This document shows positions 1 to 64,000 of a stretch of DNA of 64,000 nucleotides, one piece after another; position 1 is the stretch's first letter; each line of letters opens with the position of its first letter. The position numbers and the translations under genes are program-made. The notes under the pieces are model-generated. The model saw only the letters and a program-made list of their open reading frames with translations, had not been told where the DNA came from and did no database searches. The stretch is taken from contig NZ_CP053661.1 of NCBI RefSeq assembly GCF_013177315.1, forward strand, positions 3,596,001 through 3,660,000, read 5' to 3'. Origin of the DNA: Thermoleptolyngbya sichuanensis A183. Its GTDB lineage: Bacteria > Cyanobacteriota > Cyanobacteriia > Elainellales > Elainellaceae.

Positions 1-421
1 GACGAGTGCGGGTCAGTCGTTGGAGTGCATACCATTTCCGCAAATCCCCCAAACGGGCAATGGAAGTGTTGCGCGTGGAGGTGCTGGAGACACAGAGCAG
101 CACGCGACGCTTGGCTCCTTTGTGGTTAGTTTGGCTGGGTGAGCAGATGCCTCCGTTAGAAACCCTGTGGTTGCACTACCTCCGTCGCTTTGCCATTGAA
201 CACTGGTATCGCTTTGCCAAGCAGAGGCTATATTGGACACATCCCCAGTTCAGTTCTGTATCGGCAACCGAACAGTGGAGCAGCCTGATGCCGTTGCTCA
301 GTTGGCAGTTGTGGTTAGCGCGAAAGGACTGTACTGACCACCCCTTGCCCTGGCAGGCACCGCAAGAAACGTTGACTCCGGGTCGGGTCGCACAAGCGTT
401 TGCAGGCATTTTGGCAGCGAT
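1..421 (+). mobile_element. Truncated IS copy: 3' part of transposase gene
   Basis: Bases 1-421 are the same as 63041-63461 inside the complete IS copy, so this is the C-terminal half of the same DDE transposase, entering from outside the window. The reading frame includes the third catalytic acidic residue in the IEHWYRFAKQ motif. Identity stops at base 421, inside a HIP1 octamer (417-424), and the last ~160 bp of transposase gene and the right inverted repeat are missing. The frame runs on into unrelated sequence to about 1013, which is nonsense. It is a dead copy produced by a deletion or rearrangement that also removed the end of the neighbouring gene. Confidence 0.93.
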
Positions 422-2912
422 CGCCCGCCTGCCGCGCCGCCTGACTGGTGAGGAACTGGTTCACCGTGTTGCGCCAGGTGGAGTCGGTGGCAGGCAGCAG
501 CATTCCGTAGGGGTCGCAAGACAGCGGCTCTGGCGGCAGCAGCGTGTAGCCTGCCCTAGCCAAGGAACTGCTGGTTTGCAGTGCTTCGCCCAGCAGCAGC
601 ACGCCGTCGCCCGCAAACAGATCAATCGCGCCACTCCGCAGCGCCTGGAATCCTGCTGTACGAGCCGTATCGCCGCGCAACGTCACAATTTGCGCCGCTG
701 GATAGCGCTGCCGAATCACCTGCTCGGTCACCGTGTCGCGCAGAACCCCGATCCTGGCTCCGGTCAGCGTACCCAGCGCGTTGAACTGTTCGGCGGTGTC
801 GGCCGCGGCCAAAAGCTGTACCCCCGTCAGGAAAAAGGGCGCAGAAAACAGCACTCCCTCAATATCGGATCGCAGCGTGTTGGGCCCACACTCGATTTGT
901 ACAGTGCCTGCTTGCACCAGGCTAAAGCGGTTCGACACCTCGGCGGCGATGAGGTCGAGGCGGATCGGGCGGCCCAGTTGCGCCTGGAGTTGCTGGGTGA
1001 GGCCGTTGAGTAAATCGACGCAATAGCCCGACAGGTTCCCTGCGGCGTTGACCGTGCCGAAGGGCGGCGAGCCAGGTTGTACGGCGGCCCGCAGCACGCC
1101 CGATTCGGCGATCGCCCCCAGCACCGACCCGGGGCGATCGCCCGGTAAGCGGGTCGTCACCTCTGGCACAAAGGGAATCGGCGGCGGCCCGCCAAAGGCT
1201 TGTTCCAGTTGCTCCTGGGAGAGCGATCGCACCAGTCGCAAGTCCAGCGGCTCCTCGCTGATCGACTCGGCATAGGCGGCGCTCAGAAACATCTCATAGG
1301 CGGGCTGATTGTTCAAATGCCGCTGCAAGAAGGCCAGGCTCATCTCGCGCACATACTCCTGCCCCAGGCGCGGCGACGGCCCAGAGAGCAGCAGGCTCAC
1401 GGTGTCTAGCGTCGCCCCAGAGGAGGGCGTGTTGTCGGCAAAGGTGTGGCTACTGGGAACCATGATGGCCAGATACTTTGCAGGCGTATTGAGCCAGAGA
1501 AAGGGATGAATCTGCTGCTGCACCGCTGAGGCGATGAAATCATTGCTGCCGCTCATCATCATCACGGGCACCTGGATTTGCCCCAGCCCTTCGGGCCCAA
1601 AGACGGGATGGGTCAGCGGACTGACGGCGATCGCCGCCTGGACTCGCGGGTCGCGCAGCATGTAGGTATAGGGCGGCAGGCGGCTGGCCCCACATTGCAG
1701 CACGAGCGACACATCCAGTCGCGCCTGCGGACGGGCACATTCCTGCTGAAACAGGTCGCCCGTGTTCAAGCTTGCGCCCGCCAACGCCAGCGCCGTGTAG
1801 CCGCCAAAGGAATGCCCCAGCACGGCGACTCGCTGCAAGTCCATACGTCCAGCCAGCCCTGGGTCGGTGTCTGCCATCTCGCCCAGGGTATCCAGCACAT
1901 AGCTGACATCCAGCGGGCGATCGACAAATTCCACGGGTGTCACGGGGCTGGTCAGCACACCTGCCAGGGCGCTAGTGCGGCGGCTCTCGTCGCTGCCGAT
2001 ATGCTGCGGCAGAATAGCGACAAAGCCGTGGGACGCGAAGTGGTCGCCCAGGTAGGCAAAGGCTTCGGGCGTAGACCCCAGCCCGTGGGAAATGACGACG
2101 ACGGGCGCGGGCTGGGGCAACCCGTCGGGCAGCCGCAGCAGTACGCGAAACGGACGAGGGATGCGATCGCCCAAGAGGGTGCGGCGATCGCGGCTAAACT
2201 CCAGCGTGCGCGAAATGACGCGGTAGGGGCCCAACTCCCCCGGATCGGGCAATCCGGTGATTGCGGGCAGGGGCGACGCAGCCGCCTCTTTTTCTGCTGC
2301 TTCGTTAATTGCCCGCACCACGGCATCTCGATAGTCGATCTGGGTGGAAAACTGCTGCCGCAGTTCAAGCAACTGCTGGGCACTCAGGCGGATACTGTAG
2401 GACGGATATTGCCGCAGCCAGCCGATGATAGACAGTCCCTCCGGCTCACTCGCCGCCAAAATCGCCGCTGCCCGAATCGCGGAAAAACCGTTTTGTCGCG
2501 TGTCGGTTCGCACGACTGCCCCCAGTCGCCGCAGGGTTTCCTCGCCCAAAGAGGAATAGAGCAACTGGGAAATCACCACCGGATCGACCTCAAACCGCCG
2601 CTGGAGAAACTGGCGCAGTTCCGCCATACCCGTTTCGCCCAAAAACCGCGAATAGAGCTTCAGCCCGCCCCGCACCTCGCCCGTGGTAGCGTAGGTTTCC
2701 AGGTCGTCCACCGCCAGGGAAATTTCAAAATTACCCAGGTTGACGATGACGCGCTCGGCGCTGTGGGCGGGGCGGGCAAACCAGGTCGATAGGCCCAGCG
2801 TCAGCCCGCAGGCCAGGGGCAATAGCTTGGTCTGGAGAAGGTTTCGGGGTCGCCATCTCCGCTGCCCCATGCTGAACTGTGCCGCCTGCCCCAGACTGGT
2901 GTGGTGTGCCAT
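315..2912 (-). CDS. DUF1400-type alpha/beta hydrolase fused to a periplasmic solute-binding domain, 3' end replaced by IS DNA
   Basis: Exported protein. After a basic n-region there is a signal peptide ending in ARPAHSA. The next part resembles the cyanobacterial DUF1400 region, followed by a dienelactone-hydrolase-like alpha/beta hydrolase with oxyanion segment VVISHGLGS and nucleophile motif GHSFGG. The C-terminal ~230 residues look like a family-3 amino-acid-type solute-binding domain (GVLRAAVQPGSPPFG, then GYCVDLLNGL, then IGVLRDTVTEQ). The final ~35 residues, from base 421 to the stop at 315, are antisense IS sequence, so the native C-terminus is lost; I estimate a few tens of residues. 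Alternative starts exist at 2984 and 2870; 2912 is preferred for its weak AGGG upstream. The substrate is unknown. Function after truncation is doubtful, though the hydrolase part is intact. Confidence 0.75.
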   Translation of the reverse strand: MAHHTSLGQAAQFSMGQRRWRPRNLLQTKLLPLACGLTLGLSTWFARPAHSAERVIVNLGNFEISLAVDDLETYATTGEVRGGLKLYSRFLGETGMAELRQFLQRRFEVDPVVISQLLYSSLGEETLRRLGAVVRTDTRQNGFSAIRAAAILAASEPEGLSIIGWLRQYPSYSIRLSAQQLLELRQQFSTQIDYRDAVVRAINEAAEKEAAASPLPAITGLPDPGELGPYRVISRTLEFSRDRRTLLGDRIPRPFRVLLRLPDGLPQPAPVVVISHGLGSTPEAFAYLGDHFASHGFVAILPQHIGSDESRRTSALAGVLTSPVTPVEFVDRPLDVSYVLDTLGEMADTDPGLAGRMDLQRVAVLGHSFGGYTALALAGASLNTGDLFQQECARPQARLDVSLVLQCGASRLPPYTYMLRDPRVQAAIAVSPLTHPVFGPEGLGQIQVPVMMMSGSNDFIASAVQQQIHPFLWLNTPAKYLAIMVPSSHTFADNTPSSGATLDTVSLLLSGPSPRLGQEYVREMSLAFLQRHLNNQPAYEMFLSAAYAESISEEPLDLRLVRSLSQEQLEQAFGGPPPIPFVPEVTTRLPGDRPGSVLGAIAESGVLRAAVQPGSPPFGTVNAAGNLSGYCVDLLNGLTQQLQAQLGRPIRLDLIAAEVSNRFSLVQAGTVQIECGPNTLRSDIEGVLFSAPFFLTGVQLLAAADTAEQFNALGTLTGARIGVLRDTVTEQVIRQRYPAAQIVTLRGDTARTAGFQALRSGAIDLFAGDGVLLLGEALQTSSSLARAGYTLLPPEPLSCDPYGMLLPATDSTWRNTVNQFLTSQAARQAGDRCQNACKRLCDPTRSQRFLRCLPGQGVVSTVLSR

Positions 2913-3373
2913 AGCCCTGCTGCTAAACCCTTGAGAAGCTGAGATGCCGCTGAAATGCTGCTGGTGAGATTCCGCACGATTCATCCGCACGCTGCCGAGA
3001 GCGTTTTCGTAGAATTTTTTGCGAAATTTCTGTGCAATCCAGAGCGTATCACACCCGGTTTCCTGCCTTTCCCTGCAAAGAAGAATGCAAAGAAAAATCG
3101 CCCGCCGCAAACCCCAGAGATTTACAAAACCTAACCAAGCGTTCGGAATAGATACAGAGAAAAGGGAACCACAAACGTTATGCTATGTCCTGAACGCTGC
3201 AAAAAGCCTCAGAACAGGGTGTTTTAGACGAGTTGTGGCTTGACCAGACGGCTCCTTTCTGGATTCTGGTTTACCCCACGCTAGACAAGGTTCACAACCT
3301 GTCTACCTCGCACCCCGGCGGCGATCGCCTGTAAGACCCAGCCACCTTCAACCGTGTTGCAAAGGAGAGTAGG

Positions 3374-3889
3374 ATGATCCGTTTTAATTGGCGTAAGGCA
3401 CTGGCTGCTTTATTGCTATCTGTTCTGCTGTTGTCTGGCGCTACGGCCTGTAGCAAAGTAGACAACTCGCCCTATGCCCAAGCGCAAAAAGAGTCTACCC
3501 AGCGCGGAGCCAGAGCCGTTGCCAAAGATGCCGAACAAGGCAGCAGCTTTAACAAGTTCTTCCCAAGTTCTGGTCAGGGCTATACCGTTGTCTTTTCTCA
3601 AGAGAAAAAAGGGTTTTCAGAAGCCAAGCTGAAGAAAGACGCAAAGGATATGGCGCTGCTGTCGATTTCTGACACCATTAGCCTGCCGACTGCCGCCAAA
3701 AAGTATGACAGCGCCACCGAAAAGTTGGCGGGCTATCCCGTCCTGGAAATTGGCAACACCCAGACTGGCATCCTCGTGGCAGATCGCTATCAGGTCAAGG
3801 CCCTCAGCCGCGATCCAGAATTCACCAAAGAAAATCGCCGCGCCTGGATTCAAAAATTTGACCTGATTGGCCTATCCAAGCTGAAGTAA
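3374..3889 (+). CDS. Conserved cyanobacterial lipoprotein of unknown function
   Basis: 171 residues. A strong Shine-Dalgarno (AAAGGAG) lies 8 bases before the ATG. The N-terminus is a lipoprotein signal: basic n-region, leucine-rich core and a lipobox ending ATAC, which would make Cys26 the lipidated residue. The mature part is charged and has no motif I recognise. It is followed after 13 bp by another unknown gene, so the two are probably co-transcribed. A short hairpin-prone stretch precedes it around 3285-3305, containing GACAAGGTT and AACCTGTC. Location is inferred to be a membrane-anchored lumenal or periplasmic protein. Confidence 0.85.
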   Translation: MIRFNWRKALAALLLSVLLLSGATACSKVDNSPYAQAQKESTQRGARAVAKDAEQGSSFNKFFPSSGQGYTVVFSQEKKGFSEAKLKKDAKDMALLSISDTISLPTAAKKYDSATEKLAGYPVLEIGNTQTGILVADRYQVKALSRDPEFTKENRRAWIQKFDLIGLSKLK

Positions 3890-3902
3890 TGGAGCGCTGA
3901 CC

Positions 3903-4790
3903 ATGAGTAAACCGATTTATGAAATCGTGGATGATCTGCCCACTACCGGGTTGACCGTCCGCGCCCTCAAATCTCTAGACTTTGTGGTGCCGGGTCACTG
4001 GGAAAACCTGGTCGGCTTTGATAACACGATCAAAGCAGTGACAATGGAAACCGATCCCGCTATGATTCAGGCGATTGGCGAACGGGCTGTCCAGCTTTAT
4101 AACGACAAGTCGCAGGGCTATCAAAAGGCGCTGTGGCTTTACAACACGGTGGACAGTGCCTCCAGTGCGCTGGGGGCGGCGGCGCTGGCGAATCGCGTTG
4201 GGCAGGATATTTCCTTTTTGGGACTGCTCAAGCACCTCGCGCCCAAGCCAGAACAGGCACAGAGCGTTGACCTGGCCGTGAAGCTGGTGACGGAGGTGGT
4301 CGCCTTTTGCCAGATCAACGGCATTCCGGGTGACAGCCTAGGCGACTTTTTGGCGGCTCTGGGTGACTATGGTGGTGAGGCGCTGCTGCGGATGGCGGCG
4401 CTGGTGTCGTTTGATGGGTTAGTGCCCTTGGGGCCCAACTTTATCCAGAAGGTGGGGACCTATCTCAACGGACTCTCACCGAAGGATTTGGAGCAAAACC
4501 AGACCTTTAAGGGTGTGAATGAACTGATTCCGGGTGGAAGCTCAGAAGAGAAACTAAATTTTATTGGCCAGAGCTTTGAGTCGGTGAAGGGCTGGATGGG
4601 TAATTTGGTGACTCAAAACGGCCTGACCCAGGAAGGGATTGTGGATCGGCTGGTGCAGGTGGCGGATGTGTCGAAGGATAAGCTCGACTATCTGGGCGCG
4701 TTTTTGGATATTGCGGTGAAATACTATTCCCACACGGGCACGCAAACGCTGGCTCGTCGCCTGATTGAGCGGGCCGTGGCGGAGGTTTAG
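3903..4790 (+). CDS. Conserved hypothetical protein, probably helical and cytosolic
   Basis: 295 residues starting with MSKPIYEIVDD, 13 bp downstream of the lipoprotein gene. No signal peptide and no clear membrane segment. Composition suggests an all-helical protein with Ala/Leu-rich helices (for example SSALGAAALANRVGQ). I do not recognise a named family. The close spacing suggests an operon with the lipoprotein. It does not look like a pseudogene: the frame is open, and codon use matches its neighbours. Confidence 0.8.
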   Translation: MSKPIYEIVDDLPTTGLTVRALKSLDFVVPGHWENLVGFDNTIKAVTMETDPAMIQAIGERAVQLYNDKSQGYQKALWLYNTVDSASSALGAAALANRVGQDISFLGLLKHLAPKPEQAQSVDLAVKLVTEVVAFCQINGIPGDSLGDFLAALGDYGGEALLRMAALVSFDGLVPLGPNFIQKVGTYLNGLSPKDLEQNQTFKGVNELIPGGSSEEKLNFIGQSFESVKGWMGNLVTQNGLTQEGIVDRLVQVADVSKDKLDYLGAFLDIAVKYYSHTGTQTLARRLIERAVAEV

Positions 4791-5244
4791 TGGCGGAGAT
4801 TTAACCAGAAAGGTTTGGGGCGGCGGGCGATCGCCCTCTATCTCTGAATGCCCTCTATCTCCCACATACAGAAACCCATCGGCGCTGTTTCGAGTTTGCT
4901 CGCAGCAGCGCTTTTTTATGCTCAGTGCCTTTAATCTTTTCAGCAGTCTTTTCAGCGTCTCTTTTCCCTTTCAAAGATTGCGGGGGCTTGCCAAGCCAAC
5001 AGCCTTGGGGGATAATCCCCCAAACCCTTTTGCAGGGGACGAAGCGTCCCCCACACCCCCTCCTAAGGGTGTTCTGGTCGTGCTGAGGGATCGCTTCGTA
5101 TTGCAGGGGCGGCAGGGGGCGATCGCGCATTTCGCCCCATCTCCACCGGCCCATCGCTTCTATCCTTTGTCAACCCCTCTCTTTGGTTCCATCCATCCCT
5201 TCCCTCCTGCTAGCCTAAAGACTTGTCGATTTTCCATTTGTGGT
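4791..5244. repeat. Gene-free spacer with paired perfect hairpins
   Basis: Contains two adjacent perfect inverted repeats: 5005-5023 (TTGGGGGAT, 1-base centre, ATCCCCCAA) and 5035-5051 (GGGGACG, aag, CGTCCCC), plus a duplicated TGCCCTCTATCTC-like motif near 4835-4862. This hairpin-rich type is common in cyanobacterial intergenic DNA. An open frame crosses it in phase with the downstream glycosyltransferase, but the repeat character argues that it is not coding. Confidence 0.6.
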
Positions 5245-7014
5245 GTGAGTAAAGGGCTAAGAGATTGGTTTGCAGGCCGCCCTTGGGCGATGCTGCTCTT
5301 GTGGATGGCGCTGGCGGCGTTGGTGCGGTTTGCGTATTTGAGCAGCAAGCCGCCTTGGACGGATGAGTTTTCGACGCTGGTGTTTAGCCTGGGGCACAGT
5401 TTTCGCACGGTGCCGCTGGATCAGGTGATTTCGTCAGAGGATCTGCTGTCGCCGCTGCGCCCGGAGCCAGAGGGCACGCCGCAGGACGTGGTGCGCTATC
5501 TCATGAGCGAGAGTACGCACCCGCCGGTGTATTTTTTGCTGTCGCATTTCTGGCTGAAGCTGTTTCCGGCGCTGCCGCAGGGGATTGTCAGTGTGTGGGC
5601 GGGGCGATCGCTCTCGGTGGTGTTTGCCATCCTCACGGTTCCTGCCATCTACGGGCTGGGTTGGCTGGCAGGGCGATCGCGCTTAGCGGCAAATCTATCT
5701 GCCATTCTGTATGCGGTGTCGCCCTATGCGGTATTCCTGGCGCAGGATGCCCGCCACTACACGCTGGCACTGCTGCTGATTACGCTGTCTTTCTGCTGTC
5801 TGGTGGTTGCTGTCCGCAAGATGCAGGCAAGACAGCCGATTCCGCTCTGGCTGTGTGCTGGGTGGGTGGCGGTAAATGCGCTGGGTGTAGCGGTTCACTA
5901 CTTTGTCATGCTGAGTTTGCTGAGCGAGGCGATCGCCCTCCTCTTTTTCTGGCGCTTCCAGGCTCCTGCCCACCGCCACGCTCACCCCAGCTCATCCTTT
6001 CTCAATCCCCAACTCCTTGCGGTTGCCTTCCTTTCTCTTGCGGCCTGCCTCGTCTGGCTGCCCGAACTGGCTAGCTCGCAAACCAGCCCCCTCACCGAGT
6101 GGATCTTTTACGACCGCAGCGACCTGTTAATGTGGCTAAACCCTATTTTTCAGTTCCTTGCGGCCTGGGTCGTGATGGTAATCTTGCTGCCGCTGGAGGC
6201 AGACTTTTTGCCGCTGGCGGCCGTAGCGGCCGTGGTTATGATTGCTTTTCTCCTATGGGTTGTGCCGCTGCTGGTTCGCAGTTTCAAAATGCTGCTCGCC
6301 GATCCCCAAACGCGCTGGGCGGTGGTGCTACTGGGTGGGCTGGTGCTGGGCGGCATCGCCGTGATGACGCTGATTACCTACGGACTGGGGCGCGACGTGA
6401 CGCGGGGCGCACGTTATAACTTCATCTACTTTCCGGCAGCGCTGGCGCTGCTGGGCGCGGCATTGGCGACGCTGTGGAACCGGGGCGGCCTGGCCGATGA
6501 GGCAACAACACCGCCTCCCTGGACTTCGCGCCGCTGGTATGCCCCCCGCCACCAGTTTCCTAAAACAGGGAAAACAGCGGTTTTGGGCATCCTATTTCTG
6601 GGTTTTCTCAGCGCCCTCTCGGTGGCAGTGAACCTGGGCTATGAAAAGTATTACCGACCCGAGCAACTGGCGGCCCAGATGCGGCAATATACCGAAGCCC
6701 CCATCCTCGTCGCCACCGACCACCAAACCCATGTGCAAACGGGCGAAATGATGGGCCTTGCCCGCGAGTTCTTGCTTGCGCCCGATGCCAGCCCCTACAC
6801 GCTGCCCCGGTTTATCCTGGCGCACGGCGAAAAGAACTCGTTAACCCCCGCTGCCACGCTGAACCAGGCGCTAAGCCAAGTGCCGCGCCCGTTCGACCTG
6901 TGGCTCGTCAACTGGCACGCTTCTGAAAACGTGAACCAGCCGGACTGCGCCGCGCAGGAGATTCGCAAAATCTGGATCAATGGCTATAGCTACGACCTGT
7001 ATCGCTGTCGCTGA
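5245..7014 (+). CDS. GT39/ArnT-like polytopic membrane glycosyltransferase
   Basis: Membrane glycosyltransferase of the GT39/ArnT type, expected to move a sugar from a polyprenyl-phosphate donor to a lipid or protein acceptor on the far side of the membrane. The first loop carries PPWTDEFSTL, where the acidic pair is typical of the catalytic site, and the first transmembrane segment (MLLLWMALAALVRFAYL) precedes it directly. About ten further hydrophobic segments follow, then a soluble C-terminal domain ending YDLYRCR. The start is uncertain. GTG at 5245 places the N-terminus just before the first membrane helix; ATG at 4918 would add about 109 residues encoded by hairpin repeat DNA and was rejected. 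ATG at 5290 is also possible. Acceptor unknown. Confidence 0.8.
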   Translation: MSKGLRDWFAGRPWAMLLLWMALAALVRFAYLSSKPPWTDEFSTLVFSLGHSFRTVPLDQVISSEDLLSPLRPEPEGTPQDVVRYLMSESTHPPVYFLLSHFWLKLFPALPQGIVSVWAGRSLSVVFAILTVPAIYGLGWLAGRSRLAANLSAILYAVSPYAVFLAQDARHYTLALLLITLSFCCLVVAVRKMQARQPIPLWLCAGWVAVNALGVAVHYFVMLSLLSEAIALLFFWRFQAPAHRHAHPSSSFLNPQLLAVAFLSLAACLVWLPELASSQTSPLTEWIFYDRSDLLMWLNPIFQFLAAWVVMVILLPLEADFLPLAAVAAVVMIAFLLWVVPLLVRSFKMLLADPQTRWAVVLLGGLVLGGIAVMTLITYGLGRDVTRGARYNFIYFPAALALLGAALATLWNRGGLADEATTPPPWTSRRWYAPRHQFPKTGKTAVLGILFLGFLSALSVAVNLGYEKYYRPEQLAAQMRQYTEAPILVATDHQTHVQTGEMMGLAREFLLAPDASPYTLPRFILAHGEKNSLTPAATLNQALSQVPRPFDLWLVNWHASENVNQPDCAAQEIRKIWINGYSYDLYRCR

Positions 7015-7157
7015 GCGCGATGGCGGAATGGCATGATGGCGTTTTGGTGGGGTGTATCCATCCCCCTCCCCTGCTCCCCAATTCAACCCCGCCACGCGGC
7101 CCGCGCTATGGCAAAATCAGACAGGAAGCCGATTCCTGTTGTTGCTCTTGCAGAACC

Positions 7158-8270
7158 ATGATTCAACTGCCCAAGCGTTCCTTCACCCGCTGGCTAAAGG
7201 CCGGAGCCGTTTCTCTGCTCATGACGCTGCTGCTGGTGGGATGGGGAGCCGCCCATAGCAACTTAGCGGCGATCGCCCTCCCCCAGGGCAACGCCATCAC
7301 CGACGGCCGCGCCATTTTGCGCTACGCCCTGCCGATTAGCAACAAGCCCGTGCGCCAGTTGCAAACGCTGCTCGAAGACTTGTCTACGCCCCTCCGCATC
7401 AGCCGCACCAGCCTCAACGCCATCAACCCCAAGCTGTCGCAGATGGAGCGAATTCTAAACACGAAGCAAAAGGAACTGCTGGCTAGCGTGCCAGCCGATC
7501 GCCAAGCGGCGGCTGGGCTGCTGATTACCCAGCTAGAAATGGGCATCAACGCCATGCGGAGTGCCGTTGAAGAAAACAACAAAGCTGCCCTGTGGGAAAA
7601 GCGCTCTGAACTGCTCGACATGGTGGGGCAGCTCGAAGAACTCATGGTCGCCCAGTTCCCCTACGAAGTGCCGGAAGAATACAGCAACCTGCCCCAGCTC
7701 AAGGGACGCGCCACCATCAGCATCAAAACCGACAAGGGCGATATGGTGGCCGTGGTGGATGGCTACAATGCTCCGGTTACAGCAGGCAACTTTGTCGATC
7801 TCGTTCAGCGTGGTTTCTATGACGGGCTAAAGTTCACCCGCGCTGAAGACTTCTATGTGCTGCAAATTGGCGATCCGCCAGGTCCCGAAGACGGCTTCAT
7901 CGACCCCAAAACCAAGCAAGAGCGCAAGATTCCCCTGGAAGTGATGGTGCAGGGCGACAAAGCCCCCACCTACGGCATTACGCTGGAGGACGCGGGGCGC
8001 TATCTGGATCAGCCTGTGCTGCCCTTTTCTGCCTTTGGTGCCCTCGGCATGGCCCACCCCGACAGCGACCCCAACGGCGGCTCCTCTCAGTTCTTTTTCT
8101 TCCTATTTGAACCCGAACTCACCCCTGCTGGGCTAAACCTGCTAGACGGCCGCTACTCCATCTTCGGCTACGTCGTCGAAGGCAAAGAAGTGCTGGAAAA
8201 ACTGAAGGCAGGTGACGCGATCCAGTCGATGAAAGTGATTTCGGGCTTAGAGAATTTGGTAGAACCATAA
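7158..8270 (+). CDS. Lumenal cyclophilin-type peptidyl-prolyl isomerase (TLP40/CYP38-like)
   Basis: 370 residues. A signal peptide (MTLLLVGWGAAHSNLAAIA region) is followed by a helical N-terminal domain (about residues 40-180, SNKPVRQLQTLLEDL onward). The C-terminal half is a cyclophilin domain (ATISIKTDKGDMVAVVDGYNAP, then GNFVDLVQRGFYDGLKFTR, then GGSSQFFFFLFEP). The helical-plus-cyclophilin order matches the TLP40/CYP38 family, implicated in photosystem II assembly in the thylakoid lumen. ATG 7158 gives a normal signal peptide; an earlier in-frame ATG at 7020 would add an unlikely leader. The stop codon is immediately followed by the 7-bp target site of the IS copy. Confidence 0.93.
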   Translation: MIQLPKRSFTRWLKAGAVSLLMTLLLVGWGAAHSNLAAIALPQGNAITDGRAILRYALPISNKPVRQLQTLLEDLSTPLRISRTSLNAINPKLSQMERILNTKQKELLASVPADRQAAAGLLITQLEMGINAMRSAVEENNKAALWEKRSELLDMVGQLEELMVAQFPYEVPEEYSNLPQLKGRATISIKTDKGDMVAVVDGYNAPVTAGNFVDLVQRGFYDGLKFTRAEDFYVLQIGDPPGPEDGFIDPKTKQERKIPLEVMVQGDKAPTYGITLEDAGRYLDQPVLPFSAFGALGMAHPDSDPNGGSSQFFFFLFEPELTPAGLNLLDGRYSIFGYVVEGKEVLEKLKAGDAIQSMKVISGLENLVEP

Positions 8271-8277
8271 TCCCCCA

Positions 8278-9794
8278 CTTTAGTTTGGACTAACTGGCAT
8301 CACAATAATGCTCAACAGGATGCCATAAAGAATCTGCTCAACCGTTCATAACAGTTGAACTTAAGGAATTGGATACAATCCTGCTCGCAGTTAAGCTGCT
8401 GTTGCAACCGGACTGTTCAGGGATTGTTCGGATGTCTTGCGTTTCGAGGCTCGTTTTTTGACCATCGGATAGCAGGGACGAGGAGTTGGCTTGTGCCCCT
8501 TGCCTCGTCCTGGCGATTTACCACGAGGTTTAGGCGCAGGAGCAGGGGTGCCAATCGCTGCCAAAATGCCTGCAAACGCTTGTGCGACCCGACCCGGAGT
8601 CAACGTTTCTTGCGGTGCCTGCCAGGGCAAGGGGTGGTCAGTACAGTCCTTTCGCGCTAACCACAACTGCCAACTGAGCAACGGCATCAGGCTGCTCCAC
8701 TGTTCGGTTGCCGATACAGAACTGAACTGGGGATGTGTCCAATATAGCCTCTGCTTGGCAAAGCGATACCAGTGTTCAATGGCAAAGCGACGGAGGTAGT
8801 GCAACCACAGGGTTTCTAACGGAGGCATCTGCTCACCCAGCCAAACTAACCACAAAGGAGCCAAGCGTCGCGTGCTGCTCTGTGTCTCCAGCACCTCCAC
8901 GCGCAACACTTCCATTGCCCGTTTGGGGGATTTGCGGAAATGGTATGCACTCCAACGACTGACCCGCACTCGTCCCCAGTTGGGATCATCGACTTCAACG
9001 GTTTCGACCGGGACACTCCAAGTGTCAGGGTCATTGAGTTTCATCTTATGTCCATGCTTGGCAGGTGCGCCTCGCCCTCGATACGCTGGGGGCGCGCCAT
9101 AGACACATCGATTGGATGTAACCCGCAGCAGCAAGTCTGCCTCAATCCCTGCCGTTTGGTTGACAAAACTGGCATTGCCGTACCCTCGGTCGTAGATCGC
9201 CAACGGACGCACCGCTAACTGCCGAGTCACTTGTTTGAGTTGGAATGCCGCTTTACTGGCGGGTGTTTCAAAGCTGGTGATGCGCTCATGCCGCAATGGT
9301 AATGCCCAACTGCCCCTGTCTTCAGCAATCCAGGCTAAGGTACTGTAGTTTTGTCCGGCTATCGGGGCATGTCCTGTTCTGCCTGATAAGGTGCGGTCTT
9401 TCAAACGCCTGGCAGCAGGACGGTTCCACCGACTCGCATCACCTGCCAACAACGGTTGCTGCTGAGTCGGTATCTGCTGCACCAACAGCTTCAGCACCTT
9501 TGATCGGGGTAGGCGGCTATCGCGCAACGCTTCATAGGTGCTCGACCACTGGCGACGAAAGACAGGACTCTGCGATAGCCTCACAAACGACACGATGCAC
9601 GCACTCACTAACACGGCATCCATCAGATCAAACAGGGCATCTCTGGCGTTTCCCAAGCTGGCATACAACGTTTGGCGAAATTGCTGAAGTTCGTTGAAAA
9701 TCATGGGGTCAATGTTGGTTGTACTTCATTGACCTTACGGCAGTCGGTGCTTCTCATTGACTGCCTTCCTCTTCACCATTAGTCCAAACTAAAG
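8278..9794 (-). mobile_element. Complete IS element, copy 1 (1517 bp, DDE transposase)
   Basis: Bounded by inverted repeats starting CTTTAGTTTGGACTAA and ending in the complement. It is flanked by a perfect 7-bp target duplication TCCCCCA (8271-8277 and 9795-9801). Same length as the copy at 62221-63737 and encodes an identical transposase, so the copies are recent. The element occupies the ~54-bp space that would otherwise separate the cyclophilin stop (8270) from the CPBP protease start (9825). It is inserted antisense to both genes. Confidence 0.96.
8391..9704 (-). CDS. IS transposase (DDE, IS4/IS701-like), copy 1
   Basis: 437 residues. Probable catalytic triad: Asp89 in LLAGDASRW, Asp172 in LAIYDRGYGN, Glu310 in FAIEHWYRFAKQRL. 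The last motif, with its IE..RF.KQ pattern, is typical of IS701/DDE_5-like transposases, but the 6-7 bp target duplications do not fit the 4-bp duplication usual for IS701, so I leave the family open. The C-terminus is a basic, Pro/Lys-rich tail (KPRGKSPGRGKGHKPT). Intact and identical in protein sequence to the copy near the right end, so it is probably active. Confidence 0.93.
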   Translation of the reverse strand: MIFNELQQFRQTLYASLGNARDALFDLMDAVLVSACIVSFVRLSQSPVFRRQWSSTYEALRDSRLPRSKVLKLLVQQIPTQQQPLLAGDASRWNRPAARRLKDRTLSGRTGHAPIAGQNYSTLAWIAEDRGSWALPLRHERITSFETPASKAAFQLKQVTRQLAVRPLAIYDRGYGNASFVNQTAGIEADLLLRVTSNRCVYGAPPAYRGRGAPAKHGHKMKLNDPDTWSVPVETVEVDDPNWGRVRVSRWSAYHFRKSPKRAMEVLRVEVLETQSSTRRLAPLWLVWLGEQMPPLETLWLHYLRRFAIEHWYRFAKQRLYWTHPQFSSVSATEQWSSLMPLLSWQLWLARKDCTDHPLPWQAPQETLTPGRVAQAFAGILAAIGTPAPAPKPRGKSPGRGKGHKPTPRPCYPMVKKRASKRKTSEQSLNSPVATAA

Positions 9795-9824
9795 TCCCCC
9801 AGCCCGCCGGGCCAAAACCTCCCC

Positions 9825-10655
9825 TTGCGCCGCCTCGCCCACCTCCCCATTCCGCTCCGCATCGGCAGTCTGCTGTTGGTGCTGTTGGGCCTATGGCTGC
9901 CCTACGTTGCGCTGGTCTACGCCCTTGTAGACGACGCAAATACCGTCAGCATTTTGGTAATGCCCGTGCTGTTTGGGTTGTTTTTTGGGCTGCTGTGGGC
10001 GTGGGGGCGCTGGGTCTATGGGCGGCGGGGCGGGTTCGCGCACTATGGTCTAGTGGGGACGCGGGCAATGGGTCGAGAACTGCTGCAAGGGCTGGGCATG
10101 GGTTTTTGCAGCCTCCTGTTTTTATTTGTCCTCATGAACGGGTTGGGCTGGGCAACCTGGCGATCGCCCGCCGTTCCCATTCCGCGCCTTTTGCTGGAGG
10201 GGCTGGGGGTGGGTCTAGGCTATGGGCTGGCGGAGGAAACCGTCTTTCGCGGCTGGCTGCTGGATGAACTGGAGCGCGACTATGCCCCCCGTACAGCGCT
10301 TTGGGTCAACGCACTGACCTTTGCCGTGTTGCACTTTATCCGCCCGCTAAATGAGGTGGTGGCTACCGCGCCCCAGTTTTTTGGGCTGGTGTTGCTGGGG
10401 CTGCTGCTGGTGTGGGCGAAGCGGCAGACCGGGCGACTGGGCCTGTCGATTGGGCTACACGGCGGCATGGTCTGGGGCTATTATCTGGTGAATGTCGGCG
10501 CGTTGATTCGCTACACCGGGCAAGCACCCGAATGGATGACGGGCATTAACCAAAATCCTCTGGCCGGCGTACTGGGGTTTCTCTGTCTGGGCGGGCTGGC
10601 GCTCAGCGTGCGATCGCGCGTTTTCCATCAATCTTCTAATCAATCTTCTAAATAA
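9825..10655 (+). CDS. CPBP-family intramembrane glutamic protease (CAAX/Abi-type)
   Basis: 276 residues with about seven hydrophobic segments. Conserved motifs of the family are present: the EE-x3-R signature at Glu137, Glu138 and Arg142 (AEETVFRGW), a His at 170 in FAVLHF, and a later HGGMVWGY motif. Members cleave membrane substrates; some act on prenylated proteins or bacteriocins, and many cyanobacterial copies have unknown targets. The best start is TTG 9825. The IS copy sits 30 bp upstream and probably separates the gene from its former promoter or from co-transcription with the cyclophilin gene. Confidence 0.88.
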   Translation: MRRLAHLPIPLRIGSLLLVLLGLWLPYVALVYALVDDANTVSILVMPVLFGLFFGLLWAWGRWVYGRRGGFAHYGLVGTRAMGRELLQGLGMGFCSLLFLFVLMNGLGWATWRSPAVPIPRLLLEGLGVGLGYGLAEETVFRGWLLDELERDYAPRTALWVNALTFAVLHFIRPLNEVVATAPQFFGLVLLGLLLVWAKRQTGRLGLSIGLHGGMVWGYYLVNVGALIRYTGQAPEWMTGINQNPLAGVLGFLCLGGLALSVRSRVFHQSSNQSSK

Positions 10656-10741
10656 TCCTCCCCGCTACCGCATCTCCTCATCGCCCCACCCACCCGATAC
10701 AATAGACGAAACCCCAGGGACACCCTTACCCCCGCCCAGAC

Positions 10742-11389
10742 ATGCCAGAAAGCTATAGCGATCGCCCCATCTCCAGCCGATCCAGCCGACCAAGCCAGTC
10801 TAGCCGCATCGAGTCTTCCTATAGCTTGCCGCCTGCGGTGCAACGAGTGGCGCTAGCGTTTCGGCGCACGGGCTGGATTAGCTTTTGGGCGCAGCTTGTG
10901 CCGGGGGTAATCTCGGCTGGGTCGCTAATTTTTGCAAGTTTCGGACTGGCTGCTGCAACCACAACCCCCGGCGTGCCCTCGCCCACCTCGACCGAAACGG
11001 GTACGGGTGCATTTTTCTCGATGCTGGGGCTGATTGCTCTGGCCGCCAGCGTCTTCTGGGCCTTTCGCTATGCCCGACTGGGTCGCCGCCTCCAGACTGC
11101 CGATACGCGGGTGCGCCCCAAGCGCGGCGAGGCATTTCAGCTTTTGCGCGTGGGGCTGATGATCAATCTGGCAGGAATGCTGCTCACGTTTCTGGGCGCA
11201 CAGGCCATCATCGGGTCGCTGGTGATCAAGGCATCGGCCCAGGGGTTTGCTATTTTTTCGGGCAGCGCCGCCCGTTTTGTGAATCCGCTGGATATGCTGC
11301 TGGTGCTGGCGACGACCAACATCAACATGGCGCACTTTATCGGCATCGTCGCCTCGCTCTGGCTGCTGCGCGTGATGAGCCGCAGCTAG
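10742..11389 (+). CDS. DUF3611 membrane protein (TIC21/PIC1-like)
   Basis: 215 residues. A Ser-rich N-terminal tail (about 30 residues) precedes four membrane segments: WISFWAQLVPGVISAGSLIF, GAFFSMLGLIALAASVFWAF, LMINLAGMLLTFLGAQAII and HFIGIVASLWLLRVM. The motif NINMAHFIG is typical of DUF3611. The plant members are the chloroplast inner-envelope protein TIC21/PIC1, linked to protein import or iron transport, so a transport-related role in the cyanobacterial plasma or thylakoid membrane is plausible but not proven. It converges with the cyclopropane-synthase-like gene. Confidence 0.87.
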   Translation: MPESYSDRPISSRSSRPSQSSRIESSYSLPPAVQRVALAFRRTGWISFWAQLVPGVISAGSLIFASFGLAAATTTPGVPSPTSTETGTGAFFSMLGLIALAASVFWAFRYARLGRRLQTADTRVRPKRGEAFQLLRVGLMINLAGMLLTFLGAQAIIGSLVIKASAQGFAIFSGSAARFVNPLDMLLVLATTNINMAHFIGIVASLWLLRVMSRS

Positions 11390-11509
11390 AAGCGTTTGGT
11401 GTCGAGCCTTGGTGTTAAGCCGATGACTTGGCAGGGTTTGGGCGATCGCCCAAATTCCAGACTCCCGTCATCGCCCAAGCTGAGCTAAGCAAACCCCACT
11501 GCACAAACA

Positions 11510-12901
<1,392 letters not shown>

Positions 12902-12941
12902 TTACCGACTAGGACGTTCGCAGGGGAGGCATAAAACGCCG

Positions 12942-13013
12942 ATACCCCTAGCCCCCTTCTTCCAGGGGAGAATGCTAGAAGCTCCCTTATTAAGGGGGTT
13001 TGGGGGATCTCGC
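12942..13013. repeat. Cyanobacterial CCCCCTT/AAGGGGG inverted repeat
   Basis: Contains CCCCTAGCCCCCTTC and, about 40 bp on, TTAAGGGGGTTTGGGGGATC, which can pair. The same repeat type recurs at 28252-28353 and 51813-51966. It lies between the desC 3' end and the cyclopropane synthase gene and may shape transcript ends. Confidence 0.6.
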
Positions 13014-13028
13014 TGCGTCAGTTCTGTT

Positions 13029-13856
13029 CTATTGATTCGCTTTAAAGGCGGGCATGGTTTTCACCTGCGTCGCCAGCCCCACCGCTTGCAGGGCGCGAAT
13101 CACCAGCCAGGCCACGTCAATCTCCCACCAGCGCTGCCCAAACTGAGCCGAGGCCTGGAACGCATGGTGGTTATTGTGCCAGCCTTCGCCAAAGGTGAGC
13201 AGCGCCACCCACCAGCAGTTTGTCGCGCGATCGCCCGTCTGATACGTCCGATAGCCCACCATGTGGCAGGCGCTGTTGACAAAGAAGGTGCTGTGGAAGC
13301 CCACAAACAGTCGCACAAAAATCCCCCACACCAGGAACGGCATCCCGCCCAGCACGTAGAGCAGCACCGCCAACGCCACCTGCATCCAGATGTAGTTGCG
13401 ATGGCAAAAGCGATAAACCGGGTCTTTGGCAATATCCTTGGTGTAGCGGGCAAGCTGAGACTGGCTCGGCACTTGATGCATCAGCCAGCCGATGTGGCAC
13501 CACCAAAAGCCCAGGCTAGAGTCATGGGGGTCGCCGGCCTCGTCCGAGTGCAGGTGGTGCATCCGGTGATAGCCGACCCAGCCCTTGACTGCGCCCTGAC
13601 CCGCCAGCGTACCGCAGATAATCAAAAAGTACTCTAGCCATTGCGGCACCTTCAGGCTGCGATGGGTGGCGAGCCGATGGAAGCCGAGAGAAATGCCCAG
13701 CCCAATGGTGACAAAGTGCAAGAAGACCGCCAGCGCTACGGCCGACCAGCTAAAAAAGGCCGGCACAAAAGCTAGCAAAGCAGCCAGATGCAAAAACAGA
13801 GTGAAGCTAATCACGTCCCAGCGGAGACGCGGCACATTGAAATGGGCATCGGTCAT
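13029..13856 (-). CDS. desC: Acyl-lipid delta-9 desaturase
   Basis: 275 residues, integral membrane di-iron desaturase introducing the first double bond at C9 of acyl chains. The three histidine boxes are in place: HRLATH (60-65), HRMHH (97-101) and HNNHH (227-231). Hydrophobic segments flank the boxes (SFTLFLHLAALLAFVPAFF, EYFLIICGTLAGQGAV, ALAVLLYVLGG). Length is normal for the family. It is on the same strand as, and between, the unknown gene at 13.9-14.4 kb and the cyclopropane synthase gene. The latter is 211 bp downstream and separated by repeats, so co-transcription is uncertain. Confidence 0.94.
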   Translation of the reverse strand: MTDAHFNVPRLRWDVISFTLFLHLAALLAFVPAFFSWSAVALAVFLHFVTIGLGISLGFHRLATHRSLKVPQWLEYFLIICGTLAGQGAVKGWVGYHRMHHLHSDEAGDPHDSSLGFWWCHIGWLMHQVPSQSQLARYTKDIAKDPVYRFCHRNYIWMQVALAVLLYVLGGMPFLVWGIFVRLFVGFHSTFFVNSACHMVGYRTYQTGDRATNCWWVALLTFGEGWHNNHHAFQASAQFGQRWWEIDVAWLVIRALQAVGLATQVKTMPAFKANQ

Positions 13857-13923
13857 GCAGAATAAACTCCTGGCTTGCGCCGGTAGGAAAAATGTAGAGA
13901 AATCAGGTGTGGAGAATCGGGTA

Positions 13924-14409
13924 CTAATCGATCCAATGGAACGCGGTCAGATAGGGCTGAAACTCGTCCCAGCGCTGCTCGACCTGGCGATGGCAGTCTG
14001 CCGGGGAAATCGCCAAGTGCTGAAGCAGGTTGATATCGACCGTGCCGTTGTTCTCGATCAGCAGCACGATGGATTGGGTCGGGTCATGCTGGGCGATCGC
14101 CTCCATCAGCAGGGCGATCGCCGCTTCGTCCAGAAAGTCTGGCTGGGTTGACCGACCTTCCGTTGCCAGCGATCGCAGAAACTCTGGCACCGCTGCCTGA
14201 GCAATAAACTGCGCCGAAAAGGGAACCGTTGTGATACTCCAATCCACCGTGTGGGGCTGGGCGATCGCCACCCGACAGGCCAGCAGCCCGCGCCCCTGGC
14301 TGATATAGCCATGCCAGGCCCGATAGCCCAGCGCCAGCATATTTTGGTGAATAAACAAGTTTTGCCAGTAGCCCAAAAGGCCCTGCCAAACACAATCCTT
14401 TGCATTCAT
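13924..14409 (-). CDS. Conserved hypothetical protein upstream of desC
   Basis: About 161 residues from MNAKDCVWQGLL. I do not recognise the family. No signal peptide or membrane helix; the centre holds a phage-like or enzyme-like mix (WHGYISQGRGLLACRVAIA) and the C-terminus ends in RWDEFQPYLTAFHWID. The chosen ATG 14409 has GAGAAG just upstream; ATG 14421 is an alternative, and the frame stays open to 14514. The gene lies 67 bp before desC on the same strand, so it may be its operon partner. Confidence 0.7.
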   Translation of the reverse strand: MNAKDCVWQGLLGYWQNLFIHQNMLALGYRAWHGYISQGRGLLACRVAIAQPHTVDWSITTVPFSAQFIAQAAVPEFLRSLATEGRSTQPDFLDEAAIALLMEAIAQHDPTQSIVLLIENNGTVDINLLQHLAISPADCHRQVEQRWDEFQPYLTAFHWID

Positions 14410-14509
14410 GCCGCTTCTCATCAAACACTCAAAAAGGTCAAACAATTGATTACATCTGATCACGCCAATGCAGTTTTCAGAGGGTGCATCCCAGTTATGC
14501 AAATTCGCC

Positions 14510-14600
14510 CTCATCCCCCAACCCCTTCTCCCAAAACGGGAGAAGGGGGGCTGGATTCAAAGTCCCTCTCCCGCTCTGGGAGAGGGATTTAGGGTGAGGG
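14510..14600. repeat. Intergenic inverted repeat (CCTCTCCC/GGGAGAGG type)
   Basis: CTTCTCCC...GGGAGAAG followed by CCCTCTCCC...GGGAGAGGG, framed by CCCTCATCCCC and GGGTGAGGG. This nested palindromic repeat is a familiar type of dispersed element in filamentous cyanobacteria. It lies just upstream of the unknown minus-strand gene. Confidence 0.6.
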
Positions 14601-14720
14601 TTACAAAAGTGGGATGCACTCGTTTTCAGATGCAATCTCCGCGCGAGTTTGCAAGGTTATTTTGAGGACTTTTCACACCTGGCTCGGCTAATAACACTCG
14701 GCTAATAAAATTCGATTAAT

Positions 14721-14824
14721 AAGTAGATAGACCAGATTAAAAAACAGATCCTGAACCCTGCGCCGCCCGCTGCGCGGGCGGCGCAGGGTCTTTGGGTTTT
14801 ACGTTTATTAGTGTTCACCTACTT
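14721..14824. mobile_element. MITE family A, copy 1 (104 bp, GC hairpin)
   Basis: Ends AAGTAGATAGAC and GTTCACCTACTT are near-complementary. The centre is a perfect 14-bp stem (CCCTGCGCCGCCCG with its complement) around a 5-base loop, with an A-rich tract before and TCTTTGGGTTTT after. The element is bordered by TA on both sides, as expected for IS630/Tc1-type insertion. Copies 2 and 3 lie at 20092-20194 and 25027-25130. Confidence 0.88.
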
Positions 14825-14831
14825 AACAGAG

Positions 14832-14995
14832 CAGAAGTGTTGAACGCAATGTTAGCAGGGCAAGTTCATAGCTGAATCCAGTACAAAAGATCTATAATTC
14901 TGCCTGTAATGACCTACTTATTGCTTCCATTCTCAATAATCCGCCTCTTGAGAGTGCTTTTTGTAAAGTTTTACCATCAAGATTCAACACTTCTG
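14832..14995. mobile_element. MITE family B, copy 1 (164 bp, 9-bp target duplication)
   Basis: Perfect 13-bp terminal inverted repeats (CAGAAGTGTTGAA and complement), and all 164 bases are the same as 15371-15534. Flanked by TTAACAGAG at 14823-14831 and 14996-15004. The left duplication includes the last bases of MITE A, so B inserted after A. Confidence 0.93.
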
Positions 14996-15004
14996 TTAAC
15001 AGAG

Positions 15005-15370
15005 GACTAATCAACTGCAAAGAATCCTCAAGATCGGAGATTTCATAACAGCGATAAAACCTCAAATTAGCCAATCAGAAACCTATCCGATAGGTGTGCA
15101 AATTCGCAAAATTTCGCTGCAAAGCCTCACTGCTGCGGTCGCACCAGACAGAGCATTGCTTGAAGCCTTCTTTTCCCACAGCTCATCAACTAGACGAGAT
15201 TTTAGAAAAGAAGTTTCGAGCGTCTTTCTGAGGCAATTTTGAATCGCTAGATCATCAAGAAAAAGCTCAGCCAATTGGGTCAGCAGTCGAGGGATCTAGC
15301 CACCCTATTTGGTGAAGATTTGCTGAAGACGCAAATCCCAACGATGCGAAAACATTGACATGCAAATCAT
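15005..15370 (-). other. AT-rich decayed DNA between two MITE B copies
   Basis: No intact gene. On the minus strand there are short open stretches, such as one starting TTG with AELFLDDLAIQNCLRKTLE and one reading NLRFYRCYEISDLEDSLQL. These are broken by stops and then run into MITE B sequence, which supplies an artificial C-terminus. Composition is more AT-rich than the rest of the window. It may be a degraded gene of foreign origin; I do not recognise it. Confidence 0.45.
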
Positions 15371-15534
15371 CAGAAGTGTTGAACGCAATGTTAGCAGGGC
15401 AAGTTCATAGCTGAATCCAGTACAAAAGATCTATAATTCTGCCTGTAATGACCTACTTATTGCTTCCATTCTCAATAATCCGCCTCTTGAGAGTGCTTTT
15501 TGTAAAGTTTTACCATCAAGATTCAACACTTCTG
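15371..15534. mobile_element. MITE family B, copy 2 (164 bp, 9-bp target duplication)
   Basis: Same 164 bases as copy 1, with the 13-bp inverted repeats. Flanked by exact 9-bp duplications GCAAATCAT (15362-15370 and 15535-15543). No transposase of matching ends is seen in the window. Confidence 0.94.
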
Positions 15535-15800
15535 GCAAATCATGCCTATGCCGAAGCTTTAATCGGTGAAATGCTGAGATGACCGCCGAACTAAAGGAGT
15601 CTGGCAGTTTTCTTTGATCCCCATGGTCAAACATCTGGAGAAAATTCCAGCGAATCTGCCGCGTTTGGTTCAAACATTTCAAAGGATCGAGCAGCCTGAA
15701 AGGAGTAGTACGAAGTGGGCGATCGCCCCGGATCGCGTCCCAAAAAAATTAAACTTGAAACCATCTATGCCTCGCAGATGAATCATCAGGTGGTGCTATC

Positions 15801-16000
15801 GGCGGGCATCCTGACTCAGAGGCGACGCGCTCAGGCTAAAGAACTGACAAATCTGCCCTGCCCAAGAATCTGGCAAACAGAGGGTCAAGCGTCCCGTGCG
15901 GTTGCGCTCATCACAGTTGCGGGACAGCGTCGGATTTGCACCGAACTTTCCCCCTTGCGTCTGGTGGCTGATCCCCACCAGAACCGAAGCAGAGCGGCGG
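15801..16000 (-). promoter_or_regulatory. Cobalamin riboswitch (minus strand), apparently orphan
   Basis: Read on the minus strand, the conserved cobalamin riboswitch core is present at 15952-15913: GGGAAAG, then CGGTGCAAATCCG, then GCTGTCCCGCAACTGT. The B12 box GAGTCAGGATGCCCGCC follows at 15817-15801, and a perfect 7-bp hairpin (CTGGTGG/CCACCAG) precedes the core at 15981-15961. These elements in this order define the class. Downstream, within 500 bp, only short broken frames and two MITEs are found, so no regulated gene is visible. The nearest upstream gene (ABC-F, 16280) is read away from it in the same direction and ends before it. Confidence 0.9.
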
Positions 16001-16150
16001 ACAGCACATGATTCCTTGAAACAGAGCGATGGCATCCATCTGACAGGCAATCCATCCAGAATGCATCGGGGAAACACGGCTTTACGCCAACTCCATCCCT
16101 GAGCATAGCATGGCTCAGCCCCAACGGAACGCTAGGGATAGTGCTTCGAG

Positions 16151-16267
16151 GGCATTCTAAAGGTGTTCTAAAGGCGTTCTAAAGGTGTTCAAAGACGTTC
16201 CAAAAGGAGGCGTTTTACAGTAAGCATCTTGAGGCGTTTTACAGTAAGCATCTTACAGTAGGCGTTC
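16151..16267. repeat. Short direct repeats downstream of the ABC-F gene
   Basis: Four variants of GTTCTAAAGG (16155-16190 region), then AGGCGTTTTACAGTAAGCAT twice, and a third partial TTACAGTAGGCGTTC. These are slippage-type repeats between the riboswitch region and the stop codon of the ABC-F gene. No terminator hairpin with a T tract is clear. Confidence 0.7.
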
Positions 16268-16279
16268 CTTAAAAACGTC

Positions 16280-18220
16280 CTAAGCGTCAATCAGTTCGGC
16301 TAGCTCCAGCCAGCGCTCTGTGGCGGTGTCGATTTCGGTCGTCAGGCTGGCCAGCTTTTCTGTCAACCGCTGCATTTCCGTAAAGTCAGCAGGCGGCTGG
16401 TCATAAAGCTGCTGTTCTAGCGCATCCCGTTCCGCTTCTAGGGCGGGAATTTTCGCCTCCAGAGTTTCATATTCGCGCTTTTCTTTGAAAGACAGCTTGC
16501 GCGGCCTGGTGGCGCTGCTAGAGGAATTGACAGTGCTTGCAGACTCAGAAGTTGTAGGCTTCGCGGCTACTTTGGGAGCAGATTTGGGGGCTTCGGTGGC
16601 GGCTTCCTGCTTTTGCCGCTCCAGATGTTCCAGATAGGTGGTGTAGTTGCCGGGATATTGGCGAATCGTGCCGCCCGGTTCTAGCGCGAAAATTACGTCC
16701 ACCACGCGATCGAGAAAGTAGCGATCGTGCGAAACGGCGATCGCACATCCGTTGAAATCCTCCAGGTACTCCTCCAGCACTGCCAGCGTTTGCACGTCCA
16801 GGTCGTTGGTCGGCTCGTCCAAAATCAGCACATTGGGCGCACCCATCAGCACCTTCAGCAAAAATAGCCTGCGCTTTTCGCCACCGGAGAGCTTGTTAAT
16901 GGGTGCATACTGCTGGTTGGGTGAAAACAAGAAGCGCTCCAGCATTTGCGACGCAGTGATGACGCTGCCATCCGCTGTTTTCACCAGTTCTGCCACGCCT
17001 TTCAGGTAATCTATCACCCGCTGATTTTCGTTGATTTCCAGGTCTTCGGAGTGCTGATCGAAATAGCCGATGTGGATCGTGGAGCCAATGTCCACCGTGC
17101 CACTATCCGGCGACACGCGCCCGGTGATGATATTCATCAGGGTAGATTTGCCCGCGCCGTTGCCGCCAATGATGCCGATGCGATCTTCCGGGTTGAAACT
17201 GTGGGTAAAGTCTTTGATCAGCACCCGGTCGCCGTAGGCCTTGGAAATATTCGTGAGTTCGATGACCTTTTTGCCAATCCGACGGCCGGCGGTGGTGATA
17301 TCGACCTTACCCTGGGCCTGTTTGAATTCCTGCGCCTGCATGTCCTGAATCCGCTGGATGCGGGCTTTTTGCTTGGTGCTGCGGGCTTTGGGGCCGCGCT
17401 TCAGCCACTCCAGCTCGCGCCGCAAGACTCCGGCATGTTTGCGCTGGCTGCTGGCGGCCGATTCTTCGGCTTCGGCCTTTTGGGTCAGGTAGTAGCTGTA
17501 GTTGCCCGCGTAGGCGTAGAGGTCGCCCCGATCGATTTCCAAGATGCGATTGGTGACGCGATCGAGAAAGTAGCGATCGTGCGTAATCAGCAAAATCGCG
17601 CCGCGAAAGCGCTGGAGATAATCCTGGAGCCATTCCACCGAGAGCGCGTCGAGATGGTTGGTGGGTTCGTCGATCAGCAGCGCGTCGGGGTCGGAGAGCA
17701 GGGCAGTGGCGATCGCAATTCTGCGGCGATATCCACCCGACAGGTCGCCCACCCGCGCCTCAAAGTCCTGAATGCCCAGCTTACTGAGGATCACCTTGGC
17801 CTGGGTTTCTAGCTCCCAGGCGTTGGCCATTTCGATTTTCTGCGACACGCTGGATAGTTTCGCCATTAGCACGTCGGGGTCGCCGTGTCCGTGCGCCAGC
17901 TTGTCCGACAAATCTTCATACTCGCGCACCAGCGCCATCTGTTCGCCACAGTCTGCAAACACCTGCTCCAGCACCGTGCGATTCTCATCTACGGCGGGCT
18001 GCTGCGGTAGGTATACCACCTTTGCGCCGGAGTTGCGCCAGATCTCGCCGCCGTCTGCTGGTTCCAGCCCCGCCAGCATTTTCAGCAGAGTAGACTTGCC
18101 CGACCCGTTGGTGCCGATCAGCCCCACCTTATCGCCTTCCTCCAGGCTAAAGCTGGCATCCCGGAGAATTTCCTTGATGCCGAAGTCTTTGCGGAGCGAT
18201 CGCACATTGAAGATAGCCAT
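16280..18220 (-). CDS. ABC-F family ATPase, Uup-like
   Basis: 646 residues, soluble protein with two ABC domains in tandem and no membrane segment. First domain: Walker A GTNGSGKST (about residue 36) and signature LSGGYRRR, Walker B ALLIDEPTNHLD. Second: GGNGAGKST, LSGGEKRR, VLILDEPTNDLD. The ~80-residue linker (QKAEAEESAASSQRKHAG onward) and a C-terminal coiled coil (SFKEKREYETLEAKIPALEAERDALE) match the Uup/EttA group, which acts on ribosomes or on DNA structures. It ends in LIDA, normal length. An ATG with no strong Shine-Dalgarno begins it. The divergent neighbour is ftsW. Confidence 0.92.
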   Translation of the reverse strand: MAIFNVRSLRKDFGIKEILRDASFSLEEGDKVGLIGTNGSGKSTLLKMLAGLEPADGGEIWRNSGAKVVYLPQQPAVDENRTVLEQVFADCGEQMALVREYEDLSDKLAHGHGDPDVLMAKLSSVSQKIEMANAWELETQAKVILSKLGIQDFEARVGDLSGGYRRRIAIATALLSDPDALLIDEPTNHLDALSVEWLQDYLQRFRGAILLITHDRYFLDRVTNRILEIDRGDLYAYAGNYSYYLTQKAEAEESAASSQRKHAGVLRRELEWLKRGPKARSTKQKARIQRIQDMQAQEFKQAQGKVDITTAGRRIGKKVIELTNISKAYGDRVLIKDFTHSFNPEDRIGIIGGNGAGKSTLMNIITGRVSPDSGTVDIGSTIHIGYFDQHSEDLEINENQRVIDYLKGVAELVKTADGSVITASQMLERFLFSPNQQYAPINKLSGGEKRRLFLLKVLMGAPNVLILDEPTNDLDVQTLAVLEEYLEDFNGCAIAVSHDRYFLDRVVDVIFALEPGGTIRQYPGNYTTYLEHLERQKQEAATEAPKSAPKVAAKPTTSESASTVNSSSSATRPRKLSFKEKREYETLEAKIPALEAERDALEQQLYDQPPADFTEMQRLTEKLASLTTEIDTATERWLELAELIDA

Positions 18221-18366
18221 CTTGGGAATCCGAGAGTGGGGTCAGCAGGGATTTTGTTTTAACGCACCGGGAAAGTTGCGCTAGGGTTAGAGGCAGTCTG
18301 GTTTATGATAGCTGTTTGCTTGCTCCGTCTGGATTCGTGAGCCTGGATTTGTGAGTCTGCGTCTGT

Positions 18367-18408
18367 GAATCGTTATTTGTGAATTGTTATTTGTGAATCG
18401 TTTTACGA
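18367..18408. repeat. Tandem 14-bp repeats upstream of ftsW
   Basis: Unit GAATCGTTATTTGT in three near-copies, preceded by looser GTGAG/GTGAA repeats from about 18335. They lie in the divergent spacer just before ftsW and resemble the TTGTGA-type repeats before the cyclopropane synthase gene. Confidence 0.7.
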
Positions 18409-18419
18409 GTCGCCGCGAT

Positions 18420-19766
18420 ATGAGCCGCCGCGTGAGAAGTATTGGGAAAAGTCGCCGTCCGGTGCAGTCTGCGCCGATGCCCTCGGCTGTGCAGCCAATC
18501 ATCGAGCCGCCCCAAAAATCGCCGGAGTCGGGCGATCGCCCTTCTGGGTCATCTGCGCTGCCCTGGGAAAGTACGCCAGTCGATACCTGGGCGATGGAGG
18601 CGCGGATGTTGCGCTGGCTGACGTTTTTGTGGCTGGGCCTAGGGCTGGCGGTGCTGTTTTCTGCCTCTTATGCGATCGCCGATACCGAGCATGGCAACGG
18701 GCTTTATTATATTCAGCGCCAGGTTTTGTATGGGTGCATTGGGCTGCTGGGCTTTAGCCTGTTGGTCAGTACGCCGCTGCGGTTTGTGCTGGGCATGGCG
18801 GATCTGCTGATGCTGATCTGCCTGGGGCTGATTCTTCTAACCCTGGTTCCCGGATTTGGCACAACGGTCAACGGCGCGAGTCGCTGGCTGGCGATCGGGC
18901 CATTGCCGATTTTGCAGCCGTCGGAATTGATCAAGCCATTTCTGGTGCTGCAAGGGGCGCGGATTTTTGGGCGGTGGGATCGGCTATCGTGGCGGGTGCG
19001 GTTTACCTGGCTGGGCATTTTTGTGGTGCTGCTGGCCAGCATCTTGCTCCAGCCCAACCTGAGTACGACGGCGCTGTGCGGAATGCTGCTATGGCTGATG
19101 GCGCTGGCGGCTGGGCTGCCCTGGCGATACCTGGGTGGTACGGCGATCGCCGGGCTGAGTGCCGCCGTTCTCAGCGTCAGCCTGCGCGACTATCAGCGCG
19201 ATCGCATCGTGTCGTTTCTCAATCCCTGGGCAGACCCCGCCCAAAACGGCTACCAGTTGATTCAGAGCTTGCTGGCCGTTGGCTCTGGCGGCCTCACGGG
19301 CACGGGCTTTGGGCTGTCGCAGCAAAAGCTGTTTTACCTGCCGATTCACTATACCGACTTTATTTTTGCGGTCTATGCCGAAGAATTTGGTTTTTTGGGC
19401 GGGCTATTGCTGCTGCTGCTGCTGGGTTCCTTCGCGGCGCTGGGGCTGCGGGTGGCGCTAAAGGCCAAAAGCCCAATTCATCAACTAGTGGCGATCGGCG
19501 TGGTGGTGCTGCTGGTGGGGCAATCGCTGCTGAATATTGGCGTGGCCACAGGAGCGCTGCCCACCACCGGGCTACCGTTTCCCTTCTTTAGCTACGGCGG
19601 CAGTTCCGTCATCGCCAGCCTAGTGTCGGCAGCGCTGCTGGTGCGGGTGGCACGGGAAAGCAGCAGCGCTGCGGTGGTGTCGCTGGGCCAGGGGCGCAGG
19701 TTTGGGGGCGATCGCTCTGTGTCATCACTACAACCCATCCCAAAGCGCAAACGAAAACCGCTCTGA
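18420..19766 (+). CDS. ftsW: Peptidoglycan polymerase FtsW (SEDS family)
   Basis: About 448 residues from MSRRVRSIGKS. SEDS-family protein: septal peptidoglycan glycosyltransferase working with its cognate class B PBP. A ~60-residue cytosolic Pro/Ser-rich N-terminus precedes ten hydrophobic segments. Family signatures: TTVNGASRWLAIGPLPILQPSELIK, cut here to GASRWLAIG and QPSELIK, and near the C-terminus TTGLPFPFFSYGGSS. ATG 18420 is used; the frame extends back only to an unlikely TTG. FtsW rather than RodA is inferred from the long N-terminus and the GLPFPFFSYGGS ending; RodA remains possible. Confidence 0.88.
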   Translation: MSRRVRSIGKSRRPVQSAPMPSAVQPIIEPPQKSPESGDRPSGSSALPWESTPVDTWAMEARMLRWLTFLWLGLGLAVLFSASYAIADTEHGNGLYYIQRQVLYGCIGLLGFSLLVSTPLRFVLGMADLLMLICLGLILLTLVPGFGTTVNGASRWLAIGPLPILQPSELIKPFLVLQGARIFGRWDRLSWRVRFTWLGIFVVLLASILLQPNLSTTALCGMLLWLMALAAGLPWRYLGGTAIAGLSAAVLSVSLRDYQRDRIVSFLNPWADPAQNGYQLIQSLLAVGSGGLTGTGFGLSQQKLFYLPIHYTDFIFAVYAEEFGFLGGLLLLLLLGSFAALGLRVALKAKSPIHQLVAIGVVVLLVGQSLLNIGVATGALPTTGLPFPFFSYGGSSVIASLVSAALLVRVARESSSAAVVSLGQGRRFGGDRSVSSLQPIPKRKRKPL

Positions 19767-19842
19767 CGCTTTATCAACAGAAATTGCCTGTCTCTCTAAA
19801 TATCTGTGTGAGATACCTGTGTGAGATACCTATGGTGTGAGG

Positions 19843-20073
19843 CTATCCTACGATTACCTGTTGCCCATAGGCATTATAACCTCCTGCGTGAATGGGAGGT
19901 TTATTATCTTGGAAGAAGGTAGACACACAGGACTCGTGCAAATTCACTGCCTTGTAATCGTGCCATTCACTCGGTTGTCCTTGGGGTGTTCGCAATCGCA
20001 CTTTACCGCCGTCTACACTCATCTCCTCAACCGTTCCTTCCACTTGCGGCAACTCAAAGGTTTGACAATGCAC
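19843..20073 (-). pseudogene. Remnant of an ISKra4-like transposase
   Basis: A 76-codon minus-strand open stretch reading VEGTVEEMSVDGGKVRLRTP and then EWHDYKAVNLHE resembles the central part of ISKra4-family transposases (SVDGGKVRLR...W.DYKAV). No start, no remaining domains and no inverted repeats. MITE A copy 2 lies 19 bp beyond its upstream end, and the element is otherwise lost. Family call is from motif memory. Confidence 0.65.
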
Positions 20074-20091
20074 GAGCCGTTGTTGAGTACT

Positions 20092-20194
20092 AAGTAGATA
20101 GACCAGATTAAAAAACAGATCCTGAACCCTGCGCCGCCCGGTGCGCGGGCAGCGCAGGGTCTTTGGGTTTTATATTTTTAATGTCTACCTACTT
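20092..20194. mobile_element. MITE family A, copy 2 (103 bp)
   Basis: Same layout as copy 1: AAGTAGATAGAC end, A-rich tract, GC stem, TTTGGGTTTT tract, GTCTACCTACTT end. The stem has a single C.A mismatch and loop GTGCG. Left border TA, right border TG. It sits between ftsW and the cobalt/nickel operon and could end transcription from ftsW. Confidence 0.85.
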
Positions 20195-20704
20195 GGTTGT
20201 TCCTAATACAAAATCTCTATGGTTAAACACTGAAACACCCTACTTGAATGCGTGTAGCGCTTGCATCAGGGATAGACCTCTAAAATCATGATTGATCTTC
20301 TCAGTACGTTTATTTGTCGATCAATTTATCTCTTTATCTCTTGCGAAAAGGCTCCGTCTGTACCCTATCCCCCCTAAGGGCATTGAAATCTGGGACACAA
20401 CCAGATTAACTATGAGTGTTAAAAAGCACGGTTGAAAGAATCGCAAAATCTGAACTTAAACCTGGTTACATTTCAAGGCCGTATAGCTTGACTACATCGC
20501 CCGGTTTAGATAGAAAGGGTTTCAGCAATCCGTCGAGGATCTGAAGTGAATCTGAAGATTGATTTCTCCAAGTCTTATTTAAGATACTGTATGGAGGTCG
20601 CTACATTCGACAAGAAACTCAAGATTAATTCAAGATTTGGCAAGTATTGTTAGGTACGGTTTTAATGGTGCGTTAAATCATCATAGAAAGAAACTCGAAG
20701 AAGT
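20195..20704 (+). promoter_or_regulatory. Gene-free leader of the Co/Ni transport operon
   Basis: No open gene. Near the 3' end there are spaced near-repeats CTGAAGATTGA (20552 region), TCAAGATTAAT and TCAAGATTTGG (20627-20640 region), which could be a regulator's binding site upstream of the metal transporter operon. No cobalamin riboswitch core is seen here. A promoter is expected, but I cannot fix its -10 element. Confidence 0.35.
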
Positions 20705-21580
20705 ATGTGGAGTATGTGGAAGAGTTACTTAAAACAATCATTCAAATCATCCGTCAAAAGTTCTGGATTTGCGCTGCTGGCAGTTGGTTTACTTTCCGCC
20801 TGTTCTGGTAACGACGTGCCTCAGAGTAATGCTCCCCAGGGGCAAACGCAGCCCCAGGCGCAAGGTCAGGGGACTTTGCAGATTCGGGCCAACGGCGAAG
20901 ATTTTGTGCGTCAGGGGTTTGTGTCCAAGGATGGATGGGAGGTGTCTTTCGACCATATGTATGTCAATCTAGCGGATATTACCGCTTATCAGACTGATCC
21001 CCCTTTTAATCCTGAAGGTGCAGACCCCATCCGGGCGCAACAGCAGGTGACGCTGCCGGGAGAAAAGACGGTTGACCTGGCGGCAGGCGATGAAAATGCA
21101 GACCCGATTCTGGTGGGAGAGGTGGCGGCTCCGGCGGGTCGCTATAATGCGCTGTCGTGGCGAATGGCGAATGCCAAGGACGGCCCCGCCAAGGGCTATG
21201 CGCTGGTGATTGTGGGAACGGGCGTGAAAGATGGGCAGACGGTGAACTTTACGCTCAACCTGGATCGCGAAATGACGTTTACCTGTGGGGATTTTGTGGG
21301 CGATGCGCGTAAGGGCATCTTGGAGGCAAACGGCAGCGCCGACCTAGAGGCAACGTTCCACTTTGACCATTTGTTTGGGGATGGCGATGCTCCAGCAGAC
21401 GACGAACTCAACACGGGCGCGCTGGGCTTTGGGCCGATCGCCGCGCTGGCTCAGAATGGGCGGGTGAGTGCCGACTTGAAAACCCTGGACACAAGCTTGT
21501 CTAAGGAAAACCGCGACTTGCTAAACAGCATCCTGCCCTCACTGGGGCATGTGGGCGAGGGTCACTGTCGCCAGTCTTAG
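20705..21580 (+). CDS. Exported lipoprotein at the head of a Co/Ni ECF operon (DUF4382-like)
   Basis: 291 residues. Lipoprotein signal with lipobox LLSAC near residue 33, then a Gln/Pro-rich linker (QSNAPQGQTQPQAQGQG) and a beta-rich domain (GTLQIRANGEDFVRQGF, FDHMYVNLADITAYQ) of DUF4382 appearance. His-rich patches (ATFHFDHLFGDGD and the C-terminal GHVGEGHC) could bind metal. The operon position before a NikL-like protein, cbiM, cbiQ and cbiO suggests an accessory metal-capture role; this is inference. The NikL-like gene starts 206 bp downstream. An alternative is an unrelated surface lipoprotein. Confidence 0.7.
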   Translation: MWSMWKSYLKQSFKSSVKSSGFALLAVGLLSACSGNDVPQSNAPQGQTQPQAQGQGTLQIRANGEDFVRQGFVSKDGWEVSFDHMYVNLADITAYQTDPPFNPEGADPIRAQQQVTLPGEKTVDLAAGDENADPILVGEVAAPAGRYNALSWRMANAKDGPAKGYALVIVGTGVKDGQTVNFTLNLDREMTFTCGDFVGDARKGILEANGSADLEATFHFDHLFGDGDAPADDELNTGALGFGPIAALAQNGRVSADLKTLDTSLSKENRDLLNSILPSLGHVGEGHCRQS

Positions 21581-21786
21581 CTCTTAGTTTGCACTGAGTC
21601 CGCTTGGTTTTCGCTTGTGCATCCTGAGGTTTGGAGCGATTTGGGAACGGTTCAGGAACATCCTGATTAGATCTGACCGGGTGAACTCTGGTTCCTTAAG
21701 TCTGATTTGGGTATCGTTCGTTGAGTGTTTTGTTGAGCGTTCTGTTGAGTGAGCTAAAGTTGGGCATTTTACGGCGAGGTTTGAGT

Positions 21787-22446
21787 ATGGATTACCAGGG
21801 AGCGCAGGGGGTGGGGCGCTTTTTGAAACGCTGTTTAAGCTGTTTAAGACGGTTTAGGACGCGGCTTGTTCTGCGGTTTGGGGCGCTGCGATTTGGGCTG
21901 CTGGCGATCGCCACAGGGATAACCATCGCCAACCTGTCTGCACCGGCCCACGCCCACGGGGTTGATATTACCTATCAGGAGACGCGGGCGATCGCCCTGG
22001 AAGCTCGCTACGACGGTGGACAGCCCATGTCTGGGGCCCAGGTTGCGGTCTTCTCGCCCGCCGATCCGCAAACCCCCTGGCTGCGGGGCACGGCCGATGA
22101 ATCCGGTCGCTTTCTCTTTGCGCCTGACCCGGCCCAACCCGGCAACTGGGAGGTGCAGGTGCGGCAGGCAGGGCATGGCGAAATTTTGGTGATTCCGGTA
22201 GGGGGCGGTGCGGCGGCGGGCGCTGGTGAACCTGCGTCCGCTGCCACCAGTTCCCCTGCCACTAGTTCCCCTGCCACTAGTTCCCCTGCCACCAGTTCCT
22301 CTGCAATCAGTCCCCCAGGATCGCGCTCCGGCGGCGGGCTAAATCCAATTCAGAGGTTCGTCATGGCGGCTTCGGTGATTTGGGGCTGCGTAGGAACGGC
22401 GCTGTTTTTCTCTCGACGACCCAAGGCTCACAATGCACATACCTGA
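21787..22446 (+). CDS. NikL/CbiN-like accessory protein of the Co/Ni ECF transporter
   Basis: 219 residues. Signal peptide ends at AHAHGVDITYQE, leaving a mature N-terminus rich in possible metal ligands (His-Gly-Val). A carboxypeptidase-regulatory-like beta domain follows (ARYDGGQPMSGAQVAVFSP...GRFLFAPDPAQPGNWEVQVRQ), then a Ser/Thr/Pro linker with four SPATS repeats, and one C-terminal membrane helix (VMAASVIWGCVGTALFF). This layout matches NikL-type accessory subunits. The gene overlaps cbiM by 14 bp, implying translational coupling. ATG 21787 is preferred over an upstream TTG at 21721. Confidence 0.75.
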   Translation: MDYQGAQGVGRFLKRCLSCLRRFRTRLVLRFGALRFGLLAIATGITIANLSAPAHAHGVDITYQETRAIALEARYDGGQPMSGAQVAVFSPADPQTPWLRGTADESGRFLFAPDPAQPGNWEVQVRQAGHGEILVIPVGGGAAAGAGEPASAATSSPATSSPATSSPATSSSAISPPGSRSGGGLNPIQRFVMAASVIWGCVGTALFFSRRPKAHNAHT

Positions 22447-23149
22447 TGGCATCCTCCCCGCGCCCGTCTGCATTGGTGGCTATGCATTGGCGGCCCCGCT
22501 GCTGGGTTATGCGCTGCGGAAAATTAACCGAATGCCAGACGTGACGGAGCAAATCCCCAAGGCATCACTGCTGACGGCGGCCTTTTTCATCGCGTCGTCC
22601 ATCCACATTCCGATCCCGCCAGCAAGTGTGCATCTGGTGCTGAACGGGCTGCTGGGCGCGGTGTTGGGCTATTTTGCAGTGCCTGCGATCGCCATTGGGC
22701 TATTTTTGCAAGCGGTCATGTTTGGGCACGGCGGCCTGACGACGCTGGGCGTTAACACCGTGCTAATGGGCTTTCCAGCGCTGGTGGCAGCGTGGGTGTT
22801 TCGGCTGCGCCATCGGTTTGGGCGGCTGGGGGCGAGGCGAGCAGATCTCCTGTTTGCGTTTTTGGCAGGGGCGATTGGGCTAGGGCTGGCAGCGCTGATT
22901 TTCTTTGGGCTGATTTTGGCGACGATTCCCGGTGGGCTGGATGCTCAGGCAGAGCGGGTCGCCGTCTACGGACTCGTCGCATCGCATATTCCGCTGGCGC
23001 TGATTGAGGGCGTGTTTACGGCAATGCTGGTGGGCTTTTTGCGGCGGGTCAAGCCAGAATTGTTACAAGACCCGACTCGATCTGACCCGTCGGCGTTGCA
23101 GCCAGCCGGTCAGCCCTCAAAAAAATCGACGGGCGGGAGGGCTGCATGA
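22433..23149 (+). CDS. cbiM: Cobalt/nickel ECF transporter substrate-binding subunit CbiM
   Basis: 238 residues. Begins MHIPDGIL, where Met1 and His2 help to coordinate the metal in the CbiM/NikM fold. About six hydrophobic segments follow (SLLTAAFFIASSIHIPIPP, VLGYFAVPAIAIGLFLQAV and others) and a conserved GHGGLTTLGVN loop. It binds Co or Ni and is energised by the CbiQ and CbiO subunits. The 14-bp overlap with the NikL-like gene and an ATGA overlap with cbiQ put it in one operon. The sequence does not settle Co versus Ni. Confidence 0.93.
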   Translation: MHIPDGILPAPVCIGGYALAAPLLGYALRKINRMPDVTEQIPKASLLTAAFFIASSIHIPIPPASVHLVLNGLLGAVLGYFAVPAIAIGLFLQAVMFGHGGLTTLGVNTVLMGFPALVAAWVFRLRHRFGRLGARRADLLFAFLAGAIGLGLAALIFFGLILATIPGGLDAQAERVAVYGLVASHIPLALIEGVFTAMLVGFLRRVKPELLQDPTRSDPSALQPAGQPSKKSTGGRAA

Positions 23150-24018
23150 GGCTGGTGATGGATGAGTTTGCCCATCTCGACTCGCCGATCCACCGCTGGG
23201 AGCCGCGCTGCAAGCTGCTGGGGCTGGTGACGCTGATGTTTGCCTTTGCGTTTGTGGAGCGGGGCTGGCTGGTGCCCGTGGTTCTGGCGATCGCCCTCTC
23301 GCTCTACGGGCTGTCTCGGCTGCCCCTCTCGTTTCTGCGATCGCGCCTGCGCTATCCGGGCTATTTTCTGCTGGGCGTGGTGGCGCTGCTGCCGTTCTGT
23401 TCGGGGCAGACCGTCCTGTGGCAACTGGGGCCTGTGGTGCTGCGTCAGGAGGGGCTGTCTGCCATGCTGCTGATTGCGGGGCGATTTTTGGCCATCGTCA
23501 CGACGGGCTTTATTTTGCTCGGCACAACGCCGTTTCTGACGCTGGTGGCTGCGCTGCGATCGCTCGGGCTGCCGCCGGTGCTGGCCGATATGACCCTGCT
23601 AACCTATCGCTACTTATTTGACCTAGCCGAAACCCTGGCTACCATGAAACTGGCCATGCGGCTGCGCGGCTTTGGGCAAGTTCCATCGGGCGATCGCCAT
23701 CGGGGTTTCTCCATCCCCTTTTTGCCACGGCGAACCGATCTGGGTAATTTATCCGCTCTGGCGGGAACCTTACTCATCCGCAGCTATGAACAGTCTGAGC
23801 GCGTCTACAAAGCCATGCGGCTGCGCGGCTACGGCTATACGCCCCGATCCGGCGCTGCACCTGTTGCCCAACCCAAAACGCCGTTTTCCACCCTTGATCT
23901 GGCTAGCATGATGGGGCTGGCGGGCGCGGTTGCTCTGGCGATCGCCCTTCTGGGGCTGGGATTTGTCCCTGTCTCCTTTGGCGTTCCGCAACTCACCCAT
24001 CTCCTATCGTTTCGCTAG
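23146..24018 (+). CDS. cbiQ: ECF transporter transmembrane protein CbiQ
   Basis: 290 residues. Integral membrane coupling subunit linking CbiM to the ATPase. The two arginine-bearing coupling helices of the family are visible as MRLRGFGQ and MRLRGYGY. Hydrophobic segments flank (LGLVTLMFAFAFVERGWLV, GYFLLGVVALLPFC, and a C-terminal AGAVALAIALLGLGF). Starts on the ATG of an ATGA overlap with the stop of cbiM; cbiO follows after 37 bp. Confidence 0.92.
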   Translation: MRLVMDEFAHLDSPIHRWEPRCKLLGLVTLMFAFAFVERGWLVPVVLAIALSLYGLSRLPLSFLRSRLRYPGYFLLGVVALLPFCSGQTVLWQLGPVVLRQEGLSAMLLIAGRFLAIVTTGFILLGTTPFLTLVAALRSLGLPPVLADMTLLTYRYLFDLAETLATMKLAMRLRGFGQVPSGDRHRGFSIPFLPRRTDLGNLSALAGTLLIRSYEQSERVYKAMRLRGYGYTPRSGAAPVAQPKTPFSTLDLASMMGLAGAVALAIALLGLGFVPVSFGVPQLTHLLSFR

Positions 24019-24055
24019 TTCGCTGCTTCATATCTCACGCGCTAATCCTGACTCA

Positions 24056-24847
24056 ATGACCCAAACCGACCTCCGCCCAACCTGCTCTGACCCTGTTTGC
24101 GCCCCGATTCCCGATGCGCTGACCGTGGCAAATCTCACCTTTGCTTATCCCGGACAGCCCTGCACGCTGCAAGACGTATCGCTGCAAATTGCAGACGGCG
24201 AACGGGTCGGCATCATCGGCCACAACGGCTGTGGCAAGACGACGCTGTTCACCCTGATGTGTGGGGTGCTGCGCCCCGATGCAGGCGAGATTTTCCTGTT
24301 TGGAGAACCCGTGCGGGCCGGACATTTTCATCCAGGCGTGGGGCTGCTGTTTCAATCGCCTAACGATCAGCTTTTCTCGGCATCGGTGTGGGATGATGTC
24401 GCCTTTGGCCCGCAGAACATGGGCCTGTCGCCCGGAGAGGTGGCCCAGCGAGTGCAAGAGGCGCTGATGCTGACGGGCACGGCCGACCTCGCAGCGCGAC
24501 CGCCGCACCACCTGTCGGGCGGGCAAAAGCAGATGGTGGCGATCGCCGGAATTTTGGCCATGCGTCCCCGCGTGGTGCTGTATGACGAACCCTCTGCCAG
24601 CCTGGATCTCCGCACCCGTCGCCGCCTGATCCAGTTTTTGCAGCGTGCGCCCCAGACGTTACTGATCGCGTCCCACGATCTGGAACTGGTGCTGGAAGTG
24701 TGCGATCGCGTGATTTTGCTAGACGAAGGGCGCATCATTGCCGATGGCGACCCACGCCAGATCATGGGCAATCAGGAACTCATGGAAGCGCATGGTCTCG
24801 AAAAACCCCACTCCTTGATGCCCCACCTCCTGCCGCACCACGACTAG
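24056..24847 (+). CDS. cbiO: ECF transporter ATPase CbiO
   Basis: 263 residues. Walker A GHNGCGKTT at 55-63, Q-loop LLFQSPNDQLFSASV, signature HLSGGQKQM, Walker B VVLYDEPSASLDLR, then the switch His in LLIASHDLE. The residues QSPNDQLF are typical of cobalt/nickel ECF ATPases. ATG 24056 gives a normal N-terminus; longer frames begin inside cbiQ. It powers metal uptake by CbiM. The next transcription barrier is MITE A copy 3, 180 bp downstream. Confidence 0.94.
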   Translation: MTQTDLRPTCSDPVCAPIPDALTVANLTFAYPGQPCTLQDVSLQIADGERVGIIGHNGCGKTTLFTLMCGVLRPDAGEIFLFGEPVRAGHFHPGVGLLFQSPNDQLFSASVWDDVAFGPQNMGLSPGEVAQRVQEALMLTGTADLAARPPHHLSGGQKQMVAIAGILAMRPRVVLYDEPSASLDLRTRRRLIQFLQRAPQTLLIASHDLELVLEVCDRVILLDEGRIIADGDPRQIMGNQELMEAHGLEKPHSLMPHLLPHHD

Positions 24848-25026
24848 TCTTGCAGCTCTCATTTCCCAGATTACTTGCAGCGAAGTCGCACATAAACGCA
24901 CATCAAATCGCTGAAAATTGTTGAAAGCCCTGCAACCTCCCGAGCCGGCAAGCCAAAGACAGGCATCCAGGGACAGGCAATCCAAAACCAGGCAACCCAA
25001 AATCGCCAATCTAAAATCCCCAATCT

Positions 25027-25130
25027 AAGTGGATAGACCAGATTAAAAAACAGATCCTGAACCCTGCGCCGCCCGCGCGGCGGGCGGCGCAGGGTCTTTG
25101 GGTTTTATATTTATTAATGTCCACCTACTT
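25027..25130. mobile_element. MITE family A, copy 3 (104 bp)
   Basis: Ends AAGTGGATAGAC and GTCCACCTACTT, perfect 14-bp GC stem with loop CGCGG, A tract before and TTTGGGTTTT after; TA on both borders. It lies between convergent cbiO and the PmbA-like gene, a place where a two-way terminator would be useful. Its right border touches an IS630 transposase fragment. Confidence 0.88.
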
Positions 25131-25252
25131 ACAAACTCCCATTGAATTGAACCAATCGGCTGCACCCCAAAGCCCGTCAACTTGCGATGTTGGACTGTCA
25201 GCAGTCCAACGCGACTCTCATCGCTGCACCAATCGCGGATTCGCCCCCCGTT
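25131..25252 (-). pseudogene. IS630 transposase fragment
   Basis: About 122 bp closely similar to 28856-28975 of the IS630 element, encoding the stretch around CSDESRVGLLTVQH with several changes. It is bordered on the left by MITE A copy 3 and on the right by unrelated repeats. Non-functional. Confidence 0.85.
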
Positions 25253-25266
25253 AGGTCGATTCTCGA

Positions 25267-25308
25267 TTTTGGATTTGCGGTTTTGGATTTGCGGTTTTGG
25301 ATTTGCGA
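25267..25308. repeat. Tandem 14-bp repeats (TTTTGGATTTGCGG)
   Basis: Three copies of TTTTGGATTTGCGG with small changes. Related GATTTTGGATTTG-like pieces occur at 25400-25425 (complement), 27765-27830 and 38318-38345. A dispersed slippage-prone intergenic repeat. Confidence 0.75.
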
Positions 25309-25434
25309 TTTCAGATCATAGGTCAACCGTCTTCACAACTGCCAGCACTTTCATCCACAGCAGTACTTCAGAGACTGGATCTGAGGAGGCTGTAAACCCC
25401 AATCCAAAATCCAAAATCCCCCAAATCCGCACCC

Positions 25435-26745
25435 CTACAGTCGCCCCGTTACCGACAGCCCACCCACCACCACCGACGGTGTGTAGCAAGAGCCATTCCA
25501 TTCGGCATCGCCGCCCAATTCAATCAGGTTTCGCAGCGCCGTGTAAACATTCCCCGCAACCATCGTGTCTTTGACGCGGCCCACCACCTCACCGCGCCGC
25601 ACTCGATAGCCCAGATCGACATTGATCGAAAATTCGCCCGAAATGCCTGCGCCGCCGCCCAGCATTTGATCCACGATAATGCCGTCTTGCATGAGCGCCA
25701 GCAGGCTTTCCAGCGGCTTAAAGCCCGGTTCGACAATCAGGTTAAACAGGCCCGGCGTGGGATAACTGCCCAAACCCGGCCGAAAGCCGTTGCCCGTGGT
25801 GCCGCTGCTGAGGGCGCGGCCGATGGTGCGGTCGGTGTAGAACAACTGCAACGCGCCCTCTTTGACAAAGGTGATGGGCTGGGTCGGGCTGCCTTCATCG
25901 TCGAAGGGGCAGCTAAAGGGGCCGATGTCGGGATGCTGCGACAGGGTGAGGCGGGAATCCATCACGGGTTCCCCTAGGCGATCGCTCCAGGGCGAGGCCC
26001 GCTCGATCACCTGCTTGCCGTTCATGGCAGATTGCACCGTGCCCCACAGCATATCCGCCGCTTTGGAAGTAAACAGCACAGGCACTTTGCCCACGGGCGG
26101 CGCGGTGTTGCGTTGCGCCCAGTCGAGCCGCTGCACAATCTGCTGCGCCAGCGAAACCGGGTCGAGAATGCCGCGCTCGGTCTGGCCGTCGGCCACGCTG
26201 AGAAAATCTTCGCCGCGAATCCATTCCGCTGCCATGTAGCAACTGAGGGTGGTGTCGGTATAGCCGCAGTCCAGCCCGTTGGAGTTGATCAGCCGCGTGG
26301 TTTCCACGTCGCACTCCCAGTCCGCCGTGCAGAGCGCTTCGGGATATTGTTCGCGCACCAGGGCGATCGCCTCTCGTCCCCATTCCACCAACTGTTCGAC
26401 GGGCACGCCCACCCCCAAATCGGGGTAGTGCTTGGGATGGGCGGGAGCCAGCTCAATCGTCTCTGGCTCGCTGAGCTGACTGAGGGCGATCGCCCGTTCC
26501 ACTAGCGCCCCTGGCTCCACCGGCCCATAGGCCACCGCCAGCCCCGGCCGCCCATCTCGCCATAGCCGCAGCGCAATTCCCTCTGCCTGCGAGGTTTCCA
26601 ATTGTTTCAGCCGATTCGCCTCAAAAAACACCGGCCGCGACAGCGATTGCGACTCATAAACCTCCGCCGCCTCGGCCCCAGACCGCAGCGCCAATTCCAG
26701 CAGTTGCTCTGCCAGGGATAGGGATGAGGGCGGACGAGGGGCCAT
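25435..26745 (-). CDS. TldD/PmbA (TldE)-family protein
   Basis: 436 residues. Belongs to the TldD/PmbA family; the TldD-TldE pair is a zinc metalloprotease acting on modified peptides. This protein lacks the HExxxH site, which fits the PmbA/TldE partner role. Visible family parts: SGAEAAEVYESQS, ETSQAEGIALRLW, INSNGLDCGYTDT, a C-terminal IVEPG...LLALMQDGIIVDQMLGGGAG, and a final ISGEFSINVDLGYRVRRGEVV stretch. The catalytic TldD partner is not in this window. Start ATG at 26745; Tab2 lies 91 bp upstream on the same strand. Confidence 0.88.
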   Translation of the reverse strand: MAPRPPSSLSLAEQLLELALRSGAEAAEVYESQSLSRPVFFEANRLKQLETSQAEGIALRLWRDGRPGLAVAYGPVEPGALVERAIALSQLSEPETIELAPAHPKHYPDLGVGVPVEQLVEWGREAIALVREQYPEALCTADWECDVETTRLINSNGLDCGYTDTTLSCYMAAEWIRGEDFLSVADGQTERGILDPVSLAQQIVQRLDWAQRNTAPPVGKVPVLFTSKAADMLWGTVQSAMNGKQVIERASPWSDRLGEPVMDSRLTLSQHPDIGPFSCPFDDEGSPTQPITFVKEGALQLFYTDRTIGRALSSGTTGNGFRPGLGSYPTPGLFNLIVEPGFKPLESLLALMQDGIIVDQMLGGGAGISGEFSINVDLGYRVRRGEVVGRVKDTMVAGNVYTALRNLIELGGDAEWNGSCYTPSVVVGGLSVTGRL

Positions 26746-26835
26746 AGGCGGGGGTGGAGAAAGTGCTGATGGAGCGATTAAAGCGATCAGGGAGGAGAGT
26801 CCGGGAGATGGGGAGAGGAGATTGTCAGCCCTCCC

Positions 26836-27702
26836 TCAGCCCAGCACCAGCTCCGCCAGCAGCCAGAATCCTTTGAATTCCTCTGCCTGCGGATCGGTTT
26901 GCACGGCGATGAAATGAATGCCGCCAGCTTTGGCTTTGGCCATTTCAAACTGGGCGGCTTCTTGCTGGAGGGCGGCCGTCGTCAGGGTTGCCAAAATCCA
27001 GGAGTCGCTGCCACCCGTTTCCAAGAGCAGTTGTGGCGGCTTGGATTCAGAGAGATATTTCACGTAGGCGAGTTCCAGCCCTGACATCCAGGCAGCAAGG
27101 GGCAGGGCGCGGCTGGAAAACAGCAGCAGACCCGGAACGGGTGTGTCAGGGGCGAGTCCCGCCAGCGCCAGCGGAAACGATTCCCCAAAGTCGATCGCCC
27201 ATTCGCTCAGGTCGTCAAAGGCTGTCGCCTCCAGCGTGACAAAGGCCCACTTTTCCCCAATCAGGGCATCCGGGAGGGGCTGGGGCGTGGGGTTGGGCAG
27301 CAGCACCGAGGGATTGCCGCCGGCCTGGTAGTTGGGCATTTCTGGATAGACACTGGCCAGGCGCTCGTCAAGCCAACGGCTGAGGGCGAGGGTGCGGCGG
27401 CTGGCGTAGGCGGGAATGCCGACCTCCTCGCAGGCTTTGGTGATCATGTTCGACATTTGCCGCCGAAAGAAGCGGATTTTGTCGGGCGGGGCGGGGGCCC
27501 GGGCGATCGCCGCTTCGACCGATTCCCGCAGCTTGACCGAGTTGACCTCAGTGTTGTTCAAAAAGGTGGAATAGCGAAATAGCCCGTCCACTGGCTGCTT
27601 CACGTCCAGCGGGCTTTCGCAGATCAAAACTTCCCAAAGCTTTTTGCCCTTCTCGTCCAAAACCGGTCGAGAATAGAAATCTAGCTCCCAGATGGTTGGC
27701 AT
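26836..27702 (-). CDS. Tab2/Atab2-family RNA-binding protein
   Basis: 288 residues beginning MPTIWELDFYSRP, a hallmark of Tab2. The family binds A/U-rich RNA; algal and plant members activate translation of photosystem I (psaB) messages and photosystem assembly. Conserved parts include FRYSTFLNNTEVNSVKL, cut here to NNTEVNSVKL, and RFFRRQMSNMITKAC, and the C-terminal WILATLTTAALQQEAAQFEMAKAKAGG. Length is normal. Same strand as, and just upstream of, the PmbA-like gene. Confidence 0.92.
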   Translation of the reverse strand: MPTIWELDFYSRPVLDEKGKKLWEVLICESPLDVKQPVDGLFRYSTFLNNTEVNSVKLRESVEAAIARAPAPPDKIRFFRRQMSNMITKACEEVGIPAYASRRTLALSRWLDERLASVYPEMPNYQAGGNPSVLLPNPTPQPLPDALIGEKWAFVTLEATAFDDLSEWAIDFGESFPLALAGLAPDTPVPGLLLFSSRALPLAAWMSGLELAYVKYLSESKPPQLLLETGGSDSWILATLTTAALQQEAAQFEMAKAKAGGIHFIAVQTDPQAEEFKGFWLLAELVLG

Positions 27703-27853
27703 TCCCGGTCTTCTAACGTGCGTCTCTGCCCTTGATCATACGGGACGGTGGATCATTAAAGGTTTTGGATTTGGGATTGAGAATTTCTGGGGTTTGGATT
27801 GGGAATCTCTGGGGTTTGGATTGAGAACCGTCGTGAAACAACGTCGTGAAACG

Positions 27854-28195
27854 ATGAGGAAGAAAATGCTGGGGATTAGGCGAATGCTAGGGTGGATGCT
27901 GGCGTTGGAGCTGGGGTTGGGTTTTGGGGCGCTAGCGCCAGCTTTGCAGAGCAGCAGCCTCGCTGCGCCCGTGTTTTGTCGGGTGGTAGACGGGCATTCG
28001 GTATGCGTGCTAAGCCTCCAGCGTAGCGCCAAAAACTTTTGGGAATATCGGGCGGCGGTGAGCGTAGACGGTGTGGTGCGCCCGGTGGAGGTGTATGACT
28101 GTCGCGATCGCCTCCGGCACAAGGCAGACGGCACGACGGTTTCTTTTTCCAGAGACCTCGCAGGGGCGATCGTTTGTCGCCTTTACAAACGCTGA
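27854..28195 (+). CDS. Small secreted protein of unknown function
   Basis: 113 residues from MRKKMLGIRRML. A long signal peptide (MLALELGLGFGALAPALQSSSLAA) leaves a mature part of about 75 residues with paired cysteines (CRVVDGHSVCVLSL and VYDCRDRL...IVCRLYKR), which suggests disulfides outside the cytosol. I do not recognise the family. The upstream spacer (27765-27830) is made of TTTGGATTGG-type repeats, so an earlier in-frame start at 27692 is unlikely. Confidence 0.65.
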   Translation: MRKKMLGIRRMLGWMLALELGLGFGALAPALQSSSLAAPVFCRVVDGHSVCVLSLQRSAKNFWEYRAAVSVDGVVRPVEVYDCRDRLRHKADGTTVSFSRDLAGAIVCRLYKR

Positions 28196-28251
28196 TACGA
28201 ACGCTAAGAGGGTGTTTGAAAAGGTATCGCCTGTAATGTTAAGCACTCAGA

Positions 28252-28353
28252 GATCCCCCCTAGCCCCCCTTAAACCCCCCTAGCCCCCCTTAAAAAGGGG
28301 GGAAACCGCCTTAAAGTCCCCCTTTTTAAGGGGGATTTAGGGGGATCTTGTAC
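28252..28353. repeat. CCCCCTTA/TAAGGGGG inverted repeat
   Basis: Starts GATCCCCCCTAG and ends TTAGGGGGATCT, so the ends are inverted. The interior has CCCCCCTTAAAAAGGGGGG and CCCCCTTTTTAAGGGGG palindromes and a short tandem of the CCCCCCTAGCCCCCCTTAAA unit. Same repeat type as at 12942-13013 and 51813-51966. Could end transcripts of the small secreted gene. Confidence 0.75.
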
Positions 28354-28441
28354 GCTTTGCTACAAACAGTAGGACTTTTCAAACATCCTCTAAGACGAAC
28401 GCTGATACAAACCGCTAATAGCAAACGCTAATATCAATTCT

Positions 28442-29044
28442 CTAAATACCCGCTACACATAGAGCATCGACAATCCAATCCCACTGAGTCAGCGATCGCA
28501 GCGACTCCGCCGAAAGGCGACAAACCCACTGGCTGATGGCGTGCTGGAGTTGGCAAACATCATCAAAGTGAACCCAAGCTAGCTCCCGCTTGAGTTCCCG
28601 CCAGACCCGCTCAATGGGATTGACCTCAGGGCAATAAGGCGGCTGAAACACCAAGATGACATTGTCCGGTATCGTCAGGGTCTGAGCCGTATGGGCTGCG
28701 GCATTATCCACCTGAATCAGATGTAAATCATCGGGGAACTGAGCCGCAAAGCTGTGCAAAAACGCCTCAAAACAGGAACTGTCGAGATGAGAAAACTCGA
28801 CTATCCACGATGCACCGCTCAGCGGTTCCACTAGACCGTACAGCCACCGATACACAAAGTCCCATTGAACTGAACCAATCGGCTGCACCCCAAAGCCCGT
28901 CAACTTGCGATGTTGAACCGTCAGCAGTCCGACGCGGCTCTCATCGCTGCACCAATAGCGGATTCGCCCCCCGTAGCGTTGTCTCAAGGCTGGCGGAATC
29001 GACTGGCTTATCTGGGCTGCAAGGTTTGCTGAACGGACTCGCAC
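28442..29044 (-). CDS. IS630 transposase, catalytic part (ORF B)
   Basis: About 200 residues holding the DDE core: CSDESRVG, LIQVDNAAAHT and NPIERVWRELK. No independent start is evident, so it is probably made by a -1 frameshift from the upstream frame (overlap 29008-29044), as known for IS630 elements. I see no classical slippery heptamer; the frameshift could also be a mutation. Confidence 0.85.
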   Translation of the reverse strand: MRVRSANLAAQISQSIPPALRQRYGGRIRYWCSDESRVGLLTVQHRKLTGFGVQPIGSVQWDFVYRWLYGLVEPLSGASWIVEFSHLDSSCFEAFLHSFAAQFPDDLHLIQVDNAAAHTAQTLTIPDNVILVFQPPYCPEVNPIERVWRELKRELAWVHFDDVCQLQHAISQWVCRLSAESLRSLTQWDWIVDALCVAGI

Positions 29045-29508
29045 GCCCCAGGAGTCTGCTTCTTTGACACCGGACGGGGCACTTTGAGCTTCGCTTTGAG
29101 CCGATAGCGCACCGTCTTATGCACCGTCTTGTAGGGGACGGGTTGACCATGTACCGCTGCGAGCCACTGCTGCACTGCTCCATAACTGCTAAAGCCTTCT
29201 GGATCTTGCAGTTCCCGCTCCAAAGATGCCAGGACTTCACCGCTAATCGCTCGCGGTCGTCCACTGCGAGATGCCACCTTCACCAACGCTTCGAGTCCAC
29301 TCTGTCGATACTGGCTCAGCCAACGAGACACGGTCGTGCGATGGCAACCGCTCAGTTGGGCTAACTGCTCAACGCTCTTCGCTTGTCCGGTTTTTAACCA
29401 CCACAACACCTGTACTTTACGGCGCTGTGATGACCGTTGCTGTTGTTCCAAGACGGCTTTTAGTTCTTCTGCTGTTTCAGCGATATCGATTTTGAGGACT
29501 CCACTCAT
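29008..29508 (-). CDS. IS630 transposase, helix-turn-helix part (ORF A)
   Basis: 167 codons. Two helix-turn-helix segments (QLAQLSGCHRTTVSRWLSQY and the YGAVQQWLAAVHG...YKTVHKTVRYRLKAKLKVPRP winged part) bind the element ends. It starts ATG at 29508, and ends TLQPR inside the ORF B overlap. Confidence 0.87.
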   Translation of the reverse strand: MSGVLKIDIAETAEELKAVLEQQQRSSQRRKVQVLWWLKTGQAKSVEQLAQLSGCHRTTVSRWLSQYRQSGLEALVKVASRSGRPRAISGEVLASLERELQDPEGFSSYGAVQQWLAAVHGQPVPYKTVHKTVRYRLKAKLKVPRPVSKKQTPGACESVQQTLQPR

Positions 29509-29695
29509 GGCGGCTCGCTCTAACGTCTTCTTACATGTAGCAGATCTTTGGAGATTTGATATAATTTATGAAGCAAATCTTAAGAAGCCTGAAACTCTTG
29601 GCATGTGTGGCTTTGAGGTCATGTTTGCCCAGGAAAAGCGGTTTCTCGGAAATCCTTGATTAACAAGGCTTTCAGGCTCCTTTACAAATTAGCTC

Positions 29696-29799
29696 TTAGT
29701 TCTTCTGCTGTTTCAGCGATATCGATTTTGAGGACTCCACTCATGGCGGCTAGCTCTAACGTCTTCTTACATGTAGCAGGTCTTTGGAGATTTGATATA
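29696..29799. mobile_element. Solo right end of an IS630 copy
   Basis: 104 bp matching 29460-29563 of the IS630 element with only a few changes (CTAGCT for CTCGCT, CAGGTC for CAGATC). The intervening 132 bp carry an AGCCTGAAA/TTTCAGGCT inverted repeat. Either a decayed sister insertion or a local duplication. Confidence 0.85.
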
Positions 29800-29839
29800 A
29801 CTGGCGCTGATGAGCCATCTGTAAATAGCTAGCAACTAT

Positions 29840-29929
29840 AGGACTTACGCAGTTGGATAGTTTCTCACAGGCGCAGCCCGCGAGAAATTGTCCAAAACCC
29901 AGAAAACATGTCGCGAGTGCGTAAGTCCT
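29840..29929. mobile_element. MITE family C, copy 1 (90 bp)
   Basis: Perfect 12-bp terminal inverted repeats AGGACTTACGCA and TGCGTAAGTCCT. Inner arms GGATAGTTTCTC and GAGAAATTGTCC also pair. It ends 3 bp from the stop codon of the hydrolase gene, and so could form its transcript end. Copy 2 is at 41989-42078 with the same length. Confidence 0.85.
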
Positions 29930-29932
29930 GAA

Positions 29933-30961
29933 CTAATCAGCAATCGTTTGCAAACTCTGATCCGCAACGTGCCGCGCCAAAATCGCCTGCAAGTGTTCTA
30001 CCACTAGGTCGGTCTGTTCGATCATGGCCAGGTGTCCGCAGTCGGGAAGCTGCACCACGTTCTGTCCACATTGCTGAAATAGACGATGGAAGCTGGCCAG
30101 ATGCAGCACATATTGCGGCTCCATCACGGTGTCGTTTTGTCCGGCGATGAAGTAGACCGGCTGGGACAGGCGAGAAACGACCTGCGGCAGGCGATGCACC
30201 TCGGCTTCGGTCGTCGAGTCGAGCAGTGCGCCCACAGCCGCCGCTGGGTCAGCACTCACCCAATCCATCAAGCGCTGTCGTCCCCAGGCGCGGTCGATGG
30301 GATGGGCAACGTTCATATAGGTCATCATCAGGTCTACCATCGGTAGATGGCAGAGCCAGCGGGGGCGCAGCTTGACCAATTGCTGCCCTGCGGCCCGAAA
30401 GCGCTCAAATTCCTCTTTGAGGTAAATACCGCCGCCGGAATTGACGCAGACCACGCCCTTCACCCGATCGGGCATTCGGTCTGCGGCCCACAGCGCAATG
30501 CTGCCGCCGAGGGAGTGCCCCACCAGCCAGACGTTGGAGATATCTAGGGTTTCAAGGAGCTGCTCTAGGTCGCGGGCATAGTCGCTGGGGGTGTAGCCCG
30601 GTCGAGGCTGTGGGGCGATCGCCCTAGTGGGGAGCGCAGCCGTTGCAGGGACGAAGCCGCCCCCGGCGCTGCTGGGCAACTGATTCGTGGATTCCCTCGA
30701 AGCGCTGGTTTGGGCAGACCAAGAAGAAGTATTGGCGCTTGCCTTGCGGGACGACATCGCCCGGCCCGGCTGCGAATCGCCAAACCCGCGCAAGTCGTAG
30801 GACAGGCAGGTATAATTCGGCGCAAGCTGCTGAATTACGGGTTGCCAATAGGCACGACTCAGCAGCCAGCCGTGAATAAAAACCAGGGTTATCGGTGTTT
30901 GGGTGGGAGCAGTTCGCTCGTAGGCGTGGGGGGTGCCCAGGACATCGACGACATTCATCAT
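29933..30961 (-). CDS. Alpha/beta hydrolase
   Basis: 342 residues. Alpha/beta hydrolase fold: oxyanion-region VFIHGWLLSRAYW, nucleophile elbow VGHSLGGS with Ser150, acidic residue region AGQNDTVMEP, catalytic His in PDCGHLAMIEQ. Residues about 66-120 are a low-complexity Ser/Ala/Pro insert not expected in the core fold. No signal peptide. Substrate unknown. Preceded upstream by the gene for an RNase D-like exonuclease on the same strand. Confidence 0.88.
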   Translation of the reverse strand: MMNVVDVLGTPHAYERTAPTQTPITLVFIHGWLLSRAYWQPVIQQLAPNYTCLSYDLRGFGDSQPGRAMSSRKASANTSSWSAQTSASRESTNQLPSSAGGGFVPATAALPTRAIAPQPRPGYTPSDYARDLEQLLETLDISNVWLVGHSLGGSIALWAADRMPDRVKGVVCVNSGGGIYLKEEFERFRAAGQQLVKLRPRWLCHLPMVDLMMTYMNVAHPIDRAWGRQRLMDWVSADPAAAVGALLDSTTEAEVHRLPQVVSRLSQPVYFIAGQNDTVMEPQYVLHLASFHRLFQQCGQNVVQLPDCGHLAMIEQTDLVVEHLQAILARHVADQSLQTIAD

Positions 30962-31108
30962 ACTTCCATCCTATCCCCAGAGTGGGGCCGATGGGGAGTC
31001 TGGGTGAATACTTGGGTTCAGGGGCCTCAGGAGTCGGAAGATAGAGCTGTTCCGAGGAACTAGAGTGCTGAAATCGAGACTCAGTAAATCTACTGATTAT
31101 TTTACCAA

Positions 31109-31738
31109 TTAATGTTCAAAAATGTTCTCGTAGTGCAGCAAATCCAGATCCACGAAGGTGGGGAGACACCGAAAGCAAGATTCTGCCAACGCTAACCGCT
31201 CTTCGCGCTGGAGCATGTCCGCCAGCTTTTGACGGATGCTAAGCAGAAACCGCACGTCATTGGCGGCATAGCGGAGTTGCTCCTCCGACAGGTTTAGCGC
31301 GTTGCCCCAGTCAGAGCTTTGGGCGGTTTTGTCCAGTTCCACCCGCTCTAGCTCCTGCACCACCTCCTTGAGGCCGTGGCGGGGGGCGTAGGTGCGGGCC
31401 AGCTTGCTGGCAATTTTGGTGCAAAAAACTGGACGAACCGCAATGTTGAGATGGTACTGAAACGCCGCCATGTCAAAGCGGGCAAAGTGAAAGACTTTGG
31501 TAATTTGCGGCGCTTCTAGCAACTGCTGGAGGTGGGGGGCGGCGGTTTGTCCCCGCAGGATGCGAACGACAGACACGCGCCCCGCAGGATCGCAAAGCTG
31601 CACCACACAAAGGCGATCGCGCCAGGGCCGCAGCCCCATTGTCTCTGTGTCAACGGCGATCGCCTCTGCGGTTAAATACTCCGCCAGCGCCTCCGCCGAC
31701 AGATCCTCATCGAATACCTGAAATTCGTCTAGGGCCAT
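31109..31738 (-). CDS. RNase D-like 3'-5' exonuclease (DEDDy)
   Basis: About 209 residues. DnaQ-like exonuclease with motif I VDTETMGL, motif II HFARFDMAAFQYH and motif III RYAANDVRFLL (DEDDy Tyr). No HRDC domain, so shorter than E. coli RNase D; cyanobacterial single-domain forms are common. Start ATG 31738 is preferred; TTG 31759 would add seven residues. The gene begins 29 bp after the trpB stop on the same strand, so it may be co-transcribed. Likely trims small RNA or tRNA 3' ends; substrate not shown. Confidence 0.9.
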   Translation of the reverse strand: MALDEFQVFDEDLSAEALAEYLTAEAIAVDTETMGLRPWRDRLCVVQLCDPAGRVSVVRILRGQTAAPHLQQLLEAPQITKVFHFARFDMAAFQYHLNIAVRPVFCTKIASKLARTYAPRHGLKEVVQELERVELDKTAQSSDWGNALNLSEEQLRYAANDVRFLLSIRQKLADMLQREERLALAESCFRCLPTFVDLDLLHYENIFEH

Positions 31739-31767
31739 GCTTTCAATGTTCTCAACCAATCCAGACG

Positions 31768-33042
31768 CTATTTCAAGTCCAGGTACTTTGCCACGTTCTG
31801 CATATCCTTGTCGCCGCGGCCGGAACAGTTAATGACAATCCGGGGGCTGCCCTCCAGTTTCGGACAGAGGCGGTTGAGATGGGCGATCGCATGGGCCGTT
31901 TCTAGCGCCGGAATAATGCCCTCCAGCCGCGACAGCAGTTGCAGCCCCTCCAGCGCCTCCGCGTCCGTAATGCTGTAGTATTCCGCCCGACCGGAATCCT
32001 TCAAAAAGCTATGCTCCGGTCCCACGCCCGGATAATCCAGCCCCGCGCTGATGGAATGCGGCTCGATCACCTGCCCATCGTCGTCTTGCAGCAGATAGCT
32101 CATTGCGCCGTGCAGCACACCCACCCGCCCGCGAGTCAGCGTCGCCGCGTGCTTCTCCGAATCCACGCCCTCGCCGCCCGCCTCAATGCCGATCAGCCGC
32201 ACCGACGGCTCATTCACAAACTCATGGAATAGCCCCATCGCGTTGGAGCCACCGCCCACGCAAGCCAGCAGGATGTCGGGCAAGCCGCCCCACTTTTCCT
32301 GTGCCTGCTGCCGCGTCTCCTGCCCAATGATGGCTTGAAAGTCACGCACAATCATTGGGTACGGATGCGGTCCCGCCACTGAACCCAGGATATAGTGCGT
32401 CGTTTCCACATTCGTCACCCAGTCGCGAATCGCCTCCGAGGTCGCGTCCTTCAGCGTGCCCGTACCCGCCTCCACCGGGCGCACCTCCGCCCCCATCAGC
32501 CGCATCCGAAACACGTTGAGCGCCTGCCGCTCCATGTCATGCACGCCCATATAAATGATGCACTCCAGTCCAAACCGCGCACAGACGGTTGCAGTGGCCA
32601 CGCCGTGCTGTCCTGCGCCCGTTTCGGCAATGATGCGCTGCTTGCCCATGCGCTTTGCCAGCAACACTTGCCCCAGCGCGTTGTTGATCTTATGCGCGCC
32701 CGTGTGGTTCAGGTCTTCGCGCTTTAGATAAATCTGCGGGCCGGTGCCGTCGGGGCGGGCAAAGTGGGTCGTCAGGCGCTCGGCAAAATACAGCGGCGTG
32801 GCGCGTCCCACATAATCTTTCAGCAAGCCCTGCAACTCGGTCTGAAAGTCCGGGTCGTCGCGATACTGATAAAACGCCGCCTCCAACTCACTCAGCGCGG
32901 GCATCAGCGTCTCCGGCACATACTTACCGCCAAACTTGCCGTATCGGCCAAGGGCATCGGGTCGCTGAACTGAGGTTTGGTTAAGGGGAAGCGGAGTCAG
33001 TGTCACGGTAGTAAAGGCGCTTTGAATACTTACAGCCCCCAT
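31768..33042 (-). CDS. trpB: Tryptophan synthase beta chain
   Basis: 424 residues. Makes L-tryptophan from indole and L-serine with the alpha chain, in the cytosol. PLP lysine is Lys118 in [14 protein letters not shown]; phosphate-binding loop GGGSNAMG; conserved start [19 protein letters not shown], cut here to [10 protein letters not shown]. Normal length. An additional ~27-residue N-terminus of low conservation is included; ATG at 33042. No trpA or other trp gene is near, as usual in cyanobacteria. Confidence 0.96.
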
Positions 33043-33191
33043 TATCGGGCTACTGGCGCGAGATGGCTAGAGGTGTGGGCTTTGGAGAACCGAGATACTA
33101 TGCCCCTTGAAAGCAAAATCGCCACGCAGCCATAGCCACGTAGCGATCCTTAACTAAACTAATCAGTTACCTACAAATTAGTGACCTGGAT

Positions 33192-35057
33192 TTACACGAG
33201 TGCAAAATCCACAGTGTAGTTAGTTGCAACACCGGGACGGGGTGTCACTCTAAAGAAGTAAGTGCCAGCAGCCAGCCCGTTCTGGATGAAGCTGGAGAGG
33301 TAAGAACTGCCAAAGTTAGTATCGCTCCGAATCAGTTCACCACTGTCAACCAGCCCATTGCCGTTTGAATCTCGAATTAGCTCAATGATTGTGTTGCCTG
33401 ATGTACCCTGAACTCGTGCCTGCAAGTTTGCTGTGGAATTCAGTGTGAATTGGTAGAAATCGCTGGGGTCAACATTAACGCTGACATGTTCCTTGGCTAA
33501 GAACGTGTTGGACAACACGCCAATATTCCGTGCGGTGGGAATCGTGCTGCCCGGATCAGGCTGCCCGTTGCCGCCAAAGGGCGTTGCCACGAGGCTCATC
33601 TGGTAAAGCGTGGAGGCGCTAGCCGTACGGCTGGCCACCGTAATGAAATAGGTGCCTACAGGTAAGTCTCGCGTAATCTGAGACAGATTGGTAGAGCTAA
33701 AGTTTGTATCCGAAGCAATGACTTCGCCGTTATCAATCAGCCCGTTGCCGTTAATATCTCGAACCAGTTGGATCTCGGTATTGGTAGAAGTGGCTTGAAC
33801 ATTGATCTGAACGTTAGAGATATCGTTCAAGGTGAATCGATAGGCATCAAGTCCATCGATGACCCCGACATATTCTTTAACGTTCACCGTTCCTGCCACG
33901 GGACCCAGGTTGCGGGCAGAAGACAGCAAGTTGCCAGGGTCGGGCTGGCCATTTCCGCCAAAGGGTGTCGCCACTAAATTCAGTTCATAAAGCGTGGAGG
34001 CGCTGGCATTGCGACTAGCTACGGTAATGAAATAAGTACCGGCAGGTAAGTCCTGTGTGAATCGAGACAGATTGGTAGAACTGAAGTTTGTTTCAGAAAC
34101 GATAACTTCGCCGTTATCAATTAGCCCATTGCCGTTGACATCGCGAACAAGCTGAATTTGGGTGTTGGTAGAAGTTGCCTGGACGCTGACTTGAATATTG
34201 GACAGATCATTTAGGGTGAATCGATAAGCATCAAGACCATCCAGCACACCTACATATTCTCTAGCAGTCACTGTGCCTGCCACTGCGCCCAAATTGCGAG
34301 CAGTCGCCAGGATATTTCCAGGATCGGGGGGCGGACTGCCACCAAAGGGCGTGTTGACGAGCGTCAGTTCGTATTGGGTTGAGTTGCTGGGGTTGGAGGG
34401 CGAAACTCGAACGTAGTAAGTTCCCTGCGGCAGATCTGTGACAATACTGGGCTGGAAGGGCGCGAAGGAATCGACCTCAGAGGCAATCACTTCGCCGCTG
34501 TCGATCAGCCCGTTGTTGTTCAGATCTCGGATGAGTTCTACTCGACTGCCTGCTGAAATGCTGTTGACCCGCGCTTGCAAGTTGCCCACATCGTTGATGG
34601 TGAACTTGTAGATGTCGGAGGGGTCGGTGGTGCCGACAGCCTCCGAGACGATTGAGGTTCCCGTCAGCACTCCCAGATCGCGGGCAGTGTCGAGGCGTTC
34701 GCCGGGTTCGGTGGGGCGGGCGGCGGCGGTGATTTTGTAGTTAACTTCGCCTTTGATCTGCTGGATGCCAATGAAGTAGGTGCCGGGGCCAAAGTCATCC
34801 CGAAAGGTAATGTTTCGACGGCCTGTGTTAAAGCTGCGAATAATGGCACCGCGGGCATCGCGTAGCGTGATTCGAGCGCTGCTGGCGCGGTTGGCGATGC
34901 GTCCGATGGAGAGGCTGAGTTCGCGAACCTCGCCCAACGTGAATTTGGCAAAGTCAATGCGATCGCGGGAACCGACATATCCATTGATGCGCCGAGTACC
35001 CAGCCTACCCAGATTGCGAGCGCCTCTGAGAGTGTTATCTTTATTGCTAATTGACAT
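33192..35057 (-). CDS. Secreted-type protein of tandem pre-peptidase C-terminal (PPC) domains
   Basis: 621 residues: an N-terminal beta domain (about 1-110), then four tandem PPC-like units of about 128 residues (nucleotide period 384 bp). Each unit carries GTYFI/YVRV strands and a DxNxNGLIDxGEVI stretch of EF-hand/dockerin type. The two middle units are close in nucleotide sequence, showing recent duplication. No ordinary signal peptide; the N-terminus MSISNKDNTLRGARNLGRLG resembles exported large proteins with C-terminal or unknown secretion. PPC domains usually accompany secreted peptidases, but no peptidase domain is here. Ca2+ binding is inferred. Confidence 0.85.
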   Translation of the reverse strand: MSISNKDNTLRGARNLGRLGTRRINGYVGSRDRIDFAKFTLGEVRELSLSIGRIANRASSARITLRDARGAIIRSFNTGRRNITFRDDFGPGTYFIGIQQIKGEVNYKITAAARPTEPGERLDTARDLGVLTGTSIVSEAVGTTDPSDIYKFTINDVGNLQARVNSISAGSRVELIRDLNNNGLIDSGEVIASEVDSFAPFQPSIVTDLPQGTYYVRVSPSNPSNSTQYELTLVNTPFGGSPPPDPGNILATARNLGAVAGTVTAREYVGVLDGLDAYRFTLNDLSNIQVSVQATSTNTQIQLVRDVNGNGLIDNGEVIVSETNFSSTNLSRFTQDLPAGTYFITVASRNASASTLYELNLVATPFGGNGQPDPGNLLSSARNLGPVAGTVNVKEYVGVIDGLDAYRFTLNDISNVQINVQATSTNTEIQLVRDINGNGLIDNGEVIASDTNFSSTNLSQITRDLPVGTYFITVASRTASASTLYQMSLVATPFGGNGQPDPGSTIPTARNIGVLSNTFLAKEHVSVNVDPSDFYQFTLNSTANLQARVQGTSGNTIIELIRDSNGNGLVDSGELIRSDTNFGSSYLSSFIQNGLAAGTYFFRVTPRPGVATNYTVDFALV

Positions 35058-35277
35058 GAAACCTGCGCGTATGAGTTAAAGAGGTCAGCAGTCCAGCGTG
35101 TCTTTCAACACAGGCTGTTGCGATGGCGTGCGTGTCACATGTCTACGATCGCCCATCTGAGGGATCAAGTGTTAGCGAAATTGCTGAAAGCTTGGAGGCT
35201 TCTTGATGAAGCTTTTATGTGGATTTTCATCAGGGCGATCGCCCTTGCGTATTCTCACTAAAATTTCTCCGCTGTAA

Positions 35278-35343
35278 AATCAGGAATTTCGCTTTCTGAT
35301 ACAGCCCTAGTCCATAAAATTCCTGATTCTCTGAATATGGACT
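35278..35343 (+). other. Interlocking inverted repeats before the SUI1 gene, possible pseudoknot
   Basis: AATCAGGAATTT (35278-35289) is perfectly complementary to AAATTCCTGATT (35317-35328). The loop holds AGTCCATA (35309-35316), which pairs with TATGGACT (35336-35343) beyond the first stem. The two stems interlock, which is an H-type pseudoknot geometry. It ends 27 bases before the start codon of the SUI1 gene. Loop 3 is only 7 bases across a 12-bp stem, so the full first stem may not form together with the second. Confidence 0.55.
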
Positions 35344-35370
35344 TTAGCAGACGGCTATCTAGAGCAATTT

Positions 35371-35751
35371 ATGGCAGACACAAAGCGTAAACCTACTTCT
35401 CAATCCGCAGGAAAAGTTCAGCCAGGAAGAAAAACCGTCTGGCAGGAATTTGGCGCGGGTGCTTTTGAGGATGCAGCAATGGAGCGTCCGGTGCAGGAAC
35501 TGCCGCCCAACCAGCAGCAGATCCGCGTACAAGCCTCGCGCAAAGGTCGCGGCGGCAAAACGGTGACGGTGATCAGCGGGTTTCAGACCAAGCCCGAAAC
35601 GCTGGCGACGCTGCTGAAAACGCTGAAAACCCAGTGTGGCGCGGGCGGCACAGTGAAAGATATGGAAATCGAGATTCAGGGAGATCACCGCGAGAAGATC
35701 GTGCAGGTCTTGGTGAAGCAGGGGTATAAGGCGAAGGTGAGTGGCGGGTAG
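35371..35751 (+). CDS. SUI1/eIF1-family translation factor homologue
   Basis: 126 residues. A basic, disordered N-terminus (TKRKPTSQSAGKVQPGRK) is followed by the SUI1 fold (IRVQASRKGRGGKTVTVISGF, then TLATLLKTLKTQCGAGGTV, and HREKIVQVLVKQGYKAK). Bacterial YciH-type SUI1 proteins bind the 30S subunit and influence start-site fidelity. No strong Shine-Dalgarno; the leader has interlocking inverted repeats. Normal length. Confidence 0.93.
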   Translation: MADTKRKPTSQSAGKVQPGRKTVWQEFGAGAFEDAAMERPVQELPPNQQQIRVQASRKGRGGKTVTVISGFQTKPETLATLLKTLKTQCGAGGTVKDMEIEIQGDHREKIVQVLVKQGYKAKVSGG

Positions 35752-35756
35752 GAACG

Positions 35757-35941
35757 GAAAACGGAAAAACGAAAAACGAAGAACGAAAAACGAAGAACGA
35801 AGAACGAAGAACGAAGAAGGAAAAACGAAAAACGGAAACCTCTTCCCTCTTCATTCTTCTGTTTTCGTTCTTCCCTTTCCCTCTTCCCTCTTCGTTCTTC
35901 TGTTTTCGTTCTTCCCTCTTCCCTCTTCCCTCTTCCCTTAC
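35757..35941. repeat. Purine block (GAACGAA)n facing pyrimidine block (TTCGTTC)n
   Basis: About 75 bases of AACGAAGAACGAA-type purine repeats, then about 110 bases of TTCTGTTTTCGTTCTTCCCTCTTCC pyrimidine repeats on the same strand. The halves are complementary enough for a long imperfect stem, and the homopurine runs could form triplex DNA. Lies between the SUI1 gene and the MlaD-like gene. Such simple repeats are prone to slippage, and the block may end transcription. Confidence 0.8.
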
Positions 35942-36036
35942 CCCGTTTCGCTCGATTTGGAGTACTCTGGTTCGAGTGAATGCCCGGTTTTTCGTAAAGC
36001 GGGTTTGGGGATTTTTCTGGTTTGTAGGATAAGCTC

Positions 36037-37425
36037 ATGCGATCGCGAACCATTCGAGAAGGCTCTGTTGGATTATTGATTCTGCTGGCGTTGGGCATAT
36101 TCGGCAGTCTGCTGCTGTGGCTGCGGGGGCTGAGCCTGGGGAATCGCAGCTATCGCGCCGTGGTGGAGTTTCCGAACGTGGTGGGCATGGTGGAAGGCTC
36201 CCCGGTGCGGTATCGCGGCGTGATCGTGGGCAAGGTGCGGAAGATTCGGCCGGGGCCGCAGTTTGCGGAGGTGGAGATTCAGATTTCGCCTGCGACGGTG
36301 CGGATTCCGCGAGATTCGGCAATTCAGACCAACCAGGCTGGGCTGATTGGAGAAACAGCGATTGACATTGTGCCCCGTCAGGAGTTTGTGGAGGCGGTGG
36401 CGACCAATCCGCTGGCGGCAGATTGTCCGGGGAGCGGGATTATCTGTGATGGCGATCGCCTGCCTGGAGAAGTGGGCGTAACCTTCGACGCGCTGATTAG
36501 CTCCACGATTCGCCTGTCTAACCAGTTTTCCGATCCAGAACTAATCGAAAACTTGAAAGCGCTGACCTTCAACTCTTCCCGGGCAGCGGCGGGCGTGACA
36601 ACGCTGACAGGCGAGGTGACTGAACTCGCAAAATCTGTGCAGTTGGAACTGAGGACGCTGGCGGGGTCTGCAAATCGAACCACAACATCGGTGGGCGGCG
36701 CAGCGACTCAGCTCGGACTCACTGCTGCCCAGGTCAACTCGCTGCTGGAGACCAATCGCTACGCCATCAGCAGCACGCTGTCTAACCTGGAGCAAGCCAG
36801 CAACCAGGTGCGCCTGCTGACGACTCGACTCACGCCGCTCGTAGACGATAGCGCCTTTGTGCAAAACCTGAATGCGCTGTCGGACAATGCGGCCCGTGCC
36901 TCGCTTACACTGCGGAGCCTGACGGACGCAATCGGCACGCCTGAAAATGCGCTGGCGCTCCAGCAAACGCTAGATTCGGCCCGCGCTACGTTTCAAAATG
37001 CAGAAAAGATTACCGCAGACTTAGATGAACTGACGGGCGATCCGACATTTCGCAACACTGTCCGCGATTTGCTGCGGAGTTTGGACAATTTGCTGTCGTC
37101 TGCCCAGCAGCTCGAGCAGCAGGTCGAGCTAGAGCAACTCTTGACCCCAGCGGCGATCGCCCTGCGCGACAAGCCCACTGCTCCGCTCTCGCCAGAGGCG
37201 CACGCCACGCGCCAGTCCCCAGAATCTAGCCCTGTTGCTGCACCAATCGCCACGCCCTCTGCCTCATCTTCTGCGGCCGCTGCCCGCACTACCCCTGCTG
37301 CACAACGCCCTGCCGCACAACGCCCTGCCGTTCGCCAGCCTGCGCGACTGGGGCGATCGCTCTCCGCCACGGAAGCCCCATCTACTGATAAGCTCAGAAC
37401 CGTAAACACAAGTTTGCCAGAGTAA
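36037..37425 (+). CDS. MlaD/MCE-domain lipid-transport protein
   Basis: 462 residues. One N-terminal membrane helix (GLLILLALGIFGSLLLWL) anchors an MCE domain (YRAVVEFPNVVGMVEGSPVRYRGVIVGKV, cut here to VGMVEGSPVRYRGV, and then the INQAGLIGET-type loop as TNQAGLIGETAIDIVP). A long helical part (residues about 150-360) is typical of lipid-shuttling MlaD/PqiB/TGD2-like proteins, and the C-terminal ~90 residues are Ala/Pro-rich. MCE proteins of cyanobacteria and TGD2 of plastids carry lipids between membranes. Followed by plsY after 6 bp, so lipid synthesis and transport genes may be co-transcribed. Confidence 0.9.
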   Translation: MRSRTIREGSVGLLILLALGIFGSLLLWLRGLSLGNRSYRAVVEFPNVVGMVEGSPVRYRGVIVGKVRKIRPGPQFAEVEIQISPATVRIPRDSAIQTNQAGLIGETAIDIVPRQEFVEAVATNPLAADCPGSGIICDGDRLPGEVGVTFDALISSTIRLSNQFSDPELIENLKALTFNSSRAAAGVTTLTGEVTELAKSVQLELRTLAGSANRTTTSVGGAATQLGLTAAQVNSLLETNRYAISSTLSNLEQASNQVRLLTTRLTPLVDDSAFVQNLNALSDNAARASLTLRSLTDAIGTPENALALQQTLDSARATFQNAEKITADLDELTGDPTFRNTVRDLLRSLDNLLSSAQQLEQQVELEQLLTPAAIALRDKPTAPLSPEAHATRQSPESSPVAAPIATPSASSSAAAARTTPAAQRPAAQRPAVRQPARLGRSLSATEAPSTDKLRTVNTSLPE

Positions 37426-37431
37426 TTCAAT

Positions 37432-38091
37432 ATGAACGCTTGGCTGGTGTTGGGTTTGGTGCTGTTAGCGGCCTATGTGCTGGGGGCCACGCCGACAGGC
37501 TACTGGGCGGGCAAACTGCTCAAGGATATCGACATTCGGCAATATGGCTCCAAGTCTACGGGCGCGACGAACGTGCTGCGGATTTTGGGGCGCGGCCCGG
37601 CGATCGCCGTTTTGCTGATCGATATCTTCAAAGGTGTAGCGGCGATCGCCCTCACTCGCTACGTCTATAGCCTGCCCAACATCGCCGCGCTGCCTTTGCC
37701 AAGCGGGCTGCCGCTGGGCACCTGGCTCCCTTGGGCAGTCATGCTGTCTGGGCTGATGTCCATTGTGGCCCACAGCAAATCCATGTGGATTGGGTTCAAG
37801 GGCGGCAAATCGGCAGCAACTGCGCTGGGCGTGCTGTTTGCGCTGTCGTGGCAGGTGGGGCTGGGCGTGGCGACCGTTTTTCTGCTGATGCTGGCGCTGT
37901 TTCGCATCGTGTCGCTGGGGTCGATCGCCGGAGCCATTTCCGCCTCGCTGTGGATGATTGCCCTGAGACAGCCCTTGCCCTTCCTCTTGCTGGCGATCGC
38001 CGGAGGCATTTACGTCCTGATTACCCACCGAGCGAACATTCAGCGCCTCCTAGCAGGCACAGAGCCAAAGGTTGGGCAGAAGCATTTGTAA
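37432..38091 (+). CDS. plsY: Glycerol-3-phosphate acyltransferase PlsY
   Basis: 219 residues with about six membrane segments. Transfers an acyl group from acyl phosphate to glycerol-3-phosphate, the first step of phospholipid synthesis. Conserved motifs: GATPTGYWAGKLLKDIDIRQYGSKSTGATNVLR, cut here to SKSTGATNVLR, then HSKSMWIGFKGGKSAAT, cut to FKGGKSAAT, and the C-terminal HRANIQRLLAGTE. Starts 6 bp after the MlaD-like stop. Normal length. Confidence 0.95.
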   Translation: MNAWLVLGLVLLAAYVLGATPTGYWAGKLLKDIDIRQYGSKSTGATNVLRILGRGPAIAVLLIDIFKGVAAIALTRYVYSLPNIAALPLPSGLPLGTWLPWAVMLSGLMSIVAHSKSMWIGFKGGKSAATALGVLFALSWQVGLGVATVFLLMLALFRIVSLGSIAGAISASLWMIALRQPLPFLLLAIAGGIYVLITHRANIQRLLAGTEPKVGQKHL

Positions 38092-38473
38092 GAAGCAGCA
38101 TTTGGGAACGCAGCATTCGTAGATAGCAAATAGCAGCCGTCGAGCAGAGATGGGAAACGGAGATGCGAAACGGGGATGCGAAACGCTGGAATCGCTTTGC
38201 TTGAGCATTGAGCCGATCCTGTGACCAAAGTCATGCTTCAGGTCGTGACCTTTGCCTGAGGCGATCGCCCCATTCAGCTTCATAGGATTAATTCATCCCC
38301 CCAAGCAGTCTCGTGTCGATTCTCGATTTTAGATTTGCGATTCTTGGATTGCTAGTCGAGCATCTACCCGGCTTCCAGCCAGTTCATTCGTAGCGCTGCG
38401 TAGTCGTAGTGCCGCTTAAGAGAATCGATATCTGCGACTGAAATGCATGTTGGATAAACCATTTGGAGGTTCT
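38092..38473. other. Gene-free spacer with short tandem repeats
   Basis: Contains GATGCGAAACGG in near-tandem (38145-38190), GATTTTAGATTTGCGATT of the dispersed 14-bp repeat type (38318-38340) and a HIP1 site. No open gene. The promoter of the Spy/CpxP-like gene is presumably in the last 100 bases. Confidence 0.5.
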
Positions 38474-39058
38474 ATGAAACTGAATCGAAAGACGTTTCTT
38501 TGGGCTGGCATCGCGGCTGGTGTGATGGCATTCGCACCCCTAGCGGCGATCGCCGATCCTCCGGGCGGCATGGGTGGGCCCCGTTCTGGCCCAATGGAGC
38601 GTCTGAATTTGACGGAGGCCCAGCGCCAGCAGTTGCAAGCCATTCGAGAAAACAGCCGCCGCCAGATTGAGGCCGTGTTGACGGCAGAACAGCGCCAGCA
38701 GATGGAAACACGCCGCGCCGAGATGGAGCGCCGCCGTGAGGAATTTGCCAACCTCACCCCAGAACAGCGCCAGCAGCTTCGCCGCGAACGGATGGAACAG
38801 GGCGGTGGCCCTGGTGGGCCAGGTGGCCCAGGACGTGGGCCTCGCCCAGAACCCTTTGCCGACCTGAACCTGACCGATAGCCAGCGTCAGCAAATCCGCA
38901 CCATTATGGAAAACGCCCGGACGCAGAGCGAGGCAGTCCTCACCCCAGAACAGCGCCAGCAGCTTGAAAACATGCGCCCAAATCGGGGCGATCGCCCAGG
39001 CCAGGGCCCAATGGGTCGCGGGATGAGCCGTTCTGGCCTATCTGGGCAGGGGCAATAG
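38474..39058 (+). CDS. Spy/CpxP-like periplasmic protein (LTxxQ motifs)
   Basis: 194 residues. Strong Shine-Dalgarno GGAGG just before ATG. Signal peptide (KTFLWAGIAAGVMAFAPLAAIA). Two LTxxQ units: MERLNLTEAQRQQLQAIREN and FADLNLTDSQRQQIRTIMEN, each followed by a TPEQRQQL repeat, separated by a Gly/Pro-rich hinge. The family (Spy, CpxP, LTxxQ) chaperones or senses envelope stress and metals. Gln-rich codon runs (CAGCGCCAGCAG) repeat within the gene. Metal or stress role is inferred. Confidence 0.85.
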   Translation: MKLNRKTFLWAGIAAGVMAFAPLAAIADPPGGMGGPRSGPMERLNLTEAQRQQLQAIRENSRRQIEAVLTAEQRQQMETRRAEMERRREEFANLTPEQRQQLRRERMEQGGGPGGPGGPGRGPRPEPFADLNLTDSQRQQIRTIMENARTQSEAVLTPEQRQQLENMRPNRGDRPGQGPMGRGMSRSGLSGQGQ

Positions 39059-39374
39059 CCCGATTCAGCGGTTTTTGGCAAAAACACTGAACTGAAATAC
39101 TGCGTCAATACTGCGTCATAGAGTGAGATTTGCGGCCCACGGTCAGCAGATCTCGCTCTGCTCAATTCAACGCCCAATTCCCCTCCGCAGAAAATCCACA
39201 GCGCCCCCTCTGCAACGACAAATTACGAGTCGTAAAGAACTAAGCAAAGCCGTCTTGCGATCGCCCGAAATGATGTAGAACTCAGAGTCTAGGGCTGGTT
39301 TCAAGGTTGGCACGGCTCGAAAAAGCGCCAGCCTTTAGCAGCTTAGATCAGTCCCCTTTGCAAGGAGTGCGGTA
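39059..39374. other. Gene-free spacer before the dihydropyrimidinase gene
   Basis: No open gene seen. A short direct repeat ACTGCGTCA occurs twice (39099-39118 region), and a Shine-Dalgarno-like AAGGAG lies before the next ATG. Confidence 0.5.
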
Positions 39375-40796
39375 ATGTCTGAGGTGCGGTCTGAGGTGCT
39401 AATCAAGGGCGGGCGAATTGTTACAGCGGTGGACGACTATACAGCAGACATTTGGGTGAAACATGGGCGAATTGAGGCGATCGCCCGCGACCTCTCCATC
39501 GACAGCGCCACGGTTCACGATGCCAGCGGTCTGATCGTGTTTCCCGGCGGCATCGATGTCCACACCCACATGGAATTTGACCTAGGTGCCGCGCAAACCG
39601 TCGATACCTTTGAAACCGGGACGCGCTCGGCGGCCTTTGGCGGCACCACGACGATTGTGGACTTTGCCCTCCAAAAACAGGGCGATACGCCCAAACAGGC
39701 GCTCGATCGCCGCCTTGCCGCCGCCGAACCCCAGTGCTGTGTGGACTATAGCTTTCACATCATCCTTACCCACGTCACGCCAGAAGCCCTAGCCGAACTG
39801 CCCGACTTGGTAAACCATGACGGCGTATCCAGCTTCAAAATGTTCATGGCTTATCCCGGCGTGCTGATGGTGGAAGATGCGGACATCTTTCGCGCCATGC
39901 GGAAGGTCGGGGCGCATGGCGGCATGATCAACCTGCACGCCGAAAATGGCAGCGTCATCCAGGCGCTGATCCAGGAGGCGCTGGAGCAGGGCAACACCTC
40001 ACCCAGATACCACATGCTGACCCGCCCCAGCATCATGGAAGGCGAAGCCACCCACCGGGGCATCCGGATTGCGGAACTGGCGGAGGTTCCGGTGTATTTT
40101 GTGCATCTGTCAGCCGAGGAGGCGCTGAACTCAGTAGTCGAAGCACGCGATCGCGGCATTTCCGCCTACGCCGAAACCTGCCCGCATTATCTATTCCTGG
40201 ACGAGTCGGAATACGATCGCCCTGGGTTTGAAGCCGCGAAATACGTGATGACCCCACCGCTGCGATCGCACGCCTGTCAGCACGCCCTCTGGCGCGGCCT
40301 GAAAACCGACGACCTGCAAATCGTCTCCACCGACCACTGCCCCTTCTGCTACAACGAGTCGCCCTTTGGACTGCGTAAATCTAAGCAGATGGGCCGCGAC
40401 GACTTTGAGAAAATTCCCAACGGTGCGCCCGGTGTCGAATTTCGCCTGCACCTGCTTTACGATGGCGGCGTGAATGCGGGTCGCCTCTCGCTCAATCGCT
40501 TTGTGCAGTTGACCGCCACTGCCCCCGCGAAGATGTTTGGACTGTTTCCCCGCAAGGGGACGATCGCTGTTGGCAGCGATGCCGACCTGGTGCTGTTCGA
40601 CCCCCACCAGCGCCACACCCTCAGCGCCAGCGCTCAGCATTCCAACGCAGACTATTCGCTCTATGAAGGTCGCGAAATTCTGGGCAAGGTACAGAAGGTA
40701 TTTTTGCGCGGGGAGTTGATTGTGGAGGGCGATCGCTGGCTCGGTCGCGTCGGGCAGGGACAATTTCAGCGGCGATCGGCCTCTGGGCGCGTGTAG
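39375..40796 (+). CDS. Dihydropyrimidinase / D-hydantoinase-type amidohydrolase
   Basis: 473 residues. Amidohydrolase opening cyclic imides such as dihydrouracil. Metal site: His63 and His65 in GIDVHTHMEF, carbamylated Lys155 in SSFKMFMAY, His188 in MINLHAENG, a further His in VYFVHLSAEEAL, and Asp in IVSTDHCPF. The motif set and length (~470) fit dihydropyrimidinase better than dihydroorotase or allantoinase. Shine-Dalgarno AAGGAG upstream. It stands alone; no other pyrimidine catabolic gene is beside it. Converges with sigF. Confidence 0.92.
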   Translation: MSEVRSEVLIKGGRIVTAVDDYTADIWVKHGRIEAIARDLSIDSATVHDASGLIVFPGGIDVHTHMEFDLGAAQTVDTFETGTRSAAFGGTTTIVDFALQKQGDTPKQALDRRLAAAEPQCCVDYSFHIILTHVTPEALAELPDLVNHDGVSSFKMFMAYPGVLMVEDADIFRAMRKVGAHGGMINLHAENGSVIQALIQEALEQGNTSPRYHMLTRPSIMEGEATHRGIRIAELAEVPVYFVHLSAEEALNSVVEARDRGISAYAETCPHYLFLDESEYDRPGFEAAKYVMTPPLRSHACQHALWRGLKTDDLQIVSTDHCPFCYNESPFGLRKSKQMGRDDFEKIPNGAPGVEFRLHLLYDGGVNAGRLSLNRFVQLTATAPAKMFGLFPRKGTIAVGSDADLVLFDPHQRHTLSASAQHSNADYSLYEGREILGKVQKVFLRGELIVEGDRWLGRVGQGQFQRRSASGRV

Positions 40797-40879
40797 ATGC
40801 AACGTAAATCAACTAGTTCCAGTCCAGCCCATCCCTCTCCCAACCCGCCAATCCCAACCCGCCAATCCCAACATGACAA

Positions 40880-40906
40880 ATGACCAGCCCCAAAGGACTG
40901 GTCATG
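40880..40906. terminator. Hairpin between convergent dihydropyrimidinase gene and sigF
   Basis: ATGACCAG and CTGGTCAT (8 bp) around a 10-base loop. Lies between the ends of two converging genes, but no T-rich tract follows on either strand, so it is a weak terminator candidate. Confidence 0.45.
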
Positions 40907-40967
40907 GAGACGGCTTGTTGACGATTTTCAGAACAGAACTCAACCAAACCCAAAAGATTCAAAAATC

Positions 40968-41750
40968 TTAGGAACCCGTCTGGATCGTTTGCATTTGCAG
41001 GAACGACACCATCTGCTCCAGTCCACGCTGGATGCGGCGCGTCACGGTCATTGGGCTAACGCCGATGCGCTCGGCCACTTCTTTGCGAGACAAGTCGCTA
41101 AAGAACACAAACTCAATCGCCGCGCGGGTCTTGTCTTCTAGTTGATTCAGCGCCCGCTGAAGCTGCTGACGGTCTTCTTCGAGGCGCTGAAGCGCTTGGT
41201 AACGCACATCGGGCAGCGTTTCACCGAGGGTGATAGAGGAATCGACCTGCTGAACGGTTGCGTCCAAGCTCAGGGGCAGGCGGTTACGCACGGCCATCTT
41301 GATTTCACGCCACTCGTGAACTGAAATGCCCATGTGTTCAGCAATTTCTTGATCCATCGGCTGGCGACCCAGATCTTTGACCAATTCTGCTCGCACGCGC
41401 TGCCCCTCTTTTTGCAAGTCTTGCCAGCGGCGGGGAACTTTCACAGCACTGCCGCGATCGCGCAAAAAGTGCAGCATCTCACCGCGAATATAGGGCACTG
41501 CAAAGGAACTAAAGGCACAGCCCTGGCTGGGATTAAACCGCTCGATTGCCCGAATCAGACCCAGATAGCCAATCTGCTCTAAATCCTCGTAAGGCTCGGC
41601 GCACTGATGGCTGACCCGGTGGGCAATTTTGCGAACTAGACCAGCATTCAACTTCACGAGCTGATTGCGAATGCTCACCGACTTGTTCTGCTGATAAGCC
41701 ATCAGCAATTCCATGCTGTGGGAACGGAGAGAAGGTTGAGTGGCCGTCAT
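40968..41750 (-). CDS. sigF: RNA polymerase sigma factor SigF (group 3)
   Basis: 260 residues. Alternative sigma factor of the SigB/F/G type; the cyanobacterial SigF controls motility/pilus and stress genes. Region 2: NQLVKLNAGLVRKIAHRVSHQ, cut here to LVRKIAHRV, then GYLGLIRAIERFNPSQGCAFSSFAVPYIRGEMLHFLRDRG, cut to LIRAIERFNP and YIRGEMLHFLRD. Region 3: RQPMDQEIAEHMGISVHEW. Region 4 helix-turn-helix: LSRKEVAERIGVSPMTVTRRIQR. Ends in a short non-conserved tail. No anti-sigma gene adjacent. Confidence 0.93.
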   Translation of the reverse strand: MTATQPSLRSHSMELLMAYQQNKSVSIRNQLVKLNAGLVRKIAHRVSHQCAEPYEDLEQIGYLGLIRAIERFNPSQGCAFSSFAVPYIRGEMLHFLRDRGSAVKVPRRWQDLQKEGQRVRAELVKDLGRQPMDQEIAEHMGISVHEWREIKMAVRNRLPLSLDATVQQVDSSITLGETLPDVRYQALQRLEEDRQQLQRALNQLEDKTRAAIEFVFFSDLSRKEVAERIGVSPMTVTRRIQRGLEQMVSFLQMQTIQTGS

Positions 41751-41988
41751 CTGGGAAGTACCTGTTCTCTAAGATTTAGGCTCATTGTCCGCACTGGCGA
41801 GGGGTGAAACCATCGTTATTTCACGGGAATGAACAGCGTACCTCTCTGGTATGTCAGCGTAAACACGGAGTTTCCCTGAAAACCCGCCCCCTTTGCTTGC
41901 GGTTTGTGAGGCAGCAAGTCTACGGGAAAGCGCTTGCCCGACCCCGGCTAACATCCGCCAAATCGCCTAAAATCAAGGCATTAACTCT

Positions 41989-42078
41989 AGGACTTACGCA
42001 GTGGGGCGACTGCTCGCGGGCGCATCCTGCGAGCAGTCGCTCAAAATTCAGAAAACTTATTGCGGGTGCATCAGTCCT
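41989..42078. mobile_element. MITE family C, copy 2 (90 bp)
   Basis: Left end AGGACTTACGCA matches copy 1; right end TGCATCAGTCCT is a decayed complement (10 of 12). Inner arms GCGACTGCTCGC and GCGAGCAGTCGC pair perfectly although their sequence differs from copy 1, where the inner arms also pair. CAGAAAAC is shared. Confidence 0.8.
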
Positions 42079-42140
42079 GAACTTAAAGACTGCAACTGCG
42101 TTGGTGCATCAGTCCCGAACTTAAAGACTGCAACTGCATT
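42065..42140. repeat. 38-bp tandem duplication
   Basis: Two copies of a 38-bp unit (GGTGCATCAGTCCTGAACTT...CTGCGTT then GGTGCATCAGTCCCGAACTT...CTGCATT). It overlaps the right end of MITE C copy 2, so the duplication arose after that insertion. Confidence 0.85.
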
Positions 42141-42282
42141 AACGATTTCGTTAACAATTGCGTTAACGATTCCATACTTCAGTTGCCGGGCGTAATCCTC
42201 GGATTTTGAGTAACCTGGAATGAGCTAACTCCATTCGTCAACTGTTCCATATCACAACCTTTCAGCGACTAACAGAGTACGT

Positions 42283-43008
42283 ATGAGCAACACCAGTAAT
42301 TTTCGAGATGCCATTCGCAAGGCCCAGACTCATGCCCTGGTTGGCCCTAATGTGATTCGCAATGCCCTGCCCTACGTCGGGGGTGGGCTGGTGCTGACGG
42401 CCCTGGGAACCTACGGGGGGCTGGGCGTAATGCAAAACAGTCCTGCGCTGTTCATGCCGACTTTCATCGCGGCGCTGATTGCCCAGTTGGTTCTCTTCTT
42501 TGTGGCGCGGGGTGTCGCAGAAAAAGGCAACAACGGTGTGGCGCTGCCCCTTCTAGCGACCTATAGCCTGCTGACGGGCTACACGCTGACTGGGCTGATT
42601 GCGGTTGCCCTGGGAACCTCTGGGGTCGGTGTTGCAGGGATTGGGCTGGCTGCCCTGGGCTGTGGCGCGACGTTCATTGTGGCACGGCAGATCGGCTCTA
42701 ACCTGTCGGATCAGGACGGCCTGGCGCTCACTAGAACTGTCCAGCTTGGCATGATTGCCCTGTTGGTCGTCCTGGTTGGGCAATTGCTGCTGGCTCTGTT
42801 CGGAGTGTATACGCCTACTTTTCTGGAAATTGGTATTTCTGCCTTTGGCGTGTTTCTGTTTGCCGGGGCGGCGGTGGTAGATTTCTACATTCTTCCCCGC
42901 ACGTATCGCGATGACCAATATCTGCCTGCGGCGCTGTCGATGTATTTGACTTACATCAATTTGTTTGTCTTTATTCTGCGCCTGCTGATTGCGTTCAATC
43001 GAGATTAA
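42283..43008 (+). CDS. Bax inhibitor-1 / YccA-like membrane protein
   Basis: 241 residues, about seven membrane helices. Family ending ALSMYLTYINLFVFILRLL is present. TMBIM proteins leak Ca2+ with a di-Asp pH switch; here the first Asp is present (GAAVVDFYILPR) but the second, in the LYLDFINLF motif, is Thr, so the pH sensor may be altered. The N-terminus (NFRDAIRKAQTHALVGPNV) is soluble. Ends immediately before a strong terminator. Family is fairly sure; substrate unknown. Confidence 0.85.
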   Translation: MSNTSNFRDAIRKAQTHALVGPNVIRNALPYVGGGLVLTALGTYGGLGVMQNSPALFMPTFIAALIAQLVLFFVARGVAEKGNNGVALPLLATYSLLTGYTLTGLIAVALGTSGVGVAGIGLAALGCGATFIVARQIGSNLSDQDGLALTRTVQLGMIALLVVLVGQLLLALFGVYTPTFLEIGISAFGVFLFAGAAVVDFYILPRTYRDDQYLPAALSMYLTYINLFVFILRLLIAFNRD

Positions 43009-43021
43009 GGTCTAGGAAGGT

Positions 43022-43082
43022 AAAGGCTTGACTCTGCATGACGCAATCCATGACGCAAGCGTTGTGCAGAGCAAGCCTTTTT
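43022..43082 (+). terminator. Intrinsic terminator of the BI-1-like gene
   Basis: Stem AAAGGCTTGaCTCTGCA (43022-43038) pairs with TGCAGAGCAAGCCTTT (43065-43080) with one bulged base and a 26-base loop, followed by TTTTT. Lies 14 bp after the stop. Confidence 0.88.
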
Positions 43083-43271
43083 GGTAGGCGCACGCAGTCG
43101 GCCTGCACTTTATAACAATTGGATAACAATTGGGCAAATGCAGGTTTGATGGGCAATGCCATTGCAAGCTCCGCCCTTTGCTGTGGCACAGAGCGAACCG
43201 ATAGGCTACCCCAATGCTGTTCATCACAATCTGGCGGGCGATCGCCGATGAATCCTTACGCCGACAAATCC

Positions 43272-43592
43272 TTACTTTATCGGAGCATCCCTCAGGAGAA
43301 TGTCAGACTGCGGATTTGCAGGCACTTGTAAAGCAGGATGTTCCGTATCTGGCGTGGCGACTTTGCATTGACCGAACAGACAATCTGCCAGTCCTGGGTC
43401 TAGGCAAAACCCAAAATTGCAGATATTTGCGGCGACACCAGAACAGTCGTAGAAATTGCAGGATTGTACAGCAGAAACGGTTGGTTCCAGCAGGGCAGTG
43501 AGAGCCACACCCAAAGCCCCAATTCCAATGATCTGCCCAGCGACTTGACTCAGTTGTGCAGCGGTTGAAGGTTGCATAGAAGTATCCGTCAA
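43272..43592 (-). CDS. Small membrane/exported protein with three CX4C repeats
   Basis: 106 residues from TTG 43592, or 101 from ATG 43577 (MQPSTAAQLSQVAGQ). A hydrophobic segment IIGIGALGVALTALL is followed by a region with six cysteines in three equal 13-residue units: CNFYDC, CNFGFC and CLFGQC, separated by seven residues. The tail (DTEHPALQVPANPQSDILLRDAPIK) is polar. I know no family with this pattern. The reading frame is open and gene-free DNA lies around it, but no strong ribosome site is seen, so expression is not assured. Confidence 0.6.
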   Translation of the reverse strand: MTDTSMQPSTAAQLSQVAGQIIGIGALGVALTALLEPTVSAVQSCNFYDCSGVAANICNFGFCLDPGLADCLFGQCKVATPDTEHPALQVPANPQSDILLRDAPIK

Positions 43593-44094
43593 TCAACATC
43601 AAAGGAGTTGAGCAAAGGAGCCAAACCGGGTCAACTCAGATTCTTAGCAGGGAATCACCAGCAAAGATAGCCAGCGAGATCTGGATGATCCCGTCCAGCA
43701 CTGAGCTAACCTGGTTTTGTCGTGTTTTGTCGTGAGAGTTTCAGGAACTGGGCAAGGCTTGGGTCTAGTAGCCTGGAGCTTCGCACGTCTCAAGTGGAAT
43801 GAGAGATAAGATAGCGAAGAGTTTCTGCGAACTGATTTCTCGCTAAACTGATTCCTCGCCAACTATTAGTGGCAGACGTTCAGTGGCAGACGTTTATCTT
43901 CTACAGACGTTTATCTACAGACGTTTATCTACGTCTACCTCGTTTATCTATAAGCTGCTTATCAGCAAACGTTCATCTACAGACTTCAACCTTACTGCAA
44001 ATTCTACTGGGAAGTCAGTAAACTTTTTGTCAGGGGTTCTGGGAAATTCCGTAAAATTCCCATCAAGAAAATTGAGACTCTGCCCCCTGTGCAG
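43593..44094. other. Gene-free spacer with GACGTTTATCT repeats
   Basis: From 43869 to 43996: variants of CAGACGTTTATCTAC repeated about five times, with AGTGGCAGACGTT twice before it. Also two TTTTGTCGTG copies near 43720. No open gene; small frames on the minus strand are judged spurious. Confidence 0.65.
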
Positions 44095-45501
44095 CTATCT
44101 GCCCGCGCCAAGGGCGATCGCCCCCAATCCCAAACACGACACCAGCGTTGTGAACAGTGCCCGATAGACCCAGCGCACGGATTCTGCACAGTGCTGCTGC
44201 AAAAGCGGCTGGATGCGGTAGAAGGCGATCGCCCCCAGGGCTGTGCCCACCAGCCCGACCAGCGCAGCGGCGATCGCACGAGTTGAGGCTCCCTGAAAGA
44301 CGAGCAGCGGCCCAAACAGCAGCACCCAACTCAGCACAATGTGTCGCACCACCTGCCACTGATGGCGACGGCTCCAGTAGCCGACAGGCGACAGGCCTGC
44401 CACACAAATCACCGCCAGATTCACCGCAAAGGCAAGCGTATAGGGGTAAATCAGTTGCGGCCGGTCAAAGGTCTGCGCCAGAAATAGCCACACCAGCCCC
44501 GCCGCCGCCACACTCAGCACGGCGTAGACATTGTGAATGCGCGTCCAGGCGTTTGAATCGTTCTCCGTGGGCTGCCAGATCATGACGGCTTTTTCGGCGG
44601 GGCTGAGGGGCTGTTGTGCGGTGGGGCGGTAGATCAGCAGGGGATAACACAGCACCAGCGTCAGTGGAGCCAGCAGCCAGGGCCAGCCGCCAACCGACCA
44701 GCAAAAATAGCCCACCAGCGCCGCTCCTAGCAGCGCCCCGTCGTTGAGTGTCGTGTGGCTGCGCCATAGCCAGAGAAATCCGATCAGTGCGCCCAACACA
44801 GCCAGTCGCGCTACCAAGGCGGGCGTATCCATTGCCAGGTGGGTTTGCAACAGCAAAAAGCTGCCCAGCGGAATGAACAGATTGTCGAGTCCCTGCCAGG
44901 CGATCGCCTCGATCAGCATCACCAGTAGCCCCAAGATTGTGGCAATCAGCAGCGATTCGGGTCGCCCCGCCTCGCTAAACAGCAGCAGCGGCACATGCAC
45001 ACTAAAAAACGTTGCCATGAAGAAGCTGAGCGATCCTTCGGTGCTTTTGTAGCCCTCGGTGGCAACGTAGCGCATTTGCCCGTAGCGCGTGCCCACCAGC
45101 GCCGCCGCCGCATCCGCCAGCGCCAAAATTAAAATCGGAATGACATAGAGCAACGGCTGCCCCGGCGTGAGGGCAAACAAGATCACCACCGACAGCGGAA
45201 AATAGACCTCGCCGAGCGATCGCCGCCCTACGCCCCCCAGCACCGACCCCAACCCCTGCGCCAGCGGGCGATAGAGCCGCAAGGTCATCAGCCAGGCGAT
45301 CGCCAGTCCGCCCAGCACCGCCACCTGCCAGACCGACTCAAAGAGCCAAGGAAACGTCAGCGTCACCATCCCCATCGGAATGTGCAGCAGCTTCCGCACC
45401 AGTTCTGGATTGGGCCGCGCCGTCTGCTGCCAGTGCCGCAGCGCCAGCATCAGCCCACCGAGAATGAGTAAAATCAGGGGGATATTGAGCCAGGAGTTCA
45501 T
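44095..45501 (-). CDS. Phytol/dolichol-kinase-like CTP-dependent membrane enzyme
   Basis: 468 residues, about twelve hydrophobic segments. The kinase motif is present: LADAAAALVGTRYGQ followed by YKSTEGSLSFFMATF, and the N-terminal RKLLHIPMG motif. Members use CTP to phosphorylate phytol or dolichol-like alcohols or act as cytidylyltransferases. The C-terminal ~200 residues (from DGALLGAALVGYF) are an extra membrane half, making the protein longer than single-domain phytol kinases (~220-300). Role in phytol salvage for tocopherol is plausible. Start ATG 45501. Confidence 0.85.
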   Translation of the reverse strand: MNSWLNIPLILLILGGLMLALRHWQQTARPNPELVRKLLHIPMGMVTLTFPWLFESVWQVAVLGGLAIAWLMTLRLYRPLAQGLGSVLGGVGRRSLGEVYFPLSVVILFALTPGQPLLYVIPILILALADAAAALVGTRYGQMRYVATEGYKSTEGSLSFFMATFFSVHVPLLLFSEAGRPESLLIATILGLLVMLIEAIAWQGLDNLFIPLGSFLLLQTHLAMDTPALVARLAVLGALIGFLWLWRSHTTLNDGALLGAALVGYFCWSVGGWPWLLAPLTLVLCYPLLIYRPTAQQPLSPAEKAVMIWQPTENDSNAWTRIHNVYAVLSVAAAGLVWLFLAQTFDRPQLIYPYTLAFAVNLAVICVAGLSPVGYWSRRHQWQVVRHIVLSWVLLFGPLLVFQGASTRAIAAALVGLVGTALGAIAFYRIQPLLQQHCAESVRWVYRALFTTLVSCLGLGAIALGAGR

Positions 45502-45569
45502 GCAGAGGAAGGCAGTTTCAGGGACTTGCCTCGATCATCGCATTTCTCTAGGATGACTGGGAAATGGCA

Positions 45570-46748
45570 TCACTGTCCGAGTGGGCTTGCGGCTGCTGGA
45601 CGGCTCTGTCGGCGAGGAATTTGGATAATAAACTCTGTGCCTTCATTCAGCTTGGAGCAGCACAAAAGCTGACCATGATGCTGGTCGGCGACAATCTGGT
45701 AGCTAATTGATAGTCCTAACCCCACGCCCTGGCCAACGGGCTTGGTCGTAAAGAACGGGTTAAACAACCGGGGGCGATCGCCCTCTGCTATCCCGATGCC
45801 ATTGTCAATCACATGGATTGCTACTGAATCGCCCGTTTGACGGGTTTTTAGCGTGATTTTTGGCGCTGGCTTCGGCTCCGCTGCCTGGCGATATCGCTCC
45901 TGCACCGCATCAATGGCGTTGGCCAGCAGGTTCATAAACACTTGATTTAACTTACCCGGATAACATTCGACCAAGGGCAGCGGCTCAAAATCTTTGACAA
46001 TTTCAATTTCGGGCAGGTCGCCACAGGCCTTGAGCCGATGTTGCAGAATCATCAGGGTGCTTTCTAAGCCCTCATGCAGGTCTGCATCTTTAAAGTCTGC
46101 TTCGTCGAGGCGTGAAAAAGTGCGGAGCGATCGCACAATATCGCTAATCCGCTTGGTGCCCATCTGCATAGATTGCAGCACCTTGGCTACATCCTGCTGC
46201 AAAAACTCCAGATCGATCTCCTCCAGCAGCGCCTGAATGCCAGGAGTTGGGATGGGATAAGCGTCCTGATAGGCGGCAATGACCCGCAGAAGTTCCTGGA
46301 CATAGGTCTGGGTGTAGTTCACGTTGCCATGCACAAAACCCACGGGATTGTTAATCTCGTGAGCAATCCCTGCGACCAACGTTCCCAGCGCCGACATCTT
46401 TTCAGCTTCAATCAGCTGAACCTGCGCCTGCTGCAACTGTGAGAGGGTTTGCTCCAGTTCTTCCCCGCGCCGCGCCAAAGAAGACCTCGATGCCTCCAGT
46501 TCTGCAATCACATTCCGCATGAGGTTTTCAGAGCGATCCATATTGGCTTCAAGGATTTGGCGATCGCGCTCTGAGCGTTCCAGTTTCTTGCGAAGAATCC
46601 GGTTCTCCTTCTCTAGCGCCGCCAGCCGTTGCGCTGGAGTCGGTTCGGAACTCTCCTGACATTCAACAGACCGCAGGGGCGTGGCACTGATGCAATTCTG
46701 AGCCGATGCAACAGAGGGAACAGCAACAAGCTTTTGGGCTATATCCAT
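45570..46748 (-). CDS. Sensor histidine kinase (cytosolic)
   Basis: 392 residues. No membrane segment. A coiled coil (about residues 40-118, RLAALEKENRILRKKLERSE) leads to a HisKA-type dimerisation helix with phosphoacceptor His130 in AGIAHEINNPVGFV. The ATPase domain has N-box NAIDAV, G1 VIDNGIGI, and VGQGVGLGLSISYQIV. No receiver domain. It starts exactly at the base after the FIST gene stop on the same strand, so it is a FIST-kinase pair. No response regulator is nearby. Confidence 0.92.
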   Translation of the reverse strand: MDIAQKLVAVPSVASAQNCISATPLRSVECQESSEPTPAQRLAALEKENRILRKKLERSERDRQILEANMDRSENLMRNVIAELEASRSSLARRGEELEQTLSQLQQAQVQLIEAEKMSALGTLVAGIAHEINNPVGFVHGNVNYTQTYVQELLRVIAAYQDAYPIPTPGIQALLEEIDLEFLQQDVAKVLQSMQMGTKRISDIVRSLRTFSRLDEADFKDADLHEGLESTLMILQHRLKACGDLPEIEIVKDFEPLPLVECYPGKLNQVFMNLLANAIDAVQERYRQAAEPKPAPKITLKTRQTGDSVAIHVIDNGIGIAEGDRPRLFNPFFTTKPVGQGVGLGLSISYQIVADQHHGQLLCCSKLNEGTEFIIQIPRRQSRPAAASPLGQ

Positions 46749-47912
46749 CTAAGCGGTTCCTAGCAGCAGGGTAACGAACGTGGAGTGATGCGCCCGGGAT
46801 GTCGTGTTTGGAGTCAGTGGAGCGATCTCGCCGTAGGTATAGAACCCGGCAGTGGCTGGCATCTGTGGCAGCGCTTCTTGAACCAGCTTGTATTCTTGCT
46901 GGGTCCGCAGGCCCAAGAGCGTATGACGTACACAGCAGGAAAACAAAAGCACGGCCTCGATGCGCTGTCCTGGATAGCTGGCCAAAGCCGCCTGCATAGA
47001 AGTGCGTGCGCCTCCGATAATTTCATCCCGGCTGCTTCGGGCAATTTGCACCTGGGCGTTTTGGGGCCAGAGGGGAATAGCCTGAATACTGCCTGTCTCT
47101 GAATCAAAGCCGATGGAAGCTCGAAGATAATAGCCATCTGCGCCCTCTTCCCAAACGGCCAGGGGAAACTCGGTCGAGGGCAACAAATCGTTCATGTAGC
47201 GCTGATAAAACTCTAGCGCTGGCCGATGGTCAATTTCCTGGAGGAGATGCCCATCAGCGCGGGTGATGGTTCCTCTTTCGCCCGTGGGTGTCCAGCCGTG
47301 GGCCACGCCATGACCCAGCTTCAGGTCTCCAAAAAACAGCAGGATGGGAATCGCATCCGTCAACACTTCGGAGCCGTAGAACTGATAGGTTTTTTGAAAC
47401 TGGCTTTGGTCGCCTGCAAAGCCGCCGAAGAGAGGAACCGAGTCGCCCAGCGCTTTTTGCAAATGAGCAACAACCAGGGGACTATCGTAGGTTAGGCTTT
47501 CAGGAAACGTGAGGCAGAGGGACGGAACCGCCTCGGCAGGGAGGTTCAGTCCGCTGCGGGCCTGGGCGATCGCCCGCTGAATGGCCGCTTCGGGATCTTG
47601 CGAGAGGTCGTAACCCACACCTGCACCAATGGCGAGAGTATCCGAGGCGATCGCCATCAGCACCACTGAGTCTTGCTGAAACGCTAGCTCAGACGACAGT
47701 TCACCATCGGTGGTGCAGCCGACGACGACCATCTCTGGAAAAGACGTACTCAGGGTTTCCAGAATCAGGCTGTGGTCAAAATCGAGCGCTGCAAACAGGA
47801 TGCCGACCTGGGGCGATCGCCCCTGAAGCTTTGTCTGACACTGCTCAATCACGTCCTTTGCAGCCGCATACGCGTCCGGATCGTCGCTATGGCCAATGGC
47901 AACCGTTAACAC
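46749..47912 (-). CDS. FIST-domain sensor protein
   Basis: 387 residues from GTG 47912, which has AAAGGAG six bases upstream; a longer frame to 47954 starts at TTG and was rejected. FIST_N and FIST_C domains: LTVAIGHSDDPDAYAAAKDV start, then GCTTDGELS, FAGDQ, and the C-terminal GFYTYGEIAPL. FIST domains are predicted to bind small ligands such as amino acids and to feed signal transduction. The histidine kinase follows immediately, so the protein probably supplies its input. Confidence 0.9.
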   Translation of the reverse strand: MLTVAIGHSDDPDAYAAAKDVIEQCQTKLQGRSPQVGILFAALDFDHSLILETLSTSFPEMVVVGCTTDGELSSELAFQQDSVVLMAIASDTLAIGAGVGYDLSQDPEAAIQRAIAQARSGLNLPAEAVPSLCLTFPESLTYDSPLVVAHLQKALGDSVPLFGGFAGDQSQFQKTYQFYGSEVLTDAIPILLFFGDLKLGHGVAHGWTPTGERGTITRADGHLLQEIDHRPALEFYQRYMNDLLPSTEFPLAVWEEGADGYYLRASIGFDSETGSIQAIPLWPQNAQVQIARSSRDEIIGGARTSMQAALASYPGQRIEAVLLFSCCVRHTLLGLRTQQEYKLVQEALPQMPATAGFYTYGEIAPLTPNTTSRAHHSTFVTLLLGTA

Positions 47913-48266
47913 CGCATTCTCCTTTGAAACTGACCAGCATTGCAGGCCGCACAAACCCTATGCTGCCGGGAATCAGCCGGGAGCGCTATCCCCAGTGATG
48001 CAGCAGTAAGGGCATCAGCCCGTGTAACTATTCAGATTATGAGTTTTGGCAAACGCTGATGACATCGGCAACAGGTCAGCCAGTTGGCGGAACTCCAAAC
48101 AACTTAGGCAATTCCTTAAAAAACGCAGATTTGCATGAGTTTTTAACAGGTTTTTCGCGACAACTGCCTCTTACATGGTTTAGCCTGTGCAAGGAAGATT
48201 CCGTGCCTAACTCGTGCCTAACTCGTGCCTAACTCGTGCCTAACTGTTGCATCAGCGAGGTGAGCT
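47913..48266. repeat. Spacer with four GTGCCTAACTC repeats before the TPR-CHAT gene
   Basis: At 48202-48243 the 11-bp unit GTGCCTAACTC occurs four times in tandem, ending about 20 bp before the ATG of the TPR-CHAT gene. The rest (47955-48200) shows no gene. Divergent promoters for the FIST and CHAT genes must lie here. Confidence 0.7.
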
Positions 48267-51200
48267 ATGAAACAACCCAACCTCACGGCAGCCCTGCTGC
48301 TGACGTGGCTCCTGGGCGGACAGATGCCAGGACTTGCGCTTGTGCCTGCAATTACGGGGCGATCGCCCGAACTGGTCGCCGCTCCCCGCGTGGCCCGCTC
48401 GCCAGCAGAGCCAACGCTGGCAGATGCCGAACGGCTGTATGAGGAGGTGAATCGACTCTATGCCCAGGGGCGCTATGAGGCGGCGCTGGATCGAGCTGAA
48501 CAGGCGCTGCGGGTGTTGGAACGGGCGCTGCCATCGACCAATCCCAATATTCCCCACGGATTTAACCAGGTGGCGATGCTGCTGAGCCTGCTGGAGCGCC
48601 ATGAAGAAGCCGAAAGCTATCACACCATTGCTCGCTTAATGACTCGCGGGGGCAAGGGCACGCCGATTGCGCCCGCTGCGATCGCCCAATTGACCCAGAC
48701 TTTTCCCCAAAGCGTGGTTGGGCAACTCGATGCCCGCAGCTTGCAGGCAAATCGTCACGGCTATCTGGAAGTGTTTGAGCCTGTGCTGTCCAGCGTGCCG
48801 CTCTCCCAATTGCCCCGGATGCCGCTGACGGGGGGCTATTTCAACCTCCACCAGTTTGATAGCGTGGCGGGACAGACGGTGAACCTGGCGGTCACGAGTG
48901 AGGATCTCGATGACTTAATCATTTTTGTGTTTAGCCGCCAGCAGGGGTTTATCGCCGCCGCCAGCGGTCGAGCAACTCAGATAGCGCTATCGCTCGAAGA
49001 CGCGGGCCCTTATCAGGTGATGGTGGGGTCTCGGACGGCGGGCCGCACGGGGCGCTATCGCCTGTGGTGGGGCAACGCCAGCGGCCGCGCAGCTACAAGC
49101 GCCCTCACCTATCGGGGAGAACACAATCGAGTTCCCAGGGGCGAAGAATATTCATTAGATAGCCTCTATACCCTGGCAGCCCCAAGGCTAGAGGAGCAGA
49201 TTGCGCGGTTGCGGGCTGAGAAGGGCGATCGCCACCCTGAGGTGGCCGAACCTCTCATCTCCCTGGCTACAAGTTATACCCTCCTGGGCCGCTGGGCCGA
49301 CGCGGGCAGTGCCTATGCAGAAGTCCTAGAGATTCTGCGGGCCCAGCCTCACCCCAATCCCCAGCACCTAGCCCAAGCGCTCGACGGCATGGCTTCGATG
49401 GCTTACCAGCAGGGGGATTTGGAACGAGCCGCAGCCCTCTATCAAGAGGCGCTTTCCTTGGAACGGGCCAGGCTGGGGCGGACTGCACTGCTGAATGGGG
49501 AGGAAGGCTTTGTAGCGCAGCGGGCGATCGCCGCGAGCTTACTGTCTCTGATTCAGGTCTACCAGGCTCAACAGCGATACGACGAAGCAGAACCGCTGCT
49601 CATCGAGATGATTGACCTCGCCAGACGCTTCAGCCAACCGTCAGAACGGGCCATTTTCCTAGAGGCAGCGTCCACCCTCTATCGCACCCAGGGCCGCAAT
49701 GCCGAGGCAGACGCTTTGGCTTTAGAAGCCTTTGAAGGCCAGCCGGCCGCGCCCAAAGAGCGTTCTCCCCGCGATCCAAACCAGCTCAATGGTCGAGCGC
49801 TGACATACCATAGCCAAGGGCGCTACGACGAGGCCGAGCGCCTCTACCGTCAGGCCCTGGCCGCATCGGAGGCTTGGTATAGCCGCGATTTGCAAGCCTT
49901 CCGAGCGCCCATTTTTTACAACCTTGCGGGTCTATACCAGGCCCAGGGAAAAATCCCGGCTGCGCTGGAGGTTTTGCAAGCGGGCATCGCCCTAGAGCAG
50001 CAAGAGTTTGATCGCCGCCTGGCCACGCTGAACGAAGTTGGACGACAGCGCTATGCAGCCTCGGTAGCCAACACACTGAACCACGCAATTTCGCTGCATT
50101 TAAACACTGCGCCAGACGATCTGGATGCGGCTCAACTGGCGGCGACGATGCTGCTACGTCGCAAGGGGCGGGTGCTGGAGGCAGGCATCACCACCCTAGC
50201 GCTGCTGGAGCAGGCCCCCAACCCAGAAGATGAGCGGCTGCTGGCCGAGCTGGATCGGCGGCGGCGACAGGTCGCAGAAATCACCTTTGCAGAACAGGGG
50301 TCTTCCCTGCAAGCGCAAGCCCAACTGAGGACGCTGCGGAGCCAAATCGATGAGATCGAAGCGGTGCTAGCCCGTCGCAGCGCGGCCCTGGCTGGGGATG
50401 CGCCGCTGGTGAACCTGGCAGACATTCAGGCCCGCCTGCCGACCGATGGCGCGTTGGTGGAGTATGTGCGCTACCGACCCTTTGACCCCCGCAATCCCCT
50501 GGGGCAAAAGCCAGCTAGCAACCTAAGTGACTGGAGCGACAGAGGGTTTGGTGACCCCCGCTATGCGGCCTACGTGCTGCTGCCGTCTGGGGAGGTGCGC
50601 TGGGCCGACTTGGGGGATGCAGCCGCCATTGAGGGGCAAATTCAGAGATTTCTGGAGTTTTTGCGCTGTGGCGAACGGCGGGCCACGCCCTGCTACGAGC
50701 CTGAACAGTTGCAGCCCGTTGCCCAGGCGCTTTACCAGATGGTGTTTGCGCCCGTTCAGCCCCACTTGGGCAACGCCGGCTATGTGCTGCTCTCTCCCGA
50801 CGGACATCTGAATCTGGTGCCCTTTGCGGCGCTGGCGGACGGGCAAAATCGCTACTTGATTGAAACCTACACCCTGACCTACCTCACCAGCGGGCGCGAC
50901 CTGCTGCGGCAAAAGCATACGGCTCCCCCACAGCAGCCCCCGGTGGTGTTGGCGAATCCAGACTTCGACACAGCCGATGCCCAGGGCGTGATTCAGGTGG
51001 CCTCTGCCAGTCGTGGAGGAGCGCGATCGCCCGATATGGGCAGCCTGCGGTTTGGGCCGCTGGCGGGTAGCGCCCTGGAAGTGGCAGCGATTCGTCCCTG
51101 GCTGGGGCAAAAGGCGGTGGTGCTGACCGAAGCTAGAGCCACAGAAAACGCCCTCAAGCAGGTGCAGGGGCCGAGCGTTTTGCACCTGGCCACTCACGGC

Positions 51201-51704
51201 TTCTTTTTGCCGGATGTCCCCATTTCCCCACCAGAAGCAGGGGTTGGAGCCTTTCCCCAGAGCGCCAATCGGGTCGAAAATCCGCTGCTGCGGTCGGGGC
51301 TGGCGCTGGCGGGCTTTAACCAGCGGGAGAGCGATGGCGAAGATGGCGTACTCACAGCCCTGGAGGTGGCCAGTCTGAACCTGCGAGGGACGCGCCTGGT
51401 AGTGCTGAGTGCCTGCGAAACCGGATTGGGGGATGTGGCTGATGGCGAAGGGGTTTACGGGTTGCGCCGAGCGTTTGTGCTGGCGGGGGCCGAAAGCCTG
51501 CTGATGAGCCTGTGGCAGGTGAGCGATCGCCGCACGGCTGACCTCATGCAGCAATACTATGAACGCCTGGCGCAAGGAACCGGGCGCAGCGAGGCCCTGC
51601 GTCAGGTGCAGCTCGCGGCGCTGCAAAACCCAGCCCATCGCCATCCCTACTTTTGGGCCGCCTTTTTCCTCTCAGGACAGTGGACCCCGATGGAGTCGCT
51701 CTGA
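48267..51704 (+). CDS. TPR-repeat protein with C-terminal CHAT (caspase-like) domain
   Basis: 1145 residues. Signal-like N-terminus (LTAALLLTWLLGGQMPGLALV) may export it. A tetratricopeptide stretch runs at 53-100 and a further TPR array about 330-610 (ALTYHSQGRYDEAERLYRQAL and similar). Between them is a ~150-residue beta domain (VNLAVTSEDLDDLIIFVFSR). The CHAT domain occupies about 780-1143, with the dyad His977 (LHLATHGFFLP) and Cys1050 (LVVLSACETGLGD). CHAT proteases are separase/caspase relatives; cyanobacterial HetF is of this type. Alternative start downstream would lose the signal. Likely functionally linked to the CHAT-CHASE2 cluster 486 bp downstream. Confidence 0.9.
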   Translation: MKQPNLTAALLLTWLLGGQMPGLALVPAITGRSPELVAAPRVARSPAEPTLADAERLYEEVNRLYAQGRYEAALDRAEQALRVLERALPSTNPNIPHGFNQVAMLLSLLERHEEAESYHTIARLMTRGGKGTPIAPAAIAQLTQTFPQSVVGQLDARSLQANRHGYLEVFEPVLSSVPLSQLPRMPLTGGYFNLHQFDSVAGQTVNLAVTSEDLDDLIIFVFSRQQGFIAAASGRATQIALSLEDAGPYQVMVGSRTAGRTGRYRLWWGNASGRAATSALTYRGEHNRVPRGEEYSLDSLYTLAAPRLEEQIARLRAEKGDRHPEVAEPLISLATSYTLLGRWADAGSAYAEVLEILRAQPHPNPQHLAQALDGMASMAYQQGDLERAAALYQEALSLERARLGRTALLNGEEGFVAQRAIAASLLSLIQVYQAQQRYDEAEPLLIEMIDLARRFSQPSERAIFLEAASTLYRTQGRNAEADALALEAFEGQPAAPKERSPRDPNQLNGRALTYHSQGRYDEAERLYRQALAASEAWYSRDLQAFRAPIFYNLAGLYQAQGKIPAALEVLQAGIALEQQEFDRRLATLNEVGRQRYAASVANTLNHAISLHLNTAPDDLDAAQLAATMLLRRKGRVLEAGITTLALLEQAPNPEDERLLAELDRRRRQVAEITFAEQGSSLQAQAQLRTLRSQIDEIEAVLARRSAALAGDAPLVNLADIQARLPTDGALVEYVRYRPFDPRNPLGQKPASNLSDWSDRGFGDPRYAAYVLLPSGEVRWADLGDAAAIEGQIQRFLEFLRCGERRATPCYEPEQLQPVAQALYQMVFAPVQPHLGNAGYVLLSPDGHLNLVPFAALADGQNRYLIETYTLTYLTSGRDLLRQKHTAPPQQPPVVLANPDFDTADAQGVIQVASASRGGARSPDMGSLRFGPLAGSALEVAAIRPWLGQKAVVLTEARATENALKQVQGPSVLHLATHGFFLPDVPISPPEAGVGAFPQSANRVENPLLRSGLALAGFNQRESDGEDGVLTALEVASLNLRGTRLVVLSACETGLGDVADGEGVYGLRRAFVLAGAESLLMSLWQVSDRRTADLMQQYYERLAQGTGRSEALRQVQLAALQNPAHRHPYFWAAFFLSGQWTPMESL

Positions 51705-52190
51705 ACATTGAATAGGTGTTGAGTCCAGGGAACTACTGTTCCAAAGATTCGGGCTGATCTCCCCCTTAGGTCTCTACTGTGTACACACATCTTGATGGTT
51801 TGCGTCATGCGCTGCAAGACCCCCCTAAATCCCCCTTGGTAAGGGGGACTTTCGGAGTGGCTCGGTTCCCCCCTTATTTTGCAAGACCCCCCTAAATCCC
51901 CCTTGGTAAGGGGGACTTTCGGAGTGGCTCGGTTCCCCCCTTATTTAAGGAGGGTTAGGGGGGATCACAGCATCGCTACTCAGGCATAGAAGACTTGTAT
52001 GTACACCGCAGCCTAGCCCCCTTTGAGGAGGAAGTTAGGGCGAAAGTCCACTGTTTTAGTTTTCAAGCAGACGGATGGGATCTGAGGGGCTGGATTTCTG
52101 AGAACAAAGCCCACGCGCAGGGTCACGCTATGGTTTAGGCGGGGTCGCCTCTTTGATTGAAATGCTGCTGTTGATTCGGTCATAGGATTC
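51705..52190. repeat. Spacer with 67-bp tandem repeat and CCCCCTAAATCCCCCTT palindromes
   Basis: A 67-bp unit occurs twice in tandem (51813-51879 and 51880-51946), each with TGCAAGACCCCCCTAAATCC then CCCTTGGTAAGGGGGACTTT. The repeat block ends TTAGGGGGGATCAC. No gene and no clear terminator; the promoter of the sigma-like gene should be in the last 150 bases. Same repeat type as at 12942-13013 and 28252-28353. Confidence 0.75.
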
Positions 52191-53549
52191 ATGGATAACG
52201 TTTTTCGCTATTGGCAACTGGTGCGATTGACTAGCACCGGCCAGTCCCAACCGATAGAACTGCCTACCGTGAAGACCTGGCTAGAGGACACCTATGCTGA
52301 TGCATTGCTCGATTTGGAGGGGGCAGACCGCAGGCTGCAACAGGCGTTGTGGGGCGTATGGCAGGGGCAAGACAGCGGTCACGACCTGGCCCAGATGAGC
52401 CTGCGCTGCTGGATTTCCCACCAGATTCGCAATACCTGCGTCAGTTTGGCCCAGCGCTATGGCGATCGCCACGGGCTAGAAGCAGCCGATCTGTTTCCGC
52501 TGGTGCTGGATGACAATGGCCACGCCAAACCCACCTATCGCCCCCTCAGCCTGGAGATTCTCACCAGCTTTGACCCCGCCAAAGCCAGCCTGGGCACTTG
52601 GTGCAACTTGCTAACCAAGAGCCACCCAGCCCTAACGCGCCTGCTGCTGGAAAAGGGCATCTACCTGGCTAGCGACTGGGCCATTCTGAATGACAGCGAG
52701 AGGGAGCGGGTGCGGCGAATTTTGAGGGAGTATCACCTCTGGAGCGACTTTGAAATTGACCAGGCCGTAGAACTTCTGGCTCGCTATCAGGCGGTGTATC
52801 AGCGCGATCGCCTCCGCCAGCGACAGGCTGGACAAACCGGGCGCTGCCCCGAACCGACCCCCGCCCAACTCCAGGAAATGATGCCGTCCCTTAGCCCCAA
52901 AGCGGTCAAGGCCCAGCTCAAACACCTGGCCAGCCAACTGCGCCAGTACCGCATCCACGCCCGCAGCGGCAACCCCCAAATCTACCAGCCCCAGGACGAC
53001 GGCGAGCTAGAGCGCCTGGGCGGATCTCAGACCCGTTTTGAGGCCGAAGACGACTCCAACACATTTCTCCGCCGCTATCGTCAGGCCCTCGACCAGTTGC
53101 TTGGGCAGACCATTGCGGAGGCGATCGCCGCCAACGTGTCTCGGTTGAGCCGCCGCACCCCGCCCCAGGATGGGCCCTATGTCCAGGGGCTACACCTGCG
53201 CCTCTGCGAGGGAGTTTCCATGACCCAAATTGCGCCCCGCATCGGGCTGACCTCTCAAGTGCAGGTCACACGCCTGCTGAATCTAAAGCGGCTGCGGGCG
53301 GACGTGCGCCATATCCTGATTCCCCAACTCACCGCAGCGGTGCGGCAGGAAGCAGCAGAGTTGGTATCTGCCGATCGCCTCCGAACCCTCGATGCCACCC
53401 TAGAAACCCTCCTGTCTGAGCAGGTAGACACCCTGATGGCAGATGCGGCCGCCGAGGCCCAGTCCCCCAAACCCCGCAAGGTCAAGAGTCGATTTGCCGC
53501 TCGCCTCTGCGCCAAAATCCACACCTTTCTGACAGGTCAAACCCCATGA
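52191..53549 (+). CDS. Divergent sigma-70-like protein
   Basis: 452 residues. The C-terminal half holds a region-4-type helix-turn-helix: SMTQIAPRIGLTSQVQVTRL then LNLKRLRADVRHILI, and a preceding helical bundle could stand for regions 2-3, though I cannot see the usual region 2.3-2.4 aromatic pattern. This gene type occurs before DUF1822 genes in cyanobacteria. It may be a transcription factor or an inactive relative. The last codon overlaps the DUF1822 start (ATGA, 53546-53549), so the two are translationally coupled. No membrane segment. Confidence 0.65.
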   Translation: MDNVFRYWQLVRLTSTGQSQPIELPTVKTWLEDTYADALLDLEGADRRLQQALWGVWQGQDSGHDLAQMSLRCWISHQIRNTCVSLAQRYGDRHGLEAADLFPLVLDDNGHAKPTYRPLSLEILTSFDPAKASLGTWCNLLTKSHPALTRLLLEKGIYLASDWAILNDSERERVRRILREYHLWSDFEIDQAVELLARYQAVYQRDRLRQRQAGQTGRCPEPTPAQLQEMMPSLSPKAVKAQLKHLASQLRQYRIHARSGNPQIYQPQDDGELERLGGSQTRFEAEDDSNTFLRRYRQALDQLLGQTIAEAIAANVSRLSRRTPPQDGPYVQGLHLRLCEGVSMTQIAPRIGLTSQVQVTRLLNLKRLRADVRHILIPQLTAAVRQEAAELVSADRLRTLDATLETLLSEQVDTLMADAAAEAQSPKPRKVKSRFAARLCAKIHTFLTGQTP

Positions 53550-54742
53550 ACCCACGGATAATAGCCTCTATTCCCTTTGTCTCCATTCCCTTTGTCTCTA
53601 TTCCCTCTCTGAGCCTGCACCCCATGCGCCATTCCACCGAACTCTCAGACTATGCGTTTGAACCGCTGCAACCGACAACGGTGGTGCTGCCCCCTGCTGC
53701 GGTGGACTGGGCAGTGCAGATTTGCCAGCAAGTGTCCCCAGAGCAGCAGTGGATGACGTTTTTGCGGGCGCTGGCGCTGCGGGGGGTGCAGCAGTGGTTG
53801 GAGGACGGCGCTTCAGGCTTGACGCTGACCTACGACCCAGCCCAGCCGCCGGGTTCGGAGGTGCAGGGAACGGTCAACGGGTTTCGCCTCTGCATTGTGC
53901 CCCAGGGAACCCTCAGCGATGGCCAGGTGCCTCTTCCACAACGCACTCTAGAAGATGCCCACACCTTTGCTCATCTATATCTGCTGGTGGAGGTGCGCGA
54001 AGAGGCCGACCAGGTGACGATTCTGGGTGGTCTGCGGCGCGATCGCCTGCTGGCCCAGCAAGACTTGCTCCTTCGACACCCCAACGGCACATCCCTCATT
54101 CCCGTAGCCTGCTTCGACACGGCTCCTGAGGAAATTCTGCTCTATCTCAACTGCCTCAGCCCCGCCCAGTTGGAAACAGGGGGTCAACTGCCCCAAGCCG
54201 CTTCCCCAACCCAGGAGGCGATTAATGTATGGCGCTGGCTGGGCGATCGCCTCGATACGCTAGCCAACACCGTGACCAGTACCCTGACCTGGGCGCTGCT
54301 GCCGCCGCTGGTGATGTCCCCCGCGCTGCGGTCGAGCCACGGCCCGGCGGAAACCCTGGCCACCGTGCTGCGTCAGCTAGAACCGGCTGGGGTGGTGATT
54401 CCCCCCACGGCCAGGGGAGCCTATACAGATTTGCAACGGGCGGGCGTGCCCCTGCGCCTTTGTGCCCTCACCTGGACGCATCTGGAAGGGCCCCAGCCGG
54501 AATGGTGTTTGCTGTTGGTGCTGGGGCCGACCCCCGGTGAGCAGATCTTGCCGGGGACGCGCCTGGTGGTGCGCGATGCCGAAACGATCCTGGCCGATAG
54601 CACCCTCTCTCCGGGTTCAGGCGCAAACCACCTCTATGCCCAGGTCTTTGGCACCTGGGAGGAAGCCTTCAGGGTTTCCGTTACCCTGCCGGATGGGGCG
54701 ACCCTGAGCTGGCCGCCCTTTGTGTTTCATCCCGAAGCATGA
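53546..54742 (+). CDS. DUF1822-family protein
   Basis: 398 residues, a cyanobacteria-specific family of unknown function. Core begins about residue 27: HSTELSDYAFEPLQPTTVVLP. A conserved FLRALALRGVQQWL segment follows, and the C-terminus ends WPPFVFHPEA. The first 25 residues contain a repeated IPFVSIPFVSIPSLS coded by a tandem slippage block; start may be 53546 (coupled) or MRHST at 53624. No membrane segment. Followed after 10 bp by the CHAT-CHASE2 gene. Confidence 0.88.
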   Translation: MNPRIIASIPFVSIPFVSIPSLSLHPMRHSTELSDYAFEPLQPTTVVLPPAAVDWAVQICQQVSPEQQWMTFLRALALRGVQQWLEDGASGLTLTYDPAQPPGSEVQGTVNGFRLCIVPQGTLSDGQVPLPQRTLEDAHTFAHLYLLVEVREEADQVTILGGLRRDRLLAQQDLLLRHPNGTSLIPVACFDTAPEEILLYLNCLSPAQLETGGQLPQAASPTQEAINVWRWLGDRLDTLANTVTSTLTWALLPPLVMSPALRSSHGPAETLATVLRQLEPAGVVIPPTARGAYTDLQRAGVPLRLCALTWTHLEGPQPEWCLLLVLGPTPGEQILPGTRLVVRDAETILADSTLSPGSGANHLYAQVFGTWEEAFRVSVTLPDGATLSWPPFVFHPEA

Positions 54743-54752
54743 GGGGGCAGCA

Positions 54753-57152
54753 ATGGTCTATCGCCTCACCGTCCACAAAATCGACCAAAGCTGTCTGTTT
54801 GACCTGTCTTGGGGCGAGGGGCAGCGGCTCACCGCCAGTGTGGTCTTGCCAGAGGGGCTGCTGTCGCTCTATGCAGCTTGGCAGCGGGCCTACCTGGGCT
54901 ATTACAAGCAGGCATTGCGGGGGCGGGCAGGGGGCGCAGGGCAGGTGGTCGCCCCCGCGATCGACTGGCATAGCCAACTGGTGCAGGCAGAGGCGGGGCT
55001 GTTGTCGGAGTTTCACACCTGGCTGAAACAGGGCGATCTCTACGATTTGCGCCAAGAAGTCGTGGCGGCGGCCCAGGCTCAAGGGGTTGCGGAACTGTTT
55101 CTCACCTGCACGCCGCTGGATCTGGCTCGACTGCCTTGGGAAACCTGGGAACTGGGTGCGCCAGTGCAAATCGTGCGATCGCCCGCCACGATCCGAGCCA
55201 CCACAGCCCACCGACCCACTGGCCGACGCAGCAAGGCCAGGGTGCTGGCAATTTTGGGCGACGAAACAGGGCTGAACTTTAGCGGCGAACGACAGACCCT
55301 CAATGCCCAGCGGCGACTCCTGGAGGTTCAATACCTGGGCTGGCAACCGGGAGAAGACCCCATTGCCTTGAAGCAGCGAGTGTGTGAGGCGATCGCCGAT
55401 CCGCTGGGGTGGGACGTGCTGTTTTTTGCGGGCCACAGCAATGAGGCGGCCCTGGTGGGCGGACAAGTGGCGATCGCCCCCCAAACCACCCTCACCCTCA
55501 AAGACCTGACTCCCTATTTGCAAACCGCCCAGCAGCGGGGACTCCAGTTTGCCCTCTTCAACTCGTGCAGCGGCCTCGACATCGCCCAGGGGCTCATTAA
55601 CCTCGGCCTCAGCCAGGTCGCCATCATGCGAGAGCCGATTCATAACGAAGTCGCCCAGGCGTTTTTGGTGCAACTGCTGCAACGGCTAACCCAGGGGCAC
55701 AACGTGCAGGAGGCGCTGCACGGAGCCTGTCAGAGTCTCCGAGCCGAGCAAAGCCTCACCTATCCCTCGGCCTACCTGGTGCCGTCGCTGTTTCGCCACC
55801 CGACCTCCGTGCCCTATCGCCTGGAACCCCAAGGCTGGCGATCGCGGCTGCGGCGCTGGCGGCCCACCGGGCGCGAAGCCCGGATCGTCGCGGCCCTGGC
55901 GCTGGTGAGCCTGATCCCAACGCTGCCGCCGACGGAATTTCCAGTTTCGCCCCAGGCCTGGCTGCTGGATCGGCGGGTGCTGGCCCAGGCCGTTTATCGG
56001 GACCTCACTGGGCAACTGGGAGACGACGACCCATCCGCCGTGGTGCTGGTGCAGATCGATGGCGAAAGCTTCCGCCAGTGGGATATTTCCACCTACCACC
56101 CAATCAACCGGGCGATGGTGGCTGATATTGTCGCCGCGCTGGTCGATCGAGGTGCGGCCGTCGTGGGCATCGACTACCTGCTCGATTTGGCTCAGCCGGA
56201 GCAGGATGAGCAACTGAACAGGGTTCTGACCGAGGCGATCGCCCAGCAGCAAACCTGGTTTGTGTTTGGCACGGTGCGACAGAACGGCCGCTGGCTGCCG
56301 CCCCATCCCAATGTCATCGATCCAGACCGCGTTCTGTTGGGAGATGCCTGGTTGCCCTGGCGACGGGTGCAGCCCTACCGCCCCCACAGCGATCGCCCCG
56401 GCCCGTTTAGCCACCAGCTTGTTGTGGCCCAACGGCTCCGTCAACGGCGACGCACAGGGACGCTCTTCGGGCCACAGCCCACGCTCCAGGGGCCGCCCCT
56501 AGCTGAGCAGGTTCGCCGCTACCCGCAAACCCACGAGCTGGATCTGTCCCCACGGGCTACGCTGCACCCAATCACCGAGTTGTCCTACGATGCCTGGCAG
56601 CACTGGCTCCAGCCGATTCTTGATTTGTCTCTGCCGCCAGAGCGGGCGTTTACTGCCATCCCTGCCTGGTCGCTGCGTCAGGATGCAGCAGCGTCGCCCG
56701 ACTTTAAGGACGCGATTGTGATCGTGGCCGCAGGGGGCTACGAAGCGGCCGGGCTGGCCCCCGATGGAGCCGACAACCTGGTGCCGCCGCCCGCCCTGCG
56801 CTATTGGCGCGATCGCACGCTGCACCCCGCCACCCACTTCACAGGTGGCGAAGCTCACGCCTACATGACCCACCACCACCTCGCCCATCGGCTGGTCATC
56901 CCCATCCCCGACCTGTGGATGATTCTGCTGGCGGCGGTGGGCGGCAAGGCTCTAAGTCTGTATTTGGGCGATCGCCCCTACCCACGTCGCCTGGTTGCAG
57001 CAGGGCTGGTGGCTGCGACCGCTGGATATGGGCTGCTGTCTCTGCAACTCTACATCAGCGCCGGGGTGCTGCTGCCCTGGCTACTGCCATCCCTGGCGGT
57101 GTGGTGTTATAGTTTACCCAGACTACGGGAGAATACGGATGAACCTCGTTAA
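54753..57152 (+). CDS. CHAT-CHASE2 membrane protein (caspase-like inside, sensor outside)
   Basis: 799 residues from ATG 54753, with GAGGGG upstream. CHAT domain about 100-350: His228 in DVLFFAGHSNEA, Cys272 in LFNSCSGLDIA, the expected dyad. A membrane helix (IVAALALVSLIPTLPP, ~378-393) leads to a CHASE2 domain about 400-690 (AVVLVQIDGESFRQWDISTYHP, cut to QIDGESFRQW; VDRGAAVVGIDYLLD). The C-terminus has three hydrophobic segments (ending LLPSLAVWCYSLPRL). CHASE2 is an extracellular sensory module, so a signal may control the CHAT protease. A 14-bp overlap with the DUF928 gene shows coupling. Confidence 0.92.
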   Translation: MVYRLTVHKIDQSCLFDLSWGEGQRLTASVVLPEGLLSLYAAWQRAYLGYYKQALRGRAGGAGQVVAPAIDWHSQLVQAEAGLLSEFHTWLKQGDLYDLRQEVVAAAQAQGVAELFLTCTPLDLARLPWETWELGAPVQIVRSPATIRATTAHRPTGRRSKARVLAILGDETGLNFSGERQTLNAQRRLLEVQYLGWQPGEDPIALKQRVCEAIADPLGWDVLFFAGHSNEAALVGGQVAIAPQTTLTLKDLTPYLQTAQQRGLQFALFNSCSGLDIAQGLINLGLSQVAIMREPIHNEVAQAFLVQLLQRLTQGHNVQEALHGACQSLRAEQSLTYPSAYLVPSLFRHPTSVPYRLEPQGWRSRLRRWRPTGREARIVAALALVSLIPTLPPTEFPVSPQAWLLDRRVLAQAVYRDLTGQLGDDDPSAVVLVQIDGESFRQWDISTYHPINRAMVADIVAALVDRGAAVVGIDYLLDLAQPEQDEQLNRVLTEAIAQQQTWFVFGTVRQNGRWLPPHPNVIDPDRVLLGDAWLPWRRVQPYRPHSDRPGPFSHQLVVAQRLRQRRRTGTLFGPQPTLQGPPLAEQVRRYPQTHELDLSPRATLHPITELSYDAWQHWLQPILDLSLPPERAFTAIPAWSLRQDAAASPDFKDAIVIVAAGGYEAAGLAPDGADNLVPPPALRYWRDRTLHPATHFTGGEAHAYMTHHHLAHRLVIPIPDLWMILLAAVGGKALSLYLGDRPYPRRLVAAGLVAATAGYGLLSLQLYISAGVLLPWLLPSLAVWCYSLPRLRENTDEPR

Positions 57153-57897
57153 AACCCCAGCAATCCCCCTAAGCCTGTGGGTCGGTCTGTGGGTGGGACT
57201 ATCCGCTCTGTCCCCATCCATCGCCCTAGCAAACCCCACCGACCCCTCCCAAGCAGACTCTCAAGGCGCTGGTTCCTGGCGGCGCTTTGTGGAATTTTTT
57301 CAGCGCGAGCGAGAAGATCGCAGCCGGGGCGAGCCGGGGCTATCCCGCGGCCCCGATGTCCCCCCCGACGACTCCTTTTGCATTGTCACCCCTGGACGGC
57401 GCGAAGTGGTCTGGCACCAGCAGCCGATGTTTGTCATGCAGGGGCAGGTGAATCGAATGCACCTGCGGCCCGCCTGGAAAGACCTGACCCAGCCCGCGCC
57501 CGCCACGCTGGGAACCGATTCGGCAACCCCCAACGCTGATGGCTTCGTGACGACTCGCTTTGGCAATCTGGCGCTGGAACCTGGCGCTGAGTACGAGTGG
57601 CTCTTCTACGACACGCCCGCCGATGACCTGCTCTACCGTTTGCCCTTCTCCATCATGGCAGCCGGAAAAGAGCGGGATCAAATTGCCGCTGATCTGGCCC
57701 AGATGGAAACGGAGTTGGCGCAGCAGGGAGCCAATCGGGAGGCGATCGCCCAGGCCAAGGCCGCCTATTTCCTGGAAAAAGACATGCCCGCCGATGCGCT
57801 GCATGTCCTCTTTGCAGTTGCCAATCCCACGCCAGATTGGGTTGCCCTCCAGTCCGAGGCGATCGCGGCGATTTGCAGTTTTCCCCTGGGGCTATAG
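57139..57897 (+). CDS. DUF928-like exported protein
   Basis: 252 residues, start ATG 57139 inside the end of the CHAT-CHASE2 gene. Signal peptide (LWVGLWVGLSALSPSIALA). A mature charged region, then a beta domain ending about 175 (PDDSFCIVTPGRREVVWHQQPMFVMQG, cut to VTPGRREVVWHQQPMF; EPGAEYEWLFYDTP) and a helical C-terminal half (ERDQIAADLAQMETELAQ). Matches DUF928, which accompanies CHAT/CHASE2 genes in cyanobacteria. It may be the external partner of CHASE2. Confidence 0.85.
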   Translation: MNLVKTPAIPLSLWVGLWVGLSALSPSIALANPTDPSQADSQGAGSWRRFVEFFQREREDRSRGEPGLSRGPDVPPDDSFCIVTPGRREVVWHQQPMFVMQGQVNRMHLRPAWKDLTQPAPATLGTDSATPNADGFVTTRFGNLALEPGAEYEWLFYDTPADDLLYRLPFSIMAAGKERDQIAADLAQMETELAQQGANREAIAQAKAAYFLEKDMPADALHVLFAVANPTPDWVALQSEAIAAICSFPLGL

Positions 57898-57980
57898 GCA
57901 CCACCGGGTGAATCAGTTGCTATTTGCCAGAACTAGAAAGAGCCAGTGTTAACTTGTTAACTAATTTTTCCAACCTGACA

Positions 57981-58496
57981 ATGGCTCGACAACCGATTCC
58001 TACAACCCCGTCCTCCATCATGGGGCGATCGCTACTGGTTGCCTGTGCTGCCCTATCTGTCCTGGGTGCCGCTAGGGAAAGTGCGATCGCCTCCAGCAGC
58101 TCGCAAGCCGATGCCCTGCGCGGCTTCTCGCAAATGCCTGTGCGAGTTATGAAACTCTGTCATTTGGGCAGTCGTGAAGAGCAACTGCAAGCGGCGGTGG
58201 TGCAATACCTCAATCGCCATGACGTTCCGGCTGTCTCTAACCCACGCGGACAACCTGTGGCTACCCCGCGATACGTAATCGCCATTGAATGTACCGACGA
58301 TGGTGGGGCGATTAGTGTCAGAGGCCGTGTGTTTCACAACGTCCAACTCAATGGCCGCACCATTGAAGCCGATATCTACAGCAGGGGGGGAGGATATGGA
58401 TCTCTAGGTTATCGGGTCAGTTACGCTCAGGCCGAACGAGATCTGCTGACAGGTCTGCTAGACACATTCATCCGGGATTGGCGATCGACCCGGTAA
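57981..58496 (+). CDS. Exported protein of unknown function
   Basis: 171 residues from MARQPIPTTPS. Signal-like segment (SLLVACAALSVLGAARESAIAS). Mature part has two cysteines (MKLCHLGS, IECTDDGG) and ends FIRDWRSTR. No family recognised. Starts 83 bp after the DUF928 stop, same strand. A TTG start at 57924 is possible but would precede a poor leader. Confidence 0.7.
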   Translation: MARQPIPTTPSSIMGRSLLVACAALSVLGAARESAIASSSSQADALRGFSQMPVRVMKLCHLGSREEQLQAAVVQYLNRHDVPAVSNPRGQPVATPRYVIAIECTDDGGAISVRGRVFHNVQLNGRTIEADIYSRGGGYGSLGYRVSYAQAERDLLTGLLDTFIRDWRSTR

Positions 58497-58697
58497 AGCA
58501 TTACAGACTGAGGAATTGCGCCCCGTTGCGTTCGTTTCTGCGAACTACCTCGCCTTTCCCCTGTGATGGACACGTTCTTCCTCGTTAGCACGACCGGCCT
58601 TCAAAAAGTGGTCATCGCAAATTGGCTGAATAAGTGCGTCCCATCCAGAACTATGACCCGGCAACTGCAATTCAACCCGTTTATGAGGACTTGCCCC

Positions 58698-59384
58698 ATG
58701 CAGATTTCTCGCGCTCATCGGTGCGCCCTTGCGCTAGGCTTACCTGGCTTGGCTCTCACCTCACTACTGGGAAGCGCACCCAGCCTCGCCGCTGCCCAAC
58801 CCTCAAGCGCAGCCCACGTCGCCGCAGGCAATCCGGCAATCGTAACGAACCCGTTGGAAGCCCCGCAAGCGCTCAATACCACTCATCTACCTGTTCAAAA
58901 TTTTCAGGAGAATCCAGTTTCTACTCACTATCTCCTGTCTCAAACTCCCCGTGAAGTCAATCGCATTAGATTGCAGCAGCAGGCTGAAGCCTACAGACGA
59001 CGGGCAGAGGAACGCAGGCGACGGGCTGAACAGCAGCGGCAACAGGCCCAGGAACGCAGACAGCGGTATGAAGAACGCCAACAGCGCATCGCTGAACAAC
59101 ATCGGCTAGAAGCAGAGCGGCGGCGGCGATATTTTGAAAGTCTTTCTCCAGAACAGCAGCAGGCCTATTTAGCCCAGCAGAGAGCTTTGAGACAGCAAGC
59201 GGATCAGGCTGCTGCCCTCTTCTGGATATGGATACTTTCAAATAGCTTGAGTTCAGGCGGGTCTGGTTCTGCTCCGTCACGTAGTCCTGACTACTATGTG
59301 GTTCCAGACAATCGGCCCGCTCCTCAGCCCGCTCCTGCGCCAGTTGCTCCCATCAGCCCCTTCTATGGCGATCGCCACTGGTAG
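58698..59384 (+). CDS. Exported coiled-coil protein rich in Arg/Glu/Gln
   Basis: 228 residues. GAGGA lies 8 bases before ATG 58698. Signal peptide (ALALGLPGLALTSLLGSAPSLAAA). The middle (EVNRIRLQQQAEAYRRRAEE to the LSPEQQQAYLAQQ) is a long charged coiled coil, then a hydrophobic segment (AALFWIWILSNSL) and a Pro-rich tail ending FYGDRHW. No named family. Frame is open further upstream to 58563, but that part lacks a signal. Confidence 0.7.
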   Translation: MQISRAHRCALALGLPGLALTSLLGSAPSLAAAQPSSAAHVAAGNPAIVTNPLEAPQALNTTHLPVQNFQENPVSTHYLLSQTPREVNRIRLQQQAEAYRRRAEERRRRAEQQRQQAQERRQRYEERQQRIAEQHRLEAERRRRYFESLSPEQQQAYLAQQRALRQQADQAAALFWIWILSNSLSSGGSGSAPSRSPDYYVVPDNRPAPQPAPAPVAPISPFYGDRHW

Positions 59385-59526
59385 CCCTCAATACGCCCCA
59401 GTCTCATAGCACTGGGGCGCTCCACTCAATTCCATAGCGCTGAATAAGTCCAGACCACAGAGAACTAAAAACTTGCAATTAGCCCCCACTTTAGAACTTG
59501 ACTTTAAAACTTGAAGGAAGCCTCCC

Positions 59527-60240
59527 ATGCCATACCCCATCGCTCGTTACCTTATTCGCGCTAGTCATACTCGCAAACTGCAACTCCCCAGCCTGATTCT
59601 CGCTTCACTCCTCAGCGCTTCTCCCAGCCTTGCCGCAACTCAAGTCCGTGGAGTCACCATCCCTGGCGAATCTAGCCCAGTGTTGACGGCTAACATTTTC
59701 CGGCGCATTCGTGAAACCGTTCGAGATGTTACAGATACGATCAATACAATTGACTCATCCTTCCCGCGAAGCAACAGGGGCGATCGCAGCAACCCATCTC
59801 CCCAAGCCCAGCCTGCCCCGCAGCCCCAGTCCGCCCCACCCAGCGCGAACTCTGCCCCTTCTGCGCCTCCCGCGTCTCGCCCTGCTCCGGCTTCGAGCGA
59901 TATCCAGGTGGTTCATCGAGATAATGCACCCAGTCGCTGTCAAGCTCAAGGCAATACCCTGCTCAGATGTGAAGCCTTTCAAATCGCAAGGGTTCACTCT
60001 GAAGGCGCTCTGGTCTTTAGCTACTACTTTAATGGCAGTCCCTTTTCGTTTGTCACTGATGCCGCTTCTGAATTTCGCTTGGATCATGCCTCAAGCTATC
60101 GTGTTGTGGGGCTGATGTATGGTGGCGAAACAAGAGAGATACGTGGCTCCTGCGGTGTCACTCTCATCGGTGGTCAATATCGAGGAGCCATCTGCCAAGC
60201 CGAGAACGGTATAGAGTTTACGTATCTCAACCGCAATTAA
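59527..60240 (+). CDS. Exported protein of unknown function
   Basis: 237 residues. Shine-Dalgarno GAAGGAA about 8 bases before ATG. Signal peptide (LPSLILASLLSASPSLAAT). Pro/Ala-rich linker about residues 90-125 (QAQPAPQPQSAPPSANSAP), then a C-terminal globular region with paired Cys (SRCQAQGNTLLRCEAFQ; GSCGVTLIGGQYRGAICQAENG). Not recognised. Part of a row of small exported genes after DUF928. Confidence 0.72.
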   Translation: MPYPIARYLIRASHTRKLQLPSLILASLLSASPSLAATQVRGVTIPGESSPVLTANIFRRIRETVRDVTDTINTIDSSFPRSNRGDRSNPSPQAQPAPQPQSAPPSANSAPSAPPASRPAPASSDIQVVHRDNAPSRCQAQGNTLLRCEAFQIARVHSEGALVFSYYFNGSPFSFVTDAASEFRLDHASSYRVVGLMYGGETREIRGSCGVTLIGGQYRGAICQAENGIEFTYLNRN

Positions 60241-60270
60241 TCGCCCTTATTCGCCGCCAGGAAACGCTCT

Positions 60271-61281
60271 ATGCCACCCATTTTTAAGTGCTTGAAACTC
60301 TGGGGCGGTTCAATCGCTGCTGCTCTCAGGCTGCTCGTTGGCATCGGTCTGTCTTTGGCTCTGTGCCCCAGCCCCGCGTGGGCCAACGGCGGCAGCGCCC
60401 TGCTGTGGACAGGTCTGATTCACTTGGTGGTCGGCAACCTGGTGATTGCTTATCTAGAAGCGGGGCTACTCTCCTGGTGGTTTGGCACTCCCAGGGGGCG
60501 ATCGCTCTGGGTGCTGCTGGCTGCGAACTACGCCTCGGCCTGGGCGGGGGCGCTGCTGCTGGCAAATCGCCTGTCGCAGTATCCTGGACTGACGATTGCG
60601 AATGTGCAGGTCTGGCTGGCGATCGCCTCCTTACTCGCTTTCTTACTCACTCTGGTCATCGAGTATCCCTTCTTCTGGCTCCTGCTGCGGCAGCGCAAGC
60701 GGCCTATCCAGACAGCGCTCAAGGCGACCCTGCTAATCCACGGCCTCAGCTACCTACTCCTGTTTGGCTGGTACAGCTTCAACAGCCAGACCAGCCTAAT
60801 CAGCCAAACACGAGTCGTTCCCGTAGCCCAACTCCCGCCCAGCCCCGCCTACACCCTGCACTACCTCAGTCCCGATGGCGCTCAGGCGCTAAGACTGACC
60901 TCAGGCGAAACAGAACCCATCGCCATCGATCGCGCTGCCTTTGATGCCCTCAGCCCCGAACCCCAATCCCGCTTTGGCCCCGTGCCCAAACTCGCTGCAC
61001 ACACGGACTGGGATTACTACACCCACGTCTTTTCGGCAGGTGGTCTGCTCGGTATCAACCGCGCCACCCAAGCACGCCAGCACTTTGCCCTAGAAACGCC
61101 TTTTGCAGTTTGGGCAATCAGCCACGCCACCCACCTGCCGGACGATTGGCTGGTCTTTCAGCTTGACCGCGACCAAATCTGCCTGCTGCACCCTGCCAGC
61201 CAGCGCATTGCCCTGATCGCCCGTGGCAAAGACCCTGTGGTGACGCTCTCTGACCCTGCTGAATCGGTTAACCGCCCCTAG
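60271..61281 (+). CDS. Membrane protein of unknown function
   Basis: 336 residues, starts 30 bp after the previous stop. Four or five hydrophobic segments in the first 180 residues (LVGIGLSLALCPSPAWANGG; LVVGNLVIAYLEAGLLSWWF; LAIASLLAFLLTLVIEYPFFWLLL), then a soluble C-terminal domain (about 190-336) with TLHYLSPDGAQALRLTSGET. Not recognised. Likely co-transcribed with its neighbours. Confidence 0.75.
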   Translation: MPPIFKCLKLWGGSIAAALRLLVGIGLSLALCPSPAWANGGSALLWTGLIHLVVGNLVIAYLEAGLLSWWFGTPRGRSLWVLLAANYASAWAGALLLANRLSQYPGLTIANVQVWLAIASLLAFLLTLVIEYPFFWLLLRQRKRPIQTALKATLLIHGLSYLLLFGWYSFNSQTSLISQTRVVPVAQLPPSPAYTLHYLSPDGAQALRLTSGETEPIAIDRAAFDALSPEPQSRFGPVPKLAAHTDWDYYTHVFSAGGLLGINRATQARQHFALETPFAVWAISHATHLPDDWLVFQLDRDQICLLHPASQRIALIARGKDPVVTLSDPAESVNRP

Positions 61282-61382
61282 AACTAAGTCTGGAAAAAGC
61301 TCCTATCCCACACCTAGTCTGCGTCAAAATCTTGCTCCCTGCCCACGATATTCTTGCCCACAGTATCCAGTGGATGCCGACT

Positions 61383-61961
61383 ATGTTCCTCACAATTCAG
61401 AAAACGATGATGAAGTCTGCCTTGGTTTGGTCTGTTTTGCTGGGAGTCTCGGCGGTGCTGTCAGAGCCTTTGCGGGCGATCGCCCAAACTTCCCCATTGC
61501 TTATCGCTCAAAGCGCAGGTCGTCAGCCCATCGACTTTGCCGCCAACGCTGATTTGTGCAGCGGGCAGGTGGTCAACAATGGGCAAATCTGCGTAACCAA
61601 CCTGCCTACCAGCCAGCGTCCTGGACAACGGTTAGCCATGATGGGCTACATTTACACCGACCCCAACATTTTCACGCGCACCGTGACGACCATCCGAGTT
61701 GTCGAGATGGAATCCAACCCAGCAAACCTGGTCTACTCCGTCTTTGTGGACGACAGAACCCTGCCAAACCAGTTCAACCCCGACGGGTTTGACCGCCCTC
61801 TCCTATTTTTCGGTATCCGCAATGATGGGTCAGTCGCCATCAACCTCGACTACGGGGAGTATCCTCCCCAGTTCGATAAACGAGAAGAAGCCAATCGTCT
61901 GCTAAACCTGCACCAACCCGCGATCCAGCAGTTAATCAGCGCCCTAATCCAAACCCGATAA
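61383..61961 (+). CDS. Exported protein of unknown function
   Basis: 192 residues from MFLTIQKTMM. Signal peptide (MKSALVWSVLLGVSAVLSEPLRAIAQ). The mature part has one Cys pair (ADLCSGQVVNNGQICVTN) and ends LISALIQTR. Not recognised. Starts 101 bp after the preceding stop; last gene before the right IS. A longer frame starts with TTG at 61332. Confidence 0.7.
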   Translation: MFLTIQKTMMKSALVWSVLLGVSAVLSEPLRAIAQTSPLLIAQSAGRQPIDFAANADLCSGQVVNNGQICVTNLPTSQRPGQRLAMMGYIYTDPNIFTRTVTTIRVVEMESNPANLVYSVFVDDRTLPNQFNPDGFDRPLLFFGIRNDGSVAINLDYGEYPPQFDKREEANRLLNLHQPAIQQLISALIQTR

Positions 61962-62220
61962 CTTAACCTCCAGAGCAGCCCCTTGTGCCGATCCAAAACA
62001 CCCCAGCGAGTTTGCCCAGTCCAATCTCTGGGTTTCTTGTCCAGTGTGTTTTAACCGGAAGCAGTACTATACTCTTCCGATCAAACTTTGAGGCATCTGG
62101 AGCATCTGGCGGCGAGGCGGCCGTCATTCAGCATCCACAAGCTCAGAAGCGCTAGCCCCCTGCACAGAGCCGCAGTGGATAAGCAGCGCCCCAATCAGAA
62201 TCGCTGAGGATACTTACAGA

Positions 62221-63737
62221 CTTTAGTTTGGACTAATGGTGAAGAGGAAGGCAGTCAATGAGAAGCACCGACTGCCGTAAGGTCAATGAAGTACAACCAA
62301 CATTGACCCCATGATTTTCAACGAACTTCAGCAATTTCGCCAAACGTTGTATGCCAGCTTGGGAAACGCCAGAGATGCCCTGTTTGATCTGATGGATGCC
62401 GTGTTAGTGAGTGCGTGCATCGTGTCGTTTGTGAGGCTATCGCAGAGTCCTGTCTTTCGTCGCCAGTGGTCGAGCACCTATGAAGCGTTGCGCGATAGCC
62501 GCCTACCCCGATCAAAGGTGCTGAAGCTGTTGGTGCAGCAGATACCGACTCAGCAGCAACCGTTGTTGGCAGGTGATGCGAGTCGGTGGAACCGTCCTGC
62601 TGCCAGGCGTTTGAAAGACCGCACCTTATCAGGCAGAACAGGACATGCCCCGATAGCCGGACAAAACTACAGTACCTTAGCCTGGATTGCTGAAGACAGG
62701 GGCAGTTGGGCATTACCATTGCGGCATGAGCGCATCACCAGCTTTGAAACACCCGCCAGTAAAGCGGCATTCCAACTCAAACAAGTGACTCGGCAGTTAG
62801 CGGTGCGTCCGTTGGCGATCTACGACCGAGGGTACGGCAATGCCAGTTTTGTCAACCAAACGGCAGGGATTGAGGCAGACTTGCTGCTGCGGGTTACATC
62901 CAATCGATGTGTCTATGGCGCGCCCCCAGCGTATCGAGGGCGAGGCGCACCTGCCAAGCATGGACATAAGATGAAACTCAATGACCCTGACACTTGGAGT
63001 GTCCCGGTCGAAACCGTTGAAGTCGATGATCCCAACTGGGGACGAGTGCGGGTCAGTCGTTGGAGTGCATACCATTTCCGCAAATCCCCCAAACGGGCAA
63101 TGGAAGTGTTGCGCGTGGAGGTGCTGGAGACACAGAGCAGCACGCGACGCTTGGCTCCTTTGTGGTTAGTTTGGCTGGGTGAGCAGATGCCTCCGTTAGA
63201 AACCCTGTGGTTGCACTACCTCCGTCGCTTTGCCATTGAACACTGGTATCGCTTTGCCAAGCAGAGGCTATATTGGACACATCCCCAGTTCAGTTCTGTA
63301 TCGGCAACCGAACAGTGGAGCAGCCTGATGCCGTTGCTCAGTTGGCAGTTGTGGTTAGCGCGAAAGGACTGTACTGACCACCCCTTGCCCTGGCAGGCAC
63401 CGCAAGAAACGTTGACTCCGGGTCGGGTCGCACAAGCGTTTGCAGGCATTTTGGCAGCGATTGGCACCCCTGCTCCTGCGCCTAAACCTCGTGGTAAATC
63501 GCCAGGACGAGGCAAGGGGCACAAGCCAACTCCTCGTCCCTGCTATCCGATGGTCAAAAAACGAGCCTCGAAACGCAAGACATCCGAACAATCCCTGAAC
63601 AGTCCGGTTGCAACAGCAGCTTAACTGCGAGCAGGATTGTATCCAATTCCTTAAGTTCAACTGTTATGAACGGTTGAGCAGATTCTTTATGGCATCCTGT
63701 TGAGCATTATTGTGATGCCAGTTAGTCCAAACTAAAG
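62221..63737 (+). mobile_element. Complete IS element, copy 2 (1517 bp, DDE transposase)
   Basis: Same inverted repeats (CTTTAGTTTGGACTAA and complement) and length as copy 1, opposite orientation in the window. Flanked by a 6-bp TACAGA duplication (62215-62220 and 63738-63743), one shorter than at copy 1. Inserted between the last exported-protein gene and the katG 3' end. Confidence 0.96.
62311..63624 (+). CDS. IS transposase (DDE, IS4/IS701-like), copy 2
   Basis: 437 residues, protein identical to that of copy 1 (catalytic Asp89, Asp172, Glu310). It starts MIFNELQQFRQTLYAS and ends SPVATAA. Bases 63041-63461 are repeated at the left edge of the window as the truncated copy. Confidence 0.94.
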   Translation: MIFNELQQFRQTLYASLGNARDALFDLMDAVLVSACIVSFVRLSQSPVFRRQWSSTYEALRDSRLPRSKVLKLLVQQIPTQQQPLLAGDASRWNRPAARRLKDRTLSGRTGHAPIAGQNYSTLAWIAEDRGSWALPLRHERITSFETPASKAAFQLKQVTRQLAVRPLAIYDRGYGNASFVNQTAGIEADLLLRVTSNRCVYGAPPAYRGRGAPAKHGHKMKLNDPDTWSVPVETVEVDDPNWGRVRVSRWSAYHFRKSPKRAMEVLRVEVLETQSSTRRLAPLWLVWLGEQMPPLETLWLHYLRRFAIEHWYRFAKQRLYWTHPQFSSVSATEQWSSLMPLLSWQLWLARKDCTDHPLPWQAPQETLTPGRVAQAFAGILAAIGTPAPAPKPRGKSPGRGKGHKPTPRPCYPMVKKRASKRKTSEQSLNSPVATAA

Positions 63738-63747
63738 TACAGAGTTT

Positions 63748-63792
63748 AACGGCTTCAGGCAGGAATGCTAGATATCCCCACCTGAAGCCGTT
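63748..63792. terminator. Hairpin between IS copy 2 and katG
   Basis: AACGGCTTCAGG (63748-63759) pairs perfectly over 12 bp with CCTGAAGCCGTT (63781-63792); 21-base loop. Followed on the plus strand by TCACTTTATT; T tracts are weak on both sides. It lies 145 bp downstream of the katG stop on the minus strand and could end its transcript. IS copy 2 inserted right beside it. Confidence 0.75.
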
Positions 63793-63935
63793 TCACTTTA
63801 TTCTCAGACCGCATTCTCAGGCCGTCTTGGGTGTTCAACCCCGTTCGAGATTGCCCTGTAGACAAATCGCCTGAACCTGGAATCACTCAACGATGCCCCT
63901 GCCTTGAGATCGCTTCACCAACGGTTGTACCCCGC

Positions 63936-64000
63936 CTATGCCAGGTCGAAGCGATCCAGATTCATCACCTTATTCCACGCGGCTACAAAGTCGCGCACGA
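63936..64000 (-). CDS. katG: Catalase-peroxidase, C-terminal end only
   Basis: Minus strand reads VRDFVAAWNKVMNLDRFDLA then stop (TAG at 63938-63936). This matches the conserved KatG ending (FVxAWxKVMxxDRFDL). The rest of the gene lies beyond the window. KatG removes hydrogen peroxide by catalase and peroxidase activity with haem. Confidence 0.88.
   Translation of the reverse strand, partial: VRDFVAAWNKVMNLDRFDLA

Follow-up and report, generated by a model that had tools for sequence, protein, structure and literature searches.

Kaur et al. 2021 (eLife, PMC8195603) described EACC2-caspases with CHASE2 tails whose genes lie beside those for DUF1822 and an ECF sigma factor, and they suggested that a signal triggers autoproteolysis of the EACC2-caspase proteins. 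The EACC2-caspase neighbourhoods without TRADD-N share with the module studied here a caspase-like protein, variable tails including CHASE2, and ECF sigma and DUF1822 neighbours. In a different setting, the TPR-CHAT protein Csx29 cuts the sigma inhibitor Csx30 (PMC10028731), which shows that a CHAT protease can work by attack on a sigma inhibitor. HetF of Anabaena, a CHAT protein and putative protease, requires its active site to function (PMC8406250).

The following genes were examined in the window, that is, the whole 64,000-nucleotide stretch of DNA that was analysed:

48267..51704, + strand: TPR-CHAT protein with a signal-like segment near the N-terminus (8-26) and a CHAT dyad of its own, His977/Cys1050 (Pfam CHAT 2e-91, plus TPR)
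52191..53549, + strand: cryptic sigma-70-family factor, 452 aa (hhalign, AF2 fold)
53546..54742, + strand: DUF1822 protein, candidate anti-sigma (Pfam PF08852, 8e-27)
54753..57152, + strand: N domain (EACC2 position) and CHAT (His228/Cys272), TM, CHASE2 and C-terminal TMs (Pfam, alignment, hydropathy)
57139..57897, + strand: DUF928-family predicted exported protein, signal peptide ending ..SIALA/NP (orthologue Pfam matches)
57924..58496, + strand: predicted exported protein without known family; real start probably 57981
58563..59384, + strand: predicted exported protein without known family; likely true start 58683 or 58698
59527..60240, + strand: predicted exported protein without known family, no Pfam match (N-terminus ..LASLLSASPSLA, by eye)

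The module shares with the EACC2-caspase neighbourhoods a CHAT His/Cys dyad, a variable sensor tail, and sigma and DUF1822 neighbours. The initial annotation had known of no function assigned to this combination, and this needs correction in view of the sigma/DUF1822/caspase-CHASE2 description and the autoproteolysis proposal of Kaur et al. 2021. Since ECF sigma, DUF1822 and caspase-CHASE2 had been seen side by side in that paper, modules of this kind were already known as a prediction.

The four-gene arrangement from sigma to DUF928 had been described correctly to the base, with a 4-bp ATGA overlap, a 10-bp gap and a 14-bp overlap in the ORF calls. The DUF1822 start is uncertain, as an internal Met (about 53624) lines up with the starts of orthologues, and with this start there would be no ATGA overlap with the sigma gene. 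The module reaches past 52191-57897, upstream to the TPR-CHAT gene and downstream to the exported-protein genes. The product of 59527..60240 raised no flag in the hydropathy scan, despite its N-terminus being judged export-like by eye. When the operon was scanned for consensus sigma-70 promoters and terminators, sites were no more frequent than in shuffles.

A direct Pfam search of 19 near relatives of the sigma-like protein gave 0 sigma matches. Profile comparison by hhalign matched it to a sigma family, A7, at 99.3% and E 2.4e-20, and members of that family matched Sigma70_r4 and Sigma70_r2 in 12/12 and 8/12 cases, respectively (Pfam). The AF2 model (pLDDT 88.4) had sigma factors as its top VIA fold rows (Z 8.3). 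The protein that had been called sigma-like is thus a real sigma-70-family homologue by profile comparison and predicted fold, though invisible to Pfam. As modelled and aligned, it covers regions 2 and 4 of the sigma-70 family, and a role with RNA polymerase is predicted. Plasmid-borne sigma copies carry a hypothetical annotation among the matches listed. Homologues of the sigma factor also occur in Leptolyngbya boryana and Tolypothrix PCC 7601, both laboratory cyanobacteria. An apparent sigma-DUF1822 fusion ORF at two loci (L034/L114) was rejected as evidence; the sigma N-terminus lies in a different frame, and frameshifts are therefore likely.

Both CHAT (3e-9) and CHASE2 (9e-14) were found by Pfam in the third protein. 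The dyad numbering, His228 and Cys272, was right, and GHS together with the SC of NSC was invariant across 32 aligned homologues with identity down to about 20%. The N-terminal ~95 residues are also conserved in the homologue alignment, with W43, Y47 and W90 invariant. Hydropathy agreed with the compartments first proposed, namely a predicted cytosolic CHAT domain, an extracytoplasmic CHASE2 domain and an exported DUF928-like protein. Among relatives, the sensor tail after the protease varies between CHASE2, nSTAND1-WD40 and a periplasmic-binding domain (Peripla_BP_6), and DUF1822 stays. The profile of this protein had no match among PDB sequences at E up to 1, and the protein had no Csx29 match.

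The initial annotation had made the module idea depend on conservation of the dyad and of the gene set, and both were found. His and Cys are present in 87/87 full-length orthologues, since both motifs are intact in 86 and the remaining one reads SSC. DUF1822 lies directly upstream of 87/101 CHAT-CHASE2-type genes in 40 genomes. In a second, independent sample of 80 loci, DUF928 comes after CHAT-CHASE2 in 53/64 loci, and sigma plus DUF1822 come before it in 38/54 evaluable loci. The order sigma, DUF1822, CHAT-CHASE2, DUF928 is kept across cyanobacteria, and the four genes are an old cyanobacterial module. A complete sigma and DUF1822 pair was absent nearby in the other 16/54 evaluable loci, some of which had a TPR-CHAT gene or nothing instead, and the membrane protein can therefore have other targets.

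The AF2 model of DUF1822 (pLDDT 85.7) has a PD-(D/E)XK-like N domain, a low-confidence linker (213-222) and an Ig-like C domain, with D212, Eco15I and DpnI as the best fold rows (VIA Z 9.1, 8.9 and 8.5, respectively). Comparison with PDB sequences gave weak MHC and other chance matches only. Profile and fold searches found resemblance neither to Csx30 nor to a known anti-sigma fold, and a missing match of this kind excludes nothing. No conserved cleavage motif was seen in the alignment, in which the linker is variable. A sigma-like ORF lies directly 5' of DUF1822 in nearly all DUF1822 loci examined, lone pairs included, and 32/47 of the junctions overlap or are <=30 bp apart. Some pairs occur alone, without any protease, and beside others a C14 caspase replaces CHAT. 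Because the pairs occur alone or with C14 instead of CHAT, we infer that DUF1822 is a candidate anti-sigma factor. The lone pairs, the C14 swap and the variable sensor tails also argue that sigma plus DUF1822 form the core, with the protease and sensor as input. The correlation between the sigma and DUF1822 trees was reached by only 2/192 within-genome arrangements, the real one included. These findings show that the two proteins diverge together locus by locus, a pattern for which the trees cannot distinguish cognate binding from joint duplication of the pair.

No Pfam model matched the window DUF928-like protein itself. PF06051 was matched by 9/16 of its aligned orthologues, and by neighbours in the distant branch at 1e-31 to 1e-57. 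DUF928 genes typically overlap the CHAT-CHASE2 gene (median -8 bp). TPR-CHAT was found in 36/71 related loci, and 39/44 TPR-CHATs have a hydrophobic N-terminal core. Since it is probably exported, TPR-CHAT would be an output rather than a cytosolic protease. The upstream TPR-CHAT scored 10.3 bits with the Csx29 model, for which the cut-off is 300.

A promoter-like motif, TGCATAAG followed after ~16-17 nt by ATATA, precedes the sigma gene, TPR-CHAT genes and exported-protein genes. In the window there were 4 PWM matches compared to 0.1 expected:

51706..51736, + strand: CATTGAATAGGT-n7-CCAGGGAACTAC, PWM 19.0, 454 bp before the sigma gene and just past the TPR-CHAT stop
57906..57938, + strand: motif upstream of the following exported-protein gene (probable ATG 57981), PWM 13.8
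58624..58656, + strand: GGCTGAATAAGT-n9-CCAGAACTATGA, PWM 19.4
59438..59468, + strand: CGCTGAATAAGT-n7-ACAGAGAACTAA, PWM 15.9

The site at 51706..51736 was outside the PWM training set, and that at 58624..58656 is one of only 2 sites of a strict motif form in the 5.5 Mb genome. Outside training, the motif was enriched before TPR-CHAT genes (18/49, p 2e-7), and internal operon genes were preceded by it in 4/171 cases. Its presence before TPR-CHAT genes depends on whether the genome has the sigma factor (p 2.5e-4). C14 caspases and exported TPR-CHATs are among the products of genes that carry the motif. Strict IUPAC forms matched in 3/40 genomes and are too narrow for a genome-wide regulon map.

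The best explanation, to which we give an even chance, is a transmembrane relay from protease to sigma factor that links an outside signal to a regulon of exported proteins. An extracytoplasmic cue would be sensed by CHASE2 together with the tightly coupled exported DUF928, and sensing would activate CHAT, the cytosolic domain that this membrane protein carries at its other end. The protease would then cut DUF1822, or make it let go. DUF1822 would normally keep the co-encoded sigma factor inactive, and the freed sigma factor would send RNA polymerase to TGCATAAG/ATATA promoters. Its targets would be its own operon, giving positive feedback, exported TPR-CHAT proteases and small exported proteins; some genomes would add C14 caspases with Tat-type export.

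Alternatively, the caspase domain may cut its own protein and the fragment act with the sigma factor, DUF1822 being an adaptor or co-activator. This is the published proposal for this architecture (Kaur et al., PMC8195603), where DUF1822 is annotated as TPR, implying an adaptor role, and the DUF1822 fold, nuclease-like plus Ig-like, is not a recognised anti-sigma fold. However, DUF1822 is the constant sigma partner even without the protease, which a direct sigma regulator fits better than a protease adaptor, and we consider self-cleavage rather improbable. It and the relay differ mainly in the substrate. The motif could also belong to another regulator, a transcription factor or a second sigma. 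In that case, the sigma-like protein would be a degenerate DNA-binding protein, and co-regulation alone would link the co-conserved genes. The protein has long extra helices and no Pfam sigma match, and the motif was assigned by position and co-occurrence only. This is unlikely given the promoter-like box spacing (TGCATA to ATA 24 bp in 40/64 scored matches), the many sites about 26-60 bp 5' of start codons, and the rarity of the motif in genomes without this sigma factor (1/96 ORFs of the loci); it also differs from the SigJ J-Box, GGGaAtacT.

We regard as more doubtful still a conflict or cell-death module with killing or abortive infection, not envelope regulation, as its output; the protease would switch on death effectors, with the sigma factor as a side branch. 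PMC8195603 interprets related systems with caspases, nSTAND and TRADD-N as apoptosis or immunity, and the C14 caspases and exported TPR-CHATs behind the motif would suit such a role. Against this, PADLOC gave no meaningful defence match, no phage homologue was found, and most of the apparent targets are exported proteins; the TPR-CHATs would act outside the cytosol, as their N-termini are signal-like. Nothing was found in favour of chance adjacency of genes with no common pathway, which is extremely improbable and was ruled out by the linkage across diverse cyanobacteria (87/101 and 53/64).

Compared with Kaur et al. 2021 (PMC8195603), which makes no mention of DUF928 and whose available text also lacks the TPR-CHAT linkage, the exchange of C14 for CHAT and the promoter-like motif, the new elements here are the membership of DUF928 and exported TPR-CHAT, the exchange of proteases, a DUF1822 fold other than TPR, and the motif. 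DUF1822 is called TPR there, whereas our model combines a PD-(D/E)XK-like with an Ig-like domain, and the window sigma clade is Pfam-invisible. HetF, like the window protein, is a cyanobacterial CHAT protein, with a role in cell division and heterocysts. The NCBIfam HetF equivalog gave 14 bits, compared to a cut-off of 1200.

To our knowledge, substrates are mostly unknown for many cyanobacterial caspase-like proteins. If the relay is true, one large group of them would gain a substrate (DUF1822), a readout (the promoter motif) and target genes, each open to testing in strains with workable genetics. It would also add a sigma clade overlooked by Pfam-based censuses. In RseA/DegS-type anti-sigma proteolysis, which PMC10028731 also cites, it is the anti-sigma factor that spans the membrane, and the initial protease is extracytoplasmic. 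The relay would likewise lead from an envelope signal to protease attack on a sigma inhibitor; unlike RseA/DegS, the protease itself spans the membrane and DUF1822 is cytosolic. As in type III-E CASP (PMC10028731), a CHAT protease is encoded together with an ECF-like sigma factor and a partner of two domains joined by a flexible linker, and the protease, as proposed here, would control a transcriptional response. The input there is a guide RNA, and here it is predicted to be a membrane CHASE2 sensor; the CHAT protein is different, the apparent targets are exported, and no DUF1822-Csx30 similarity was detected. Tentatively, and at somewhat less than an even chance, the module would represent an overlooked, widespread cyanobacterial sigma clade with its own promoter class, in which the membrane-spanning, caspase-like CHAT protease destroys DUF1822, an inactive nuclease-like anti-sigma factor of a new class, and the regulon consists of exported proteases and caspases. 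It would then be a CRISPR-free counterpart of Csx29/Csx30/CASP-sigma, suggesting that bacteria use sigma release under CHAT control as a general design and not as a CRISPR oddity.

The four genes that the initial annotation had joined into a module were found with exactly the coordinates and overlaps it gave, and Pfam agreed with its DUF1822, CHAT and CHASE2 domains. The genes and their upstream neighbors are as follows.

45570-47954, minus strand: divergent FIST-domain gene and histidine-kinase-type gene
48267-51704, plus strand: TPR-CHAT gene
51810-51960: C-rich/G-rich palindromic unit (ccccctaaatcccccttggtaagggggactttcgg) repeated in tandem, between a promoter-like motif and the sigma gene
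52191-53549, plus strand: sigma gene
53546-54742, plus strand: DUF1822 gene
54753-57152, plus strand: CHAT-CHASE2 gene
57139-57897, plus strand: DUF928-like gene

The DUF928 assignment held for the family, with 9 of 16 aligned members matching PF06051 and the equivalent gene of a distant branch matching at 1e-31 to 1e-57, and failed for the window copy itself. The CHAT dyad His228/Cys272 did not vary among 32 aligned proteins and was kept by 87/87 orthologues. In 40 cyanobacterial genomes, 87 of 101 CHAT-CHASE2 protein matches had a same-strand DUF1822 gene ≤3 kb upstream, and the sigma gene was also present at 21 of the 25 closest. An independent scan of GTDB species genomes gave 80 loci, all cyanobacterial, 71 of them close. 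Among the close loci, DUF928 followed CHAT-CHASE2 in 53 of 64 evaluable cases (median overlap 8 bp), sigma and DUF1822 preceded it in 38 of 54, and 36 of 71 had TPR-CHAT genes. The dyad and the gene association, on which the initial annotation had staked the module idea, are thus both conserved, and the idea survives. The initial annotation knew of no assigned function for the combination; Kaur et al. 2021 (PMC8195603) already report the caspase-CHASE2/ECF sigma/DUF1822 neighborhood and propose autoproteolysis, so it is not unrecorded. The same genome holds another sigma-DUF1822-CHAT-CHASE2 copy (G000:C1:2797113-2803465, locus L054), which is broken: its sigma and CHAT-CHASE2 genes are spread across several frames and contain stops.

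When copies were swapped within genomes holding several loci and tree correlations recomputed, the correlation fell in nearly every arrangement. Arrangements as good numbered 2/192 for sigma-DUF1822 (the real one included), 10/1536 for DUF1822-CHAT, 7/192 for sigma-CHAT and 8/192 for CHAT-DUF928. These findings show that the module genes are co-inherited as a unit; they are compatible with cognate binding of the partners, without proving it.

No Pfam sigma model matched any of 19 near relatives of the window sigma, and 10 plasmid-borne copies among the matches listed are annotated hypothetical. Its profile matched a sister family at 99.3% probability over 326 aligned columns, and that family matches Sigma70_r4 (12/12 members), Sigma70_r2 (8/12) and the solved FliA, SigF and SigW chains. 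Sigma factors headed the VIA list for the AF2 model (pLDDT 88.4), with Z 8.3 against sigma-S and SigA, weak on its own in a helical protein, and Z 7.4 when region 2 was compared by itself (93 residues, rmsd 3.2). Profile match and predicted fold together make a convincing case that the "sigma-like" protein is a sigma homologue. Cysteines C73, C83 and C440 (window numbering), nearly invariant throughout the clade, are a possible metal or redox site. Sigma homologues occur on 18 cyanobacterial plasmid records (e.g. NZ_AP017563.1, AP018209.1), 5 predicted conjugative.

Sigma and DUF1822 stand alone at loci L072, L074-L077, L079 and L080, beside a C14 caspase at L087 and L088 (Peptidase_C14 6e-19 and 4e-21), and beside a large nSTAND1-WD40 protein, with caspase-like N-terminal sequence by eye, at L071 and L073. 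CHAT versions carry CHASE2, nSTAND1-WD40 or periplasmic-binding tails. Sigma and DUF1822 are therefore the constant pair, and the input side is a caspase-fold protease whose sensor can be exchanged; here CHASE2 and DUF928 would do the sensing. Clade members without adjoining DUF1822 occur at L083:17819-19333, L085:7650-9008 and L086:6749-8167. At L095, L098, L109, L112 and L149, TPR-CHAT replaces sigma and DUF1822 upstream of CHAT-CHASE2-DUF928, a possible alternative partner arrangement.

N-terminal signals were absent from CHAT-CHASE2, sigma and DUF1822; hydrophobic N-terminal cores were found in 50/69 DUF928 and 39/44 TPR-CHAT proteins. The window TPR-CHAT keeps its dyad (His977/Cys1050) behind a signal-like segment. 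TPR-CHAT is thus more probably an exported output than the protease acting on DUF1822.

The regions 5' of sigma genes share AAYTGCATAAGY-N7-11-CCAGAAATATA, which is not the SigJ J-Box with which it was compared. With a matrix trained on these regions only, 50/64 scored >9 against 14% of shuffles, and most exceeded the 1% null level. The distance from TGCATA start to ATA was 24 bp in 40/64 scored matches, which is the geometry of a putative -35/-10 pair, and many matches with an assigned gene end ~26-60 bp 5' of the start codon. TPR-CHAT genes reached 13.8 in 18/49 cases (p 2e-7 versus other ORFs) and had higher upstream scores where the genome has the sigma (p 2.5e-4), a comparison that controlled base composition only in part. 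The motif preceded 11/72 other exported ORFs versus 11/231 non-exported (p 0.007 by Fisher's test, 0.11 by rank test), the latter class including some Tat-signal C14 caspases. It was rare at internal operon genes (4/171) and at loci of genomes without window-type sigma (1/96). Four sites, none used for training, lay in 51.7-60.3 kb of the window against 0.1 expected, one before the sigma gene and three before consecutive exported-protein genes; across the 5.5 Mb genome the strict form has two occurrences, one of them in the window module. The window-type sigma may thus recognize this motif. Motif-bearing genes L146:12098-14290, L153:17016-19271 and L094:3196-5469 encode products with twin-arginine N-termini, the first two being C14 caspases with DUF4384, apparently exported. 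A match scoring 19.0 falls inside the kinase ORF, close to the start annotated for it, so the gene may really begin further inside the ORF.

The DUF1822 AF2 model (pLDDT 85.7) showed two domains joined by a low-confidence linker (213-222) instead of a TPR solenoid. For the N domain the best VIA rows were PD-(D/E)XK nucleases (D212 at Z 9.1 with rmsd 3.7 over 128, Eco15I at Z 8.9, DpnI at Z 8.5); for the C domain they were Ig-like and CBM-like sandwiches, with Z no higher than 7.2. The nearly invariant columns of 58 aligned sequences include no Asp, Glu or Lys, which makes a working nuclease unlikely. We propose from pairing, gene order and analogy that DUF1822 is an anti-sigma factor; fold comparison recognized no anti-sigma fold in its model. 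DUF1822 would then inhibit sigma and would itself be cleaved.

In Csx29-Csx30-CASP-sigma, a sigma inhibitor is relieved by a CHAT protease (PMC10028731). At L084:6112-11680, in a 1.7 Mb genome, TPR-CHAT, a sigma of the window's clade and a 395-aa ORF matching no Pfam family stand in a row, a minimal set with a layout still closer to Csx29/CASP-sigma/Csx30.
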